Source: Bacteroides sp.
GTDB lineage: Bacteria > Bacillota > Clostridia > Lachnospirales > Lachnospiraceae
DNA length: 49,170 nt
Direction of reading: 5' to 3'
NCBI GenBank assembly: GCA_023666705.1
Contig: JAMPBO010000022.1
Location: 1-49,170, forward strand
In this document: piece by piece, positions 1 to 49,170 of the stretch
Layout of the letters: every line of letters begins with the position of its first letter
How positions within the stretch are numbered: position 1 is the first letter of the stretch
Translations under genes and position numbers: made by a program
Notes under the pieces: generated by a model
What the model was told of the DNA's origin: nothing
Seen by the model: only the letters and a program-made list of their open reading frames with translations
Database searches by the model: none

Positions 1-1
1 T

Positions 2-49
2 GGCAACATGGCTGTGTACGAGTTCAAGGGAGTGCCCCACAAGCCATAA
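2..49 (+). CDS. C-terminal tail of an unidentified protein (partial)
   Basis: The window opens inside what may be the end of a plus-strand gene. Frame 2 reads GNMAVYEFKGVPHKP and stops with TAA followed by TAG. Frame 1 also stays open, to a stop at 67-69, so the frame choice is a judgement based on the more natural residue mix. Fifteen residues are too few to name a family. The hairpin at 109-166 could end its transcript. The gene lies almost wholly outside the window. Confidence 0.35.
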   Translation, partial: GNMAVYEFKGVPHKP

Positions 50-108
50 TAGAAAGGCAAATATCTTAATATGCTTAGATAGCACAGGTTGTAAAAATAC
101 AAAACAAC

Positions 109-166
109 AGAGGGCTCGTCGCGGGTAAGCAACTGTGTGCCTTAATCCTTACTGCGACAGCCCTCT
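109..166. terminator. Bidirectional hairpin terminator
   Basis: Imperfect inverted repeat: AGAGGGCT plus GTCGCGG-GTAAG on the left (109-129), answered by CTTACTGCGACAGCCCTCT on the right (148-166). On the minus strand it is followed by a T-rich run, so it most likely ends the minus-strand gene at 188-1198; it may also serve the plus-strand tail at 2-49. Its CTGCGACAGCCC core recurs in reverse orientation in the terminator at 26917-26965. Confidence 0.7.
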
Positions 167-187
167 ATTTGATTTACTTAATTCTTT

Positions 188-1198
188 TTATGGATCGTTT
201 GTCGGGTCATCATCATATTTTTTTTCAAGGTCTGAGGTTTCACTTCCGAAGGTTTCAAGCGGTGTGCTCAAGGTACGCTCCAAATCCTCCTGTTCCTTGT
301 TCTTTTGTGCGGTTCTCTTTTTCCACCACTTAAATGCTATCAGCAATATAATGATAGCAGCGACGGCAATGATAAGAACCTTTAAAACACCCGAAGATTT
401 ATTGGTTGCCTTCGCTATGGTTTTTGACTTTACAAGAAGTACATATGGCTGGATACCCGTCTTGTCGTAAAAATACTTGGCACCATCCTGTAGATTTCCC
501 TTTGTGTCAACCCAGTTGATGTCGTCACGGTAGCAATGGCTGTCAAAGCCCTTATCAGCATTCAGTGGTGCAACACCGTCAGCAGCTATTTTGTCTGCGG
601 TATCCACAAACATACCCTTTAACTGAATTCCCAAGTCATCATTGTAATGTCTGTCGTATGTATCCCATAACGTATCATTATAATAGTCAAGGATGGAATT
701 TGTCCTAGCACCATATTTTATCTGTCCGTTATCCTGATCATCCAACACGATTAGCAGGCAATCCTCACGACCATTAAAAATCTTTTGGTACTGCTGTTCT
801 GCATATTCGGACAGGTTACTGTCTGTTACGGTTCCGCCTCCGCCGGAAACCAGTGACATGCAGCCAAGAATTACAAATATTATAATCATAACAACAAAGA
901 TGCCACAGCCGCTTGAACCTGAACTGCCGTAATAACGACGCCTTGGTGGTGGGGGTGGCGGCATACCCGGTCCGTAATCCCTGTATCTTGGCCCGTAGTT
1001 ATAATGTCTTGGTGGATGATTATATGAAGGTCTTCGTTCCCAACTTGGCGGACGGTTGTGTCCACCGCCACCGCCGCTGTGGAAGCTTGAACCTCCACGT
1101 GATGACCCCCCATAACTATGATGGCTGCTTCCGTGGTGACTGCCACCGCTGTGACCACTACTGTGATGGCCTCCGCCACCACCGCCTGATCTTCCCAT
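188..1198 (-). CDS. Gly/His/Pro-rich membrane-anchored protein of unknown function
   Basis: The predicted protein has 336 residues. The start chosen is MGRSGGGG at 1198, because AAGGAGG lies 8 bases upstream; the frame runs 12 codons further up without a good ribosome binding site. In order it shows a low-complexity head of about 100 residues rich in Gly, His, Ser, Tyr and Arg with a PPPPPP run, a hydrophobic segment (IFVVMIIIFVILGC), a folded region of about 150 residues with many Asp and Tyr, a second membrane segment (VLIIAVAAIIILLIAF), then a charged acidic tail. I do not recognise the family. The Gly/His head could bind metal or act as a flexible linker, but that is speculation. The gene is monocistronic on the minus strand and ends at the hairpin at 109-166. 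The Gly/His region also opens long frames on other strands; these are shadows. Confidence 0.75.
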   Translation of the reverse strand: MGRSGGGGGGHHSSGHSGGSHHGSSHHSYGGSSRGGSSFHSGGGGGHNRPPSWERRPSYNHPPRHYNYGPRYRDYGPGMPPPPPPRRRYYGSSGSSGCGIFVVMIIIFVILGCMSLVSGGGGTVTDSNLSEYAEQQYQKIFNGREDCLLIVLDDQDNGQIKYGARTNSILDYYNDTLWDTYDRHYNDDLGIQLKGMFVDTADKIAADGVAPLNADKGFDSHCYRDDINWVDTKGNLQDGAKYFYDKTGIQPYVLLVKSKTIAKATNKSSGVLKVLIIAVAAIIILLIAFKWWKKRTAQKNKEQEDLERTLSTPLETFGSETSDLEKKYDDDPTNDP

Positions 1199-1265
1199 AT
1201 TTAAAATCCTCCTTAAAAAATTGATGTTGTTCACAAGATTTTCTTATGAAACAAAACGATGCTAC

Positions 1266-1285
1266 TTTATGTTATACAACATAAA
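1266..1285. promoter_or_regulatory. Palindrome, possible operator of the minus-strand gene
   Basis: TTTATGTT-ATAC-AACATAAA is a perfect inverted repeat with 8-base arms and a 4-base spacer, about 70 bases upstream of the minus-strand start at 1198. Read on the minus strand its centre gives TATAAC, a possible -10 box, so a bound dimer would block transcription. No regulator gene lies next to it. AT-rich DNA gives such palindromes by chance, so this is tentative. Confidence 0.35.
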
Positions 1286-1406
1286 TCTACTTTTATTTTA
1301 CAATGAAAATGCAAATCAGTAAATATAAAATTTCCTACTATACTAATATTACCAATATCAATATTTATTTTTAGGAATGTAATGATATGGCACATTCATC
1401 CAAGTG

Positions 1407-1436
1407 TTGATATTGACAGATGAAATGTGATACTAT
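1407..1436 (+). promoter_or_regulatory. Sigma-A-type promoter upstream of ispF
   Basis: TTGATA (1407-1412), an 18-base spacer and TACTAT (1431-1436) resemble a housekeeping promoter. Transcription would start near 1443 and leave a leader of about 120 bases before ispF. Confidence 0.45.
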
Positions 1437-1563
1437 GTGCATGAGAAATCTTATAGATGCTCATGAAAGACAGGAAAAACTTCTTGACTCTGAAATGTAG
1501 TTGTACCAAATAGGCAAAAGTTGTATTTCAGACAGAATATATAAAAAAATGGAGGATACATGA

Positions 1564-2118
1564 ATGCGGGTAGGAATGGGATATGATGTCCATAAGCTGG
1601 TTGACGGCAGAACGCTTATTTTGGGCGGAGTAACGATACCATATGAAAAAGGACTTTTGGGGCACTCGGATGCCGATGTTCTTGTACATGCAATTATGGA
1701 TGCATTGCTTGGGGCAGCGGCACTGGGAGACATCGGCAGACATTTCCCGGATACGGACAGTAAATTTAAGGATGCCGACAGTATCTGGCTGTTAAAAAAT
1801 GTCAGGACACTGATTGATAAAGAAAACATGCTGATTGGGAATATTGACGCTACGGTAATTGCACAAAAGCCGAAGCTTGCACCATACATTCCGCAAATGA
1901 GAGAAGCTGTGGCAGCCGCCCTTGGGATAGATATCGGGCAGATAAACATAAAGGCAACAACGGAGGAAGAACTTGGATTTACAGGGGAGGGGAAGGGCAT
2001 AAGTGCCCAGGCAATATGTCTTCTTGAAACAGTGGATAATTTTGATTACAGGATAAGCAGTGATATGGCAAAGCAGTCAGGTTGTGAGGGCTGCATGGGC
2101 TGTCCGGCAGCAAAATAA
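1564..2118 (+). CDS. ispF: 2-C-methyl-D-erythritol 2,4-cyclodiphosphate synthase with extra Cys tail
   Basis: IspF converts CDP-methylerythritol 2-phosphate to the 2,4-cyclodiphosphate with loss of CMP, in the cytosolic non-mevalonate isoprenoid pathway. The protein has the [10 protein letters not shown] opening, with metal ligands Asp8, His10 and His42 ([16 protein letters not shown]), and the IGRHFPDTD and FTGEGKGI segments. Family members are about 157 residues; this one has 184. The family fold should end near residue 160, and the remainder carries CxxCxxC (Cys174, 177, 180; GCEGCMGC) near the end. Such a tail could bind metal or an Fe-S cluster, but I know of no role for it. GGAGG lies 8 bases before the start. 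The neighbouring acetyltransferase follows after 30 bases, so the two may be cotranscribed. The family call is secure; the tail is the odd part. Confidence 0.95.
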
Positions 2119-2148
2119 TTTGTCTGCAAAAAGAAAGGATAAGGGCAC

Positions 2149-3129
2149 ATGGATATTGAACCCATAGAATTTTCAATATATAACGGAGATATAGGAAAAA
2201 TAAAAAGTCTTTGGGATGAAACCTTTGAGGACGCCCCACCATTTACGGACTATTATTTTGACACAATCTGTAAATTAAATGATATTGTGGTTGCGTCCTC
2301 CAATCAGAATGTGGTGGGGATGATACATCTTAATTATTACGATGTCATTTATTATGGAAAAGAGGTAAAAGCGGTATATGTTGTCGGTGTTGCAGTAATT
2401 CCAAAGTACAGAAAAAAAGGAATTATGAAAAGCATGATGCAATATGCCCTTTCCCATGCGGAAAGAAGGGGTGCGAAATTTGGCTTTTTGATGCCGAAGG
2501 ACAGAAGGTATTATATCGGGCTTGGTTTTTCCCCTGTTTATGAAACAAAAAGGATACGGCTCAAGCTTTCAGGGGAATCAAGTGTCAGGCATGTTAATTC
2601 GTATCAGATATGTCTTTTGGGAAATTGCAGCAGGGATTTTCTTGGGACACTTGCCGCTTTAATCAATCGGGCACTCGGAGAACAGTACAGGATATACTGC
2701 AAAAGAAATGCGGCGTATTTAGAGCAGATGTATTTGGAGCATAAATGCCAAAACGGAGATGTCTGTGTGCTTTATGAAAAATCAGGCGGGGATATGATAA
2801 TCAAGGGAGTGTGTTCTTATGATGTTTACGGAAGCACCATTTACATAGACCGTTATGAGCTTTTTGACGATAGCTTTGATATTTTTCTGGAAATGATTGT
2901 TTCCATAAGCAAAGAGTATAGCTGTGGACACTGTAACATTATGATACCGAATGCCTCTTATCAGCGGTTGTTTGCGGATGGAAGTCATGAAATGGGAGCA
3001 TTGCTTGAAAAAAACGGGCTTGTGGAGGAGGTAATAGACGGCTATGGTATTATGGTCAGGGTTTTTGATGATGAGGAAATAAATATGGACAGTTTTTCAG
3101 GAAACTGTTTTTTTGACGAAATAGTTTGA
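2149..3129 (+). CDS. GNAT-family N-acetyltransferase
   Basis: The protein has 326 residues. The N-terminal half is a GNAT fold: the VVGVAVIPKYRKKGIMKSMM segment near residues 80-100 is the beta4-alpha3 acetyl-CoA motif with the RxxG-type pyrophosphate loop (RKKGIM), followed by YYIGLGFSPVYE, a typical end of the domain. The C-terminal half of about 180 residues has no clear motif; Eis-like acetyltransferases also carry long C-terminal domains, so a two-domain Eis-like protein is possible. The substrate cannot be told. The gene follows ispF by 30 bases with an AAAGGA-type ribosome binding site, probably in one transcript. A possible promoter for the next genes lies after it. Confidence 0.8.
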   Translation: MDIEPIEFSIYNGDIGKIKSLWDETFEDAPPFTDYYFDTICKLNDIVVASSNQNVVGMIHLNYYDVIYYGKEVKAVYVVGVAVIPKYRKKGIMKSMMQYALSHAERRGAKFGFLMPKDRRYYIGLGFSPVYETKRIRLKLSGESSVRHVNSYQICLLGNCSRDFLGTLAALINRALGEQYRIYCKRNAAYLEQMYLEHKCQNGDVCVLYEKSGGDMIIKGVCSYDVYGSTIYIDRYELFDDSFDIFLEMIVSISKEYSCGHCNIMIPNASYQRLFADGSHEMGALLEKNGLVEEVIDGYGIMVRVFDDEEINMDSFSGNCFFDEIV

Positions 3130-3176
3130 GCTACGGGCAAAAATGTAAAATAATGATGATAATTTTCCAAAGCACT

Positions 3177-3204
3177 TTTCATTTTATATAAAATATGTTA
3201 AAAT
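3177..3204 (+). promoter_or_regulatory. Possible extended -10 promoter for nfnAB
   Basis: TTTCAT (3177-3182), 16 bases, then TGT-TAAAAT with the -10 box at 3199-3204. The -35 match is weak and the TG of an extended -10 helps. It sits 55 bases before the GTG start of the NfnA-like gene. Confidence 0.35.
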
Positions 3205-3258
3205 GACAAAGATTTTGCGTATGCAGTTATTTTAATTTTTGAATGGGGGATAAATCTC

Positions 3259-4083
3259 GTGTATAAGATTTTAAAAAAAGAAGTTCTTAACCAGGCTGTT
3301 ATCTTGATGGATGTGGAGGCACCGTATGTGTCAGCACGCTGCGAGGCAGGACAGTTTGTTATAGTAAGAGTAGATGATGAGGGTGAGAGAATCCCTCTCA
3401 CAATTGCTGATTTTGACAGGGAGAAAAACAGTGTTACCATTATTTTTCAGGTGGTGGGATATTCCACGAAGCTGATGGCAGGTTTAGAAGCAGGTGGCAG
3501 CTTCTGTGACTTTGTAGGTCCTTTGGGACAACCTGCACCTTTTGAAATTGATAAATGGAACAGGGTAATCGGTATAGCAGGCGGCGTGGGAGCAGCACCG
3601 CTTTATCCGCAGCTGAAAAAGCTTTCTGAGGAGGGTGTTGAGGTAAGCGTGATTATCGGAGGACGTTCTGCTGAATTTGTTATTTTGGCTGAAAAGTTCG
3701 AGCAGTTCTGCAAGAATGTTTACATTATGACGGACGATGGAAGCCTTGGAGGAAAAGGCTTTGTTACCAACAAGCTTCAGGAGCTGATTGAATCAGGAGA
3801 AAAGTATGACCATGCAATCGCAATCGGACCGCTTATTATGATGAAAAATGTTGTTGCAGTTACGAAAAAGTATGATTTGCATACAGCAGTTTCCTTAAAC
3901 CCAATTATGATTGATGGAACGGGAATGTGCGGAGGCTGCCGTGTTACTGTTGGAGGCGAAACAAAATTTGCCTGCGTAGATGGTCCGGATTTTGACGGAT
4001 TCCTTGTGGATTTTGATGAGTGTATGCATAGACAGTCATTCTTCAAGGAAGAGGAACATGCGTGCATGATGCGGTTATCATAA
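3259..4083 (+). CDS. nfnA: NfnA-type FAD/NAD-binding subunit of NADH-dependent ferredoxin:NADP+ oxidoreductase
   Basis: This 274-residue flavoprotein resembles the small subunit of NfnAB (also called sulfide dehydrogenase beta or dihydroorotate-dehydrogenase electron-transfer subunit). It shows the ferredoxin-reductase flavin motif (RIPLT, residues 44-48), the NAD-binding loop GIAGGVGAAPLYPQ (105-118) and a C-terminal [2Fe-2S] motif DGTGMCGGC with Cys224, Cys227 and Cys239; NfnA proteins are known to use three Cys and one Asp, which would be Asp219. In NfnAB this subunit binds NAD(H) and FAD and exchanges electrons with NfnB. The start is GTG, preceded by GGGGGA at 8-base spacing. NfnB follows after 24 bases, which makes NfnA more likely than PyrK, because no pyrD is present. 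Confidence 0.88.
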   Translation: MYKILKKEVLNQAVILMDVEAPYVSARCEAGQFVIVRVDDEGERIPLTIADFDREKNSVTIIFQVVGYSTKLMAGLEAGGSFCDFVGPLGQPAPFEIDKWNRVIGIAGGVGAAPLYPQLKKLSEEGVEVSVIIGGRSAEFVILAEKFEQFCKNVYIMTDDGSLGGKGFVTNKLQELIESGEKYDHAIAIGPLIMMKNVVAVTKKYDLHTAVSLNPIMIDGTGMCGGCRVTVGGETKFACVDGPDFDGFLVDFDECMHRQSFFKEEEHACMMRLS

Positions 4084-4107
4084 TGAAAGGAAGAGGAGAT
4101 TAAAACT

Positions 4108-5493
4108 ATGCCGAATATGAGTTTGACAAAGGTTCCCATGCCACAACAGGAGCCGGATGTAAGAAATAAAAATTTTGAGGAGGTTGCCACGGGATATACT
4201 GCTGAAATGGCTATCGAGGAGGCAACAAGATGTATCAATTGTAAGAATAAGCCTTGTATGACAGGCTGCCCTGTAAATGTACCGATTCCGGGTTTTATTG
4301 AGCAGGTGGCAGCAGGCAATTTTGAGGAGGCTTACGAGATTATAACGAGTGAAAATGCACTTCCTGCAATTTGTGGACGTGTGTGCCCACAGGAAAACCA
4401 ATGCGAGGGTAAGTGCGTAAGAGGAATTAAGGGAGAGGCTGTCTCTATCGGAAGACTGGAGCGGTTTGTTGCTGATTATCATATGCAAAACGGCAAAAAG
4501 GCACAGTATGACATCAAGAAAAATGGCAGGAGAGTTGCAGTCGTAGGCTCTGGTCCTGCAGGTATTACCTGTGCAGGGGAGCTTGCAAAGAAGGGTTATG
4601 AGGTGACGATATTTGAGGCACTCCATAAAGCGGGCGGTGTATTAAGCTACGGTATTCCTGAATTCAGACTTCCAAAGTCACTGGTTGCAAAGGAGCTTGA
4701 AAACATTACGGATTTAGGTGTTAAGATAGAGACGAATGTTGTTGTGGGACGCTCTGTTACTGTTGATGATTTATTTGCAAAAGGATATGACGCCGTATTT
4801 TTGGGAACGGGAGCCGGACTTCCAAACTTCCTTCGTATACCAGGAGAAAACCTTTTGGGTGTTTATTCTGCAAATGAATTCCTTACAAGAGTCAATCTTA
4901 TGAAGGGTTACAAAAAGGGAGAGTCTCCGACGCCTGTTAAGGTGGGCAGGAGAGTTGCAGTTGTAGGTGCAGGAAACGTTGCCATGGACGCTGCAAGAAC
5001 TGCCAAGCGGCTTGGAGCCGAGGAGGTATACATAGTATACAGGAGAGGCGAAGAGGAAGTACCTGCAAGAAAAGAGGAAGTGGAACACGCAAAGGAGGAG
5101 GGCGTTATCTTTAAGCTCTTAAATAACCCTGTCAAAATCCACGGGGAAGACGGATGGGTTAAGGGAATTGAGGTTGTTGCCCAAAAGCTTGGCGAGCCTG
5201 ACGCATCAGGAAGAAGAAGACCGGAGCCGATTGAAGGCTCTAACAATATCATAGATGTGGAGACGGTTGTAATTGCAATCGGACAGTCACCAAATCCGCT
5301 AATCAGACAGACGACGGAGGGCTTAGAGACCCAGAAGTGGGGCGGAATTATTGTAAATGAGGAAACAAACGAAAGCACAAGAAAGAATGTATATGCAGGC
5401 GGCGACGTCGTTACGGGTGCTGCAACTGTCATACTTGCCATGGGAGCAGGAAAGAAGGCTGCACAGGCGATAGACGCATCATTTGGGGAGTAA
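4108..5493 (+). CDS. nfnB: NfnB-type NADPH-binding flavoprotein (glutamate synthase small-chain family)
   Basis: The 461-residue protein belongs to the glutamate-synthase small-chain/NADPH-dependent oxidoreductase family. It has an N-terminal double [4Fe-4S] domain (CxxCxxxxCxxxC at Cys42, 45, 50, 54; Cys89, 93, 99, 103), an FAD Rossmann loop VAVVGSGPAG (143-152) and a second nucleotide loop VAVVGAGNVAMDAAR for NADPH. Paired with the NfnA gene just upstream it should form NfnAB, which reversibly couples NADPH oxidation to reduction of ferredoxin and NAD+ by flavin-based bifurcation. If it stood alone it would usually be called gltD or sudA; the NfnA neighbour decides. No glutamate synthase large subunit is nearby. 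It links to the Bcd-EtfAB and Rnf genes further on through the ferredoxin pool. Confidence 0.88.
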   Translation: MPNMSLTKVPMPQQEPDVRNKNFEEVATGYTAEMAIEEATRCINCKNKPCMTGCPVNVPIPGFIEQVAAGNFEEAYEIITSENALPAICGRVCPQENQCEGKCVRGIKGEAVSIGRLERFVADYHMQNGKKAQYDIKKNGRRVAVVGSGPAGITCAGELAKKGYEVTIFEALHKAGGVLSYGIPEFRLPKSLVAKELENITDLGVKIETNVVVGRSVTVDDLFAKGYDAVFLGTGAGLPNFLRIPGENLLGVYSANEFLTRVNLMKGYKKGESPTPVKVGRRVAVVGAGNVAMDAARTAKRLGAEEVYIVYRRGEEEVPARKEEVEHAKEEGVIFKLLNNPVKIHGEDGWVKGIEVVAQKLGEPDASGRRRPEPIEGSNNIIDVETVVIAIGQSPNPLIRQTTEGLETQKWGGIIVNEETNESTRKNVYAGGDVVTGAATVILAMGAGKKAAQAIDASFGE

Positions 5494-5542
5494 GCGTTGC
5501 GTCATGGATGAATCAATGCTTTTGAAACAAGGAGAAGCCTGT

Positions 5543-6058
5543 ATGGATGTGTATGTTGAACAAATTTTAAAAAGAAAGCCGCAGAAGACCCAGATTGCGG
5601 CAATGGCAGGCTCTGTTGCCCTTATACTGCTTGGAATTGCATTTATGTTGTGTGTCAGCATGAGCATAGGCATTTTAGTCCTTGCGGTTGGAATATTTTT
5701 AGTATATGTGGTAAAGCAGAGGATGAATGCGGAATATGAGTATACTTTCACAAATGGGGATTTTGATGCTGCAGTTATATATAACATGGCATCCAGAAAG
5801 GATTATTACTCCTTTGATGAGAGCAATGTTTTGAGAATCCTTCCGTATACCTCGGAAAAATTTCAAAATGAACTTTCGGTCAATGCTGAACTTACCGTGA
5901 AAAATATAACCTCGGAAGATAAGGGCAAGCAGGATTCATGGTATGTATTTATGGTGAATGACAGCAGAACCAAGGGAACGACGGCAGTTATTCTTGAACT
6001 GTCCGAAAAGAGCTTGGATAGCGTTAAGCTTTCCTATAAAAACAAATTAGAACTGTAA
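5543..6058 (+). CDS. Small membrane protein, DUF6106-like
   Basis: The protein is 171 residues from the MDVYVEQILKRK start, which has AAGGAG 8 bases upstream; the open frame extends 20 codons further and overlaps the end of nfnB, but those starts have poorer ribosome binding sites. It has a short charged head, two adjacent hydrophobic segments (IAAMAGSVALILLGIAFML and SIGILVLAVGIFLVYVV, about residues 20-60) and a soluble domain of about 110 residues rich in Asp, Ser and Lys. The opening resembles a Lachnospiraceae-type DUF6106 family as I remember it, which I could not check. Function is unknown. It follows nfnB closely and ends at a strong terminator (6068-6097), so it is the last gene of that transcript. 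Confidence 0.7.
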   Translation: MDVYVEQILKRKPQKTQIAAMAGSVALILLGIAFMLCVSMSIGILVLAVGIFLVYVVKQRMNAEYEYTFTNGDFDAAVIYNMASRKDYYSFDESNVLRILPYTSEKFQNELSVNAELTVKNITSEDKGKQDSWYVFMVNDSRTKGTTAVILELSEKSLDSVKLSYKNKLEL

Positions 6059-6067
6059 CTTAAAATG

Positions 6068-6097
6068 TGCCGGCTTTTGAATAAAGCCGGCATTTTT
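6068..6097 (+). terminator. Rho-independent terminator
   Basis: Perfect 10-base stem TGCCGGCTTT / AAAGCCGGCA with loop TGAAT, followed by TTTTT. It starts 9 bases after the stop of the small membrane protein and closes the nfnAB transcript. Confidence 0.92.
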
Positions 6098-6129
6098 AGT
6101 TAAAATAAGCGTATCATATTTTTTGTTTT

Positions 6130-6164
6130 AGATTCGGACTACAGCGTCAAAGACGCTTTGTTCT
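6130..6164. repeat. Left arm of an inverted repeat flanking the CmpB-type gene
   Basis: AGATTCGGAC (6130-6139) and AGACGCTTTGTTCT (6151-6164) reappear as reverse complements at 6633-6642 (one mismatch) and 6619-6632 (14 of 14). Between the two blocks the left arm carries 11 extra bases (TACAGCGTCAA) which themselves fold with the following block as AGCGTC/GACGCT. The right arm begins inside the stop codon of the enclosed gene. Confidence 0.7.
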
Positions 6165-6188
6165 TGTGCATGGGAGAGGGTGAGCCAT

Positions 6189-6620
6189 ATGGAAGGCAAT
6201 ACGGAGACAAATCTGTTCGTTAAAAATTTCAGCCGCCATTTTATTTTGTGGATAACAGGCGGAATTGCGTATTTTTATATTGAGATTCTATTTCGGGGAT
6301 ATTCCCATTATTCCATGATTATTTGCGGTGGCTTTTGCTTTCTTCTTGTGGGTGAAATCGGATTGGATATTTTATACAGCGGGCAGCCGTTTTATATTTT
6401 GAAAATAATGGGGCTTGCTGCATTGATTATAACAACGCTGGAGTTTTTAACGGGAATTATCGTCAATAAAATATTTCAACTTGGTGTGTGGGATTATTCA
6501 GGAGTGAGAGGGAACATCATGGGTCAGGTCTGTCTGCCCTATACTTTTTTGTGGGGTGTGCTGGGGCTGGTTTGTGTTTATATCACGGATATGATTGACC
6601 GTTTTATATTGCAGATATAG
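6189..6620 (+). CDS. CmpB-type (ABC-transporter type IV, PF06541-like) membrane protein
   Basis: The protein is 143 residues from ATG at 6189, chosen because GAGAGGG ends 8 bases before it; a GTG three codons earlier is too close to that site. It has four hydrophobic segments and the family pattern: ITGGIAYFYIEILFRGYSHY, then CGGFCFLLVGEIG, then TTLEFLTGIIVNKIFQLGVWDYS, then NIMGQVCLPYTFLWG. These match what I know of the putative ABC-transporter type IV (CmpB) family, found widely in Clostridia; its substrate and role are unknown. No ATPase gene is next to it. The gene stands alone between a terminator (6068-6097) and a minus-strand gene, and a 24-base imperfect inverted repeat frames it exactly. 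Confidence 0.82.
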   Translation: MEGNTETNLFVKNFSRHFILWITGGIAYFYIEILFRGYSHYSMIICGGFCFLLVGEIGLDILYSGQPFYILKIMGLAALIITTLEFLTGIIVNKIFQLGVWDYSGVRGNIMGQVCLPYTFLWGVLGLVCVYITDMIDRFILQI

Positions 6621-6642
6621 AACAAAGCGTCTGTCCGTATCT
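6619..6642. repeat. Right arm of the inverted repeat flanking the CmpB-type gene
   Basis: AGAACAAAGCGTCT (6619-6632) plus GTCCGTATCT (6633-6642) is the reverse complement of the two blocks of the arm at 6130-6164. The last two bases of the gene's TAG stop are its first two bases. Confidence 0.7.
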
Positions 6643-6686
6643 TACAGGATTTTTAATCCTGCCCATAGGAAATTCAGAGTCATTTC

Positions 6687-6726
6687 ATAAAAAATAAAAA
6701 AGGTATGTCACTTACGTGACATACCT
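6687..6726 (-). terminator. Rho-independent terminator of the 77-residue gene
   Basis: Perfect 10-base stem AGGTATGTCA / TGACATACCT with a 6-base loop at 6701-6726. On the minus strand it is followed by TTTTTATTTTTTAT. It lies 9 bases beyond the stop of the minus-strand gene at 6735. It could also slow plus-strand transcripts from the CmpB-type gene. Confidence 0.88.
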
Positions 6727-6734
6727 GAAATATT

Positions 6735-6968
6735 TTAAGGTTCCAAAGGAGTCATTTTAAGACCTTTGTACATCTTGGTATACAAGCTCTTTTCATCCTG
6801 ATAGAGCATTAAACCGCGAGCACCGTCCCGAACAACATATGCATACTTGTTTTTCTGAACATTCATGTAAAGCACTTCGTCTACATTAAGCTCTTTTGCT
6901 TTCGCCTTTGCAGTGTATACATTAAGGGGTTCAAGTTTAAACTTTTTAACGGCCTGGTCTACTGTCAT
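6735..6968 (-). CDS. 77-residue soluble protein of unknown function
   Basis: MTVDQAVKKFKLEPLNVYTA opens a small soluble protein with a helical N-terminal half and a probable beta-rich C-terminal half (YAYVVRDGARGLMLYQ). It has no Cys, no signal peptide and no membrane segment. I do not recognise the family. It is very likely a real gene: GAGGAGG lies 8 bases before the ATG, two overlapping good sigma-A promoters sit at 7063-7098, and a clean terminator follows (6687-6726). That compact arrangement suggests strong, independent expression. The TVDQAVKKF opening hints at a small regulatory or DNA-associated protein, but this is only an impression. Confidence 0.82.
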   Translation of the reverse strand: MTVDQAVKKFKLEPLNVYTAKAKAKELNVDEVLYMNVQKNKYAYVVRDGARGLMLYQDEKSLYTKMYKGLKMTPLEP

Positions 6969-7062
6969 TATAATTACCTCCTCTTACATTACACAATAAA
7001 TAAATCTACTTGATAAAGGATAAGTAAATCGTTATAATTATTATAAATGTTTATCTAAGAAT

Positions 7063-7098
7063 AGTATATTGTATATTATTGCCAAAGTCAATTGTCAA
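7063..7098 (-). promoter_or_regulatory. Two overlapping sigma-A promoters for the 77-residue gene
   Basis: Read on the minus strand, TTGACT-17-TATACT (7091 to 7063) and TTGACA-17-TATACA (7098 to 7070) overlap by a 7-base shift. Both point at the gene starting at 6968, giving a leader of about 85-95 bases. Confidence 0.6.
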
Positions 7099-7181
7099 AA
7101 GTAACTAAAATGCAGTTTCAAACATGTTGTTTTTGGTGTTTAATATTGTACAAATTGCAATAGAAAGGGAAATTGAATCAT

Positions 7182-7766
7182 ATGAGTGACCCAAAAAAGC
7201 AACAATTGCTGTTGCATGTATGCTGTGCACCGTGCAGCTCCCATGTACTTGAATGTCTTTCTCCGGAGTTTGATATAACGGCATTTTTTTATAATCCTAA
7301 CATTACGGAGGAGGAGGAATATAATAAAAGAATAAATGAATTGAAACGGTTTGTAGCGGAGGCGGACTTTGCAAAAAACGTGACAATCCGTGAGGGTGAT
7401 TATGAGCCTGAATGTTTTTGGGAGTTATCAGAAGGACTTGAGGAAGAACCGGAGCGGGGAGCAAGATGCTACAAATGCTATGCACTCCGCATGAGGAAGG
7501 CGGCAGAGTACGCTCTGGAAAATGGATATGATATATTTACAACAACACTTTCCATCAGTCCCCACAAAAATGCAGCGTGGATCAATGAGATAGGGAAAGC
7601 TCTTTCGGAGGAGCTTAATGTCGCTTATATGTACAGTGATTTTAAGAAGAAAAACGGTTATTTAAGATCCATTCAATTATCCAAGGAATATGGGCTTTAC
7701 AGGCAGGACTATTGTGGCTGCGTATTCAGCAAAAAACAAAGCAAAGAAGCGAAAAAAAACTTGTAG
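7182..7766 (+). CDS. queH: Epoxyqueuosine reductase QueH
   Basis: QueH reduces epoxyqueuosine to queuosine in tRNA wobble position 34, the last step of queuosine formation; it is the non-B12 alternative to QueG. The 194-residue protein shows the DUF208 family Cys motifs: HVCCAPCSSH (Cys14, 15, 18), CYKCYALRM (about 96-99) and YRQDYCGCVFS near 172-180. These Cys are known to bind a [4Fe-4S] cluster and a second iron site. The ATG at 7182 is preferred over a TTG three codons earlier, whose ribosome binding site spacing is too short. Tgt, an earlier enzyme of the pathway, is encoded at 41994-43121. Confidence 0.93.
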   Translation: MSDPKKQQLLLHVCCAPCSSHVLECLSPEFDITAFFYNPNITEEEEYNKRINELKRFVAEADFAKNVTIREGDYEPECFWELSEGLEEEPERGARCYKCYALRMRKAAEYALENGYDIFTTTLSISPHKNAAWINEIGKALSEELNVAYMYSDFKKKNGYLRSIQLSKEYGLYRQDYCGCVFSKKQSKEAKKNL

Positions 7767-7837
7767 ATATGTGATGTCTGTAGTAAAATATACCATATAT
7801 ACAGAGAGATGTAAGGTTCTGAAGGGAGGCAGTTGTT

Positions 7838-8305
7838 ATGTACATAGGTGACATCAGTTACAATTATACAATTCCTGTAAGCAATGTTGACAGGGTAACG
7901 CCGATTAACACAGACAACACGGTTGATAGTGCGTCTAAGGTTAAACCGTCCACCGAGTGCAAAACATGTGCAAATAGAAAATATGTTGATGGTTCAAATG
8001 AAGCAGATGTTTCATTTAAGACACCGGGCGTGATAAAGCCTGAGGAGGCTTATGCCAAGGTCAGTGCCCACGAGCGTCAGCATGTGTCAAATGCCATAGC
8101 AAAGGGAAACGAGCCTGGAGCTAAGCTTATCAGTGCATCCGTTGCACTTAAGATGGCAGTTTGCCCGGAATGTGGCAGGACATATGTGGCAGGCGGTACC
8201 ACGACTACCACGATTCGCTATTCAACCAAAAACCCTTACGACAAAAACGCAGCAGAGGCATTTGGAAATATGCTGATTGGAAATAACATTGATGAAAAGG
8301 TATAG
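7838..8305 (+). CDS. Small HERQH-motif protein, SprA-like putative metalloprotease
   Basis: The 155-residue protein has CKTCANRKYVDGSNEADVSF (Cys pair near residues 42-45), then VSAHERQHVSNAIAKG near residue 78, then a second Cys pair CPECGRTYVAGG and a Thr run. HERQH fits the HExxH zinc-peptidase pattern, and the layout resembles small SprA-related or CJM1_0395-type proteins of unknown function. No signal peptide is visible. The ribosome binding site GGGAGG is strong. Its TAG stop at 8303-8305 is immediately followed by the stop of the convergent XRE gene, with no base between them. Whether it is an active peptidase is unknown; the third zinc ligand is not obvious. Confidence 0.72.
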   Translation: MYIGDISYNYTIPVSNVDRVTPINTDNTVDSASKVKPSTECKTCANRKYVDGSNEADVSFKTPGVIKPEEAYAKVSAHERQHVSNAIAKGNEPGAKLISASVALKMAVCPECGRTYVAGGTTTTTIRYSTKNPYDKNAAEAFGNMLIGNNIDEKV

Positions 8306-8686
8306 TTATTGTACGTAGTTATTCTTTTTCAGGAGCCGTACCATGTGAAGAACGGCATTTTGCTCGTCTGATGGAAGCATGTTAAAGTCGGAGACAAGGC
8401 GAAGCTCCTTGGTGGACAAGGCATATTTTCCGTGCTTCATAAAATTGAAGTAGGCAAGATTGTGGTTTGCTTCATCAGGTGCAAAAACATACAGAAGCTC
8501 CATAGGATTCATATTATATAAGGCGGATATTTTAATTAGGTTTTCTATAGTAGGCATACGGGTTCCTGACTCGTAGTGGCTGTAGGTTGAGTTGGATATG
8601 TAAAGCTTTTCAGCTACTTCACATTGCCTGTATCCAAACTCCTCTCTTTTTTCTTTTAAAATTTCTGCAAATGAATTTTTTTGCAT
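8306..8686 (-). CDS. XRE-family helix-turn-helix regulator
   Basis: The 126-residue protein begins with a Cro/C1-type helix-turn-helix (about residues 5-65): FAEILKEKREEFGYRQCEVA, then ISNSTYSHYESGTRMP, then NLIKISALYNMNP. The C-terminal half of about 60 residues is helical and may mediate dimer formation or sensing. Targets cannot be told from sequence. It is transcribed toward the HERQH gene and shares a zero-base boundary with it, so the two transcripts must overlap at their 3' ends unless ended inside coding sequence. A plausible extended -10 box lies at 8777-8782. Confidence 0.9.
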   Translation of the reverse strand: MQKNSFAEILKEKREEFGYRQCEVAEKLYISNSTYSHYESGTRMPTIENLIKISALYNMNPMELLYVFAPDEANHNLAYFNFMKHGKYALSTKELRLVSDFNMLPSDEQNAVLHMVRLLKKNNYVQ

Positions 8687-8776
8687 AAATAACCTCTCTT
8701 TCTGTAGTTGCGTTAATCGTTGGAAACAGCCATGAATATGGCAAAGTAATAGGAATCATTTACCGAATTTGAAGAC

Positions 8777-8782
8777 ATTATA
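8777..8782 (-). promoter_or_regulatory. Extended -10 box of the XRE gene
   Basis: On the minus strand this reads TGA-TATAAT, a consensus extended -10, about 90 bases before the XRE start. No good -35 box is visible at 16-18 bases, as is common for extended -10 promoters. Confidence 0.45.
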
Positions 8783-8841
8783 TCACATTTTTTGAATTTG
8801 TATATAGTTTACCGGAAATATTTTTTCGAGGAGGGACATAA

Positions 8842-9672
8842 ATGAGTAAGGCGGATAACATGTTCATTGACATGTGTAATGATATTATTAATCACGGATA
8901 TAGTACAGAGGGTGAGAAGGTACGCCCGAAGTGGGAGGATGGGAGCTACGCGTATACGCTAAAACGGTTTGGGGTAGTCAATCGTTATGACCTGTCAAAG
9001 GAATTTCCGGCAATAACGCTCCGAAGGACATATATTAAGTCTGCCATTGATGAGCTTTTGTGGATTTGGCAGAAAAAGTCCAATAACATCAAGGATTTAA
9101 AGAGCCACATCTGGGATGCATGGGCAGATGAAGACGGCTCCATCGGCAAGGCTTACGGGTATCAGCTTGGTGTAAAGCATAAGTACAAGGAAGGGATGAT
9201 GGACCAGGTTGACAGGGTGATATACGACTTGAAAAATAATCCGTACAGCAGAAGAATCATAACCAATATTTATGTGCATCAGGATTTAAATGAAATGAAT
9301 CTGTATCCGTGTGCATACAGCATGACATTTAATGTTACGGGAAATAAATTAAATGCGATTTTGAACCAGAGGTCCCAGGACGTGCTCACTGCCAACAACT
9401 GGAATGTTGTCCAATATGCGGTGCTTGTGCATATGCTGGCACAGGTTACGGGCTATGAGCCGGGAGAGCTTGTGCATGTGATTGCGGATGCACATATATA
9501 TGACAGGCATATACCGATTGTGAAAGAGCTGATCGCAAGACCTACATATCCTGCACCAAAATTCTCCATGAATCCTGACATAAAGGATTTTTATGCGTTT
9601 ACCACGGATGATTTTATTATAGAGGATTATGTTACAGGACCGCAGGTTCAAAACATACCTGTGGCAATATAA
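8842..9672 (+). CDS. thyA: Thymidylate synthase
   Basis: ThyA methylates dUMP to dTMP with methylene-tetrahydrofolate, which leaves dihydrofolate for DHFR to recycle. The 276-residue protein has the folate/dUMP Arg segment near SRRIITNIYV, the active-site Cys157 in LYPCAYSMTFNV, the NQRSQDVLTANNWNV dUMP-binding loop and the HVIADAHIYDRH segment. The PCAY active site, rather than PCH, resembles the Bacillus-phage-like ThyA branch. GAGGAGGG lies 8 bases upstream of the ATG. DHFR follows after 105 bases, with a terminator-like hairpin between (9714-9755). Confidence 0.96.
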   Translation: MSKADNMFIDMCNDIINHGYSTEGEKVRPKWEDGSYAYTLKRFGVVNRYDLSKEFPAITLRRTYIKSAIDELLWIWQKKSNNIKDLKSHIWDAWADEDGSIGKAYGYQLGVKHKYKEGMMDQVDRVIYDLKNNPYSRRIITNIYVHQDLNEMNLYPCAYSMTFNVTGNKLNAILNQRSQDVLTANNWNVVQYAVLVHMLAQVTGYEPGELVHVIADAHIYDRHIPIVKELIARPTYPAPKFSMNPDIKDFYAFTTDDFIIEDYVTGPQVQNIPVAI

Positions 9673-9713
9673 AAAATTTGTATTACATTATTATAGAAAT
9701 ATGACATGCAATG

Positions 9714-9755
9714 TCAGCCTGTTTGTGGGACACAAATTGGAACAGGCTGATTTTT
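9714..9755 (+). terminator. Terminator or attenuator between thyA and folA
   Basis: A 10-base stem TCAGCCTGTT / AACAGGCTGA is followed by TTTTT. Inside its loop a second small stem TGTG-GGA-CACA can form, giving a nested structure. It lies 41 bases after thyA and 22 bases before folA, so either folA depends on read-through or it has its own promoter, which I could not see. Confidence 0.82.
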
Positions 9756-9777
9756 ATAAGCATGACAGGAGGAAAAA

Positions 9778-10287
9778 ATGGATTTAATTGTTGCCGTTGA
9801 TAATAATTGGGCGATTGGAAATAAAGGGAATTTACTTGTATCAATTCCTGAGGACCACAAGTTTTTCAGACAGACTACAATGGGAAATGTGGTTGTGCTT
9901 GGCAGAAAGACCCTTGCAGGCTTTCCAAACGGTCTGCCGCTTGCAGGACGTGACAATATTATTTTATCAACAAATACAGATTACAAGGTAAAGGGAGCTG
10001 TGACCGCCAATTCAAAGGAGCAGCTTTTTGAGGTATTAAAGGATTATAAGGACAGGGAAATTTTTGTCATAGGTGGAGGTACTGTTTACGAAATGCTTCT
10101 GCCGTATTGCAGATATGCACATGTCACAAAAATAGATTACTCCTATGAGGCGGATACCTATTTTCCAAATCTGGACAAGCTGGAAAATTGGAAAGTGGTG
10201 GCAGACAGTGAGGAGCATACGTATTTCAGCCTTGAATTTTATTATTACAAATACGAAAATATGGAACCGCTTGCACTCCCAATTTAA
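9778..10287 (+). CDS. folA: Dihydrofolate reductase
   Basis: DHFR reduces dihydrofolate to tetrahydrofolate with NADPH and recycles the product of ThyA. The 169-residue protein has the opening MDLIVAVDNNWAIGNKGNLL, with the Met20-loop region and the catalytic acid position in IPEDHKFFRQTT (Asp/Glu near residues 26-28), the NADPH segments VVVLGRKTLAGFP and REIFVIGGGTVYEMLLPY, and the C-terminal FPNLD region. Length is normal for the family. AGGAGG lies close upstream of the ATG. It pairs functionally with thyA, and transcription is probably partial read-through of the intervening hairpin. Confidence 0.95.
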   Translation: MDLIVAVDNNWAIGNKGNLLVSIPEDHKFFRQTTMGNVVVLGRKTLAGFPNGLPLAGRDNIILSTNTDYKVKGAVTANSKEQLFEVLKDYKDREIFVIGGGTVYEMLLPYCRYAHVTKIDYSYEADTYFPNLDKLENWKVVADSEEHTYFSLEFYYYKYENMEPLALPI

Positions 10288-10389
10288 CATGAATCGTGTG
10301 TTTTTTGGTTATAATGTCATAAATGCACAAAAACATTATCATAAAATTAAATAAAATATACAAAAACTCTTTTAAACGTGTTCAAAATA

Positions 10390-10398
10390 TGATATAAT
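10390..10398 (+). promoter_or_regulatory. Extended -10 promoter of the YbjQ/TPR/coiled-coil run
   Basis: TGA-TATAAT with the -10 box at 10393-10398, and a weak -35 candidate TTTAAA at 10371-10376 (16-base spacer). It lies about 70 bases before the YbjQ-domain gene. The leader contains a short AATAGG/CCTATT hairpin at 10409-10431. Confidence 0.6.
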
Positions 10399-10466
10399 TT
10401 TTTCATTTAATAGGGATGTCCATAACCTATTTGCGTGAATATATTTTAAGTTGGAGGGATTTTAAA

Positions 10467-11564
10467 ATGGGTGAATTGATGATTACTTCAGGCTCTGGAT
10501 TCGAGGGCTACGAAATTGACCAGTATTTAGGCTTTGTTTCAGGACAAACTGTACTTGGTTCAAACTTCTTTAAGGGAATTGCAGCGGGCGTTACGGAAAT
10601 GTCGGATGCAGAAAGTGAAAAGCTTACCAGTAAGCTGGAACAGGCAAACGAGGTTGCAATGAATAAGCTTATCAAGCTTGCAGAGAGCAGAAAAGCAGAT
10701 GCAATTATCGGTACGGAGCTTAACTATACCCAGTTCGCAAATTATTCCGTCGGAACAATTGCGTCAGGTACTGCCGTTACTCTGAGAAAGCTGGAGGACA
10801 CAGAGCATAAGATTAGCAAGGAATTATATGTAAGCAATTACTATAACAGACTGGTTCCAAGACCGGTTAAGGTAATTCTTTCAGGAGACAGCAAGGAAGT
10901 TAAAATCTGTACACAGTTCTTCAATTATAACATGGATGACATTAAGGCAATCCGTGCTGATATTGAGCTTACAAATCTCTATGAGGAGAAGCTTCTTCTT
11001 AAGAATTTGGATTTTGTTTTTGAGAAGGGAAATGTTACGCTTATTACTGCAAATGAAATTGAGTGTAAGCTTCCTGCAAAGGATATTCTTCTTATCAAGG
11101 ATTCCAAGGTTACCATTTCCAAGTATGTTACAAGCAGAGGCGTATTTGCATGTAATGATGTGCCAATTAATGTATCAATGCCGTTACATAGACTTTCTGC
11201 CCTTAAGGAGAAGAGAGGTATTGATGCAGTTGAGAAATACAGGACAGATGGAATGACATGGACATGTAACTGTGGTTATGTCAATGAGGCTGGCTCCGAG
11301 GAGTGTGTAGTCTGTGCACGTAAGCAGGAGGATATGAAGAGTACATCTACATTTAATCCTGATGAAATGATTGCAAAGATGCAGACGAAGGAATTCGTTA
11401 TGGAAATCAAGGATGTACTTATGGAGTACATTAAGGATATCGATACACAGTACAGAATGGAGCTTCTTGAAATTATGGAGTCCGGTCTCCAGTATGAGAA
11501 GACAAGAGGCAACATGAAAGACACCGTGATTGAAAAGGTTGAGAAGGTTTTTGAGGGACATTAA
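10467..11564 (+). CDS. YbjQ-domain protein with C-terminal zinc ribbon
   Basis: The protein has 365 residues from ATG at 10467 (GGAGGG with good spacing; the open frame extends 17 codons upstream without a site). Residues 1 to about 110 look like a YbjQ/UPF0145 domain: ITSGSGFEGYEIDQYLGFVSG, then a central helix, then KADAIIGTELNYTQF and GTIASGTAVTLRKL. A middle region of about 150 residues follows, then a compact zinc ribbon with Cys267, Cys269, Cys280 and Cys283 (WTCNCGYVNEAGSEECVVC), then a helical C-terminal part. YbjQ domains form pentamers of unknown function, sometimes called heavy-metal-binding. The gene starts a same-strand run with the acidic TPR protein, the coiled-coil protein and the MreB-type actin. 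Confidence 0.82.
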   Translation: MGELMITSGSGFEGYEIDQYLGFVSGQTVLGSNFFKGIAAGVTEMSDAESEKLTSKLEQANEVAMNKLIKLAESRKADAIIGTELNYTQFANYSVGTIASGTAVTLRKLEDTEHKISKELYVSNYYNRLVPRPVKVILSGDSKEVKICTQFFNYNMDDIKAIRADIELTNLYEEKLLLKNLDFVFEKGNVTLITANEIECKLPAKDILLIKDSKVTISKYVTSRGVFACNDVPINVSMPLHRLSALKEKRGIDAVEKYRTDGMTWTCNCGYVNEAGSEECVVCARKQEDMKSTSTFNPDEMIAKMQTKEFVMEIKDVLMEYIKDIDTQYRMELLEIMESGLQYEKTRGNMKDTVIEKVEKVFEGH

Positions 11565-11629
11565 TTGTTGTAAATGACGGTACTGTGTGATAAACTTAAA
11601 ATAATGACTTAATGTTTGAGGTGAGAAGT

Positions 11630-14600
11630 ATGAGCACAGGGCTTTCAATGGCTAGTGTTAACAAGATTAAAGAGTTGGCAAATCAAAGAGAATACAGTCT
11701 GGCATTGGAAATTGTTGACAGTCAGGATTTGTCGAAGTCTCTTAATCCGCAATTTCTCAGATTGTGTGGTGACATATTTTCTCACGCAAAAAGATATAAG
11801 GATGCAAGAAAAGTTTTATTGATGGCACATAGGCTGGCTCCGGAATCCAAGCGTATTATCGCATCTATGGTTGAGCTTTATTTAAACATAGGGTATCAGG
11901 AACTGGCACAGAAATATTACGACATTTATATGTTTGATGCCGATGAAAATACGATAGAGACTAAGCAGGTTAAGTATGCATACGATAATGCATACAAGAA
12001 AGAACCTGCTTGGCTCTTATCTTATTTGGAGGCGTCGTTTCATCATAATATGGATTATGAATGGAGCTACAAGACATATCTGCTTTTAAAGGCAGTCAAC
12101 CGCGATGATGATGCAAAGGCTTTGGCAGATGTATATCTGCCGACATATAAGAATACGGAATTTGCTGATATTATTGAAAATATTGAAAATAATGGCGGCA
12201 GTACAGAAAAGCTGATTTATGTATATGCCAAACAATGGATAGAGGACGATTCAGAGGAAGAACAGGAATTAAGGAATGAGGAAGAAAAGCTGTTAGAAGC
12301 TGACGAGCTTAGAATTCATCCGAAGGAAGCTGAGATAACCATTATGTTTGAAGAAATGGGGGACGGCACGGAGGAATTATCAAAGCGTAAGCTCAAAAAA
12401 CTCATGAAGGAACAGGAAAAACAGGCGAAGGAAGCAGAGGAACAGGCGAAGCAGGCAGAAGAAAACGGCGGGCAGGAGGCTTCGGATGAGCCTGTACAGG
12501 AACAGGAAAAGGGCTTATTAAAAAAGCTGTTCAAAAAGAATAAGAAAGCAGAACCAAGTACTGAAACAGAGAAAAATACAGAAGCTGAAAAGCTGGGGGC
12601 AGAAAATGCTGAGACGGCTGAGGCTGAAGTTGAACATAAAGAAAATATAGAGGCTGATGTTGAAAATATTGAACCTGATGCTAAAGAAAATGTAGAGACA
12701 GAGGTTAAGGAAACTGTAGAAGCCGAACAGACTGAAACTGAAAATATTGAACCTGATGCTGAAGAAAATGTAAAAGATGAGACGGTTGATGTTGAAGGCA
12801 CTGAGGCTGAAAGGGATATTGAGGTCGAGGCGGAAAAAGCCGAAAGTGAAAGTATTGAGGCTGAAACTGTTGAGACCGCAAAAGATACAGAGGTTAAAAT
12901 AGCAGAAGAGGAAGAAATAGGGCAGTCAGAGGAAAATGTAGAAGAAGCACCCCGAAGCAACTTTAAATTTGTGATTGAGGATGCAGAAATTATAAGTGAT
13001 ACAGACGATATTTCAGATGTTGATGATGAAGTAATAGAGGAACAGGATTCTGAAGCAGAAGAGCAATGGGGCAGCAATGAGTCCGATGATGAGGATGCTG
13101 ATATGCGTGAATTACATTTAAAGGGTCGTGAATCAAAGACTGGATTAGTTGTTTCGGTGGATGAGGAGTCTGATGATTTTGCAGCAGAATCAGAAACAAT
13201 TGATGATTTGCATGGAGACTTTGATTATTCGAATCCTTTTGAAAGCATAAGTGCCATAAAGAAAGAAAAAGAAGAACATCGTTTTATGCCTAGGCGTAAA
13301 ACCGAATTTGTATTTGAGGAAGCACAGCTTAGTGATAGTGATGCTGATGCTGGTGATATAGACGAATTTGTTACCGAAGATGTAGATGATGAGTTTGGAC
13401 GTATGGAAGCTGTTGAGGAAGAAACAAGCTTGGATACGGAAGAAACCGGGCAAGAAGAGTATAGCTATGAGGCAGAAAAGACAGACAACAGCGTTGAAGC
13501 AGATAGCAGTCTTGTGGCGGAAGCAGAAGAAGCTGAAACGGACGGTTTTGAATTTGATTATGATGTAGAACCAAAAACGGGCGTTGAAGCCGAACAAGAA
13601 GTATATAGTCATGAGGCAGAGCCGGATAGCAGCCTTGAAATGGAGGAGGAACCAAAGCAAGAAACATATAGCTACGAAACAGAAAATGCGGGCAATGACT
13701 TCGAAGCAGGAGCAGAAGATGTAGAACAAAAAGAGTATGATTATGAAGTTGAAGCTGATACGAAAGAGGACGATTTTGAATTTGACTTTGATGTAGAGCC
13801 AAAATCGAACGCCGAAGCCGAGCAGGAAACGTATAGTTATGAAGTAGAAACTGTAGACAACAGCTTTGAAGCAGGAACAGAGACAAACCGAGAAACGTAT
13901 AGCTCTAAGATAGAAACTGCAGACAATAGCTTTGAAGTGGAAGAAGCAAAGTCCGATGATTTTGATTTTGATATAGAGCCAAAGTCAAGTGCCGAAACCG
14001 AGCAAAAAGCGTATCGCTATGAGACAGAGACGGAACAGACAGGTAGTAGCTTTGAAGTGGAAGATGTAGAACCAGAAGCATATAATTATGAAGTTGAAAC
14101 GAAAGAGGACGATTTCGAATTTGATTTTGGGGCAGACATAAACTCAAGTGTTGAAGCAGGGCAAAAAGAGTATAGCTATAAAACAGCAACAGAACAGATA
14201 GATACAAAAACAAGCATTGAAGCTGCACAAGAGAAGTTTAGCTATGAGGCAGAAGCCGAACAGGCGGATTATGGTTATAAGATTAGTACAGAAAAGGATA
14301 CGAAGCCTGAGGAAAGTTCAGATTATTCATATGTAAATGCAGATTACAAGCCAAAGAATAAACTGGATTTCCCTGTATTTAAATCCTCGCTCTTTCCTGA
14401 ACATAATAAAGAGATTAAAGATGTTGAAAATAACTTCCACGAGCTTATGGAGGAAGCACAGGACAAGATGCAGGAAAACCTTCTTAAGGAAGAACAGATG
14501 CAAAAAGAGGCGGAAGCATTACTTGCCTCTCTCGGTATCGACCTGGGAAGTGTAGAGGTTAAGAAAACAGATAACAGTTTTGCAAAGAGCAAGACTTCGG

Positions 14601-14701
14601 ATGTGAAAGAAGATAAGGCTTCACGGGATGCGTTAAAAGCATCGTTGAAGATAGATTCTGTTAAGAGGGATACTTTAAGAAAGCTGAAAGAGTATAGATA
14701 A
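11630..14701 (+). CDS. TPR protein with a very long acidic, repeat-rich region
   Basis: The protein has 1023 residues from ATG at 11630, chosen for GAGG 8 bases upstream. Residues 1 to about 200 form helical pairs resembling tetratricopeptide repeats (for example YKDARKVLLMAHRLAPESKR). From about 205 to 930 the chain is dominated by Glu, Asp, Ala and Val, first as EAE/VET-type runs, then as diverged repeats pairing a DDFEFDFDVEPKS-type block with a YSYE-type block (bases about 13540-14150). The last 90 residues are helical and more basic, ending DTLRKLKEYR. No signal peptide or membrane segment is visible, so it should be cytosolic, largely disordered and strongly negative. I do not recognise a named family. 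It sits 40 bases upstream of an oppositely biased Lys-rich coiled-coil protein, which suggests that the two interact. Confidence 0.82.
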   Translation: MSTGLSMASVNKIKELANQREYSLALEIVDSQDLSKSLNPQFLRLCGDIFSHAKRYKDARKVLLMAHRLAPESKRIIASMVELYLNIGYQELAQKYYDIYMFDADENTIETKQVKYAYDNAYKKEPAWLLSYLEASFHHNMDYEWSYKTYLLLKAVNRDDDAKALADVYLPTYKNTEFADIIENIENNGGSTEKLIYVYAKQWIEDDSEEEQELRNEEEKLLEADELRIHPKEAEITIMFEEMGDGTEELSKRKLKKLMKEQEKQAKEAEEQAKQAEENGGQEASDEPVQEQEKGLLKKLFKKNKKAEPSTETEKNTEAEKLGAENAETAEAEVEHKENIEADVENIEPDAKENVETEVKETVEAEQTETENIEPDAEENVKDETVDVEGTEAERDIEVEAEKAESESIEAETVETAKDTEVKIAEEEEIGQSEENVEEAPRSNFKFVIEDAEIISDTDDISDVDDEVIEEQDSEAEEQWGSNESDDEDADMRELHLKGRESKTGLVVSVDEESDDFAAESETIDDLHGDFDYSNPFESISAIKKEKEEHRFMPRRKTEFVFEEAQLSDSDADAGDIDEFVTEDVDDEFGRMEAVEEETSLDTEETGQEEYSYEAEKTDNSVEADSSLVAEAEEAETDGFEFDYDVEPKTGVEAEQEVYSHEAEPDSSLEMEEEPKQETYSYETENAGNDFEAGAEDVEQKEYDYEVEADTKEDDFEFDFDVEPKSNAEAEQETYSYEVETVDNSFEAGTETNRETYSSKIETADNSFEVEEAKSDDFDFDIEPKSSAETEQKAYRYETETEQTGSSFEVEDVEPEAYNYEVETKEDDFEFDFGADINSSVEAGQKEYSYKTATEQIDTKTSIEAAQEKFSYEAEAEQADYGYKISTEKDTKPEESSDYSYVNADYKPKNKLDFPVFKSSLFPEHNKEIKDVENNFHELMEEAQDKMQENLLKEEQMQKEAEALLASLGIDLGSVEVKKTDNSFAKSKTSDVKEDKASRDALKASLKIDSVKRDTLRKLKEYR

Positions 14702-14741
14702 ATTCTTGACGGGAAGGTGTTACTGAAAGGAGGCAATATAG

Positions 14742-17666
14742 GTGGCTATTGATCAAAGAGAAGCATTGATTGCTGCTGTAAGAGCAAAAGTTGAACAGGA
14801 AAAAGCTGCAAAGGCCGAAAAAGCCAAGAAGGAACAGGCTGCGTCACAGCTTACTGGGAATTCTTCTGCTAAGACAACCGCACAGGATGGTTCAAAACCT
14901 AAGTATAAGACCTTGTCTGCTGACGATCTTGCAAAGATAGAAGAAAAGAAAAGACGTAAGCATGCGGCTGAAATGGGTATTGAATTAGAAGAAGAAACGA
15001 CAGTGGAAGAAACTGGTGTTGATGCTGCAAAGACAGAAGGCGTTACAGAGAAAAAGGAGGCACCTACAGAACAGAAAGAAGCTCCAAAGGATGAAAAACA
15101 AGATTCTTTGGGTATGAGTGTCGGCATACAGCCTGACAAGTCTGGAAAATCATTGAGCAATCCTACAGGTGAAGGCGGATTGGGAAGCAAACCGACAAAA
15201 GGAGGCGGACTTGGTTCGCTCGGCGGTGTAAGCGGCGGTGGTTTGGGACTTGATATCGGAGCCGAAAATAAGACGGAAGCAACAGGTGATGCTCCAAAGC
15301 TTAAAATGGCGGGAGCAAAGCCTAAGACAGAGGAAAAGCCGAAAGAAGAAGCTAAAGCTGCCATACCTGAAAGTAAACCGAAAGAAAGTGTGTCAACTGC
15401 ACAGGCAGATAAGGAAAAGTCATATATTAATGCAGAAAAAGCAAAGCTGCAACCGACCAAGCTTACAGGCGGTGACGGCAGCGTTACGGTTATCAGTGAC
15501 GACAGCTCAGAGAAGGATGTATTAAGCTTTGGAAGCGACGGAGATACTACCGTTGTTTCTGATAGCGTTCAGTGGCAGGAGTCAGAAGACTCTGCTGCAA
15601 AGTCTAAGGATAACGATGATATCATAAGTATTGTTCCAAATAGAAGGACAGCGTCAGGTGACGTCAAGAGTATGTATGATATTGACGCCGAGGATGACGA
15701 TCCACTTGGAGCTGAAATATCAAGACTTGCAAACTTTGGTGATACATCAGCTAAGGGCAAGGAGGCTGCTCCAGAAGCGAAGGCTGAGGATGAGGCGAAA
15801 GGAAAGGCTGCTGAGGAAGCACAAAGGAAAGAAGAAGAACTCAGAAAGAAGGCAGAGGCAGAAGAAGCAAGGAAGAAAAAGCTTAAGGATGCCGAGAAAC
15901 GTGCAGAGGATCAGGCACGCAGGATAGCGGAAGCTGAGGCAAAACAAAGAGCTGAGGCGAAAGCAAGAGAAGAAGCAAAACAAAGAGCCGAGGAAGCTGC
16001 CAAAAAGAGAGCTGAGGAAGCTGCTCAAAGAAAGGCAGAGGAGGAAGCAAAACGCAAGGCATTAGAGGAAGAAAGAAAGAAGGCTGCTGAGGAAGCACGT
16101 AGAAAAGCTACGGAGGAAGCAAGAGCTAAGGCAAAGGACAAAGCACTGAAGGCTGCCGAGGAAGCACGTAAGAAGGCAGAGGAGGCTGCTAAGATTCTTG
16201 AGGAGGCTAAGGCTGCCGAGGAAGAAGTGGCAAGAAAGGCTGCTGAAAATAAAAAGAAAATAGAAGAAGAGGCAAGAGCGAAGGCTGAGGAAGAGGCGAA
16301 ACGTGCTGCCGAGGAGGAAGCAAAGCGTAAGGCTGAGGAAGAAGCGAAACGTGCTGCCGAGGAGGAAGCAAAGCGTAAGGCTGAGGAAGAAGCAAAGCAG
16401 GCTGCCGAGGAGGAAGCAAAGCGTAAGGCTGAGGAAGAAGCAAGAAAGGCTGAGATTGAGGCTAAGCGTCAAAAGGCTGAGGAAGAGGCTAAAAAGCAGG
16501 CGGAAGAAGCAAGACGTAAGGCTGAGGAAGCTGCCCGGATTTTAGAGGAAGCCCGTAAGGTTGAAGAAGAAGCGAAACGTGCTGCCGAGGAGGCAAAGAA
16601 GCAGGCGGAAGAAGAAGCCCGCAAGGCTGAGGAAGAAGCGAAACGTGCTGCCGAGGAGGCAAAGCGTAAGGCTGAGGAAAAGCGTAAGGCTGAGGAGGAA
16701 GCAAAACGTAAAGCGGAGGAGGAGGAAAAGCGTAAGGCTGAGGAAGAAGCAAAACGCAAGGCTGAAGCGGAAGCAAAACGCAGAGCTGACGAGGAAGCCC
16801 GTAAGAAGCTTGAGGAAGAAACAAGAAAAGCTGAGGAAGAAGTAAAGCGTAAGGCTGAGGAAGCAAGAAAAATTCTGGAGGCTGCAAAAAAGGCAGAGGA
16901 GGAAGCACTCAAGGCTGCTGAGGCGGCAGATACAATCAGCATTGATTTGACTGCACCTGCCGAGGATGGAAAATTGCCTTTGGCTGCAAATTACTTAGAG
17001 AAATATGCTAAGGTCCAAAAGGTTTCCGAGAGCATTGTGAGTACATTTAACAGCATCGCTAAGGACAGCAGGGATACAAGGAATGTAGTTATAAGAGGTG
17101 AGCATGGATTTGGACTTACGTGTGTAGGTGAGGATTATGCAAGAAGCTTTTATGACATGGCTATATGTAAAGCAAAAACCATTGCAAAGATTAAAGCTGC
17201 TGCTCTGAATAAGGTTAAGCTTTCCGATGCAATGACGAAGCTTAAGGGCGGTTGCCTTGTAGTTGAAAATGCAGGACTGATTGCTCCTGACCGATTCAAT
17301 GAGCTTATCGGTTTGGCGGCACCTGACCAAAATGACATTGTAATCATACTTACAGGTGAGAATGGTTCCATCGACAGACTTATGGATGCTGCAAAGCCTG
17401 ACAAAATCAAATTTAAGTACAATATCAATTTTGTGGGTATTGAGTCCTCTGATATGCTGGCAATTGCGAAGGGATATATTTCACAGAGAGGCTTTAAGGC
17501 TGATGACAGCGTAGACGGAACAATCAGAAACCAGCTTATGGCAATGGAGAGTGGAAATATTGACAGAATGCTTAAGGCTGTTGATGATGCACTGATTAAG
17601 TGTGAGGACAGAGAAAAAGCAAAGGGAATTTCCAAGAAATATTTACTAAGTGAAGATTTCAAATAA
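14742..17666 (+). CDS. Ala/Glu/Lys coiled-coil protein with degenerate CbbX/SpoVK-like AAA+ domain
   Basis: The protein has 974 residues and a GTG start with AAAGGAGG 8 bases upstream. Order: a helical head (IAAVRAKVEQEKAAKAEKAK), a Gly-rich stretch at about 142-173 (GGGLGSLGGVSGGGLG), a mixed charged region, then about 390 residues (339-729) of AEEEAKRKAEE-type repeats predicted to form one long helix or coiled coil, then a folded domain at 740-974. That domain follows the CbbX/SpoVK AAA+ layout, but the Walker A position reads GEHGFGLT (786-793; Leu for Lys) and the Walker B position LVVEN (839-843; DE replaced by EN), so ATP hydrolysis is unlikely. The end (LMAMESGNIDRMLKAVDDAL) resembles the AAA lid. 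It is followed by a terminator and then an MreB-type gene. A structural or scaffold role is inferred; it is not a known named protein to me. Confidence 0.83.
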   Translation: MAIDQREALIAAVRAKVEQEKAAKAEKAKKEQAASQLTGNSSAKTTAQDGSKPKYKTLSADDLAKIEEKKRRKHAAEMGIELEEETTVEETGVDAAKTEGVTEKKEAPTEQKEAPKDEKQDSLGMSVGIQPDKSGKSLSNPTGEGGLGSKPTKGGGLGSLGGVSGGGLGLDIGAENKTEATGDAPKLKMAGAKPKTEEKPKEEAKAAIPESKPKESVSTAQADKEKSYINAEKAKLQPTKLTGGDGSVTVISDDSSEKDVLSFGSDGDTTVVSDSVQWQESEDSAAKSKDNDDIISIVPNRRTASGDVKSMYDIDAEDDDPLGAEISRLANFGDTSAKGKEAAPEAKAEDEAKGKAAEEAQRKEEELRKKAEAEEARKKKLKDAEKRAEDQARRIAEAEAKQRAEAKAREEAKQRAEEAAKKRAEEAAQRKAEEEAKRKALEEERKKAAEEARRKATEEARAKAKDKALKAAEEARKKAEEAAKILEEAKAAEEEVARKAAENKKKIEEEARAKAEEEAKRAAEEEAKRKAEEEAKRAAEEEAKRKAEEEAKQAAEEEAKRKAEEEARKAEIEAKRQKAEEEAKKQAEEARRKAEEAARILEEARKVEEEAKRAAEEAKKQAEEEARKAEEEAKRAAEEAKRKAEEKRKAEEEAKRKAEEEEKRKAEEEAKRKAEAEAKRRADEEARKKLEEETRKAEEEVKRKAEEARKILEAAKKAEEEALKAAEAADTISIDLTAPAEDGKLPLAANYLEKYAKVQKVSESIVSTFNSIAKDSRDTRNVVIRGEHGFGLTCVGEDYARSFYDMAICKAKTIAKIKAAALNKVKLSDAMTKLKGGCLVVENAGLIAPDRFNELIGLAAPDQNDIVIILTGENGSIDRLMDAAKPDKIKFKYNINFVGIESSDMLAIAKGYISQRGFKADDSVDGTIRNQLMAMESGNIDRMLKAVDDALIKCEDREKAKGISKKYLLSEDFK
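16287..16430 (+). repeat. Three tandem 48-bp repeats inside the coiled-coil gene
   Basis: Units at 16287-16334, 16335-16382 and 16383-16430 are nearly identical and encode the 16-residue unit EEEAKRAAEEEAKRKA (third copy has KQ for KR). The unit breaks into 8-residue halves. Related but more diverged units continue to about 16800. In-frame length change by slippage or recombination is expected here. Confidence 0.85.
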
Positions 17667-17677
17667 ATATTGAAAAA

Positions 17678-17722
17678 AACAGAGCCGATGCTTATAATCA
17701 TTATAGCATCGGTTTTGTTTTT
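17678..17722. terminator. Rho-independent terminator after the coiled-coil gene
   Basis: CCGATGC (17685-17691) pairs with GCATCGG (17706-17712), extended inside by TATAA/TTATA and outside by an A-run pairing with the T-rich tail TTTTGTTTTT. The A and T runs on the two sides make it usable in both directions. It separates the coiled-coil gene from the MreB-type gene. Confidence 0.88.
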
Positions 17723-17761
17723 AAAAAATCGGGAAAACATTTACGAATAGAGGAATAAAAA

Positions 17762-18754
17762 TTGATAAACATTGATATTGGGATTGATCTTGGGTCATCA
17801 AATACGGTCGTATATATAAAGGATAAAGGAATTGTTGTAAATCAGCCTTCGGTTATTGCATATGAGGTAAGAAGCAAGAAGATTGTTGCAGTCGGTAATA
17901 AAGCAAAAAAAATGCTGGGGAAAACACCAGAAGAAATTGAAGTGGTACGCCCAATCAGAGGGGGTGTAATCTCCGATTACACACTTACGGAGAGAATGGT
18001 AAAGCTGTTTGTAAAAAATGCAATGGAAAAGCGGAAGATATGGGGAAGACCTAATATCTGTGTCTGCGTCCCAAGCGGTATCACCCCTGTTCAGGTGCGG
18101 GCAGTTGAGGATGCCGTATATAGGACAGGTGCAAAAAATGTATATATTCTGGAAGAACCGTTTGCCGCTGCAATCGGTGCAGGGATTGAAGTGAATTCAC
18201 CGAAAGGGTACATGGTAGTGGACATTGGCGGTGGAACGACGGACATTGCAATCATATCAAAGGGCGGTATCCAGATTGAAAAATCAATTAAAGCAGCAGG
18301 TGAAGATTTTGACGAGGCAATTATAAGATATATGAGAAAAAGGCATAACATTCAGCTTGGAAATGTGTCGGCGGAGGCATTAAAGCTTGAAATCGGTTCG
18401 GTATATCCAAGACAAAAGGATGCCGTGGGGTATGCCAAGGGAAAGGAGCTTGTCAGAGGGCTTCCAATTAAATTACAGGTTAAGTCCTCGGAAATTATTG
18501 ATGCAGTTTCGGAAATTGCAAATCAGATTGTGGATGGTGTAAAAATAACACTGGAGCAGTGTCTGCCTGAGCTTGTTGCAGATATTTCCGAGCAGGGAAT
18601 TTTACTTTCCGGAGGCGGAAGCAAGATATACGGAATGGACAAGCTGATATACGATAAAATCGGAGTGAAGGCGATGCATATTGAAAGCCCTGAGCTGCTG
18701 GTGGCAAAGGGGGCAGGAACAGCCAGACGGTATGTAAAGCTGCGGGAAAATTAA
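17762..18754 (+). CDS. mreB: MreB-family actin (rod shape-determining protein)
   Basis: MreB-type actins polymerise on the inner membrane face and guide wall synthesis. The 330-residue protein shows the actin-fold signatures: phosphate-1 loop DIGIDLGSSNT (5-15), VRPIRGGVISDY, VPSGITPVQVRAVEDA, EEPFAAAIGAGI, phosphate-2 loop MVVDIGGGTTDIAIIS and the adenosine motif ILLSGGGSKIYGMD. The start is TTG with AGAGGA about 7 bases upstream; no ATG is available nearby in frame. mreC, mreD and rodA are not next to it, so it may be an Mbl/MreBH-like extra copy and not the main mreBCD gene. LGSSNT replaces the more usual LGTANT/LGTAS wording. Its neighbours are the coiled-coil protein (upstream, past a terminator) and ygiQ (45 bases downstream). 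Confidence 0.92.
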   Translation: MINIDIGIDLGSSNTVVYIKDKGIVVNQPSVIAYEVRSKKIVAVGNKAKKMLGKTPEEIEVVRPIRGGVISDYTLTERMVKLFVKNAMEKRKIWGRPNICVCVPSGITPVQVRAVEDAVYRTGAKNVYILEEPFAAAIGAGIEVNSPKGYMVVDIGGGTTDIAIISKGGIQIEKSIKAAGEDFDEAIIRYMRKRHNIQLGNVSAEALKLEIGSVYPRQKDAVGYAKGKELVRGLPIKLQVKSSEIIDAVSEIANQIVDGVKITLEQCLPELVADISEQGILLSGGGSKIYGMDKLIYDKIGVKAMHIESPELLVAKGAGTARRYVKLREN

Positions 18755-18799
18755 TGGCGGTTTGGCAAATGGGACGATATCAAAAGAAAGAGGAAGCCT

Positions 18800-20785
18800 A
18801 TGGAAAAATTAAACTATAAATATAATGCCGGATTTCTGCCGTTAAATAAAACAGAGATGGAATTAAAGGGATGGGAACAGCCTGACTTTGTGTATGTCAT
18901 AGGGGATGCGTATGTTGACCATCCCTCTTTTGGGCATGCAATCATAAGCCGTATCTTAGAGCTTTATGGTTACAAGGTTGCCATTATCTCCCAGCCTGAC
19001 TGGAAAAATCCTGCAAGCATTGATATCTATGGCAGACCAAGGCTTGCATATCTTGTGGCTGCGGGAAACATGGATTCCATGGTAAATCATTATTCTGTTT
19101 CAAAGAAAAGAAGAACACAGGATGCCTATACACCGGGAGGTGTTATGGGAAAAAGACCAGATTACGCAACGGTCGTATACTGTAATCTAATCAGAAGAAA
19201 ATACAAGGATGTACCCATTGTGATTGGAGGAATAGAAGCAAGCTTAAGGAGACTTGCCCATTATGATTACTGGTCAAACCACATGAAACATTCCATACTG
19301 GTCGATTCTCAGGCTGATATACTTATTTTTGGAATGGGAGAGAAAGCCATAATCGAGGTTGCAGAAGCTCTCGATAGTGGGATTGATGCAAGGGATATTA
19401 CGTTTATAGACGGGACAGCATATCGGACAAAGACGATTGACCACCTGCGTGATTACATTACACTGCCTGATTATGATATGCTGCTGGCTGACAAGCTGAA
19501 TTATGCAAAAAGCTTTCAGCTGCAATACGATAACACGGATCATTATACGGCGAAGACTTTAGTGGAAAAATACAATGACCATATGTATGTTGTACAAAAC
19601 AGACCAGCGGCACCCCTTACCGAAAACGAGATGGACAGGGTATATTCCTTAAATTATATGAGGACGTATCATCCCTCCTATGAAGCACTTGGCGGCGTGC
19701 CTGCCATATCGGAGGTGAAATTCAGTATTGTAAGCAATCGGGGTTGCTTTGGCGGATGCAGCTTTTGTGCCCTTACCTTTCATCAGGGAAGAATCATACA
19801 GACAAGAAGTGATAAATCCATATTGCAGGAGGCTGAGAAAATGGTGTGGGAGCCTGATTTTAAGGGCTACATACACGATGTGGGAGGACCGACGGCAAAT
19901 TTCAGGTTAAAGGCATGCAAAAAGCAGGAAAAATATGGTGTATGTAAAAACAGACAGTGCCTTTTTCCAAAGCCATGTGAAAATCTGATTGCAGACCACA
20001 GTTCATATCTTGCACTTTTAAGAAAGCTACGTGAGCTGCCAAACGTAAAAAAGGTATTTATACGGTCGGGAATACGGTTTGACTATCTTATGGCAGATAA
20101 AAATGATGAATTTTTTTACGAGCTTTGTAAATATCATGTGAGTGGTCAGCTTAAGGTGGCACCGGAACACGTTTCCGACAATGTCTTAAGAAAGATGGGA
20201 AAGCCGGGAAATGACGTATTTCAGGCATTTTGTGACAAGTACAAAAAAATAAACGAGGAGCTTGGAATGAAACAGTATATGGTTCCGTATCTGATGTCTT
20301 CCCATCCGGGCTCCACGATGAAGGATGCAGTTAAGCTTGCAGAATATCTAAGGGATTTGGGATACATGCCGGAGCAGGTTCAGGATTTTTACCCCACACC
20401 GTCAACCATTTCCACCTGCATGTACTATACAGGGGTTGACCCAAGAACAATGGAAAAGGTTTATGTTCCTGTTTCACCCCACGAAAAGGCAATGCAAAGG
20501 GCACTGATTCAGTACCGGAACCCGCAAAATTATGATTTGGTCCATGAGGCATTGGTGATTGCCAAGCGGACAGACCTTATCGGATATGACAAAAAGTGTC
20601 TGATAAGACCAAGGAAAAATGATGAGGCTTTCAAGACACATAGGAAAGAAAACGGCGAATGGCATCGTGCTGACAATGTAAAATATGGAGGAGGTTTTAC
20701 GGAGAATAAGGAAAATATGAAAAACGGCGACGGAAAAAGGAAGAAAAAAACAATAAGAAACATTCATAAAAAGAAGAAAAAGTAG
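18800..20785 (+). CDS. YgiQ-family radical SAM protein
   Basis: The 661-residue protein opens with LPLNKTEMELKGWEQPDFVY and has a long N-terminal domain of the YgiQ type (IIGGIEASLRRLAHYDYW-like segment). The radical SAM cluster motif CxxxCxxC lies near residue 316 (NRGCFGGCSFCALTFHQGR), followed by the glycine-rich SAM segment and the SSHPGST motif. Family proteins are about 600-700 residues and their reaction is unknown. The last 50 residues are a Lys-rich tail (GDGKRKKKTIRN). The ATG is preceded by AGAGGA. It is likely cotranscribed with the MreB-type gene, 45 bases upstream. Confidence 0.92.
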   Translation: MEKLNYKYNAGFLPLNKTEMELKGWEQPDFVYVIGDAYVDHPSFGHAIISRILELYGYKVAIISQPDWKNPASIDIYGRPRLAYLVAAGNMDSMVNHYSVSKKRRTQDAYTPGGVMGKRPDYATVVYCNLIRRKYKDVPIVIGGIEASLRRLAHYDYWSNHMKHSILVDSQADILIFGMGEKAIIEVAEALDSGIDARDITFIDGTAYRTKTIDHLRDYITLPDYDMLLADKLNYAKSFQLQYDNTDHYTAKTLVEKYNDHMYVVQNRPAAPLTENEMDRVYSLNYMRTYHPSYEALGGVPAISEVKFSIVSNRGCFGGCSFCALTFHQGRIIQTRSDKSILQEAEKMVWEPDFKGYIHDVGGPTANFRLKACKKQEKYGVCKNRQCLFPKPCENLIADHSSYLALLRKLRELPNVKKVFIRSGIRFDYLMADKNDEFFYELCKYHVSGQLKVAPEHVSDNVLRKMGKPGNDVFQAFCDKYKKINEELGMKQYMVPYLMSSHPGSTMKDAVKLAEYLRDLGYMPEQVQDFYPTPSTISTCMYYTGVDPRTMEKVYVPVSPHEKAMQRALIQYRNPQNYDLVHEALVIAKRTDLIGYDKKCLIRPRKNDEAFKTHRKENGEWHRADNVKYGGGFTENKENMKNGDGKRKKKTIRNIHKKKKK

Positions 20786-20797
20786 GAGGTTAATCTG

Positions 20798-20826
20798 TTG
20801 CGAAATAGACCTAAATATGATATTAT
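20798..20826 (+). promoter_or_regulatory. Promoter of the butyrate operon
   Basis: TTGCGA (20798-20803), 17 bases, then TGA-TATTAT with the -10 box at 20821-20826 and the extended TG. Transcription would begin near 20833, leaving a leader of about 85 bases before thl. It overlaps a possible small frame (20798-20878), so one of the two readings may be wrong. Confidence 0.55.
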
Positions 20827-20878
20827 AGGCATATCAGTGTCGAGGGGTATGTCCTTAGACAGAACAAGGCGTATTTGA
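20798..20878 (+). CDS. Possible 26-residue small protein before thl
   Basis: A TTG start preceded by AGGAGG at 8-base spacing opens MRNRPKYDIIGISVSRGMSL and then DRTRRI before TGA at 20876-20878. The site is perfect and lies 12 bases after the ygiQ stop. Against it: a 26-codon frame is weak evidence, the start is TTG, and a good promoter overlaps it. I do not recognise the peptide. Confidence 0.3.
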   Translation: MRNRPKYDIIGISVSRGMSLDRTRRI

Positions 20879-20919
20879 CGTGGAGTTCAAATAAAAAAAA
20901 GATGGAGGAATTTTAAACA

Positions 20920-22101
20920 ATGGCAAAGAAAGTAGTTTTAGCAGGCGCATGTCGTACAGCAATCGGTACTATGGGGGGTTCACTCAGTACAACTCCGGCA
21001 TCAGAGCTTGGTGCAATCGTTATTAAAGAGGCATTAAACAGAGCAGGTGTAGCACCGGAAGCGGTTGATCAGGTGTATATGGGCTGTGTTATTCAGGCAG
21101 GTTTAGGTCAGAACGTTGCACGTCAGGCATCTATTAAAGCCGGACTTCCTATTGAGGTTCCTGCGGTAACCATAAACGTAGTCTGTGGTTCGGGTCTTAA
21201 CTGTGTAAACATGGCTGCACAAATGATAGTGGCAGGTGAGGCTGATATCGTTGTTGCAGGCGGTATGGAAAACATGTCAATGGCACCATACGCTGTTATG
21301 CAGGGCCGTTATGGATACAGAATGAACGACGGCAAGTTAGTTGATACCATGGTACATGATGCTCTTTGGGATGCATTCAATGATTACCATATGATTAAGA
21401 CGGCTGACAATATTGCCCAGCAGTGGAAGCTTACACGTGAAGAGCTTGATGAGTTTGCAGTGAACAGCCAGAATAAGGCAGTTGCAGCACAGGAGGCAGG
21501 TGCATTTGATAAGGAAATCGTTCCTGTAATGGTTAAGAAGAAGAAAGAAACGATTGAGTTCAAGAAGGATGAGGGACCACGTCCTGGTACTACAATGGAG
21601 GGACTTGCAAGACTTCGTACAATTAATCCTGACGGATATGTTACAGCAGGAAATGCATCAGGCATCAATGACGGTGCAGCAGCAATCGTCGTAATGAGCG
21701 AGGAGAAGGCGAAAGAGCTTGGTGTTAAGCCTATGGCTACATGGGTAGCAGGAGCACTTGGCGGTGTTGATCCTTCTATCATGGGTATCGGACCTGTTGC
21801 TTCCACAAAGAAGGTTTTGGCGAAGACAGGAATGAAGATTGAGGACTTCGATATCATTGAGGCAAATGAGGCATTTGCTGCACAGTCTGTTGCAGTAGGC
21901 AAGGACCTTGGAATTGATGTTGCAAAGCAGCTCAACCCGAACGGAGGAGCAATTGCACTTGGACATCCTGTAGGAGCATCAGGCTGCCGTATTCTTGTTA
22001 CACTTCTCCATGAGATGGAAGCAAAGGATGCAAAGACAGGTCTTGCAACACTCTGTATCGGCGGTGGTATGGGATGTTCTACGATCGTTAAAAGAGATTA
22101 A
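20920..22101 (+). CDS. thl: Acetyl-CoA C-acetyltransferase (thiolase)
   Basis: This thiolase condenses two acetyl-CoA to acetoacetyl-CoA, the first step of butyrate formation. The 393-residue protein has the nucleophile Cys89 in NVVCGSGLN, the catalytic His349 in [10 protein letters not shown] and the second Cys379 in LCIGGGMG, with the family's normal length. The GGAGG site is close upstream. It heads the order thl-crt-hbd-bcd-etfB-etfA, all on one strand with gaps of 13-40 bases, and so one operon. The likely promoter is at 20798-20826. Codon use is strongly biased toward a few codons (AAG, GCA, CTT), as expected for a highly expressed operon. Confidence 0.97.
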
Positions 22102-22139
22102 GGAGCGGTAACGTTCCATAGAGTAAAAAGGAGAAACAG

Positions 22140-22931
22140 ATGGAATTTATAACTTATGAGCAGGAAGGTTTTGTAGGCGTAGTTACGATTAACCGTCCAA
22201 AGGCACTGAATGCATTAAACAGTCAGGTGCTTGATGAGATTAACGCTGCATTTGATGCCATTGATTTAGAAACAACAAGAGCGGTTGTACTTACGGGAGC
22301 AGGAGAAAAGTCATTTGTTGCAGGTGCTGACATAGGAGAGATGTCAACACTCACGAAGGCTGAGGGTGAGGCATTCGGCAAAAAGGGAAATGACGTATTC
22401 AGAAAGATTGAGACGTTCCCTATCCCTGTTATAGCAGCTATAAACGGATTTGCACTTGGCGGCGGATGCGAGATTGCCATGAGCTGTGATATAAGAATTT
22501 GTTCTGACAATGCAGTATTTGGACAGCCTGAGGTTGGACTTGGAATTACACCTGGATTTGGTGGAACACAGAGACTTGCAAGACTTGTGGGTGCAGGTAT
22601 GGCGAAGCAGATGATTTATACTGCAAGAAACATTAAGTCGGACGAAGCACTCCGAATCGGTCTTGTGAATGCAGTATATACACAGGAGGAATTACTCCCT
22701 GCAGCAAAGAAGATGGCAGCAGGTATTGCGGCAAATGCACCAATTGCAGTGAGAAGCTGTAAGAAGGCGATTAATGACGGATTGCAGGTTGACATGGACA
22801 AGGCTATCGTTATTGAGGAGAAGCTCTTTGGTGATTGCTTTGAGACAGAGGATCAAAAAGCAGGTATGGGCAACTTCCTTGAGAAAGACAAGGAAAAGAA
22901 ATTAAAGGTTGTTCCATTCCAAAACAAATAA
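22140..22931 (+). CDS. crt: 3-hydroxybutyryl-CoA dehydratase (crotonase)
   Basis: Crotonase removes water from 3-hydroxybutyryl-CoA to give crotonyl-CoA. The 263-residue protein shows the enoyl-CoA hydratase fold: VTINRPKALNALNSQ, the oxyanion segment SFVAGADIGEM, then FALGGGCEIAMSCDIRI with the first catalytic Glu, then VFGQPEVGLGITPGFGGTQR with the second Glu. Length is normal. It follows thl by 38 bases with an AAAAGGAG site. The product feeds the bifurcating Bcd/EtfAB step encoded downstream. Confidence 0.96.
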   Translation: MEFITYEQEGFVGVVTINRPKALNALNSQVLDEINAAFDAIDLETTRAVVLTGAGEKSFVAGADIGEMSTLTKAEGEAFGKKGNDVFRKIETFPIPVIAAINGFALGGGCEIAMSCDIRICSDNAVFGQPEVGLGITPGFGGTQRLARLVGAGMAKQMIYTARNIKSDEALRIGLVNAVYTQEELLPAAKKMAAGIAANAPIAVRSCKKAINDGLQVDMDKAIVIEEKLFGDCFETEDQKAGMGNFLEKDKEKKLKVVPFQNK

Positions 22932-22956
22932 AAATAAATATTAGGAGGACGTAAAA

Positions 22957-23829
22957 ATGAAAGTTGGCGTTATTGGTGCCGGAACTATGGGTCAGGGTAT
23001 TGCTAAGGCATTTGCCCAGGTTGACGGATATGAGGTTGCACTTTGCGACATCAAGAAGGAATGGGCAGAAGGCGGCAAGGACAAAATTGCCAAGGGCTAT
23101 GCAAGACTTGTAGAAAAAGGAAAGATGACACAGGAGACAGTTGACGGTATCCTTGCAAGTATTACCGCAGGTCTTAAGGAGGACATCTGTGCAGACTGCG
23201 ATTTAATCGTTGAGGCTGCATTTGAGGATATGGATGTTAAGAAGACTACATTTTCAGAGCTTGACAAGATATGCAAGCCTGAGTGTATATTTGCTTCAAA
23301 TACTTCATCCCTTTCTATTACGGAGATTGGAAACGGACTTACCCGTCCTATGATTGGTATGCATTTCTTCAATCCTGCTGACAGAATGAAGCTGGTTGAG
23401 GTTATAGCAGGCGTAAACACTCCACAGGAGACGGTTGATAAGATTATCAAGATTTCTGAGGAAATCGGAAAGACTCCTGTACAGGTTCAGGAGGCAGCAG
23501 GCTTTGTAGTAAACCGTATCTTAATCCCTATGATTAATGAAGCAGCATTCATTAAGATGGAGGGCGTTTCAGATATAGCAGGTATTGATGCTGCCATGAA
23601 GCTTGGTGCAAATCATCCTATGGGACCACTTGAGTTAGGTGATTTTGTAGGTCTTGATATCTGCCTTGCAATTATGGACGTTCTTTACAAGGAAACAGGA
23701 GACAGCAAGTATCGTGCATGTCCTCTGCTCCGTAAGATGGTTCGCGGCGGAAATCTTGGTGTTAAGAGCGGCAAGGGCTTCTATGTATACAATGCTGACC
23801 GCACAAAAACACCGGTTGATGCCCAGTAA
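22957..23829 (+). CDS. hbd: 3-hydroxybutyryl-CoA dehydrogenase
   Basis: Hbd reduces acetoacetyl-CoA to 3-hydroxybutyryl-CoA with NAD(P)H. The 290-residue protein starts with the Rossmann motif VGVIGAGTMGQGIAKAFAQ, has the catalytic Ser/His region FASNTSSLSITEI and GMHFFNPADRMKLVEVI, and the C-terminal domain ending GVKSGKGFYVYN, all typical. Length is normal (about 280). TAGGAGG precedes the ATG. It is the third gene of the operon, 25 bases after crt. Confidence 0.97.
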   Translation: MKVGVIGAGTMGQGIAKAFAQVDGYEVALCDIKKEWAEGGKDKIAKGYARLVEKGKMTQETVDGILASITAGLKEDICADCDLIVEAAFEDMDVKKTTFSELDKICKPECIFASNTSSLSITEIGNGLTRPMIGMHFFNPADRMKLVEVIAGVNTPQETVDKIIKISEEIGKTPVQVQEAAGFVVNRILIPMINEAAFIKMEGVSDIAGIDAAMKLGANHPMGPLELGDFVGLDICLAIMDVLYKETGDSKYRACPLLRKMVRGGNLGVKSGKGFYVYNADRTKTPVDAQ

Positions 23830-23868
23830 TTGTCTTATATAATTATAATTAATGGAGGAAAATTTAGA

Positions 23869-25035
23869 ATGGATTTCACTTTAGACAAGAAGTATGAAAT
23901 GGCGCAAAATCTGTTCAGGGAATTTGCGCAAAATGAAGTTAAGCCTCTTGCTCAGGAAATTGATGAGCAACACAGATTTCCAAGAGAGACGGTAGAGAAG
24001 ATGGCGAAATATGGTTTCTTAGGTATTCCTGTTGCAAAAGAGGATGGTGGACAAGGCTGCGACCCACTCACATATGTAATGTGTGTTGAAGAGCTTTCAA
24101 AGGTTTGTGGTACGACAGGTGTTATTGTGTCAGCACATACATCACTTTGCGTAGACCCAATCCAGACCTACGGCACACCAGAGCAGAAAGCAAAGTACCT
24201 TCCTGACCTTGCTTCAGGAAAGAAGCTTGGAGCATTCGGACTTACTGAGCCTGGTGCCGGTACAGACGCACAGGGTCAGCAGACAAAGGCAGTTCTTGAC
24301 GGCGACGAGTGGGTACTGAACGGTTCAAAGTGCTTCATTACAAACGGTAAAGAGGCAGATGTTTATATCATCATAGCAGTTACGGGAATTGTTGAGAAGC
24401 GTGGCAAGAAAATGAAGGAAATTTCAGCATTTATCGTTGAAAAGGGTACTCCGGGATTTTCATTTGGTACAAAGGAAAACAAGATGGGTATCTGTGGTTC
24501 CTCAACATATGAGCTTATTTTCACGGATTGCCGTATTCCAAAGGACAATTTACTTGGACAAAAGGGTAAGGGCTTTGGAATTGCAATGCATACGCTTGAT
24601 GGCGGACGTATCGGAATTGCTGCCCAGGCACTTGGTATTGCTGAGGGAGCACTTGAGACAACAATTAATTACGTAAAAGAAAGAAAGCAGTTTGGACGCT
24701 CAATCGCACAGTTCCAGAATACACAGTTCCAGTTGGCTGATATGGCTACAAAGGTTGAAGCTGCAAAGATGCTTGTTTATAAGGCGGCAATGAAGAAGGC
24801 TGAGTATCAGAAGGATCACAAGACTTCTTATTCAGTGGAGGCTGCTATGGCTAAGTTATATGCAGCAGAGGTTGCCATGGAAGTGACAACCAAGGCTGTT
24901 CAGTTACATGGTGGATACGGTTACATCAAGGAGTACGATGTTGAGCGTATGATGCGTGATGCTAAGATTACAGAGATTTACGAGGGTACATCAGAAGTAC
25001 AGCGTATGGTTATCTCTGCTAACATCTTAAATTAA
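23869..25035 (+). CDS. bcd: Butyryl-CoA dehydrogenase
   Basis: Bcd reduces crotonyl-CoA to butyryl-CoA; with EtfAB it is known in clostridia to bifurcate electrons from NADH to crotonyl-CoA and ferredoxin. The 388-residue protein starts MDFTLDKKYEMAQ (GGAGG 10 bases upstream; the frame runs 13 codons higher without a site). It shows the acyl-CoA dehydrogenase signatures GAFGLTEPGAGTDAQG, CFITNG, RKQFGRSIAQFQNTQFQLAD, QLHGGYGYIKEYDVERMMRD and the catalytic Glu in IYEGTSEVQR. Length is normal. It lies 39 bases after hbd and 13 bases before etfB. Confidence 0.97.
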   Translation: MDFTLDKKYEMAQNLFREFAQNEVKPLAQEIDEQHRFPRETVEKMAKYGFLGIPVAKEDGGQGCDPLTYVMCVEELSKVCGTTGVIVSAHTSLCVDPIQTYGTPEQKAKYLPDLASGKKLGAFGLTEPGAGTDAQGQQTKAVLDGDEWVLNGSKCFITNGKEADVYIIIAVTGIVEKRGKKMKEISAFIVEKGTPGFSFGTKENKMGICGSSTYELIFTDCRIPKDNLLGQKGKGFGIAMHTLDGGRIGIAAQALGIAEGALETTINYVKERKQFGRSIAQFQNTQFQLADMATKVEAAKMLVYKAAMKKAEYQKDHKTSYSVEAAMAKLYAAEVAMEVTTKAVQLHGGYGYIKEYDVERMMRDAKITEIYEGTSEVQRMVISANILN

Positions 25036-25048
25036 GGAGGTACTTAAG

Positions 25049-25831
25049 GTGAAGATTATTGTTTGTATAAAACAGGTACCTGATACTAAGGGTGGCGTAA
25101 AGTTTAACCCGGATGGTACATTAGATAGAGGAGCAATGCTCACAATTATGAATCCGGATGATAAGGCTGGTCTTGAGGCTGCACTCAGATTAAAGGATGA
25201 GTATGGTGCAGAGGTAACAGTTCTTACCATGGGACTTCCAAAGGCAGAGGATGTACTTCGTGAGGCAATTGCAATGGGTGCTGACAAGGGTATTCTTGTA
25301 ACAGACAGAGTGCTTGGTGGTGCTGACACATGGGCAACATCAACTACAATTGCAGGTGCAATCAGAAATCTTGAGTATGACCTTATTATTACAGGACGTC
25401 AGGCTATCGATGGAGATACTGCACAGGTTGGACCACAGATAGCAGAGCATCTTGGAATTCCTGTTATTTCATATGCACAGGAAATTAAGATGGATGGAGA
25501 CAGTGTAATTGTTAAGCGTCAGTACGACGACGGTTACCATATGCTCAAGGCTAAAACGCCATGTCTTATTACAGCACTTTCAGAGTTAAATGATCCGCGT
25601 TACATGACTCCGGGCGGAATTTTCGATGCAGTAAATGCAGAGATTACTGTTTGGGGTAGAGCAAATCTTGTTGACGTTGACGATTCAAACCTTGGTCTTA
25701 AGGGTTCACCTACAAAGATTGCCAAGGCTTCTGACAAGGTAAGAAAGGGTAGTGGAGAAAAGGTTACTCTTGATGCTGAGGAGTCAGTAAAGTATATTGT
25801 CGGCAAGTTAAAGGATAAGCATGTAATATAA
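25049..25831 (+). CDS. etfB: Electron transfer flavoprotein beta subunit
   Basis: EtfB with EtfA accepts electrons from NADH and serves Bcd; in bifurcating EtfAB the beta subunit carries the FAD at which bifurcation occurs. The 260-residue protein shows MKIIVCIKQVPDTKGGVKFN, the conserved NPDDKAGLEAALRLKDEYG, the nucleotide segment TMGLPKAEDVLREAIAMGAD and the GRQAIDGDTAQVGPQIAEHL signature. The start is GTG with AAGGAGG 8 bases upstream. It is 13 bases after bcd in the operon. Confidence 0.96.
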   Translation: MKIIVCIKQVPDTKGGVKFNPDGTLDRGAMLTIMNPDDKAGLEAALRLKDEYGAEVTVLTMGLPKAEDVLREAIAMGADKGILVTDRVLGGADTWATSTTIAGAIRNLEYDLIITGRQAIDGDTAQVGPQIAEHLGIPVISYAQEIKMDGDSVIVKRQYDDGYHMLKAKTPCLITALSELNDPRYMTPGGIFDAVNAEITVWGRANLVDVDDSNLGLKGSPTKIAKASDKVRKGSGEKVTLDAEESVKYIVGKLKDKHVI

Positions 25832-25848
25832 TATAAAAAGGAAAAGTG

Positions 25849-26901
25849 GTGAATAAAATGGGTTTAGAAGAATATAAAGGCGTATATGTCTACGCACAAC
25901 AGGTAGACAATAAGTTAAGTAATATATCGTTCGAGTTAATCGGAGAAGGAAAGAGACTTGCAAAGGACTTAAATACAGATGTAACAGCAGTGTTGCTCGG
26001 TTCAGGTATTAAGGATCTTGCAGATGAGCTTGCAGCTTATGGTGCTGACAAGGTTATCGTGGTTGATGACCCTGAGCTTAAGAATTACAGAACTGAGCCA
26101 TATGCACATGCACTTGCTTCCGTTATCAATGAGTACAAGCCTGATATCATGCTTGTAGGTGCTACTGCAATTGGCCGTGACCTTGGTCCTACTGTATCAG
26201 CAAGAGTTGCAACCGGTCTTACGGCAGACTGTACATCCCTTGAAATTGGTGATTTTCCAATGACTCCAATTCCAAATCAGGAGCAGAAGCACAATCAGCT
26301 TCTTATGACACGTCCTGCATTTGGTGGTAACACAATTGCAACTATCGCATGTCCTGATAACCGTCCACAGATGGCAACGGTACGTCCGGGCGTTATGCAG
26401 AAGCTTGCAAAGACAGAGGGTGCAAAGGCAGAGATTATTGAGTTTAATCCTGGATTTACTCCAAACAACAAGTATGTTGAAATTCTTGAGGTTGCAAAGG
26501 CAGTTTCCGATATCAAGGATATTATGGATGCTAAAATTCTCGTATCCGGTGGTCGTGGAGTTGGTTCTCCTGAGAATTTCAAGCTTCTTGAGGATCTTGC
26601 AGATGCAATTGGCGGACAAGTTTCATGCTCACGTGCAGTTGTGGATTCAGGCTGGAAGCCAAAGGAGCTTCAGGTAGGACAGACAGGAAAAACTGTTCGT
26701 CCACAGGTTTATTTTGCAATCGGTATTTCAGGTGCAATCCAGCATGTTGCAGGTATGGAGGAGTCTGATATCATAGTTGCAATCAACAAGGATGAGGATG
26801 CTCCTATCTTTGATGTAGCTGACTATGGCGTAGTAGGTGACTTAAACAAGATTGTTCCTGCACTTACAGAGGCAATTAAGGCTGAGATAGCAGCAAAGTA
26901 A
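25849..26901 (+). CDS. etfA: Electron transfer flavoprotein alpha subunit
   Basis: EtfA binds the second FAD and passes electrons to Bcd. The protein is about 350 residues; its C-terminal FAD domain is clear: [58 protein letters not shown] and [15 protein letters not shown]. The start is uncertain. GTG at 25849 is 6 bases after AGGA and is preferred here; GTG at 25846 and ATG at 25858 (MGLEEYKG) are alternatives, and the ATG also looks natural for the family. It is the last gene of the operon, followed after 15 bases by the terminator at 26917-26965. Confidence 0.95.
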
Positions 26902-26916
26902 TAAAAAAGACATGTA

Positions 26917-26965
26917 AAAAGGGGCTGTCGCAGAAGGATATTCCTTCCCTGCGACAACCCCTTTT
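26917..26965. terminator. Terminator of the butyrate operon
   Basis: GGGGCTGTCGCAG (26921-26933) pairs with CTGCGACAACCCC (26949-26961); a smaller AAGGA/TCCTT stem forms in the loop. It is flanked by AAAAA and TTTT, so it can act on both strands. The one C-A mismatch on the plus strand is a G-U pair on the minus strand. Its GGGCTGTCGCAG core is shared with 109-166. Confidence 0.88.
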
Positions 26966-26982
26966 GATTATGTGAAATAGAA

Positions 26983-27179
26983 ATGAGTAAAACATTACTT
27001 TTGCGAACTTCCGTTGTACAATATAGACAAATCACCGCAAGGCACGCTTTCGCTATGTGTCGCACGTAACGGTACTAAGCTCGAAGAAACCTCGCTAAGT
27101 ACCGACGGCTCCCCAATGCCTTGTTTGTGATTTGTCTATATTGTACAACGAACTTTTACGAAAACAGTGTTTTGCTCAT
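26983..27179. repeat. 197-bp palindromic element after the butyrate operon
   Basis: The outer arms run from 26983 (ATGAGTAAAACATT) to 27179 (reverse complement ATGAGCAAAACACT at the other end). They contain a perfect 24-base inverted repeat at 27012-27035 and 27127-27150 (TTGTACAATATAGACAAATC core). The centre carries ACGTAACGGTACTAAG (27064-27079) and AAGTACCGACG (27097-27107). These match the end cores of the palindromes at 35511-35773 (15 of 16 and 11 of 11), so it is a third member of that family, in the orientation of the outer copy. It lies between the butyrate operon terminator and the Gx-type gene. No protein-coding frame in it looks real. Confidence 0.85.
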
Positions 27180-27209
27180 CGCTATATGCAGAATTTATGG
27201 GAGGGTAGG

Positions 27210-27707
27210 ATGAAGAAGCTTTCAGGCAACCGTCTTACAGCTATGTGCGGCGTGTTTATTGCACTTGCACTTGTTTTATCATATTTAGAAAATCTGCTTC
27301 CTGTTTTTTCAGCAGTTCCGGGAGTTAAGCTTGGAATTGCCAATATCGTGACTATGGTTGCACTGTATAAGCTGGGAATAAGACCTGCCATCACAATAAG
27401 CGGAGGAAGAATTATTTTGGCGGCTGTCTTATTTGGAAATATGTCAACCATGATTTATAGTCTGGCAGGTGCTACATTTAGTATACTTATCATGGTCATA
27501 TTAAAAAAACTTAAGCTGTTTTCTCTTGTGGGTGTGAGTGTTGCAGGTGCGGTGGCACACAATATGGGACAGCTTATTGTTGCCGCCATCATGCTTGAAA
27601 ATTTAAATATAATGTATTATTTACCCGTGCTTTTGGTAGCGGGTACGGTTTCTGGTATCGCTATCGGATTTATAACCGTCTATATCATAAAAAATATACG
27701 CATATAA
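27210..27707 (+). CDS. Gx-type transporter family membrane protein (HepI/PF07456-like)
   Basis: The protein is 165 residues from MKKLSGNRLTAMCG at 27210, with GGGAGGG about 5 bases upstream; the open frame runs 26 codons further into the palindromic repeat and is not believable there. It has five or six hydrophobic segments and the family wording LSYLENLLPVFSAVPGVKLGIAN and AGATFSILIM. Related proteins were named heptaprenyl diphosphate synthase component I and are now described as Gx transporters; their substrate is unknown. In Clostridia such genes often lie beside rnf operons, as here, 139 bases before rnfC. It may have its own promoter inside or after the repeat. Confidence 0.85.
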   Translation: MKKLSGNRLTAMCGVFIALALVLSYLENLLPVFSAVPGVKLGIANIVTMVALYKLGIRPAITISGGRIILAAVLFGNMSTMIYSLAGATFSILIMVILKKLKLFSLVGVSVAGAVAHNMGQLIVAAIMLENLNIMYYLPVLLVAGTVSGIAIGFITVYIIKNIRI

Positions 27708-27782
27708 CTGTAAAATTAAAACAAATTTACTAAAAAAATATAAAAACAATGGATTTTTTTGTGGATTTTATTACAAATATTA

Positions 27783-27811
27783 TTGTAAATGAAGCCCTAA
27801 TGTATTAAAAT
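27783..27811 (+). promoter_or_regulatory. Possible rnf operon promoter
   Basis: TTGTAA (27783-27788), a 17-base spacer and TAAAAT (27806-27811). It lies 35 bases before the rnfC start. The region is AT-rich, so the match is only moderately specific. Confidence 0.45.
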
Positions 27812-27846
27812 ATAAGAAGCATTTTTAGGAAAAAGGGGTATGGCTT

Positions 27847-29163
27847 ATGAAGTATACATTTAAGGGTGGTATTCATCCATACGAGGGCAAGGAGCTCACG
27901 ATGGATAAAGAAGTTATCGAATGTCTTCCCAAAAAGGAAGTTGTGTATCCTCTTAGTCAGCATATAGGGGCACCGGCTACTCCGATTGTAAAAAAGGGGG
28001 ACAGGGTTTTAGCAGGTCAGTTAATAGCAGAAGCAGGAGGTTTTGTATCTGCAAATATTCATGCTTCGGTTTCCGGTACGGTTAAGGTGATTGAACCGCG
28101 TCTGACATCCTCTGGTTCTAAAGTTAATTCCATAGTAATTGACAATGACAATCAATATGAATCTGTTTCCTTTGTTCCTTGTGACAAGCCGCTTGATGAG
28201 CTTACGCGGGATGAGGTAATAAATGCAATAAAGGCGGCAGGTGTTGTAGGCATGGGAGGTGCAGGCTTTCCAACTCATGTGAAGCTGTCACCAAAAAACG
28301 CAGATGAGATTGATACGATAATTATAAATGGGTCTGAGTGTGAGCCGTATCTGACATCAGATTACCGGCGGCTGATGGACGAGCCTGAAAAGGTGATAGA
28401 GGGACTCAAGATAGCACTTACGCTGTTTCCGGGAGCAAAGGGCATTATTGCCGTGGAGGACAATAAGCCTAAGGCAATTGAATTGCTGAAAGAAAAGCTT
28501 GCAGGGGACAGCAATATAACCGTCAATAAAATGAAAACCAAGTATCCTGAGGGAGCAGAGCGGCAGCTTATATATGCCAATACAGGAAGATACATAAACT
28601 CCAAAATGCTTCCGGCAGATGCAGGCTGCATTGTTCATAATGTGGATACTGCCTATGCAATATATGAGGCGGTGAGAGAGGGAAAGCCGCTTACGAGGCG
28701 ACTTGTGACGGTTTCGGGAGACGCCGTCGAAAATCCATGCAATTTTAATGTACCGACGGGAACAAGCTACGAGGAGCTCATTGAGCTGGCAGGTGGCTTT
28801 AAGGGTACGCCGAAGAAGATAATTGCAGGTGGACCGATGATGGGAAAGGCAATTTACAGCTTAGACCAGCCTGTGACAAAATCATCATCCGCAATCCTTT
28901 GTTTGAGTAAGGACGAGGCGGCAGAGTATGAGGCATCCTCCTGCATCCGGTGCGGAAGATGCGTATCGGTATGTCCGGGACGGGTTATGCCAAATCAACT
29001 GGCAAGACTTGCGACGGCAAATGATATTGATGGATTTTTGAAAAATAACGGTATGGAATGTTGTGAGTGCGGCTGCTGTTCTTATGTATGTCCTGCAAGA
29101 CGTCCGCTTACACAGGTGATAGCAGGAACAAGAAAGCTTGTGCTTGCAAATAAGAAGAAGTAG
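27847..29163 (+). CDS. rnfC: Rnf complex subunit C (NADH-binding, Fe-S)
   Basis: RnfC is the peripheral subunit where electrons from the Rnf chain reduce NAD+. The 438-residue protein has the opening FKGGIHPYEGKELT, the FMN/NADH-binding Rossmann-like region (AAGVVGMGGAGFPTHVKL and IINGSECEPYLTSDYRRLMD), a C-terminal SLBB-like segment and two [4Fe-4S] motifs: CIRCGRCVSVCP and CCECGCCSYVCP. Length is normal for clostridial RnfC. AAGGGG lies 8 bases before the ATG. It heads rnfC-rnfDG-rnfE-rnfA-rnfB with short gaps. Confidence 0.96.
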   Translation: MKYTFKGGIHPYEGKELTMDKEVIECLPKKEVVYPLSQHIGAPATPIVKKGDRVLAGQLIAEAGGFVSANIHASVSGTVKVIEPRLTSSGSKVNSIVIDNDNQYESVSFVPCDKPLDELTRDEVINAIKAAGVVGMGGAGFPTHVKLSPKNADEIDTIIINGSECEPYLTSDYRRLMDEPEKVIEGLKIALTLFPGAKGIIAVEDNKPKAIELLKEKLAGDSNITVNKMKTKYPEGAERQLIYANTGRYINSKMLPADAGCIVHNVDTAYAIYEAVREGKPLTRRLVTVSGDAVENPCNFNVPTGTSYEELIELAGGFKGTPKKIIAGGPMMGKAIYSLDQPVTKSSSAILCLSKDEAAEYEASSCIRCGRCVSVCPGRVMPNQLARLATANDIDGFLKNNGMECCECGCCSYVCPARRPLTQVIAGTRKLVLANKKK

Positions 29164-29176
29164 GAGGAGTGAACGA

Positions 29177-30895
29177 ATGGAAGAATTGAATTTAAGGATT
29201 TCGGCATCTCCTCATGTGAGAAGTAAAGATACGACATCCGATTTGATGTTTGATGTAATTATTGCACTTATGCCTGCAACCGTGTTTGGCATATACCAAT
29301 TTGGAATGCATGCCGCCATACTGGTAGCGGTATGTATGATAACTGCACTGCTTTCGGAGCTGATTTTCCAAAAGCTGGTTAAAAAGACAGTTACAATCAA
29401 GGATTGCTCGGCACTACTGACAGGATTATTACTTGCCCTGAATCTGCCTCCTGAGCTTCCGATTTGGATGGCTGTGCTTGGCTCTGTTTTTGCAATCATA
29501 ATCGTAAAGCAGTTGTTCGGCGGAATTGGACAAAACTTTATGAATCCGGCACTTGCGGCAAGATGCTTTTTGCTTTTATCCTTTTCAAAGCAAATGACAC
29601 AGTTTGTATATGATGCGGTCACATCGGCAACACCACTTGCACATTTAAAATCAGGATTGCCGATTGATATGGATTGGATCTGGAAAATGTTCTTTGGAAA
29701 CACGGCGGGAACCATAGGTGAAACGTCAGTCATTGCACTTTTGATTGGTGCGGCGTATCTGCTGATTAAGAGAGTCATAAGTCCAAAGATACCACTGGTT
29801 TATATCGGAACCTTTGCCATATGTATTGCGGTATATGCGGCTATTGTCAAGGATTACAACGTGCTTGAATTTACGCTTGCACACCTTTGCGGCGGCGGAT
29901 TGATGCTCGGTGCATGGTTTATGGCAACGGATTATGTTACATCACCGATAACTCCGTGGGGCAAAGTGATATTTGGTGTAATGCTTGGTCTTTTGACATT
30001 TGTGTTAAGAATATTCGGAAGCGGAACAGAGGGCGTTTCTTATGCAATCATTATATCTAACCTGTTTGTTCCTCTGATTGAACGTGTTACTGTGCCAAAG
30101 GCATTTGGGGCAGGTGCAGATGAAAAGAAAGAGGCAGAAAAAGGAGAAACAAAGAAGGAAAAAACAAATAAGACAGAAGAAGATAAACAGTCCGTCAACC
30201 CAAAAAGTATGGACAAACCTGACAGCAACAGTAAAAATACTGAAAACAACAAGGGAAAGTCTCATTTTGACGGCAAGGGAATTGCCAAAGCCGTAATTGC
30301 AATCTTTGTCATTACACTTGTGATGGGAGCTGCACTTGGCGTTGTACATAATGTTACAAAGAAGCCGATTGAGGATGTTGCGGCAAAGGCAAAGCAGGAG
30401 TCCTATCAGGTAGTGTTCCCTGAGGCAAATGAGATACTGACACCTGAGGATGGCACGCTTGATTACAAACAGATGAATGACCTGATTGAGCAGTTTGGCT
30501 ACCCGAATGATACAATTGATGAGATAGGTTTTGCCGTGGACGACAAGAAAGAGGTTATCGGATATGTCATTGTTGTCACAAACAAGAACGGCTATGGCGG
30601 GGACATACAGATGGTGGTTGGTATATCCAAGGACAAATGGGAGATAACAGGACTGGAGTTCCTTTCCATAAGCGAAACAGTAGGACTTGGAATGAAGGCA
30701 AAGGAACAGGAATTTAAAGACCAGTTTGCAGGACAGCCGGTGGATAAATTTGATTATACGAAAACAGGAAGTACATCGCCAAATGTTATCGACGCAATAT
30801 CGGGAGCTACAATTACTACCTCGGCTGTTGTTGACGGAGTAAATGCAGCGGTTACCATATCAATATTAGTTTTGGGAGGTGACAGCAATGAATAA
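29177..30895 (+). CDS. rnfD: Fused RnfD-RnfG subunit
   Basis: This single 572-residue frame carries two normally separate subunits. Residues 1 to about 309 are RnfD, a membrane protein with eight or more hydrophobic segments and the FMATDYVTSPITPWGK segment (about 248-263) where the family holds FMN. Residues 310-365 are a Lys/Glu/Asn linker. Residues about 366-572 are RnfG: one membrane helix (AVIAIFVITLVMGAALGVV) and a periplasmic-type FMN domain with SGATITTS, in which Thr545 would bind FMN covalently. AGGAGGAG precedes the ATG at 29177; the frame extends 13 codons higher, overlapping rnfC, without a site. No stop or frameshift interrupts the join, and no other rnfG is in the operon, so a true fusion is likely. 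Confidence 0.94.
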   Translation: MEELNLRISASPHVRSKDTTSDLMFDVIIALMPATVFGIYQFGMHAAILVAVCMITALLSELIFQKLVKKTVTIKDCSALLTGLLLALNLPPELPIWMAVLGSVFAIIIVKQLFGGIGQNFMNPALAARCFLLLSFSKQMTQFVYDAVTSATPLAHLKSGLPIDMDWIWKMFFGNTAGTIGETSVIALLIGAAYLLIKRVISPKIPLVYIGTFAICIAVYAAIVKDYNVLEFTLAHLCGGGLMLGAWFMATDYVTSPITPWGKVIFGVMLGLLTFVLRIFGSGTEGVSYAIIISNLFVPLIERVTVPKAFGAGADEKKEAEKGETKKEKTNKTEEDKQSVNPKSMDKPDSNSKNTENNKGKSHFDGKGIAKAVIAIFVITLVMGAALGVVHNVTKKPIEDVAAKAKQESYQVVFPEANEILTPEDGTLDYKQMNDLIEQFGYPNDTIDEIGFAVDDKKEVIGYVIVVTNKNGYGGDIQMVVGISKDKWEITGLEFLSISETVGLGMKAKEQEFKDQFAGQPVDKFDYTKTGSTSPNVIDAISGATITTSAVVDGVNAAVTISILVLGGDSNE

Positions 30896-31583
30896 AATAT
30901 CAGAACGGCTATACAACGGTGTTGTGAAGGAAAATCCCACATTTGTACAAATGCTTGGTATGTGTCCTACGCTTGCGGTTACAACCTCAGCGATTAACGG
31001 GGCGGGAATGGGACTTGCGACAACAATCATACTAACCTTAAGCAATGCAATGATTGCACTTCTCCGGAAGGTAATACCTGACAAGGTCCGTATACCTGCA
31101 TTTATAGTGGTAATTGCCTCCTTTGTTACAATTGTACAGTTTTTGATGCAGGCATATGTCCCGGATTTATATAACAGTCTTGGAATCTTTATTCCGCTTA
31201 TCGTTGTAAACTGTATTATTTTGGGAAGGGCAGAGGCGTATGCATCCAAAAATCCTGTTATCCCATCTATATTTGATGGTATCGGCATGGGACTTGGATT
31301 TACGCTGGGACTTACTACCATAGGAATTATAAGGGAAATACTTGGTGCAGGAACCATTTTTAATCTCAGAATCATACCTGAGGATTATACAATTCCGATT
31401 TTTGTATTTGCACCGGGAGCATTTATTGTTTTGGCATTTTTGATTGCGATATTGAACAAGAGAAACATAAACAAGGCAAAGAAGGAAGGAACGGCTCCGT
31501 CCCTTTGCAAAATAGCTGATTGTGCAAGCTGTCAAAATACCCTGTGTGGCGGCAGTGCAGTAAAGAAAGAAAAGGAGGAGTAA
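30888..31583 (+). CDS. rnfE: Rnf complex subunit E
   Basis: RnfE is one of the two related integral-membrane subunits that, with RnfA, form the core through which ions and electrons pass. The 231-residue protein has six hydrophobic segments and the typical opening LYNGVVKENPTFVQMLGMCP. ATG at 30888 is 8 bases after GGGAGG and overlaps the end of rnfDG by 8 bases, a sign of translational coupling. The tail is unusual in having four or five Cys (CKIADCASCQNTLCGGS) and Lys/Glu, seen in some clostridial RnfE proteins. Confidence 0.95.
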   Translation: MNKISERLYNGVVKENPTFVQMLGMCPTLAVTTSAINGAGMGLATTIILTLSNAMIALLRKVIPDKVRIPAFIVVIASFVTIVQFLMQAYVPDLYNSLGIFIPLIVVNCIILGRAEAYASKNPVIPSIFDGIGMGLGFTLGLTTIGIIREILGAGTIFNLRIIPEDYTIPIFVFAPGAFIVLAFLIAILNKRNINKAKKEGTAPSLCKIADCASCQNTLCGGSAVKKEKEE

Positions 31584-31586
31584 GCC

Positions 31587-32162
31587 ATGAATATTATTTT
31601 ACTTGCTATTTCAGCAGCCTTTGTAAATAATGTCGTGCTCAGCCAGTTCATGGGAATCTGTCCTTTTCTTGGTGTATCGAAAAAGATAGGAACGGCTGCA
31701 GGCATGGGTGGTGCGGTAATCTTTGTTATGACAATCGCATCAACCGTTACAAGTCTGATATATTACTATGTGCTTGTACCGCTTGATTTAAGCTATCTAA
31801 ACACAATTGTTTTTATACTTGTTATTGCGGCACTTGTCCAATTTGTTGAAATGTTCCTGAAAAAGGCAGTTCCATCCTTATATCAGGCACTTGGAGTTTA
31901 TCTTCCGCTGATAACAACAAACTGTGCAGTGCTTGGTATCGCAATCAGCAATGTCCAAAGCGGATATAATATCGGTGAGTCAATTATCAACGGTATGTTT
32001 TCTGCAGTGGGTTTTGCTGTAGCAATTATTATTCTTGCAGGTATAAGGGAAAAGACGGATAAAAACGATATTCCTGAAAGCTTTAAGGGTGCACCTATCA
32101 CCCTTCTTTCGGCTGGGCTTATGGCAATTGCTTTTATGGGACTTTCAGGATTGATTAAATAG
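31587..32162 (+). CDS. rnfA: Rnf complex subunit A
   Basis: RnfA pairs with RnfE as an inverted-topology membrane subunit; the two are known to bind a [2Fe-2S] cluster between them. The 191-residue protein has six hydrophobic segments and the classic opening NNVVLSQFMGICPFLGVSKK and the LITTNCAVLG motif. Length is normal. It starts 4 bases after rnfE with AGGAGGAG upstream, and rnfB follows after 9 bases. Confidence 0.97.
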   Translation: MNIILLAISAAFVNNVVLSQFMGICPFLGVSKKIGTAAGMGGAVIFVMTIASTVTSLIYYYVLVPLDLSYLNTIVFILVIAALVQFVEMFLKKAVPSLYQALGVYLPLITTNCAVLGIAISNVQSGYNIGESIINGMFSAVGFAVAIIILAGIREKTDKNDIPESFKGAPITLLSAGLMAIAFMGLSGLIK

Positions 32163-32171
32163 GAGGGGAAT

Positions 32172-32960
32172 ATGGATATAATAGCAGTAGTAATTGCAGC
32201 CGCTGTTGTCGGCGTAGTTGGTATATTGGCAGGTATTCTCCTTGGAGTTGCCAGCGAAAAATTTAAGGTTGATGTGGATGAAAAGGAAATTCAGATACGG
32301 GAGCTTCTTCCGGGAAACAATTGTGGAGGCTGCGGTTATCCGGGCTGCGATGGTTTAGCAGCGGCAATCGCAAAGGGAGAAGCGGCACCGGGTGGATGTC
32401 CGGTAGGAGGAGAGCAGGTCGCAGCAGCAATCGCTGCCATTGTTGGTGGGGATGTCAGTAATGTACGGCTTGCCGCAAATGTAAAATGTGCAGGAAACTG
32501 TGAAAAGGCAAAGGACGCCTATGAATATGTGGGACCGAAGGATTGTAAGTTCGCTTCAAATGCACCGGGAGGCGGTCCAAAATCATGTGCCTACGGATGC
32601 CTGGGTTATGGTTCCTGTAAAAAGGTATGTCAGTTTGGAGCCATTGAGATTGTAAATGGAATCGCCGTTATTGATAAGGACAAATGTAAAGCGTGCAATA
32701 TGTGTGTCGCAGAATGTCCAAGACATCTGATTGAAATGATTCCATATGAGGCAGGAGCAGTTGTGGAGTGTAATTCCAAGGAGTTTGGTAAGGATGTGAA
32801 GGCAAGCTGTCAGGCAGGTTGTATCGGCTGTGGTATATGCCAGAAAAACTGTCCGGAGGGTGCAATTACTGTTGAAAACCATTTAGCTGTAATTGATTAT
32901 GACAAATGTACAGGCTGTGGAACATGTAAGGAAAAGTGTCCTGTAAAGGTTATTAGCTAA
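32172..32960 (+). CDS. rnfB: Rnf complex subunit B (ferredoxin-accepting)
   Basis: RnfB takes electrons from reduced ferredoxin. The 262-residue protein has an N-terminal membrane helix ([20 protein letters not shown]), then the RnfB cluster motif [13 protein letters not shown], then a Cys-rich middle ([20 protein letters not shown]) and two ferredoxin-type [4Fe-4S] pairs: [12 protein letters not shown] and [12 protein letters not shown], ending with [12 protein letters not shown]. It therefore holds about four clusters. AGGAGG precedes the ATG. It is the last gene of the operon; no terminator is visible before the DegV gene, 16 bases on. Confidence 0.95.
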
Positions 32961-32976
32961 AAATTTGGAGGAAAAT

Positions 32977-33849
32977 ATGGATAGGGATTATGTAATTGTA
33001 GCAGATTCAACGAATGATTTGCCTGTGGAGTTTGTAAAGGAAAACGCTGTCAGAATTATTCCACTTTTATATGAGATAGACGGTGAGACTTATGGAAAGG
33101 ACAGAGAACTTTCGCCTGCTGAGTTTTATGGAAAAATGCGTGAGGGTGGACTTACCAAAACGGCAGCAGCAAACATAGACGAAATTACAAATATGTTTGA
33201 GGGAATCGCAAAAGAGGGGAAGGATGTACTTTTTATGTGTCTTTCATCAGGCATAAGCAGTACGGTTGGCAATGCTGTCATAGCGAAAGAGGATGTGGAG
33301 GAACGGTATCCGGAATGTAAGATTCGGGTGATTGATTCCTTATGTGCTTCGGGTGGACAGGGAATGCTGCTCTATCTTGCAGTGCAAAATAAAAAAGCAG
33401 GTCTGTCCCTGAACGAAAATGCAGACAAGCTTGAGGTTGATAAAATGCATGTTATCCACAAGTTTACGGTGGAGGATCTGGTGTACCTGTATAGAGGCGG
33501 ACGTGTCTCAAAGGCAGCGGCGACGCTTGGCACCATGATAAATCTAAAGCCACTTTTGCATGTAGATAACGAGGGAAAGCTTGTCATGGAAGCAAAGGCG
33601 AGAGGAAGAAGAAAGTCCCTGATGCAAATGATAAAAAATTTTGAAAGTGCGATGGGACAGTACAAGGATAAGCAGGATTTGTTTATTGTCTGTCATGCAG
33701 ACAGTGAGGAGGATGCAAATTTCTGTGTGGATATGATAAAGGAGCTTTATCACCCAAAAGATATCATTGTCAGCGGAGTGACCCCCACAATTGGTGCACA
33801 TTCCGGTCCGGGAACAATTGCAATATTCTTCATGGGTGACATAAGATAG
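32977..33849 (+). CDS. DegV-family fatty-acid-binding protein
   Basis: DegV/FakB proteins bind fatty acids, usually to present them to the FakA kinase. The 290-residue protein shows VIVADSTNDLP, the Ser region SSGISSTVGNA, the conserved YRGGRVSKAAATLGTMINLKPLL and TIGAHSGPGTIAIFFMG. The ATG at 32977 follows GGAGG by 5 bases; a TTG four codons earlier lies inside that site. It comes directly after rnfB, so it may be read through from the rnf transcript. Which fatty acid it binds is unknown, and no FakA gene is in the window. Confidence 0.93.
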   Translation: MDRDYVIVADSTNDLPVEFVKENAVRIIPLLYEIDGETYGKDRELSPAEFYGKMREGGLTKTAAANIDEITNMFEGIAKEGKDVLFMCLSSGISSTVGNAVIAKEDVEERYPECKIRVIDSLCASGGQGMLLYLAVQNKKAGLSLNENADKLEVDKMHVIHKFTVEDLVYLYRGGRVSKAAATLGTMINLKPLLHVDNEGKLVMEAKARGRRKSLMQMIKNFESAMGQYKDKQDLFIVCHADSEEDANFCVDMIKELYHPKDIIVSGVTPTIGAHSGPGTIAIFFMGDIR

Positions 33850-33892
33850 ACAAAGTGAATATACTGATTGTAAAAGGGTTGGAGTAGCCTAT

Positions 33893-34168
33893 ATGCGTTT
33901 TCTTGAGCTGAAAGAAAGGGAAGTTATCAATTGCAAGGATTGCAGGAGACTTGGATTTGTTGCTGATGTGGAATTTGACCCTGTTACAGGCAAGCTTTTA
34001 GCGATTATCGTTCCGGGACCGGGAAAGCTGTTTTCATGCTTTGGTTCGGGAACGGAGTATTATATCAGGTTTTGTAATATCGTTAGGATAGGACCTGACA
34101 TCGTACTTGTGGATATAGATGCTTGCGATATAAGAAAAATAAACTTCAAAGGAGAGGAATGTACATGA
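33893..34168 (+). CDS. YlmC/YmxH-family PRC-barrel protein
   Basis: The 91-residue protein matches the YlmC/YmxH pattern: LKEREVINCKDCRRLGFVAD, then FDPVTGKLLAIIVPGPGKLF, then IVRIGPDIVLVD. The fold is a PRC barrel; family members are found in spore formers and are often called sporulation proteins, though their role is not established. The stop overlaps the start of nrdR by 4 bases (ATGA), so the two are translationally coupled. The ribosome binding site is GGAG. Confidence 0.92.
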   Translation: MRFLELKEREVINCKDCRRLGFVADVEFDPVTGKLLAIIVPGPGKLFSCFGSGTEYYIRFCNIVRIGPDIVLVDIDACDIRKINFKGEECT

Positions 34169-34626
34169 GATGTCCGTTTTGCGGAGACGACAACACGAGA
34201 GTTATCGATTCAAGACCTGCTGATGACAATCAGGCTATCAGGAGAAGAAGACAATGTGATGAATGTGGAAAGAGGTTTACCACTTATGAAAAGGTTGAGA
34301 CCATACCGCTTATCGTAATTAAAAAGGACAAAAACAGGGAGAGCTATGACCGTGCCAAAATTGAGTCCGGTGTTGTCCGTTCCTGCCATAAACGTCCGGT
34401 GTCTGTAGGAGAGATTGAGGCATGTGTGGATGAGATAGAAAACAAGGTGTTTAATCTTGAGGTTAAAGAAATTGAGAGCAAGAAAATCGGCGAGATTGTT
34501 ATGGATGAATTAAAGGATTTGGATCAGGTCGCATATGTAAGATTTGCCTCTGTATACAGAGAATTCAAGGATGTAAATACATTTATGAGCGAATTAAAGA
34601 AGCTTCTTGATACAAACAAATTATAA
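34165..34626 (+). CDS. nrdR: Ribonucleotide reductase transcriptional repressor NrdR
   Basis: NrdR represses ribonucleotide reductase genes by binding NrdR boxes when loaded with ATP/dATP. The 153-residue protein starts MRCPFCGDDNTRVIDSRPAD with a zinc ribbon (Cys3, Cys6, Cys31, Cys34; QCDECGKRF) and an ATP cone (VIKKDKNRESYDRAKIESGV). Length is normal. The start at 34165 follows GGAGAGG and overlaps the YlmC/YmxH stop. The nrd genes are not in the window. Confidence 0.96.
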   Translation: MRCPFCGDDNTRVIDSRPADDNQAIRRRRQCDECGKRFTTYEKVETIPLIVIKKDKNRESYDRAKIESGVVRSCHKRPVSVGEIEACVDEIENKVFNLEVKEIESKKIGEIVMDELKDLDQVAYVRFASVYREFKDVNTFMSELKKLLDTNKL

Positions 34627-34639
34627 TGCATGAAATGTT

Positions 34640-34669
34640 TTCCGGTAATTGCGGAATACTGCCTTTTTA
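34640..34669 (+). terminator. Weak hairpin after nrdR
   Basis: TTCCG (34640-34644) and CGGAA (34652-34656) form a 5-base stem, followed ten bases on by TTTTT. The stem is short, so this is only a possible terminator of the rnf/degV/nrdR run. Confidence 0.3.
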
Positions 34670-34743
34670 AATATTATACAACTTATTTTTGATAATATGG
34701 TATTTTGCAATTGCTTATCAAATGTTTCTATAAAGAGGATAAT

Positions 34744-35364
34744 ATGTCAGATAGTTATATAACCCTGATAAAGGGTGGAGAAGACGAAATAACCGAAAAA
34801 AAATCGCGGTTTATAGGGCAGATACAGCCTGTCTCCAGTGAGGAGGAGGCACAGGCATTTATCGGGAGCATAAGAAGAAAACATTATGATGCCAGACATA
34901 ACTGCTTTGCTTTTTCCGTGGGAAGCACAATGCCAACCTTGAGATTTTCTGATGACGGAGAGCCACAGGGGACGGCGGGAAAACCCATACTCGAGGTGAT
35001 AAACGGTTCAGGCATCCACAATATCTGTATCGTTGTGACAAGATACTTTGGGGGAACGCTTTTGGGCACGGGAGGGCTGGTACGTGCTTATACCGATGCT
35101 GCAAAGGCGGCACTTTCACACTGCACGACGAAGCTCATTCAGAGACTTTATCCTGTGGAAATAAGACTTGGCTATACGGATATGGGTAAGGTTTCTTACA
35201 TACTTAACACGAAGAATATTGAGATTCTTGATACGGTTTTTGCGGATGATGTTGTCTTTCGGATACAAATTCCCGTAGATAGAAAAGAGGAAATCCTAAA
35301 TGAGATTACGGAGGCGACAGGAGCAAGGGCATCCCTGACTGTCGGCGACGAAATCTTTGGATGA
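34744..35364 (+). CDS. YigZ/IMPACT-family protein
   Basis: The 206-residue protein has the family opening ITLIKGGEDEITEKKSRFIG, the H-rich segment HYDARHNCFAFSVG, then FSDDGEPQGTAGKPILEV and VVTRYFGGTLLGTGGLVRAY, the UPF0029 signature. Eukaryotic IMPACT acts in translational control; bacterial YigZ is of uncertain role, with a crystal fold resembling elongation factor domains. The ATG at 34744 follows AGAGGAT. Its TGA stop (35362-35364) directly touches the palindrome at 35365-35920. Confidence 0.93.
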   Translation: MSDSYITLIKGGEDEITEKKSRFIGQIQPVSSEEEAQAFIGSIRRKHYDARHNCFAFSVGSTMPTLRFSDDGEPQGTAGKPILEVINGSGIHNICIVVTRYFGGTLLGTGGLVRAYTDAAKAALSHCTTKLIQRLYPVEIRLGYTDMGKVSYILNTKNIEILDTVFADDVVFRIQIPVDRKEEILNEITEATGARASLTVGDEIFG

Positions 35365-35920
35365 CGATATTTCAGCCGTCACGCTATGGCAGGCGTATTT
35401 CGGTTATGTCCGCACGTAAGGACCTTGTTTCGTGCACAGACATACGATATCAGGTAAAGTTGCCTGAATAATGTCTTAAAATTAGCTGCACGGATACAAA
35501 TATACAGCACAAAAACCCACTTTCGTTCGGTTAAAGACGTAGCGGTACTAAGAATTGGCAATACCGTGTAAGACCATACAATAACAACAAAAACCGTTTG
35601 AAGACGTCGGTACTTAAATTGCCGGTCTCAGATATCCTCAGTTGGGTTGCCTGAAACCGGCAATTTTTAGTACCGCTACGTCTTTAACCGAACGAAAGCG
35701 GGTTTTTGTGTTATTGTATGGTCTTATACGGTAAGCCAATTCAAGTACCGACGTCTTCAAACGGTTTTTGTTGCCTGTATATTTATACCCATGCAGCTAA
35801 TTTATGTGTTCATATCTACAGACGATTTTGCCTGATGTCGTATGCCTGTGCAGGGATTATTCATTTTGCGTGCGGACATAACCAAAATACGCCTGCCATG
35901 GCGTGGCGGCTGAAAATCGG
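35365..35920. repeat. 556-bp nested palindrome filling a convergent intergenic region
   Basis: The stretch begins immediately after the YigZ stop and ends immediately before the ABC permease stop. Outer arms: 35370-35404 reads as the reverse complement of 35881-35915 at 32 of 35 positions, and similarity continues inward to about 35505/35775. Inside lie block B (35511-35550), spacer s (35552-35588), block C (35585-35615), a central hairpin (35616-35667, AAATTGCCGG / CCGGCAATTT), B' (35668-35707), s' (35708-35742) and C' (35743-35773). No protein gene is credible in it. It can serve as a terminator for both flanking genes. Confidence 0.9.
35585..35707 (-). repeat. Inner copy of the oriented palindromic element
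   Basis: This 123-base unit has C at its left end and B' at its right end, the mirror image of the outer unit (B at 35511, C' at 35773). C is identical to the reverse complement of C' (31 of 31), and B to that of B' (39 of 40). It is therefore best read as a second copy of the same element, inverted, inside the loop of the first. Confidence 0.75.
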
Positions 35921-36865
35921 TTACAGCAGGGTTGCGGCGAACACAAGTACAATGGAGCCAAGCATTATGATAGGAAGCACCTTCGAAAGCGTGGTGCTTT
36001 TTCTGATGATGGGCTGAAGCACGATTGATGCAAGGGCTGCCACAAAAGAGCATATGATGATATTTGTTATGAATATGGAGCGTCCATATGTCAGGAGACA
36101 GCAGGCTACGGATACAAGGCATATGGGCAGTATGGCTGCTGCTACGTTGGCAGTAAGAACAAGCAGCCTTGTGGTATTTGGAAGAGCAATAAATATGCTT
36201 CGCTCGCTGTCTGTCATATAGGTTAAAAGTCCCAGCAGACCTGCAAAAATAATCAGGCATAGGGCAGCCTCATGGACGGGCAGCTTTATGTGATAGTTTA
36301 AAATAGTGGAGCTGTATGTTCCTGTAGATACATCCTCGATACGGAATATTTCATCCGAGGATAGGTACGTTGTTATGGCGGTAACAAGACCGTCATTTAA
36401 CGCAGGGGTTCCTATAGCATGTAGCAGGATATCCGTTGCACATATGCTGTATATATAGGAAAAAAAGGTTTCGGTTACCGTGCTTGCAAGGGTAGTTCCG
36501 GGAACGGTGTACACGGAAAGCTTTTGTTCAATGTTTCCTGTTATATAACCATCCATAAAGCCTGTCGGGACAACAATGCCACACTCGGCATTTCCTGATT
36601 TGACATCCGTAATAAGCTGTTCCACATTATCAGACATGTAAAAATGATATACGGACGTGGAATGTAAGGTTTTGTCCGCAAGCATGTCTGCATAGCTGCT
36701 GTTATCTTCAATGTATACTGCAACATTGATATCTGAGGATTTGCCTGCCATAGGCAAAAGCTGATAAACAGCTGTGAGCAGAACTAAAACGGCAAGTATA
36801 AAAATATATAGCTTTCGCAGAAGCATTCTTTTTAAGGATACATGAAAAACATTTTTAAAGCTCAT
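35921..36865 (-). CDS. ABC-2-type transporter permease (second permease)
   Basis: The protein is 314 residues from MSFKNVFHVSLKRMLLRK at 36865, preceded on its strand by GGAGG at 5-base spacing. It has one N-terminal hydrophobic segment, an extracytoplasmic region of about 140 residues (DINVAVYIEDNSSYADMLAD start), then four or five hydrophobic segments, the ABC-2/YhgE-like layout of subunits with a large outer domain. Together with the next permease and ATPase it forms one exporter operon, all on the minus strand. The two permease genes overlap by 11 bases. Substrate unknown; a drug, peptide or lipid export role is possible. Confidence 0.78.
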   Translation of the reverse strand: MSFKNVFHVSLKRMLLRKLYIFILAVLVLLTAVYQLLPMAGKSSDINVAVYIEDNSSYADMLADKTLHSTSVYHFYMSDNVEQLITDVKSGNAECGIVVPTGFMDGYITGNIEQKLSVYTVPGTTLASTVTETFFSYIYSICATDILLHAIGTPALNDGLVTAITTYLSSDEIFRIEDVSTGTYSSTILNYHIKLPVHEAALCLIIFAGLLGLLTYMTDSERSIFIALPNTTRLLVLTANVAAAILPICLVSVACCLLTYGRSIFITNIIICSFVAALASIVLQPIIRKSTTLSKVLPIIMLGSIVLVFAATLL

Positions 36866-37979
36866 AGCCACCTCCAAAAAGACTGTGTGATATCCACGAA
36901 ATTAAATATTTCCCGGGCATGAAATCAGATATTTGATTTACTGCCTTAGGGAGAAAGGCATCGGGGAGTATACCGCCGCCAACGTATGCAATAATAAGAA
37001 CCGTGACAAAAAGCAGCATGTTGCCCGTGAACGGATTTTTTGTTATGGTGCCCGCAAGTGCAAGCATGAGTGCCATAATGACTGCAGCAGGAACCATATA
37101 AAAAAGTGTGGTAAGGCATATGTGCTTCATGTAAATGCCAATTGCAAAATGACATGGAACGTAAGCAATCAGCATGGACAGTGTCATGCATAAAAAATTT
37201 TGGACGAAAATATGGGCACCGTGAATGCCTGAGGCAAAAAGCTTGTTTGACATTCCGTTATTGTAGCCCTGCATAAATGGCATAAGTGCAAAGCCCATAA
37301 AGAACAGGCTTATCATGACGGCGGATGCCATGTAATGCTGTTTCAGTGAATACGAGCCTTCTGTTGTGGCGGTACGCTCCTGTATAAATTGTGATTTATT
37401 CAGTGCACGGTCCAGAAAGGTAAGATTGACGGAGGTTTGAATTTCTGTAACCTGTTCCTGGGAAAAGCCCATAGCCCGTGACACGTCAAGTGCACTGTAA
37501 ACTGCCGCCTGGGCGATACCCAGATAGGAGGCAAGTGACAAAAAAAGTTCATTGGTAATGTATGCATCAATTGAGGCATTGTCCTTTACCACAATGTCAA
37601 CGTGGGGATTTGTGCTGTCGAGAACGCCTGCTATGAAATTTTCAGGAACAATGATGAAGTACATGGCTTCGTTTGATTGCAGCATATGATAGCCGTCGTT
37701 TATTTCAGGTACGCGTACAAGGGTAGCAAGCTCATTTATGCTGTCTATTTCCTGAAGCATATCCAAAGCAAGGCTTGTATAACGGTCATTGTCCTCGGCA
37801 GGAATGTAATATGCCACACAGAGCTTTTCCCTGCTTTTTTCCTCGTATATCCCTGAGGATAGAATTGCCCCTGCAAAGGTACAAATCACCAGAACGATGG
37901 AAACGGAAATAAGGACCGACGGAATATATTTAGTTAATCGTTTGAGGTTTGCCCTCATAAGTGATGAAAATAAATTCAT
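36855..37979 (-). CDS. ABC-2-type transporter permease (first permease)
   Basis: The 374-residue protein has one N-terminal membrane segment (IPSVLISVSIVLVICTFAGA), an outer domain of about 180 residues, then five or six membrane segments in the last 170 residues, with GMSNKLFASGIHGAHIFVQN as an intracellular loop. This is the ABC-2/YhgE-like layout and differs from the partner permease in sequence, so a heterodimer is likely. GAGGAG precedes the ATG. The ATPase gene is 4 bases upstream on the same strand. Confidence 0.8.
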   Translation of the reverse strand: MNLFSSLMRANLKRLTKYIPSVLISVSIVLVICTFAGAILSSGIYEEKSREKLCVAYYIPAEDNDRYTSLALDMLQEIDSINELATLVRVPEINDGYHMLQSNEAMYFIIVPENFIAGVLDSTNPHVDIVVKDNASIDAYITNELFLSLASYLGIAQAAVYSALDVSRAMGFSQEQVTEIQTSVNLTFLDRALNKSQFIQERTATTEGSYSLKQHYMASAVMISLFFMGFALMPFMQGYNNGMSNKLFASGIHGAHIFVQNFLCMTLSMLIAYVPCHFAIGIYMKHICLTTLFYMVPAAVIMALMLALAGTITKNPFTGNMLLFVTVLIIAYVGGGILPDAFLPKAVNQISDFMPGKYLISWISHSLFGGGYEL

Positions 37980-37983
37980 GAAT

Positions 37984-38628
37984 TCAGCTCCTCAAAAGGT
38001 CTGTATAGCTTACTCCATTTGCAATGGCAGACTTGGCGGATGCCAGTGTGCCATCCTTTAACAAATAAACAGTATTGCAAAAATCAAAAATTTCCTTGTC
38101 ATGGGACGCAACTATGATAATGTGCTTTTGGTCAGTAAAACGCTTCATGATACGGAGCACATCCTCCTTGGCAGGCAGGTCGAGGGCAGCAAGAGGCTCA
38201 TCAAGCAGAAGAATATCAGGCTCATTAATTAATGCAATGGCAATGCTGACCCGTTTTTTCATGCCGCCTGACATTTTTCTTACAGGCTTATTTGCAAAAT
38301 CCAAAATTCCCATGTTGGCAAGTGCAGGCTTAGCAAGGGCTTCCATTATTTGTTGCCTGGACAGCTTTGTCCACATTTTTATATTGTCGATTGCATTCAG
38401 CTCATCAAACAGTGGGTTTTCCTGTGGAACGTAGGCGGTTCCAGCATGGGATGAATTTTCGCCTGATAAATCGGAGTAGGTTTTTGCTATGCATGACAAA
38501 AGCGTAGATTTTCCTGAACCGTTTACGCCTAAAATTCCGACTGCGTCTCCGGGGAAGGCTTTCAGTGATACGTTATGAAGCACAGTCTTATCACCATATG
38601 ATTTTGACAGATTATTTATTTCAAACAT
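37984..38628 (-). CDS. ABC transporter ATP-binding protein
   Basis: The 214-residue ATPase has Walker A GVNGSGKSTLL, Q-loop YVPQENP, signature MSGGMKKRVSIA, Walker B DILLLDEPLAALD and switch His in VASHDKEI. The start is MFEINNLSKSYGD at 38628, with GGAGG 10 bases upstream; the frame extends 22 codons into a hydrophobic stretch with no site. It powers the two permeases encoded downstream. The MSGGMKKR signature is the drug/lipid type of ABC-2 exporters. It is the first gene of the minus-strand operon. Confidence 0.92.
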   Translation of the reverse strand: MFEINNLSKSYGDKTVLHNVSLKAFPGDAVGILGVNGSGKSTLLSCIAKTYSDLSGENSSHAGTAYVPQENPLFDELNAIDNIKMWTKLSRQQIMEALAKPALANMGILDFANKPVRKMSGGMKKRVSIAIALINEPDILLLDEPLAALDLPAKEDVLRIMKRFTDQKHIIIVASHDKEIFDFCNTVYLLKDGTLASAKSAIANGVSYTDLLRS

Positions 38629-38702
38629 GTGATATGTTCCTCCATAAATAGTAAGATACCATTTTTGTGGATAAAGTACAAGAAAAAAACACATATATAT
38701 TG

Positions 38703-38731
38703 TAGACTTTGCGGCGACATTTTGCTATAAT
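38703..38731 (+). promoter_or_regulatory. Promoter of the chemoreceptor gene
   Basis: TAGACT (38703-38708), 17 bases, then TGC-TATAAT with the -10 box at 38726-38731, an extended -10. The chemoreceptor starts 50 bases further on. Confidence 0.6.
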
Positions 38732-38780
38732 TATCAAGATACATGAAATGATGAAGGACTGAATAAAGGAGACGTGTACA

Positions 38781-40472
38781 ATGAATGGAATGAGGCTGGC
38801 TAAGAAAAATTCACTTGCAGTAAAGGTAATGGCGGTATTTGCCGCAGCAAGAATTGTTGTTCTTGCAATCAATCACAAAAATCAGGAAAAGCTGGCATTG
38901 CTCATTGTATTATTTTCCTTGTTTTTAGTTGGAAATATTGTGCTTAACATCATAGATGACAGAAGTGAGCTGATTAAGTTTACATCGATAACCCTCTGTG
39001 CAATTCTCGTAACAATCAGTTATTTTATTTCCGGTGATATTTCAGACGGACTTCCTATATTGGCTGCAATCGGTATGTGTATCATATATATGGATGAGTT
39101 CCATATCAAGGTTACCTGCGGAATATCTGTTGCAGGTATATTGATAGAAATGATTATCAGTATTGCATCAAAGGGCTTTATGACCTCGCTTCCGTGGGTG
39201 GAGCTTCTGTTTTTTGCTGTGATACTTATGTTTGGCGTACATATGGCTTGTGACATTATTTTGCGTGAGCAACAGACGGATAAGCAGGAGATAGAGTACC
39301 ATGTTGCGTATCAGGAGGAAATTACCGAGAACATGGTAAAGGTTGTGGATAACGGAAATATGCATATCAGACTGCTTCAGGGCAAGCTTGATCATTTCCA
39401 GCAGGCAACAACGGACGTTACAAAGTCCGTAGATGCCATTTCATCCGGTGTATCCGATATGGTAAATGACATAGAGAACAGCTCATCCATGACACAGCAG
39501 ATACAGACGGTTATTGATAATCTTCTTGACGTTAAGGACAGCACCATAGCATCAACAAATGAGGCAATCAAGTCAGTTCAGTCCGGTCTTAAGGTAATTG
39601 GTGACCTTAAGGGAAAATCAGACGATATAAATATTGCAAACGAAACTGTGACAAGAGTGTCCGCAGAGCTTTGCGAAAAAATTGCATCTGCGGAGGAAAT
39701 TACGCAGATTATTTATCAGATATCAAGCCAGACCAATCTTCTTGCACTGAATGCATCCATAGAGGCGGCAAGAGCAGGAGAGGCAGGCAGAGGCTTTGCA
39801 GTGGTTGCGGATGAAATCCGTAAGCTGGCGGATGATACGAGAAGCTCAATCGACAACATAACAAAGCTTCTTAAGGGAGTGACGGAGCTTGCACAGCATA
39901 CGGCAGATTTGATTGACCAAAGTGTGCGTGCGGTAAAAGAACAGGCAGATTATATAGCTGCTGCAGACGGTTCCTTCCAGAAAATATCCGGTGTTGTTGA
40001 CCAGCTCAATTCCGACATGAAGCAGCTTGACAGCCTGAGTAACAATTTGGATGCGTCAAACAATTCCATTATAGATGGACTTGCAAGCCAGCAAAGCTCA
40101 AGCCAGACCATAGCAGCAAATGCACAGCAGTCCGCAGAGCTTTGCCAGACGAATCTTTATGACTTAAATCTCGTGATAGCGGAGCTTGACCAGATTGCTA
40201 AAATTATTGGAAGCTTAAAGAATGGCGACAGTGAGGAAATTAAGGAAATGGCTGACGAGTCTGCTGTTACGGAGGAAGAGATGGCAGAAGTGATGGCGAT
40301 GGACGAGGAAGAAGCAATATCTGAGGAGGACGGCTCTGCGGAGTTTACATCTGAGGAAGCATCGTCAGAAGAATATATGTCTGAAGAATATGAATATGAG
40401 GAAGACGCAGAAGCTGATATACCTGATGAGGATATGATGCAGGAGTTGTACGAAGAAGAGGACGAGGAGTGA
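38781..40472 (+). CDS. Methyl-accepting chemotaxis protein with membrane sensor and acidic tail
   Basis: The 563-residue protein has about five or six hydrophobic segments in residues 1-165, with only short loops, then a long helical signalling domain with the conserved tip [38 protein letters not shown]. It lacks an outer ligand-binding domain, so it probably senses membrane state or something inside the membrane. The last 75 residues (from about 487) are almost purely Glu, Asp, Ser and Tyr, unusual for a chemoreceptor, where a short tail or a CheR-tether is usual. AAGGAG precedes the ATG. No che genes are in the window. The next gene converges on it with one base between the stops. Confidence 0.9.
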
Positions 40473-40473
40473 T

Positions 40474-40746
40474 TTAAAAATCCTCCTCAATTACCTGAAA
40501 ATCAAGATAATCAAAGTCTATCTGCTCTACAAAGTTATCCTGGTTAAATCTTGTCCGGGCAGTCCTTATAAAATCCTGTTGATTTTTCTTAAGCCATATT
40601 GGCTTAGGTAAATCAAAGGTCATACACAGTTCGTCAAGTGCCTGATAGATTTTTTTTGTGCGTGTAAGCGTAAAATCATCAATACACACGGTATGGTCTC
40701 TTATGACCTTATTTTCTTTTATTATTTTTCCCCATAAACGAAACAT
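40474..40746 (-). CDS. 90-residue soluble protein of unknown function
   Basis: MFRLWGKIIKENKVIRDHTV opens a small protein with an IKxNK-type beta start, a central helix (TRTKKIYQALDELCMTFDL) and an acidic end (DFDYLDFQVIEEDF). I think similar small proteins occur widely in Lachnospiraceae, but I could not check, and no function is known to me. AAAGGA lies 8 bases before the ATG, and a good minus-strand promoter is at 40767-40795. The gene runs convergent to the chemoreceptor, with only one base between the two stop codons. Confidence 0.8.
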   Translation of the reverse strand: MFRLWGKIIKENKVIRDHTVCIDDFTLTRTKKIYQALDELCMTFDLPKPIWLKKNQQDFIRTARTRFNQDNFVEQIDFDYLDFQVIEEDF

Positions 40747-40766
40747 GGCAATTATCCTTTAATATT

Positions 40767-40795
40767 AATATAAATTTTAGGCTGTATGTCATCAA
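40767..40795 (-). promoter_or_regulatory. Promoter of the 90-residue gene
   Basis: On the minus strand: TTGATG (40795-40790), 17 bases, TATATT (40772-40767). It lies about 20 bases upstream of the ATG, giving a very short leader. Confidence 0.5.
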
Positions 40796-40942
40796 ACCGC
40801 TTTCCCATGTGAATATATCGATTTCTTTGATGGACAAATTTTCTTGTTTTATTTAGAAAGTTTTCCGGACTTTCTTGTAGGGCAGGATTAAAATTCTGCT
40901 AAGATACTGTTTTATTATATATTAGTTCTATGTAAAATGCAA

Positions 40943-40971
40943 TTGACATTGTGATATACCATTGATACAAT
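40943..40971 (+). promoter_or_regulatory. Strong sigma-A promoter of the lipoprotein-tgt-yajC run
   Basis: TTGACA (40943-40948), exactly 17 bases, TACAAT (40966-40971). This is the best promoter in the window. It stands 68 bases before the lipoprotein start. The rest of the 292-base gap from 40747 holds only the divergent promoter and a short GAAAG/CTTTC hairpin near 40857-40875. Confidence 0.72.
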
Positions 40972-41038
40972 AAGCCATGTTTTAATTCGGAAATTTCAAA
41001 TCATTGACAGGTGATGTTTAATATGAGGAGTGATGTTT

Positions 41039-41977
41039 GTGAATCAATTTTTCATGAAAAACAGGTATCAGATTATTTTAATCACGGTGCTCCTGCTGTT
41101 TATCTGTACAGGCTGTGTATCTGGCAATCAGAAAAACACAGAAACGGAAGTAGAAATCCCACAAGTGGAGCTTGAACCGTCACAGTGGCAGGTTACCCAG
41201 TATGGAGATGCGGATACATTAAATGAAATGTTTTATACAATTGAAAATGATAAGGGTGAGCTTGTAATCATTGATGGCGGTTACACATACCATGCAGACA
41301 GGGTAAGAATGGTTATAAAGGAGCATGGCAATCATGTCACGGCATGGATTATATCCCATCCCCATCCTGACCATGCGGGAGCATTTAATGTCATTATGGA
41401 GGAAAAGGATGATATTGTGGTAGATGATATTTATACGATAGATATGAATTATGAGCTTTACGAAAAGACGGCACAGGATTATGATGATTTTAGTACGGCA
41501 AAGACATTTCGGGAAGTAATAAGCGGACTTGACAATGTTCATCTTGTCCACGAAAATGATACATTTCATCTTATCGGTCTTGATTTTCTGGTTTTGTATG
41601 CATGGAATGATGAGGTTGAACAGCTAGAGGACCATCAGTGTAACAATGGGAGTATGATGTTTAAGGTGTCAGGAACAAGCATGTCTATGCTGTTTTGTGC
41701 GGATGTCCAAAAGGAGGTCCAGAAATACATTATAAAGAGGCATAAGGATGAACTTGATGTAGATTATGTCCAGCTTGGTCATCATGGCAATTGGGGGCTT
41801 ACAAAAAAGTTTTATAAATACACAAAGCCAAAGCAGGTGTTATTTGACTCCAATGACCAGATTTTTGTAATGGAGGGTACAAGTTTTAATGCCGATAAGC
41901 TGAGGGAATATTTTGACAGTGAAGGCGTGGAGTGGGTAAACTTTTCCACTGCACCTAATACGGTTATTTTGGAATGA
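41039..41977 (+). CDS. Metallo-beta-lactamase-fold lipoprotein
   Basis: The protein is 312 residues from a GTG at 41039 with GAGGAG 8 bases upstream; an ATG six bases earlier is too close to that site, and ATG at 41054 (MKNRYQ) is another candidate. It has a lipoprotein signal (ITVLLLFICTGC, lipid on Cys), a linker rich in Glu and Thr, then the metallo-beta-lactamase fold: the metal motif SHPHPDHAGAF near residue 110, DGGYTYHADRV before it and LGHHGNW as a later metal His. It resembles ComEC-type or other nuclease/phosphodiesterase members anchored outside the membrane. The substrate is unknown. Tgt follows after 16 bases. Confidence 0.85.
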   Translation: MNQFFMKNRYQIILITVLLLFICTGCVSGNQKNTETEVEIPQVELEPSQWQVTQYGDADTLNEMFYTIENDKGELVIIDGGYTYHADRVRMVIKEHGNHVTAWIISHPHPDHAGAFNVIMEEKDDIVVDDIYTIDMNYELYEKTAQDYDDFSTAKTFREVISGLDNVHLVHENDTFHLIGLDFLVLYAWNDEVEQLEDHQCNNGSMMFKVSGTSMSMLFCADVQKEVQKYIIKRHKDELDVDYVQLGHHGNWGLTKKFYKYTKPKQVLFDSNDQIFVMEGTSFNADKLREYFDSEGVEWVNFSTAPNTVILE

Positions 41978-41993
41978 TGAATGAGGTAAGGAA

Positions 41994-43121
41994 ATGTATA
42001 AATTAATTGCAACTGACAATGGTGCAAAGCGGGGACAGCTTCAAACAATGCATGGCATAATTGAAACGCCCGTGTTTATGAATGTGGGTACGGCTGCTGC
42101 TATAAAGGGAGCCGTGTCAACAGAGGATTTGGAACGCATTGGAACGGAGGTGGAGCTGTCAAACACCTATCATCTGCATGTAAGACCGGGTGATAAGCTG
42201 GTTAAAAAATTAGGCGGTTTACATAAGTTTATGTCATGGGATAAGCCAATCCTCACGGACTCAGGTGGATTTCAGGTGTTTTCTCTTGCGGGTTTAAGAA
42301 AGATTAAAGAAGAGGGCGTATATTTTAATTCCCATATTGACGGAAGAAAAATATTTATGGGTCCTGAGGAAAGTATGCAGATACAGTCAAATCTTGCATC
42401 CACAATCGCAATGGCATTTGACGAGTGTCCACCGTCCACAGCAGATAAAACATACATCCAGCCGTCCGTTGACAGGACGACAAGGTGGCTTGTCCGTTGT
42501 AAGGAGGAGCTGGCACGGCTGAATTTGCTTGAGGACACACTGAACAAAAATCAGATGTTGTTTGGCATTAATCAGGGAGGCATTTTTGAGGATATACGGA
42601 TTGAACATGCAAAACAGATTGCAGACCTTGATTTGGACGGCTATGCCCTGGGAGGACTTGCCGTGGGAGAGAGTCACGAGGACATGTACAGAGTGATTGA
42701 AGCTACCGTTCCATATCTGCCGCAGGACAAGCCTACATATCTGATGGGAGTGGGAACGCCTGCAAATATACTTGAGGCAGTGGAACGTGGCGTGGATTTT
42801 TTCGACTGCGTGTATCCGTCCAGAAATGGGCGTCACGGACATGTTTATACAAACCATGGAAAGCTTAATCTTTTTAATGCAAAATATGAGGACGATAACA
42901 CACCGATTGAGGAGGGCTGTAATTGTCCGGCATGCAAAAGATATTCAAGGGCATATGTAAGACATTTGCTCAAGGCAAAAGAAATGCTTGGAATGAGATT
43001 TTGTGTATTGCATAATTTATATTTTTATAATAATATGATGAGAGAAATCAGAGGGGCAATTGAGGAGCATCGCTTTGCCGAGTATAAGCGGTGCAGGCTT
43101 GAAGATTTTAAAGATAACTAG
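41994..43121 (+). CDS. tgt: tRNA-guanine transglycosylase
   Basis: Tgt replaces guanine 34 of GUN-anticodon tRNAs with preQ1 (or queuine). The 375-residue protein shows the general-acid Asp89 in ILTDSGGFQVFS, the nucleophile Asp271 in DFFDCVYPSRNGRHG, the base-binding GGLAVGE segment and the zinc site CNCPACKRYSRAYVRHLLKAKE-like (shown in parts: CNCPAC and YVRHLLKAKE). Length is normal. yajC follows after 12 bases, which is the usual tgt-yajC pair. With QueH at 7182-7766 it shows that the strain makes queuosine; queA, queC and queE are outside the window. Confidence 0.97.
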   Translation: MYKLIATDNGAKRGQLQTMHGIIETPVFMNVGTAAAIKGAVSTEDLERIGTEVELSNTYHLHVRPGDKLVKKLGGLHKFMSWDKPILTDSGGFQVFSLAGLRKIKEEGVYFNSHIDGRKIFMGPEESMQIQSNLASTIAMAFDECPPSTADKTYIQPSVDRTTRWLVRCKEELARLNLLEDTLNKNQMLFGINQGGIFEDIRIEHAKQIADLDLDGYALGGLAVGESHEDMYRVIEATVPYLPQDKPTYLMGVGTPANILEAVERGVDFFDCVYPSRNGRHGHVYTNHGKLNLFNAKYEDDNTPIEEGCNCPACKRYSRAYVRHLLKAKEMLGMRFCVLHNLYFYNNMMREIRGAIEEHRFAEYKRCRLEDFKDN

Positions 43122-43133
43122 GAGGAAAAATTT

Positions 43134-43472
43134 ATGTTGTTAGAAGCAGCAGCCACTGATACAGGGGCAGGAGGAAGCATTGTAAGCTTCGTATTAATTA
43201 TTGTAGTTTGGGTTTTGGTATTTTACTTTATGCTTATAAAACCTCAGAAGAAACAGAAGAAGGCGATGGAGGACCTTCATAACGCCATGGAACCGGGTGA
43301 TAATATCATGACAACTGGCGGTTTTTATGGAACAATTCTTGATATTGTGGATGACACTACTGTTATTGTTGAGTTTGGTAATAACAAGAATTGTCGGATT
43401 CCGATGCACAAGAATGCAATCGCTGAAGTGGAAAAGGCAGGCTCAGCAGAGATTAAGGATGAGGAAAACTAA
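43134..43472 (+). CDS. yajC: Preprotein translocase subunit YajC
   Basis: YajC is a small single-span partner of SecDF. The 112-residue protein has a short acidic head, one membrane helix (SFVLIIVVWVLVFYFMLIKP), then the family motif QKKQKKAMEDLHNAMEPGD and GGFYGTILDIVDDTTVIVEF. Length is normal. AGGAGG precedes the ATG. It is probably cotranscribed with tgt. Confidence 0.95.
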   Translation: MLLEAAATDTGAGGSIVSFVLIIVVWVLVFYFMLIKPQKKQKKAMEDLHNAMEPGDNIMTTGGFYGTILDIVDDTTVIVEFGNNKNCRIPMHKNAIAEVEKAGSAEIKDEEN

Positions 43473-43545
43473 AAAAATAGTGGACTATTTTGTCCTTTTA
43501 TGAGAAAATATACCATATACTTTTACATTTGAAAGGAGTCGCAAA

Positions 43546-44253
43546 ATGATTTATTCACAAGAAGTTGAAAACATGTGTCCGGTTGCACAGGGTGTACATC
43601 ATGGCTGTGCCCCAATTCCGGAAGAAGCAAAGTGGGTTCAGGCAAAGGAAGTTAAGGATATCTCCGGTCTTACACACGGTATTGGCTGGTGTGCTCCGCA
43701 GCAGGGAGCTTGCAAGCTTACTTTAAATGTTAAGGAAGGTATCATACAGGAAGCATTGGTTGAAACAATCGGTTGCTCCGGTATGACACATTCAGCTGCC
43801 ATGTCAGCAGAAATTCTTCCAGGACTTACGGTTATGGAAGCATTGAATACTGACTTGGTATGTGATGCAATTAATACGGCAATGAGAGAGTTGTTCCTTC
43901 AGATTGTATATGGACGTACTCAGAGTGCTTTCTCAGAGGACGGTCTTCCTGTTGGAGCAGGTCTTGAAGATCTTGGAAAGGGTCTTCGTTCGCAGGTTGG
44001 TACTATGTATGGTACCCTCAAGAAAGGACCACGTTACCTTGAAATGGCAGAGGGCTATGTAACAGGAATAGCACTTGATGCTGAGGATCTTATTATTGGT
44101 TATCAGTTTGTCAATCTTGGAAAGATGACTGACTTCATCAAGAAGGGTGATGACCCGAATACGGCATATGAGAAGTCTGTAGGACAGTATGGTCGTGTTG
44201 CTGATGCAGTTAAGATTATTGACCCTAGAACTGACAAAGAGATTACTAAATAA
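43546..44253 (+). CDS. IscU/NifU-like scaffold-type protein paired with GGGtGRT
   Basis: The 235-residue protein resembles the entry often named iron-sulfur cluster assembly scaffold in Clostridia. It has a Cys/His-rich opening (ENMCPVAQGVHHGCAP), the motifs GIGWCAPQQGACKL and ETIGCSGMTHSAAMSAEI, which echo the IscU GCG-type loop, and a helical C-terminal half. About six Cys are present. It is not a standard IscU: the length is about 100 residues greater and the motif order differs. The GGGtGRT protein follows after 18 bases, and the two occur as a pair in Clostridia as I remember. Its real function is unknown. AAAGGAG precedes the ATG. Confidence 0.75.
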   Translation: MIYSQEVENMCPVAQGVHHGCAPIPEEAKWVQAKEVKDISGLTHGIGWCAPQQGACKLTLNVKEGIIQEALVETIGCSGMTHSAAMSAEILPGLTVMEALNTDLVCDAINTAMRELFLQIVYGRTQSAFSEDGLPVGAGLEDLGKGLRSQVGTMYGTLKKGPRYLEMAEGYVTGIALDAEDLIIGYQFVNLGKMTDFIKKGDDPNTAYEKSVGQYGRVADAVKIIDPRTDKEITK

Positions 44254-44271
44254 TAGAAGGAGGTAACGAAA

Positions 44272-45282
44272 ATGGCTTTATTTGAATCATATGAGAGAAG
44301 AATTGATAAAATCAACGGCGTTTTAAATAGCTACGGTATCGCTTCTATTGAAGAGGCAGAGAAAATTACCAAGGATGCCGGCTTAGATGTGTACAACCAA
44401 ATTAAGGGTATCCAGCCAATCTGCTTTGAAAATGCATGTTGGGCATATACGGTAGGTGCAGCAATTGCTATCAAGAAGGGCTGTAAGAGAGCAGCAGATG
44501 CAGCAGCAGCTATCGGAGAGGGACTTCAGGCGTTCTGTATTCCAGGTTCTGTTGCTGATACACGTAAGGTTGGTCTTGGACATGGTAACCTTGGAAAAAT
44601 GCTTCTTGAGGAAGAAACCAAGTGCTTTGCTTTCCTTGCAGGTCATGAATCATTTGCAGCAGCAGAGGGTGCTATTGGTATCGCTGAGAAGGCAAACAAG
44701 GTTCGTAAGGAGCCGCTCAGGGTTATTCTTAACGGTCTTGGAAAGGATGCTGCACAGATTATTGCAAGAATAAATGGTTTTACATTTGTTGAGACTGAGT
44801 ATGACCCATACACAAATGAGGTTAAGGAAGTATTCAGAAAATCTTATTCAGAGGGACTTCGTGCAAAGGTAAACTGCTACGGTGCAAATTCAGTACCAGA
44901 GGGTGTTGCAATTATGCACAAGGAGGGCGTTGACGTTTCTATTACAGGTAACTCTACGAACCCTACACGTTTCCAGCATCCGGTTGCAGGTACATATAAA
45001 AAAGAGTGTATTGAGCAGGGTAAGAAATATTTTTCAGTTGCATCAGGTGGCGGTACGGGACGTACGCTTCACCCTGATAACATGGCAGCAGGTCCTGCTT
45101 CATACGGTATGACAGATACCCTTGGACGTATGCATTCCGATGCACAGTTCGCAGGTTCTTCATCCGTTCCGGCACACGTAGAAATGATGGGTCTTATCGG
45201 AGCAGGTAACAACCCTATGGTTGGTATGACTGTTGCAGTTGCAGTTTCGATCGAGGAAGCAGCAAAGGAAGGTAAGTTCTAG
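44272..45282 (+). CDS. GGGtGRT protein
   Basis: The 336-residue protein contains the namesake motif SVASGGGTGRTLHPDNMAAG near residue 260, followed by ASYGMTDTLGRMHSDAQFAG. Other conserved-looking segments are FENACWAYTVGAAIAIKKGC, ALLAGHESFAAAEGA-like and DVSITGNSTNPTRFQHPVAG. The family (PF14057-type) is widespread in anaerobic Clostridia but has no known function. It carries few Cys (about five) and no membrane segment. Codon use is as strongly biased as the butyrate operon, which suggests high expression. AAGGAGG precedes the ATG; a strong terminator follows at 45315-45357. Confidence 0.88.
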   Translation: MALFESYERRIDKINGVLNSYGIASIEEAEKITKDAGLDVYNQIKGIQPICFENACWAYTVGAAIAIKKGCKRAADAAAAIGEGLQAFCIPGSVADTRKVGLGHGNLGKMLLEEETKCFAFLAGHESFAAAEGAIGIAEKANKVRKEPLRVILNGLGKDAAQIIARINGFTFVETEYDPYTNEVKEVFRKSYSEGLRAKVNCYGANSVPEGVAIMHKEGVDVSITGNSTNPTRFQHPVAGTYKKECIEQGKKYFSVASGGGTGRTLHPDNMAAGPASYGMTDTLGRMHSDAQFAGSSSVPAHVEMMGLIGAGNNPMVGMTVAVAVSIEEAAKEGKF

Positions 45283-45314
45283 TAAAATAAAACCTTATAA
45301 AAGCTTGATTTTAC

Positions 45315-45357
45315 GGGCTGTTCAGACTATGTATTTGGTTTGAACAGCCCTATTTTT
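45315..45357 (+). terminator. Rho-independent terminator after the GGGtGRT gene
   Basis: GGGCTGTTCA (45315-45324) and TGAACAGCCC (45341-45350) form a perfect 10-base stem with a 16-base loop, followed by TATTTTT. Confidence 0.93.
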
Positions 45358-45369
45358 AATGGGTTTTTC

Positions 45370-45398
45370 TTGACATATTTTGAAGTGTGTGGTAAACT
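45370..45398 (+). promoter_or_regulatory. Promoter of the membrane-protein/ABC exporter run
   Basis: TTGACA (45370-45375), 17 bases, TAAACT (45393-45398). The start of transcription would fall near 45405, inside the palindrome at 45402-45423. Confidence 0.62.
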
Positions 45399-45401
45399 GA
45401 A

Positions 45402-45423
45402 AGTTAGTTAGTGATAACTAACT
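45402..45423. promoter_or_regulatory. Operator-like palindrome at the transcription start
   Basis: AGTTAGTTA-GTGA-TAACTAACT is a perfect inverted repeat with 9-base arms and a 4-base spacer. The TTAGTTA/TAACTAA arms resemble sites used by MarR- and TetR-type repressors. Placed right at +1 of the promoter at 45370-45398, it would block transcription of the genes downstream. No regulator gene is seen in the window, but the ABC operon continues beyond its end. Confidence 0.65.
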
Positions 45424-45441
45424 AGATTTAAAAGAGAGTCT

Positions 45442-45504
45442 ATGCTGATGGTTTTTATTGAAAGCCTGATTGGGTTTGCGGATATGGGAAAGGAGTTAAA
45501 GTGA
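45442..45504 (+). CDS. Possible 20-residue leader peptide
   Basis: ATG at 45442 opens MLMVFIESLIGFADMGKELK before TGA at 45502-45504, whose last base precedes the next gene's ATG by one base. The ribosome binding site (AGAGAG, 3 bases away) is weak. It may be a leader or nothing. The GGAG site for the next gene lies inside it, so translation could be coupled. Confidence 0.25.
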   Translation: MLMVFIESLIGFADMGKELK

Positions 45505-45505
45505 T

Positions 45506-45985
45506 ATGGTTTTTGTTTTACAGTTATTCATTTATCTGGTATGTTTCACAGTCTGCATAAAGCTGCTGGTTCTGAATGATCCGGTGCGGGGAATTTTCTT
45601 TTATCCGAAGCAGATACAGCGGCGGGCTTTTGAGATGGGTCTGGCTACGGAGGAAGAAGCAAAAAGAAGAAAAAGGATATTCTTTACCGCACTTGTTTTG
45701 GAAATTGTAATTTTGCCAGTGTTATTTATCGGATGCTGGAGTGATATCTCCGATTTTAGGACTGCATTTATCCGTGCGGTTATTCTTCTCGAGGCGATGA
45801 ACTGGTATGACGGCATCGTGGTGGATGAGATATGGGTGAGGTTTGACAGGTTCTGGGTAATAAAGGGCATGGAAGATATGTCCCATGTAAAGAACCTGAA
45901 ATTTGTTTTAACAGAAAGGCTCATAATGACGGTTGTTTATATTCCTGTAGCGGCACTAATTGCAAAACTTGCGGTCATAATCTGA
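45506..45985 (+). CDS. Small membrane protein of unknown function
   Basis: The 159-residue protein has an N-terminal hydrophobic segment (FVLQLFIYLVCFTVCIKLLV), a charged loop (NDPVRGIFFYPKQIQRRAFE), then two or three further membrane segments, with WYDGIVVDEIWVRFDRFWVI between them. I do not recognise the family. AAAGGAG lies before the ATG. It is the first main gene under the operator-controlled promoter and precedes the ABC exporter pair by 115 bases, so it may be their accessory or an independent gene. Confidence 0.72.
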   Translation: MVFVLQLFIYLVCFTVCIKLLVLNDPVRGIFFYPKQIQRRAFEMGLATEEEAKRRKRIFFTALVLEIVILPVLFIGCWSDISDFRTAFIRAVILLEAMNWYDGIVVDEIWVRFDRFWVIKGMEDMSHVKNLKFVLTERLIMTVVYIPVAALIAKLAVII

Positions 45986-46100
45986 AAAAGCAGACTTGGA
46001 ATGGGTCTATGAACCTGCTGGCAGAAAGAGGCGGTGTGATAAAATGAAACAAAAAAATCGGTAGATATATATATTTTTCATTGTTTAAGGAGGTCATTCG

Positions 46101-47903
46101 ATGAAACAGAAAAAAAAGAACGGTGTGGCTGTCCTGCTGGAATATGCGGGGAGCCGCAGGAGTCTGACTTTTTTAGGGCTGGCTCTGTCGGCAGTGTCCA
46201 TGCTCCTTAGCATGGCTCCCTACATTTGCATTTGGCTGGTGGTCCGTGATCTGACCCGGGTAGCTCCGGAATGGACACAGGCACAAAATGTTTCCAGATA
46301 TGGATGGATTGCTTTTTCGTTCGCAGTAGGCGGTATTATCCTGTATTTTGCGGGTCTGATGTGTACCCATTTGGCTGCTTTCCGCACAGCTTCCAACATA
46401 CGAAAACAAGGAGTTTCCCATGTGATGAAGGCTCCGCTGGGATTTTTTGATTCCAACGCTTCCGGTCTGATTCGCGGACGGCTGGATGCGGCGGCAGCCG
46501 ACACCGAAACGCTGCTGGCACATAATCTGGCTGACATCGTAGGCACTATCGTATTGTTTTTATCGATGCTTATCATGATGTTTCTTTTTGATTGGCGGAT
46601 GGGGGCAGCGTGCCTGTTGGCGGCGGTCATTTCAATCATCGCCATGTTCTCCATGATGGGAGGCAAAAATGTTAAGATTATGGCAGAATACCAAGCGGCC
46701 CAGGACCGCATGACGAAAGCGGGAACTGAATATGTGAGGGGGATTCCCGTAGTTAAAATATTCCAGCAGACGGTCTATTCGTTTAAGGCATTTCAGGAGG
46801 CAATCGAAGATTACAGCAGCAAAGCCGAGCATTATCAGGTGGATGTATGCCGCGTTGCACAGTCTGTCAATTTAACCTTTACCGAAGGTGCTTTCCTGTT
46901 TTTGGTTCCTGTGGCGCTGTTCCTTGCCCCAGGTGCATTGGCAGACGGCAATTTTGCTGGATTTGTTACTGATTTCGTTTTTTATGCCGTATTTTCAGCT
47001 ATTATTTCTACTGCACTTGCAAAAATAATGTTTGCTTCCTCTGGTATAATGCTGGCCAGTACTGCTTTAGGACGTATCAATCAGGTGATGGAGGCACCTG
47101 TTCTGGAAGCACCCAGTCATCCGCAGGTACCTCGTAGTAATAAAGTAGAATTTAAGGATGTGAGCTTTATCTATAAGGGGGCGGAAAGCCCGGCACTCTC
47201 CCATGTGTCCTTCACAGTACAGCCGGGGCAGACTGTAGCCCTGGTGGGACCGTCCGGCGGCGGAAAGACAACGGCAGCCAGCTTAATCCCGCGTTTTTGG
47301 GATGCAACATCGGGTACGGTGGAAGTCGGCGAAGTAAATGTTACCCAAATCACTCCGCATATCCTTATGGATCAGGTAGCTTTCGTATTCCAAAATAACC
47401 GTTTGTTCAAAGCATCTATTTTGGAAAATGTCCGGGCTGCCCGTCCGGAAGCGACAGAAGAACAGGTAATGGCTGCTCTGATGGCTGCCCAGTGCAAGGA
47501 TATTCTTGATAAACTGCCGAATGGTCTTGATACACAGATTGGTGCCGAAGGAATCTATCTTTCAGGCGGTGAGCAGCAGCGTATTGCACTGGCCAGAGCG
47601 ATTTTGAAGGACGCTCCTATTGTGGTGCTGGACGAGGCTACTGCATTTGCTGATCCTGAGAATGAAGCACTGATTCAGAAAGCATTTGCCACCCTGACAA
47701 AAAGCCGCACTGTTATTATGATCGCCCACCGTCTTTCCACCGTTGTGGATGCAGATAAGATCATCGTTTTGGAAGAAGGGCACATTGTCGAGCAGGGTAC
47801 CCATGCGGAGTTGACTGCTTTAGGAGGTTTGTATGCCCGGATGTGGACTGACTATAACAAGGCGGTTCAGTGGAAAATCACCAGTGAAAAGGAGGCGGAG
47901 TAA
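46101..47903 (+). CDS. Half-size ABC exporter (permease-ATPase fusion), first of a pair
   Basis: The 600-residue protein has six membrane segments in residues 1-320 and an ATPase domain in about 345-590: Walker A VGPSGGGKTTAASL, Q-loop FVFQNN, signature LSGGEQQRIALARA, Walker B APIVVLDEATAFADPENE. The EATAFADPENE wording is typical of IrtAB/YbtPQ-like and related exporters, which form heterodimers. Its partner begins one base after the stop. AAGGAGG precedes the ATG. Bases are visibly GC-richer (CTG, GGC, CGC, CCG) than in the flanking genes, as if acquired. Substrate unknown; siderophore or drug transport are possible. Confidence 0.9.
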   Translation: MKQKKKNGVAVLLEYAGSRRSLTFLGLALSAVSMLLSMAPYICIWLVVRDLTRVAPEWTQAQNVSRYGWIAFSFAVGGIILYFAGLMCTHLAAFRTASNIRKQGVSHVMKAPLGFFDSNASGLIRGRLDAAAADTETLLAHNLADIVGTIVLFLSMLIMMFLFDWRMGAACLLAAVISIIAMFSMMGGKNVKIMAEYQAAQDRMTKAGTEYVRGIPVVKIFQQTVYSFKAFQEAIEDYSSKAEHYQVDVCRVAQSVNLTFTEGAFLFLVPVALFLAPGALADGNFAGFVTDFVFYAVFSAIISTALAKIMFASSGIMLASTALGRINQVMEAPVLEAPSHPQVPRSNKVEFKDVSFIYKGAESPALSHVSFTVQPGQTVALVGPSGGGKTTAASLIPRFWDATSGTVEVGEVNVTQITPHILMDQVAFVFQNNRLFKASILENVRAARPEATEEQVMAALMAAQCKDILDKLPNGLDTQIGAEGIYLSGGEQQRIALARAILKDAPIVVLDEATAFADPENEALIQKAFATLTKSRTVIMIAHRLSTVVDADKIIVLEEGHIVEQGTHAELTALGGLYARMWTDYNKAVQWKITSEKEAE

Positions 47904-49170
47904 ATGTTTGGAGAGAAGTTTCAGCGAAAATATGCCCTGACCAATCAGGGTGTCAGGAACACAAAGAAAGGCACATTTTGGACGGTTATTGTTAATTTGG
48001 TTGTTATGGGTGGTGCCGGCATCCTGTATTTGGTAATGTCCGGTTTTATGGATACCCTGACAGAAGGAAGTCCGCTGGCTGGTCCGGCACCTGTCATCTT
48101 GCTGCTGGTCCTCTTTGCCCTCCTGTCTTTCGTGACCCATCTTCAGCAATACAAAGCTACCTATGGGCTTGTATATAATGAGATTAAAACCACACGTCTC
48201 AGTTTGGCGGAACGGCTCCGTAAACTGCCGCTGGGGTATTTTGGCAAGCGGGATTTGGCAGATTTAACCGAGACCATCATGGGGGACGTTAATCGGATGG
48301 AACATGTCTGGTCTCATGTGCTGGGGTATCTGTACGGTGCTTACATCTCCACGGCAGTCATCGCTGTGTGCCTGTTTGTTTATGACTGGCGGCTGGCGAT
48401 TGCCTGCCTGTGGGGTGTACCGGCAGCCTTTGGGCTGCTGTTTGGCAGCCGTAAGCTTGCTACCCGCAATGCAGAACGGACGAAAAAAGCTGCCATCCGG
48501 GTTTCAGATGGTATTCAGGAAGCATTAGAAAATGTTAGGGAGATTCGTGCCACAAACCAGGAGGAACGGTATCTGAACGGACTGAACCAGAAAATTGACG
48601 AACATGAACGGGTTACGGTTCAGGGTGAACTGGGAACAGGTCTTTTTGTCAATGCCGCCAGCGTTATCATGCGGCTGGGTGTAGCAACGACCATTCTTAC
48701 AGGTGCGGATCTGATACTGTCCGGCAGCATCGATTTCATGCTTTTGTTCCTGTTTCTGCTTGTCATTACCCGTGTCTATGCGCCATTCGACCAAAGCCTG
48801 GCGATCATTGCGGAAATGTTTGTCTCCCAAGTGTCGGCTGACCGTATGAATGAAATTTATGACACGCCTGTAGCGGAGGGCACGGAAAAATTTGAGCCAA
48901 AGGGGCATGATATTATCTTTGAACATGTGGGCTTTTCTTATGATGAAAAAGAAGTCCTGCATGATGTGAGTTTTATCGCGAAAGAGGGCGAAGTCACGGC
49001 GTTAGTAGGTCCTTCCGGTTCCGGTAAAAGCACCTGTGCCCGACTTGCTGCAAGGCTGTGGGACATTTCCAAAGGCGTGATTCGTGTAGGCAATGTAGAT
49101 ATATCTACTGTAGAGCCGGAGGTACTGCTGCGGGATTATTCTATGGTGTTTCAGGATGTGGTGCTGTTCG
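47904..49170 (+). CDS. Half-size ABC exporter, second of a pair (cut by the window end)
   Basis: The frame from ATG at 47904 stays open to the last base (422 codons plus one base), so the gene continues beyond the window. It starts MFGEKFQRKYALTNQGVRNT, has six membrane segments and an ATPase domain beginning near residue 345, with Walker A VGPSGSGKSTCARL and Q-loop MVFQDV; the signature and Walker B are missing because of the cut. GGAGG lies 11 bases before the ATG, inside the end of the partner gene; the ATG is the base after its TAA. The two form a heterodimeric exporter. GC content is high, as in the partner gene. Confidence 0.88.
   Translation, partial: MFGEKFQRKYALTNQGVRNTKKGTFWTVIVNLVVMGGAGILYLVMSGFMDTLTEGSPLAGPAPVILLLVLFALLSFVTHLQQYKATYGLVYNEIKTTRLSLAERLRKLPLGYFGKRDLADLTETIMGDVNRMEHVWSHVLGYLYGAYISTAVIAVCLFVYDWRLAIACLWGVPAAFGLLFGSRKLATRNAERTKKAAIRVSDGIQEALENVREIRATNQEERYLNGLNQKIDEHERVTVQGELGTGLFVNAASVIMRLGVATTILTGADLILSGSIDFMLLFLFLLVITRVYAPFDQSLAIIAEMFVSQVSADRMNEIYDTPVAEGTEKFEPKGHDIIFEHVGFSYDEKEVLHDVSFIAKEGEVTALVGPSGSGKSTCARLAARLWDISKGVIRVGNVDISTVEPEVLLRDYSMVFQDVVLF

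Follow-up and report, generated by a model that had tools for sequence, protein, structure and literature searches.

A nested palindrome between yigZ and a convergent permease gene as a likely member of a Lachnospiraceae family of fold-back mobile elements

The window, a stretch of 49,170 nucleotides, contains a 556-bp palindrome that makes up the entire intergenic gap between the convergent genes yigZ and a permease gene. It starts at position 35365, one base past the yigZ stop codon (TGA, 35362-35364), and ends at 35920, one base short of the stop codon of the permease gene on the minus strand (TAA, 35921-35923). YigZ carries UPF0029 and DUF1949 domains (Pfam), and the neighbor across the gap encodes an ABC-2-like permease whose Pfam match lies under the cut-off. 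The palindrome arms are complementary from end to end, with 217 of 257 aligned bases identical and 42 gap columns, and their alignment score of 116 compares with a maximum of -14 among 300 dinucleotide shuffles. A first-pass annotation had described a palindrome filling the whole gap, and its existence, the exact gap boundaries and the 32 of 35 matching positions quoted for the outer arms were all borne out. The hairpin of about 270 bp that it envisaged was too long, the longest helix chain comprising 221-227 pairs. Predicted RNA folds reached -318 kcal/mol (z -30) for the plus strand and -305 kcal/mol (z -24) for the minus strand, and the predicted DNA fold -186 (z -24).

Since the arms mismatch at 40 of 257 positions and the gene pair occurs together without the palindrome in 22 of 29 relatives, a two-strand assembly artefact appears to be an unlikely source of the structure. 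Three ORFs of at least 60 aa overlap the palindrome and have no Pfam match at E 0.01, in agreement with the earlier statement that nothing in it codes for protein; being short and devoid of a transposase gene, the palindrome is in this respect like a MITE. Searching the window against Rfam matched no family, the best weak match (E 0.0087) being a microRNA family far under its cut-off.

The description as a nested palindrome held, but the arrangement is more than simple nesting and reads M5, spacer, M3 reversed, core, M5 reversed, spacer', M3 (Table 1). Module M5 differs from the related module M3 by an extra 12-nt stretch (CACTTTCGTTCG in the window copy, mostly ACGCTTTCGCTC elsewhere) and by two extra bases ahead of CGGTACT. 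Each layer therefore forms a helix whose two bulges lie on the same side, and this side changes from one layer to the next. Because M5 and M3 are related, the inverted repeats I1, I3 and I4 cross one another. An older layer that has eroded probably makes up the inner portion of the outer left arm, and the left outer spacer suggests that a further, now eroded outer layer was once part of the window copy. Matches in two other genomes (G001 and G015) extend to about 35786-35795, into the right arm of the outer spacer.

Table 1. Features of the palindrome and of related elements in the window
Feature	Position	Strand	Remarks
Second copy of the hairpin motif, single layer, inverted-end element of sister family B	26978-27184	+	
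Outer left arm	35365-35477		No second copy in the genome; outermost ~17 nt like the G022 gap (by eye)
Spacer stem of the type found between layers in other copies	35478-35507		Score 35, reached by 0 of 1000 shuffles; highest score among 644 control windows 30
Layer 1, module M5	35508-35557	+	Unpaired bulge 35518-35529
Inter-layer spacer stem, left arm	35558-35584		
Layer 2, module M3 reversed	35585-35621	-	Layer points the opposite way
Core hairpin	35616-35666		AAATTGCCGG...CCGGCAATTT
Layer 2, module M5 reversed	35661-35710	-	Bulge at about 35689-35700
Inter-layer spacer stem, right arm	35711-35736		
Layer 1, module M3	35737-35773	+	
Outer spacer, right arm	35774-35802		Weaker match; 25 of 1000 shuffles reach score 24
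Outer right arm	35803-35920		Unique in the genome; last ~20 nt like the G022 gap (by eye)
Likely yigZ terminator, within the permease ORF and beyond the palindrome	35975-36003	+	AAGCACC...GGTGCTTTTTC; fold -14 kcal/mol

The inner 265 bp of the palindrome recur at five further places in the same genome (G000), four full-length and one partial, with 79-93% identity, and shorter matches are present at five more places. Long matches were found in four other species of the genus (G001, G011, G015 and G022), and some match was present in 13 of 41 genomes with the own genome counted, all 13 within the genus. A covariance model of the single-layer hairpin (R1), built from 17 of 33 listed hairpins, matched 36 of the 37 genus genomes with 1-61 matches per genome (2 in G013 and 61 in G043), counts that can include both strands of one place; the exception was an incomplete genome with 0 matches. 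Across the order, at least 26 of 295 sampled genomes, from at least 11 of 129 genera, had matches, and all of them belong to a single family, the Lachnospiraceae. These are lower bounds because scoring was limited to 11 candidates per genome. Across genera, including seven loci of other genera that were read, the bulge and a CGGTACTAA-type stem are conserved while the foot stems vary. Most copies of the family are intergenic and a few overlap an ORF call. Judged by mechanical ORFs, the copies in G000 occupied co-directional gaps in 16 of 26 cases (6 convergent, 3 divergent and one locus without a right-hand gene) and those in G006 in 18 of 24 (4 convergent, 2 divergent). The 556 bp had no match in phage and plasmid records and one exact 20-base pattern was not found in viral contigs, while one exact 26-base pattern was found in genome contigs in two Lachnospiraceae MAG records.

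YigZ is present in 36 of the 37 genus genomes, and 30 of the loci, 29 of them from relatives, were read up to 700 nt downstream of the gene. The permease gene is next to yigZ in 22 of these 29 relatives, and the palindrome motif (1 mismatch allowed) is present in none of the 29 within this distance. The longest stem chain at the locus in any relative comprised 52 pairs versus 227 in the window copy. The 556-bp gap compares with 67 bp in the nearest relative, G022, whose YigZ is 93% identical, and with about 25 bp in G011, where the identity is 89%. The simplest reading is an insertion of most of the palindrome in its own lineage; its loss from all relatives instead would need many events. The first-pass annotation had taken unrelated sequence at this site in relatives as refuting its reading, and none of them carries the palindrome. 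What this refutes is a conserved role at the site, not the palindrome itself.

The long arms could also have been made in place, with a small inserted hairpin extended outwards to the stop codons by repeated template switching of flanking DNA. This explanation is consistent with the single-copy nature of the outer arms, with the outermost ~17 nt of both arms, which resemble the ends of the G022 gap (by eye, no statistics), and with the copies L290 and L299 in G043, where the short stretch that separates the stop codon from the element likewise looks palindromic by eye. On the other hand, the outer left arm has a family spacer as its inner part, so that at least this part arrived with the element, and the gap in G022 measures only 67 bp. 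We regard an origin of the long arms in place as possible but doubtful.

Within an arm, neighboring modules alternated in direction in 97 of 97 cases over 58 parsed loci. As this count includes many copies related by descent, it describes a family rule rather than 97 events. Arms with three modules at L048, L050, L302 and L319 together with the distant loci L140, L145 and L146 suggest that alternation was reached more than once; the latter three, the most distant loci, have too few modules for the count and were seen to alternate by eye.

The modules are conserved, and the stems that separate them are specific to each copy yet remain paired. The two arms of a copy resemble each other more than they resemble other copies. 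In 35 of 37 two-layer copies (two rows were skipped, the module edge not being located), spacer arms were 0.90 identical within a copy versus 0.63 between copies, and the own spacer partner was the best or tied in 32 of the 35. Eleven rows picked as close copies out of the 37 held, in 366 cells, 43 two-sided changes, 8 one-sided changes and 16 unpaired states, and the two-sided changes affected 17 of 34 pairs. Covariation in these copies was 0.355 versus 0.138 in shuffles; shuffles and slid structures were far lower, less clearly so for the number of pair types, which was reached by 7 of 500 shuffles. Among 62 arm mismatches, G-U compatibility on one strand held for 22 and on the opposite strand for 24, and 16 were transversions. 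Together, the changes in the arms fit copying of one arm from the other in the DNA better than selection acting on a single RNA. Given the lack of strand preference, strong stem covariation alone is no proof of a functional RNA. Copying between arms should erase the bulges, yet they persist, and the asymmetric bulges are probably under selection, conceivably for recognition by a mobilizing enzyme.

These data bear directly on whether the family could be a structured regulatory or processed RNA, for instance a 3' UTR element or an RNase III site, that became multicopy through a host function. Conserved unpaired bulges with covarying stems, the mostly intergenic copies and the presence in at least 11 of 129 genera, all of one family, would agree with such a role. 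The arm mismatches without strand preference argue against it, as do the lack of conservation of the site and a copy number that varies between 1 and 61 across the species of a single genus, with 0 in one incomplete genome. Neither did the copies show an orientation bias relative to flanking genes. A uniform test of 122 loci outside sister family B (described below), with 11 excluded, 7 for lying in a mechanical ORF and 4 for lacking a clear module or flanks, found 35 copies in the same direction as the genes and 45 in the opposite direction in 80 co-directional gaps (p 0.31). Overall, a functional RNA seems an improbable explanation. In G006, hairpins were opposite to the flanking co-directional genes in 11 of 14 cases and in the same direction in 3, a tilt that is missing in the other genomes together. 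The general strand bias suggested by eye in this genome was dropped after the uniform test.

A hairpin with a T run beyond the palindrome (Table 1), spotted by eye and then folded but absent from the list of the terminator scan, is likely the yigZ terminator, situated within the 3' end of the permease gene on the opposite strand, and its sequence is readable in five of six relatives inspected (L234, L235 and L237-L239). Within the palindrome the scan returned only two 5-pair stems with poor T tails, and the GC-rich stem with a T run, kept at the site, that defines an intrinsic bidirectional terminator was not found. Although the exact placement between two stop codons and the strong hairpin would suit a bidirectional terminator of the convergent pair, as the first-pass annotation had proposed, the motif is missing in all 29 relatives with the gene pair kept in 22, terminator-like matches inside are poor and the likely terminator lies elsewhere, which makes this role very improbable.

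The other window copy of the hairpin motif, at 26978-27184, belongs to a sister family, family B, in which the same hairpin is enclosed by a shell whose ends read, for example, TAGGCAATTGCGAAAT or TAGAGATGAGCAAAAC; the terminal inverted repeat (TIR) forms of such inverted-end elements include TAGGCAATTGCGAAAT and GGGCTGTCGCA. This copy exhibits a decayed duplication of ~10 bp and its site is empty in G022. One of 18 family-B loci was set aside in the orientation test. A direct repeat of at least 9 nt (1 mismatch allowed) was present in the own flanks of 10 of 17 copies versus 15% of swapped flanks. Flank repeats of 10-13 nt were observed at L171, L191, L192 and L194, and the target duplications of the family measure ~10 bp. 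Among 11 family-B sites compared with G022, three were clean empty sites (L161, L192 and L193), while at the other eight the sequence in G022 was diverged or reduced. Versions consisting of the shell alone, about 50-85 bp long, also exist, one of them (L214) with a 12-bp duplication. The window holds such a version of 76 bp between nrdR and yigZ (34642-34717), flanked by the direct repeat AAATGTTT as judged by eye.

Outside family B, own flanks were not better than swapped flanks in most groups, the exceptions being G321 (3 of 6) and a mixed group (3 of 8), and no target duplication was seen by eye at the window copy. One copy, L363 (G321:C130), has a perfect 21-bp direct repeat on its flanks. 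Shared terminal inverted repeats are present in family B and in most of the G043 copies inspected, whereas the arms of the window copy are unique in the genome. An autonomous copy was seen neither around 19 TIR matches (ends paired by script, about 1.5 kb on each side) nor among the ORFs read in three further genomic regions. The transposase search covered the families PF01797 and PF13751 only: the Y1 transposase (PF01797) is present in 8 of the 37 genus genomes and had no match in G000 or G006, and DDE_Tnp_1_6 (PF13751) had no match in G000. The lack of both in G000 argues against a resident RAYT or IS605 system, and a resident REP/RAYT or IS200/IS605 mover was rejected on the lack of a Y1 match in G000 and G006.

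Another mobile-looking hairpin of ~40 nt (GTCCTNAGGA...GTCTGCTTCGCAG...TCCTNAGGAC) lies inside five members of the family (L102, L113, L220 and L225 in G000 and L213 in G015) and is missing from nine of ten aligned family copies; these palindromes thus do receive other hairpins. The outer ends of many nested copies resemble GGGGCTGTCGCA (L283-L299 in G043, L063, L213 in G015 and the left flank of L161, just left of window position 26978). Plain terminator-like hairpins in those genomes (AAAAGGGGCTGTCGCA) read like these outer ends too, and terminators may serve as targets or shell parts of nested copies.

The relatives of two copies concern the direction of change. L120 was considered as an insertion into a terminator loop, G022 having a bare hairpin there, and was rejected as such: its stem is like a family spacer, so that a deletion of the center in G022 fits equally well. 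The outgroups G011 and G044 have other terminator-like hairpins at the place. At L155 the relative (L264) reads as a deletion between repeated M5 modules, an instance of decay. The two comparisons thus give growth by insertion no polarity, the relative of L120 being possibly a center deletion and that of L155 reading as a loss of layers. The recombination hot spot mentioned in the first-pass annotation is supported only as far as the deletion between modules in this one relative copy.

Taken together, we consider it likely that the palindrome belongs, as one copy, to a family of non-autonomous mobile elements of the fold-back (hairpin) type in Lachnospiraceae, and that it grew by nesting, with arms homogenized at the DNA level. 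The mobile repeat that had been offered as one option is supported by the multicopy family, by the absence of the motif at the site in all 29 relatives and by the target duplications of the sister family. The window copy is probably a recent insertion, and probably a harmless one between two convergent genes. Such an element would be moved in trans by a transposase that sees folded or inverted-repeat DNA, and layers would be gained when another hairpin element lands in the center of an existing palindrome in inverted orientation. Template switching during replication, with one arm copied from the other, would keep the arms alike, selection for recognition would retain the asymmetric bulges, and RNA hairpins and effects on transcription would be by-products. 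More speculatively, and with distinctly less confidence, the family might be a self-nesting hairpin transposon. Its preferred target would be the tip of a folded palindrome, its own included, insertion would always be inverted, palindromes would grow inwards by layers, and the asymmetric bulge pair of the folded DNA would be the signal for a Lachnospiraceae enzyme as the mover.

The result is a structured DNA repeat that occurs in several genera of a single family, has no Rfam match in the window and reaches up to 61 model matches per genome, and for which a search of the open-licence literature by words, not by sequence, found no description. Its points of interest are the layered architecture and the concerted arms. 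The copies represent natural replicates for asking whether long palindromes are kept perfect by template switching or by selection, and whether folded DNA tips are targets of transposition. The asymmetric bulges resemble those of integron attC sites, which have R and L boxes and are recombined by IntI.

Like the prokaryotic MITEs, including Correia elements, in the part of a review considered here (PMC10969869), the family is short, gene-less, dispersed in intergenic regions and bounded by inverted repeats, and one sister family has target duplications of ~10 bp; that part of the review also mentions elements inserting into one another. Different from the MITEs described there are the layered hairpins, the alternating modules, the conserved asymmetric bulges and the copy-specific stems, and in addition no parent transposon was found here and the window copy showed no duplication by eye. 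REP elements with RAYT transposases, according to the portion of the source used (PMC3733652), likewise form intergenic palindromes with unpaired conserved bases, many copies and units in opposite orientation. These are 20-40 bp long and tagged at one end by GTAG or CGTC, whereas the group medians of the single-layer hairpins range from 139 to 224 bp, visual inspection of the available folds showed no such tag at the foot of the hairpin, and the own genome has no Y1 transposase. SMR-A of Haloquadratum, as characterized in the excerpt drawn on (PMC3119063), measures about 110 bp, has inverted ends and makes no target duplication. Its insertion inside near-terminal palindromes of other elements sets a precedent for palindromes as targets; these targets are IS605-type elements and PATEs, and alternating one-module layers are not described in that excerpt. 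The maintenance of hairpins by template switching is similar in that one-step two-sided changes keep stems paired, and is described, in the sections of that work referred to here, for RNA genes such as rRNA and not for mobile palindromes (PMC8794818).
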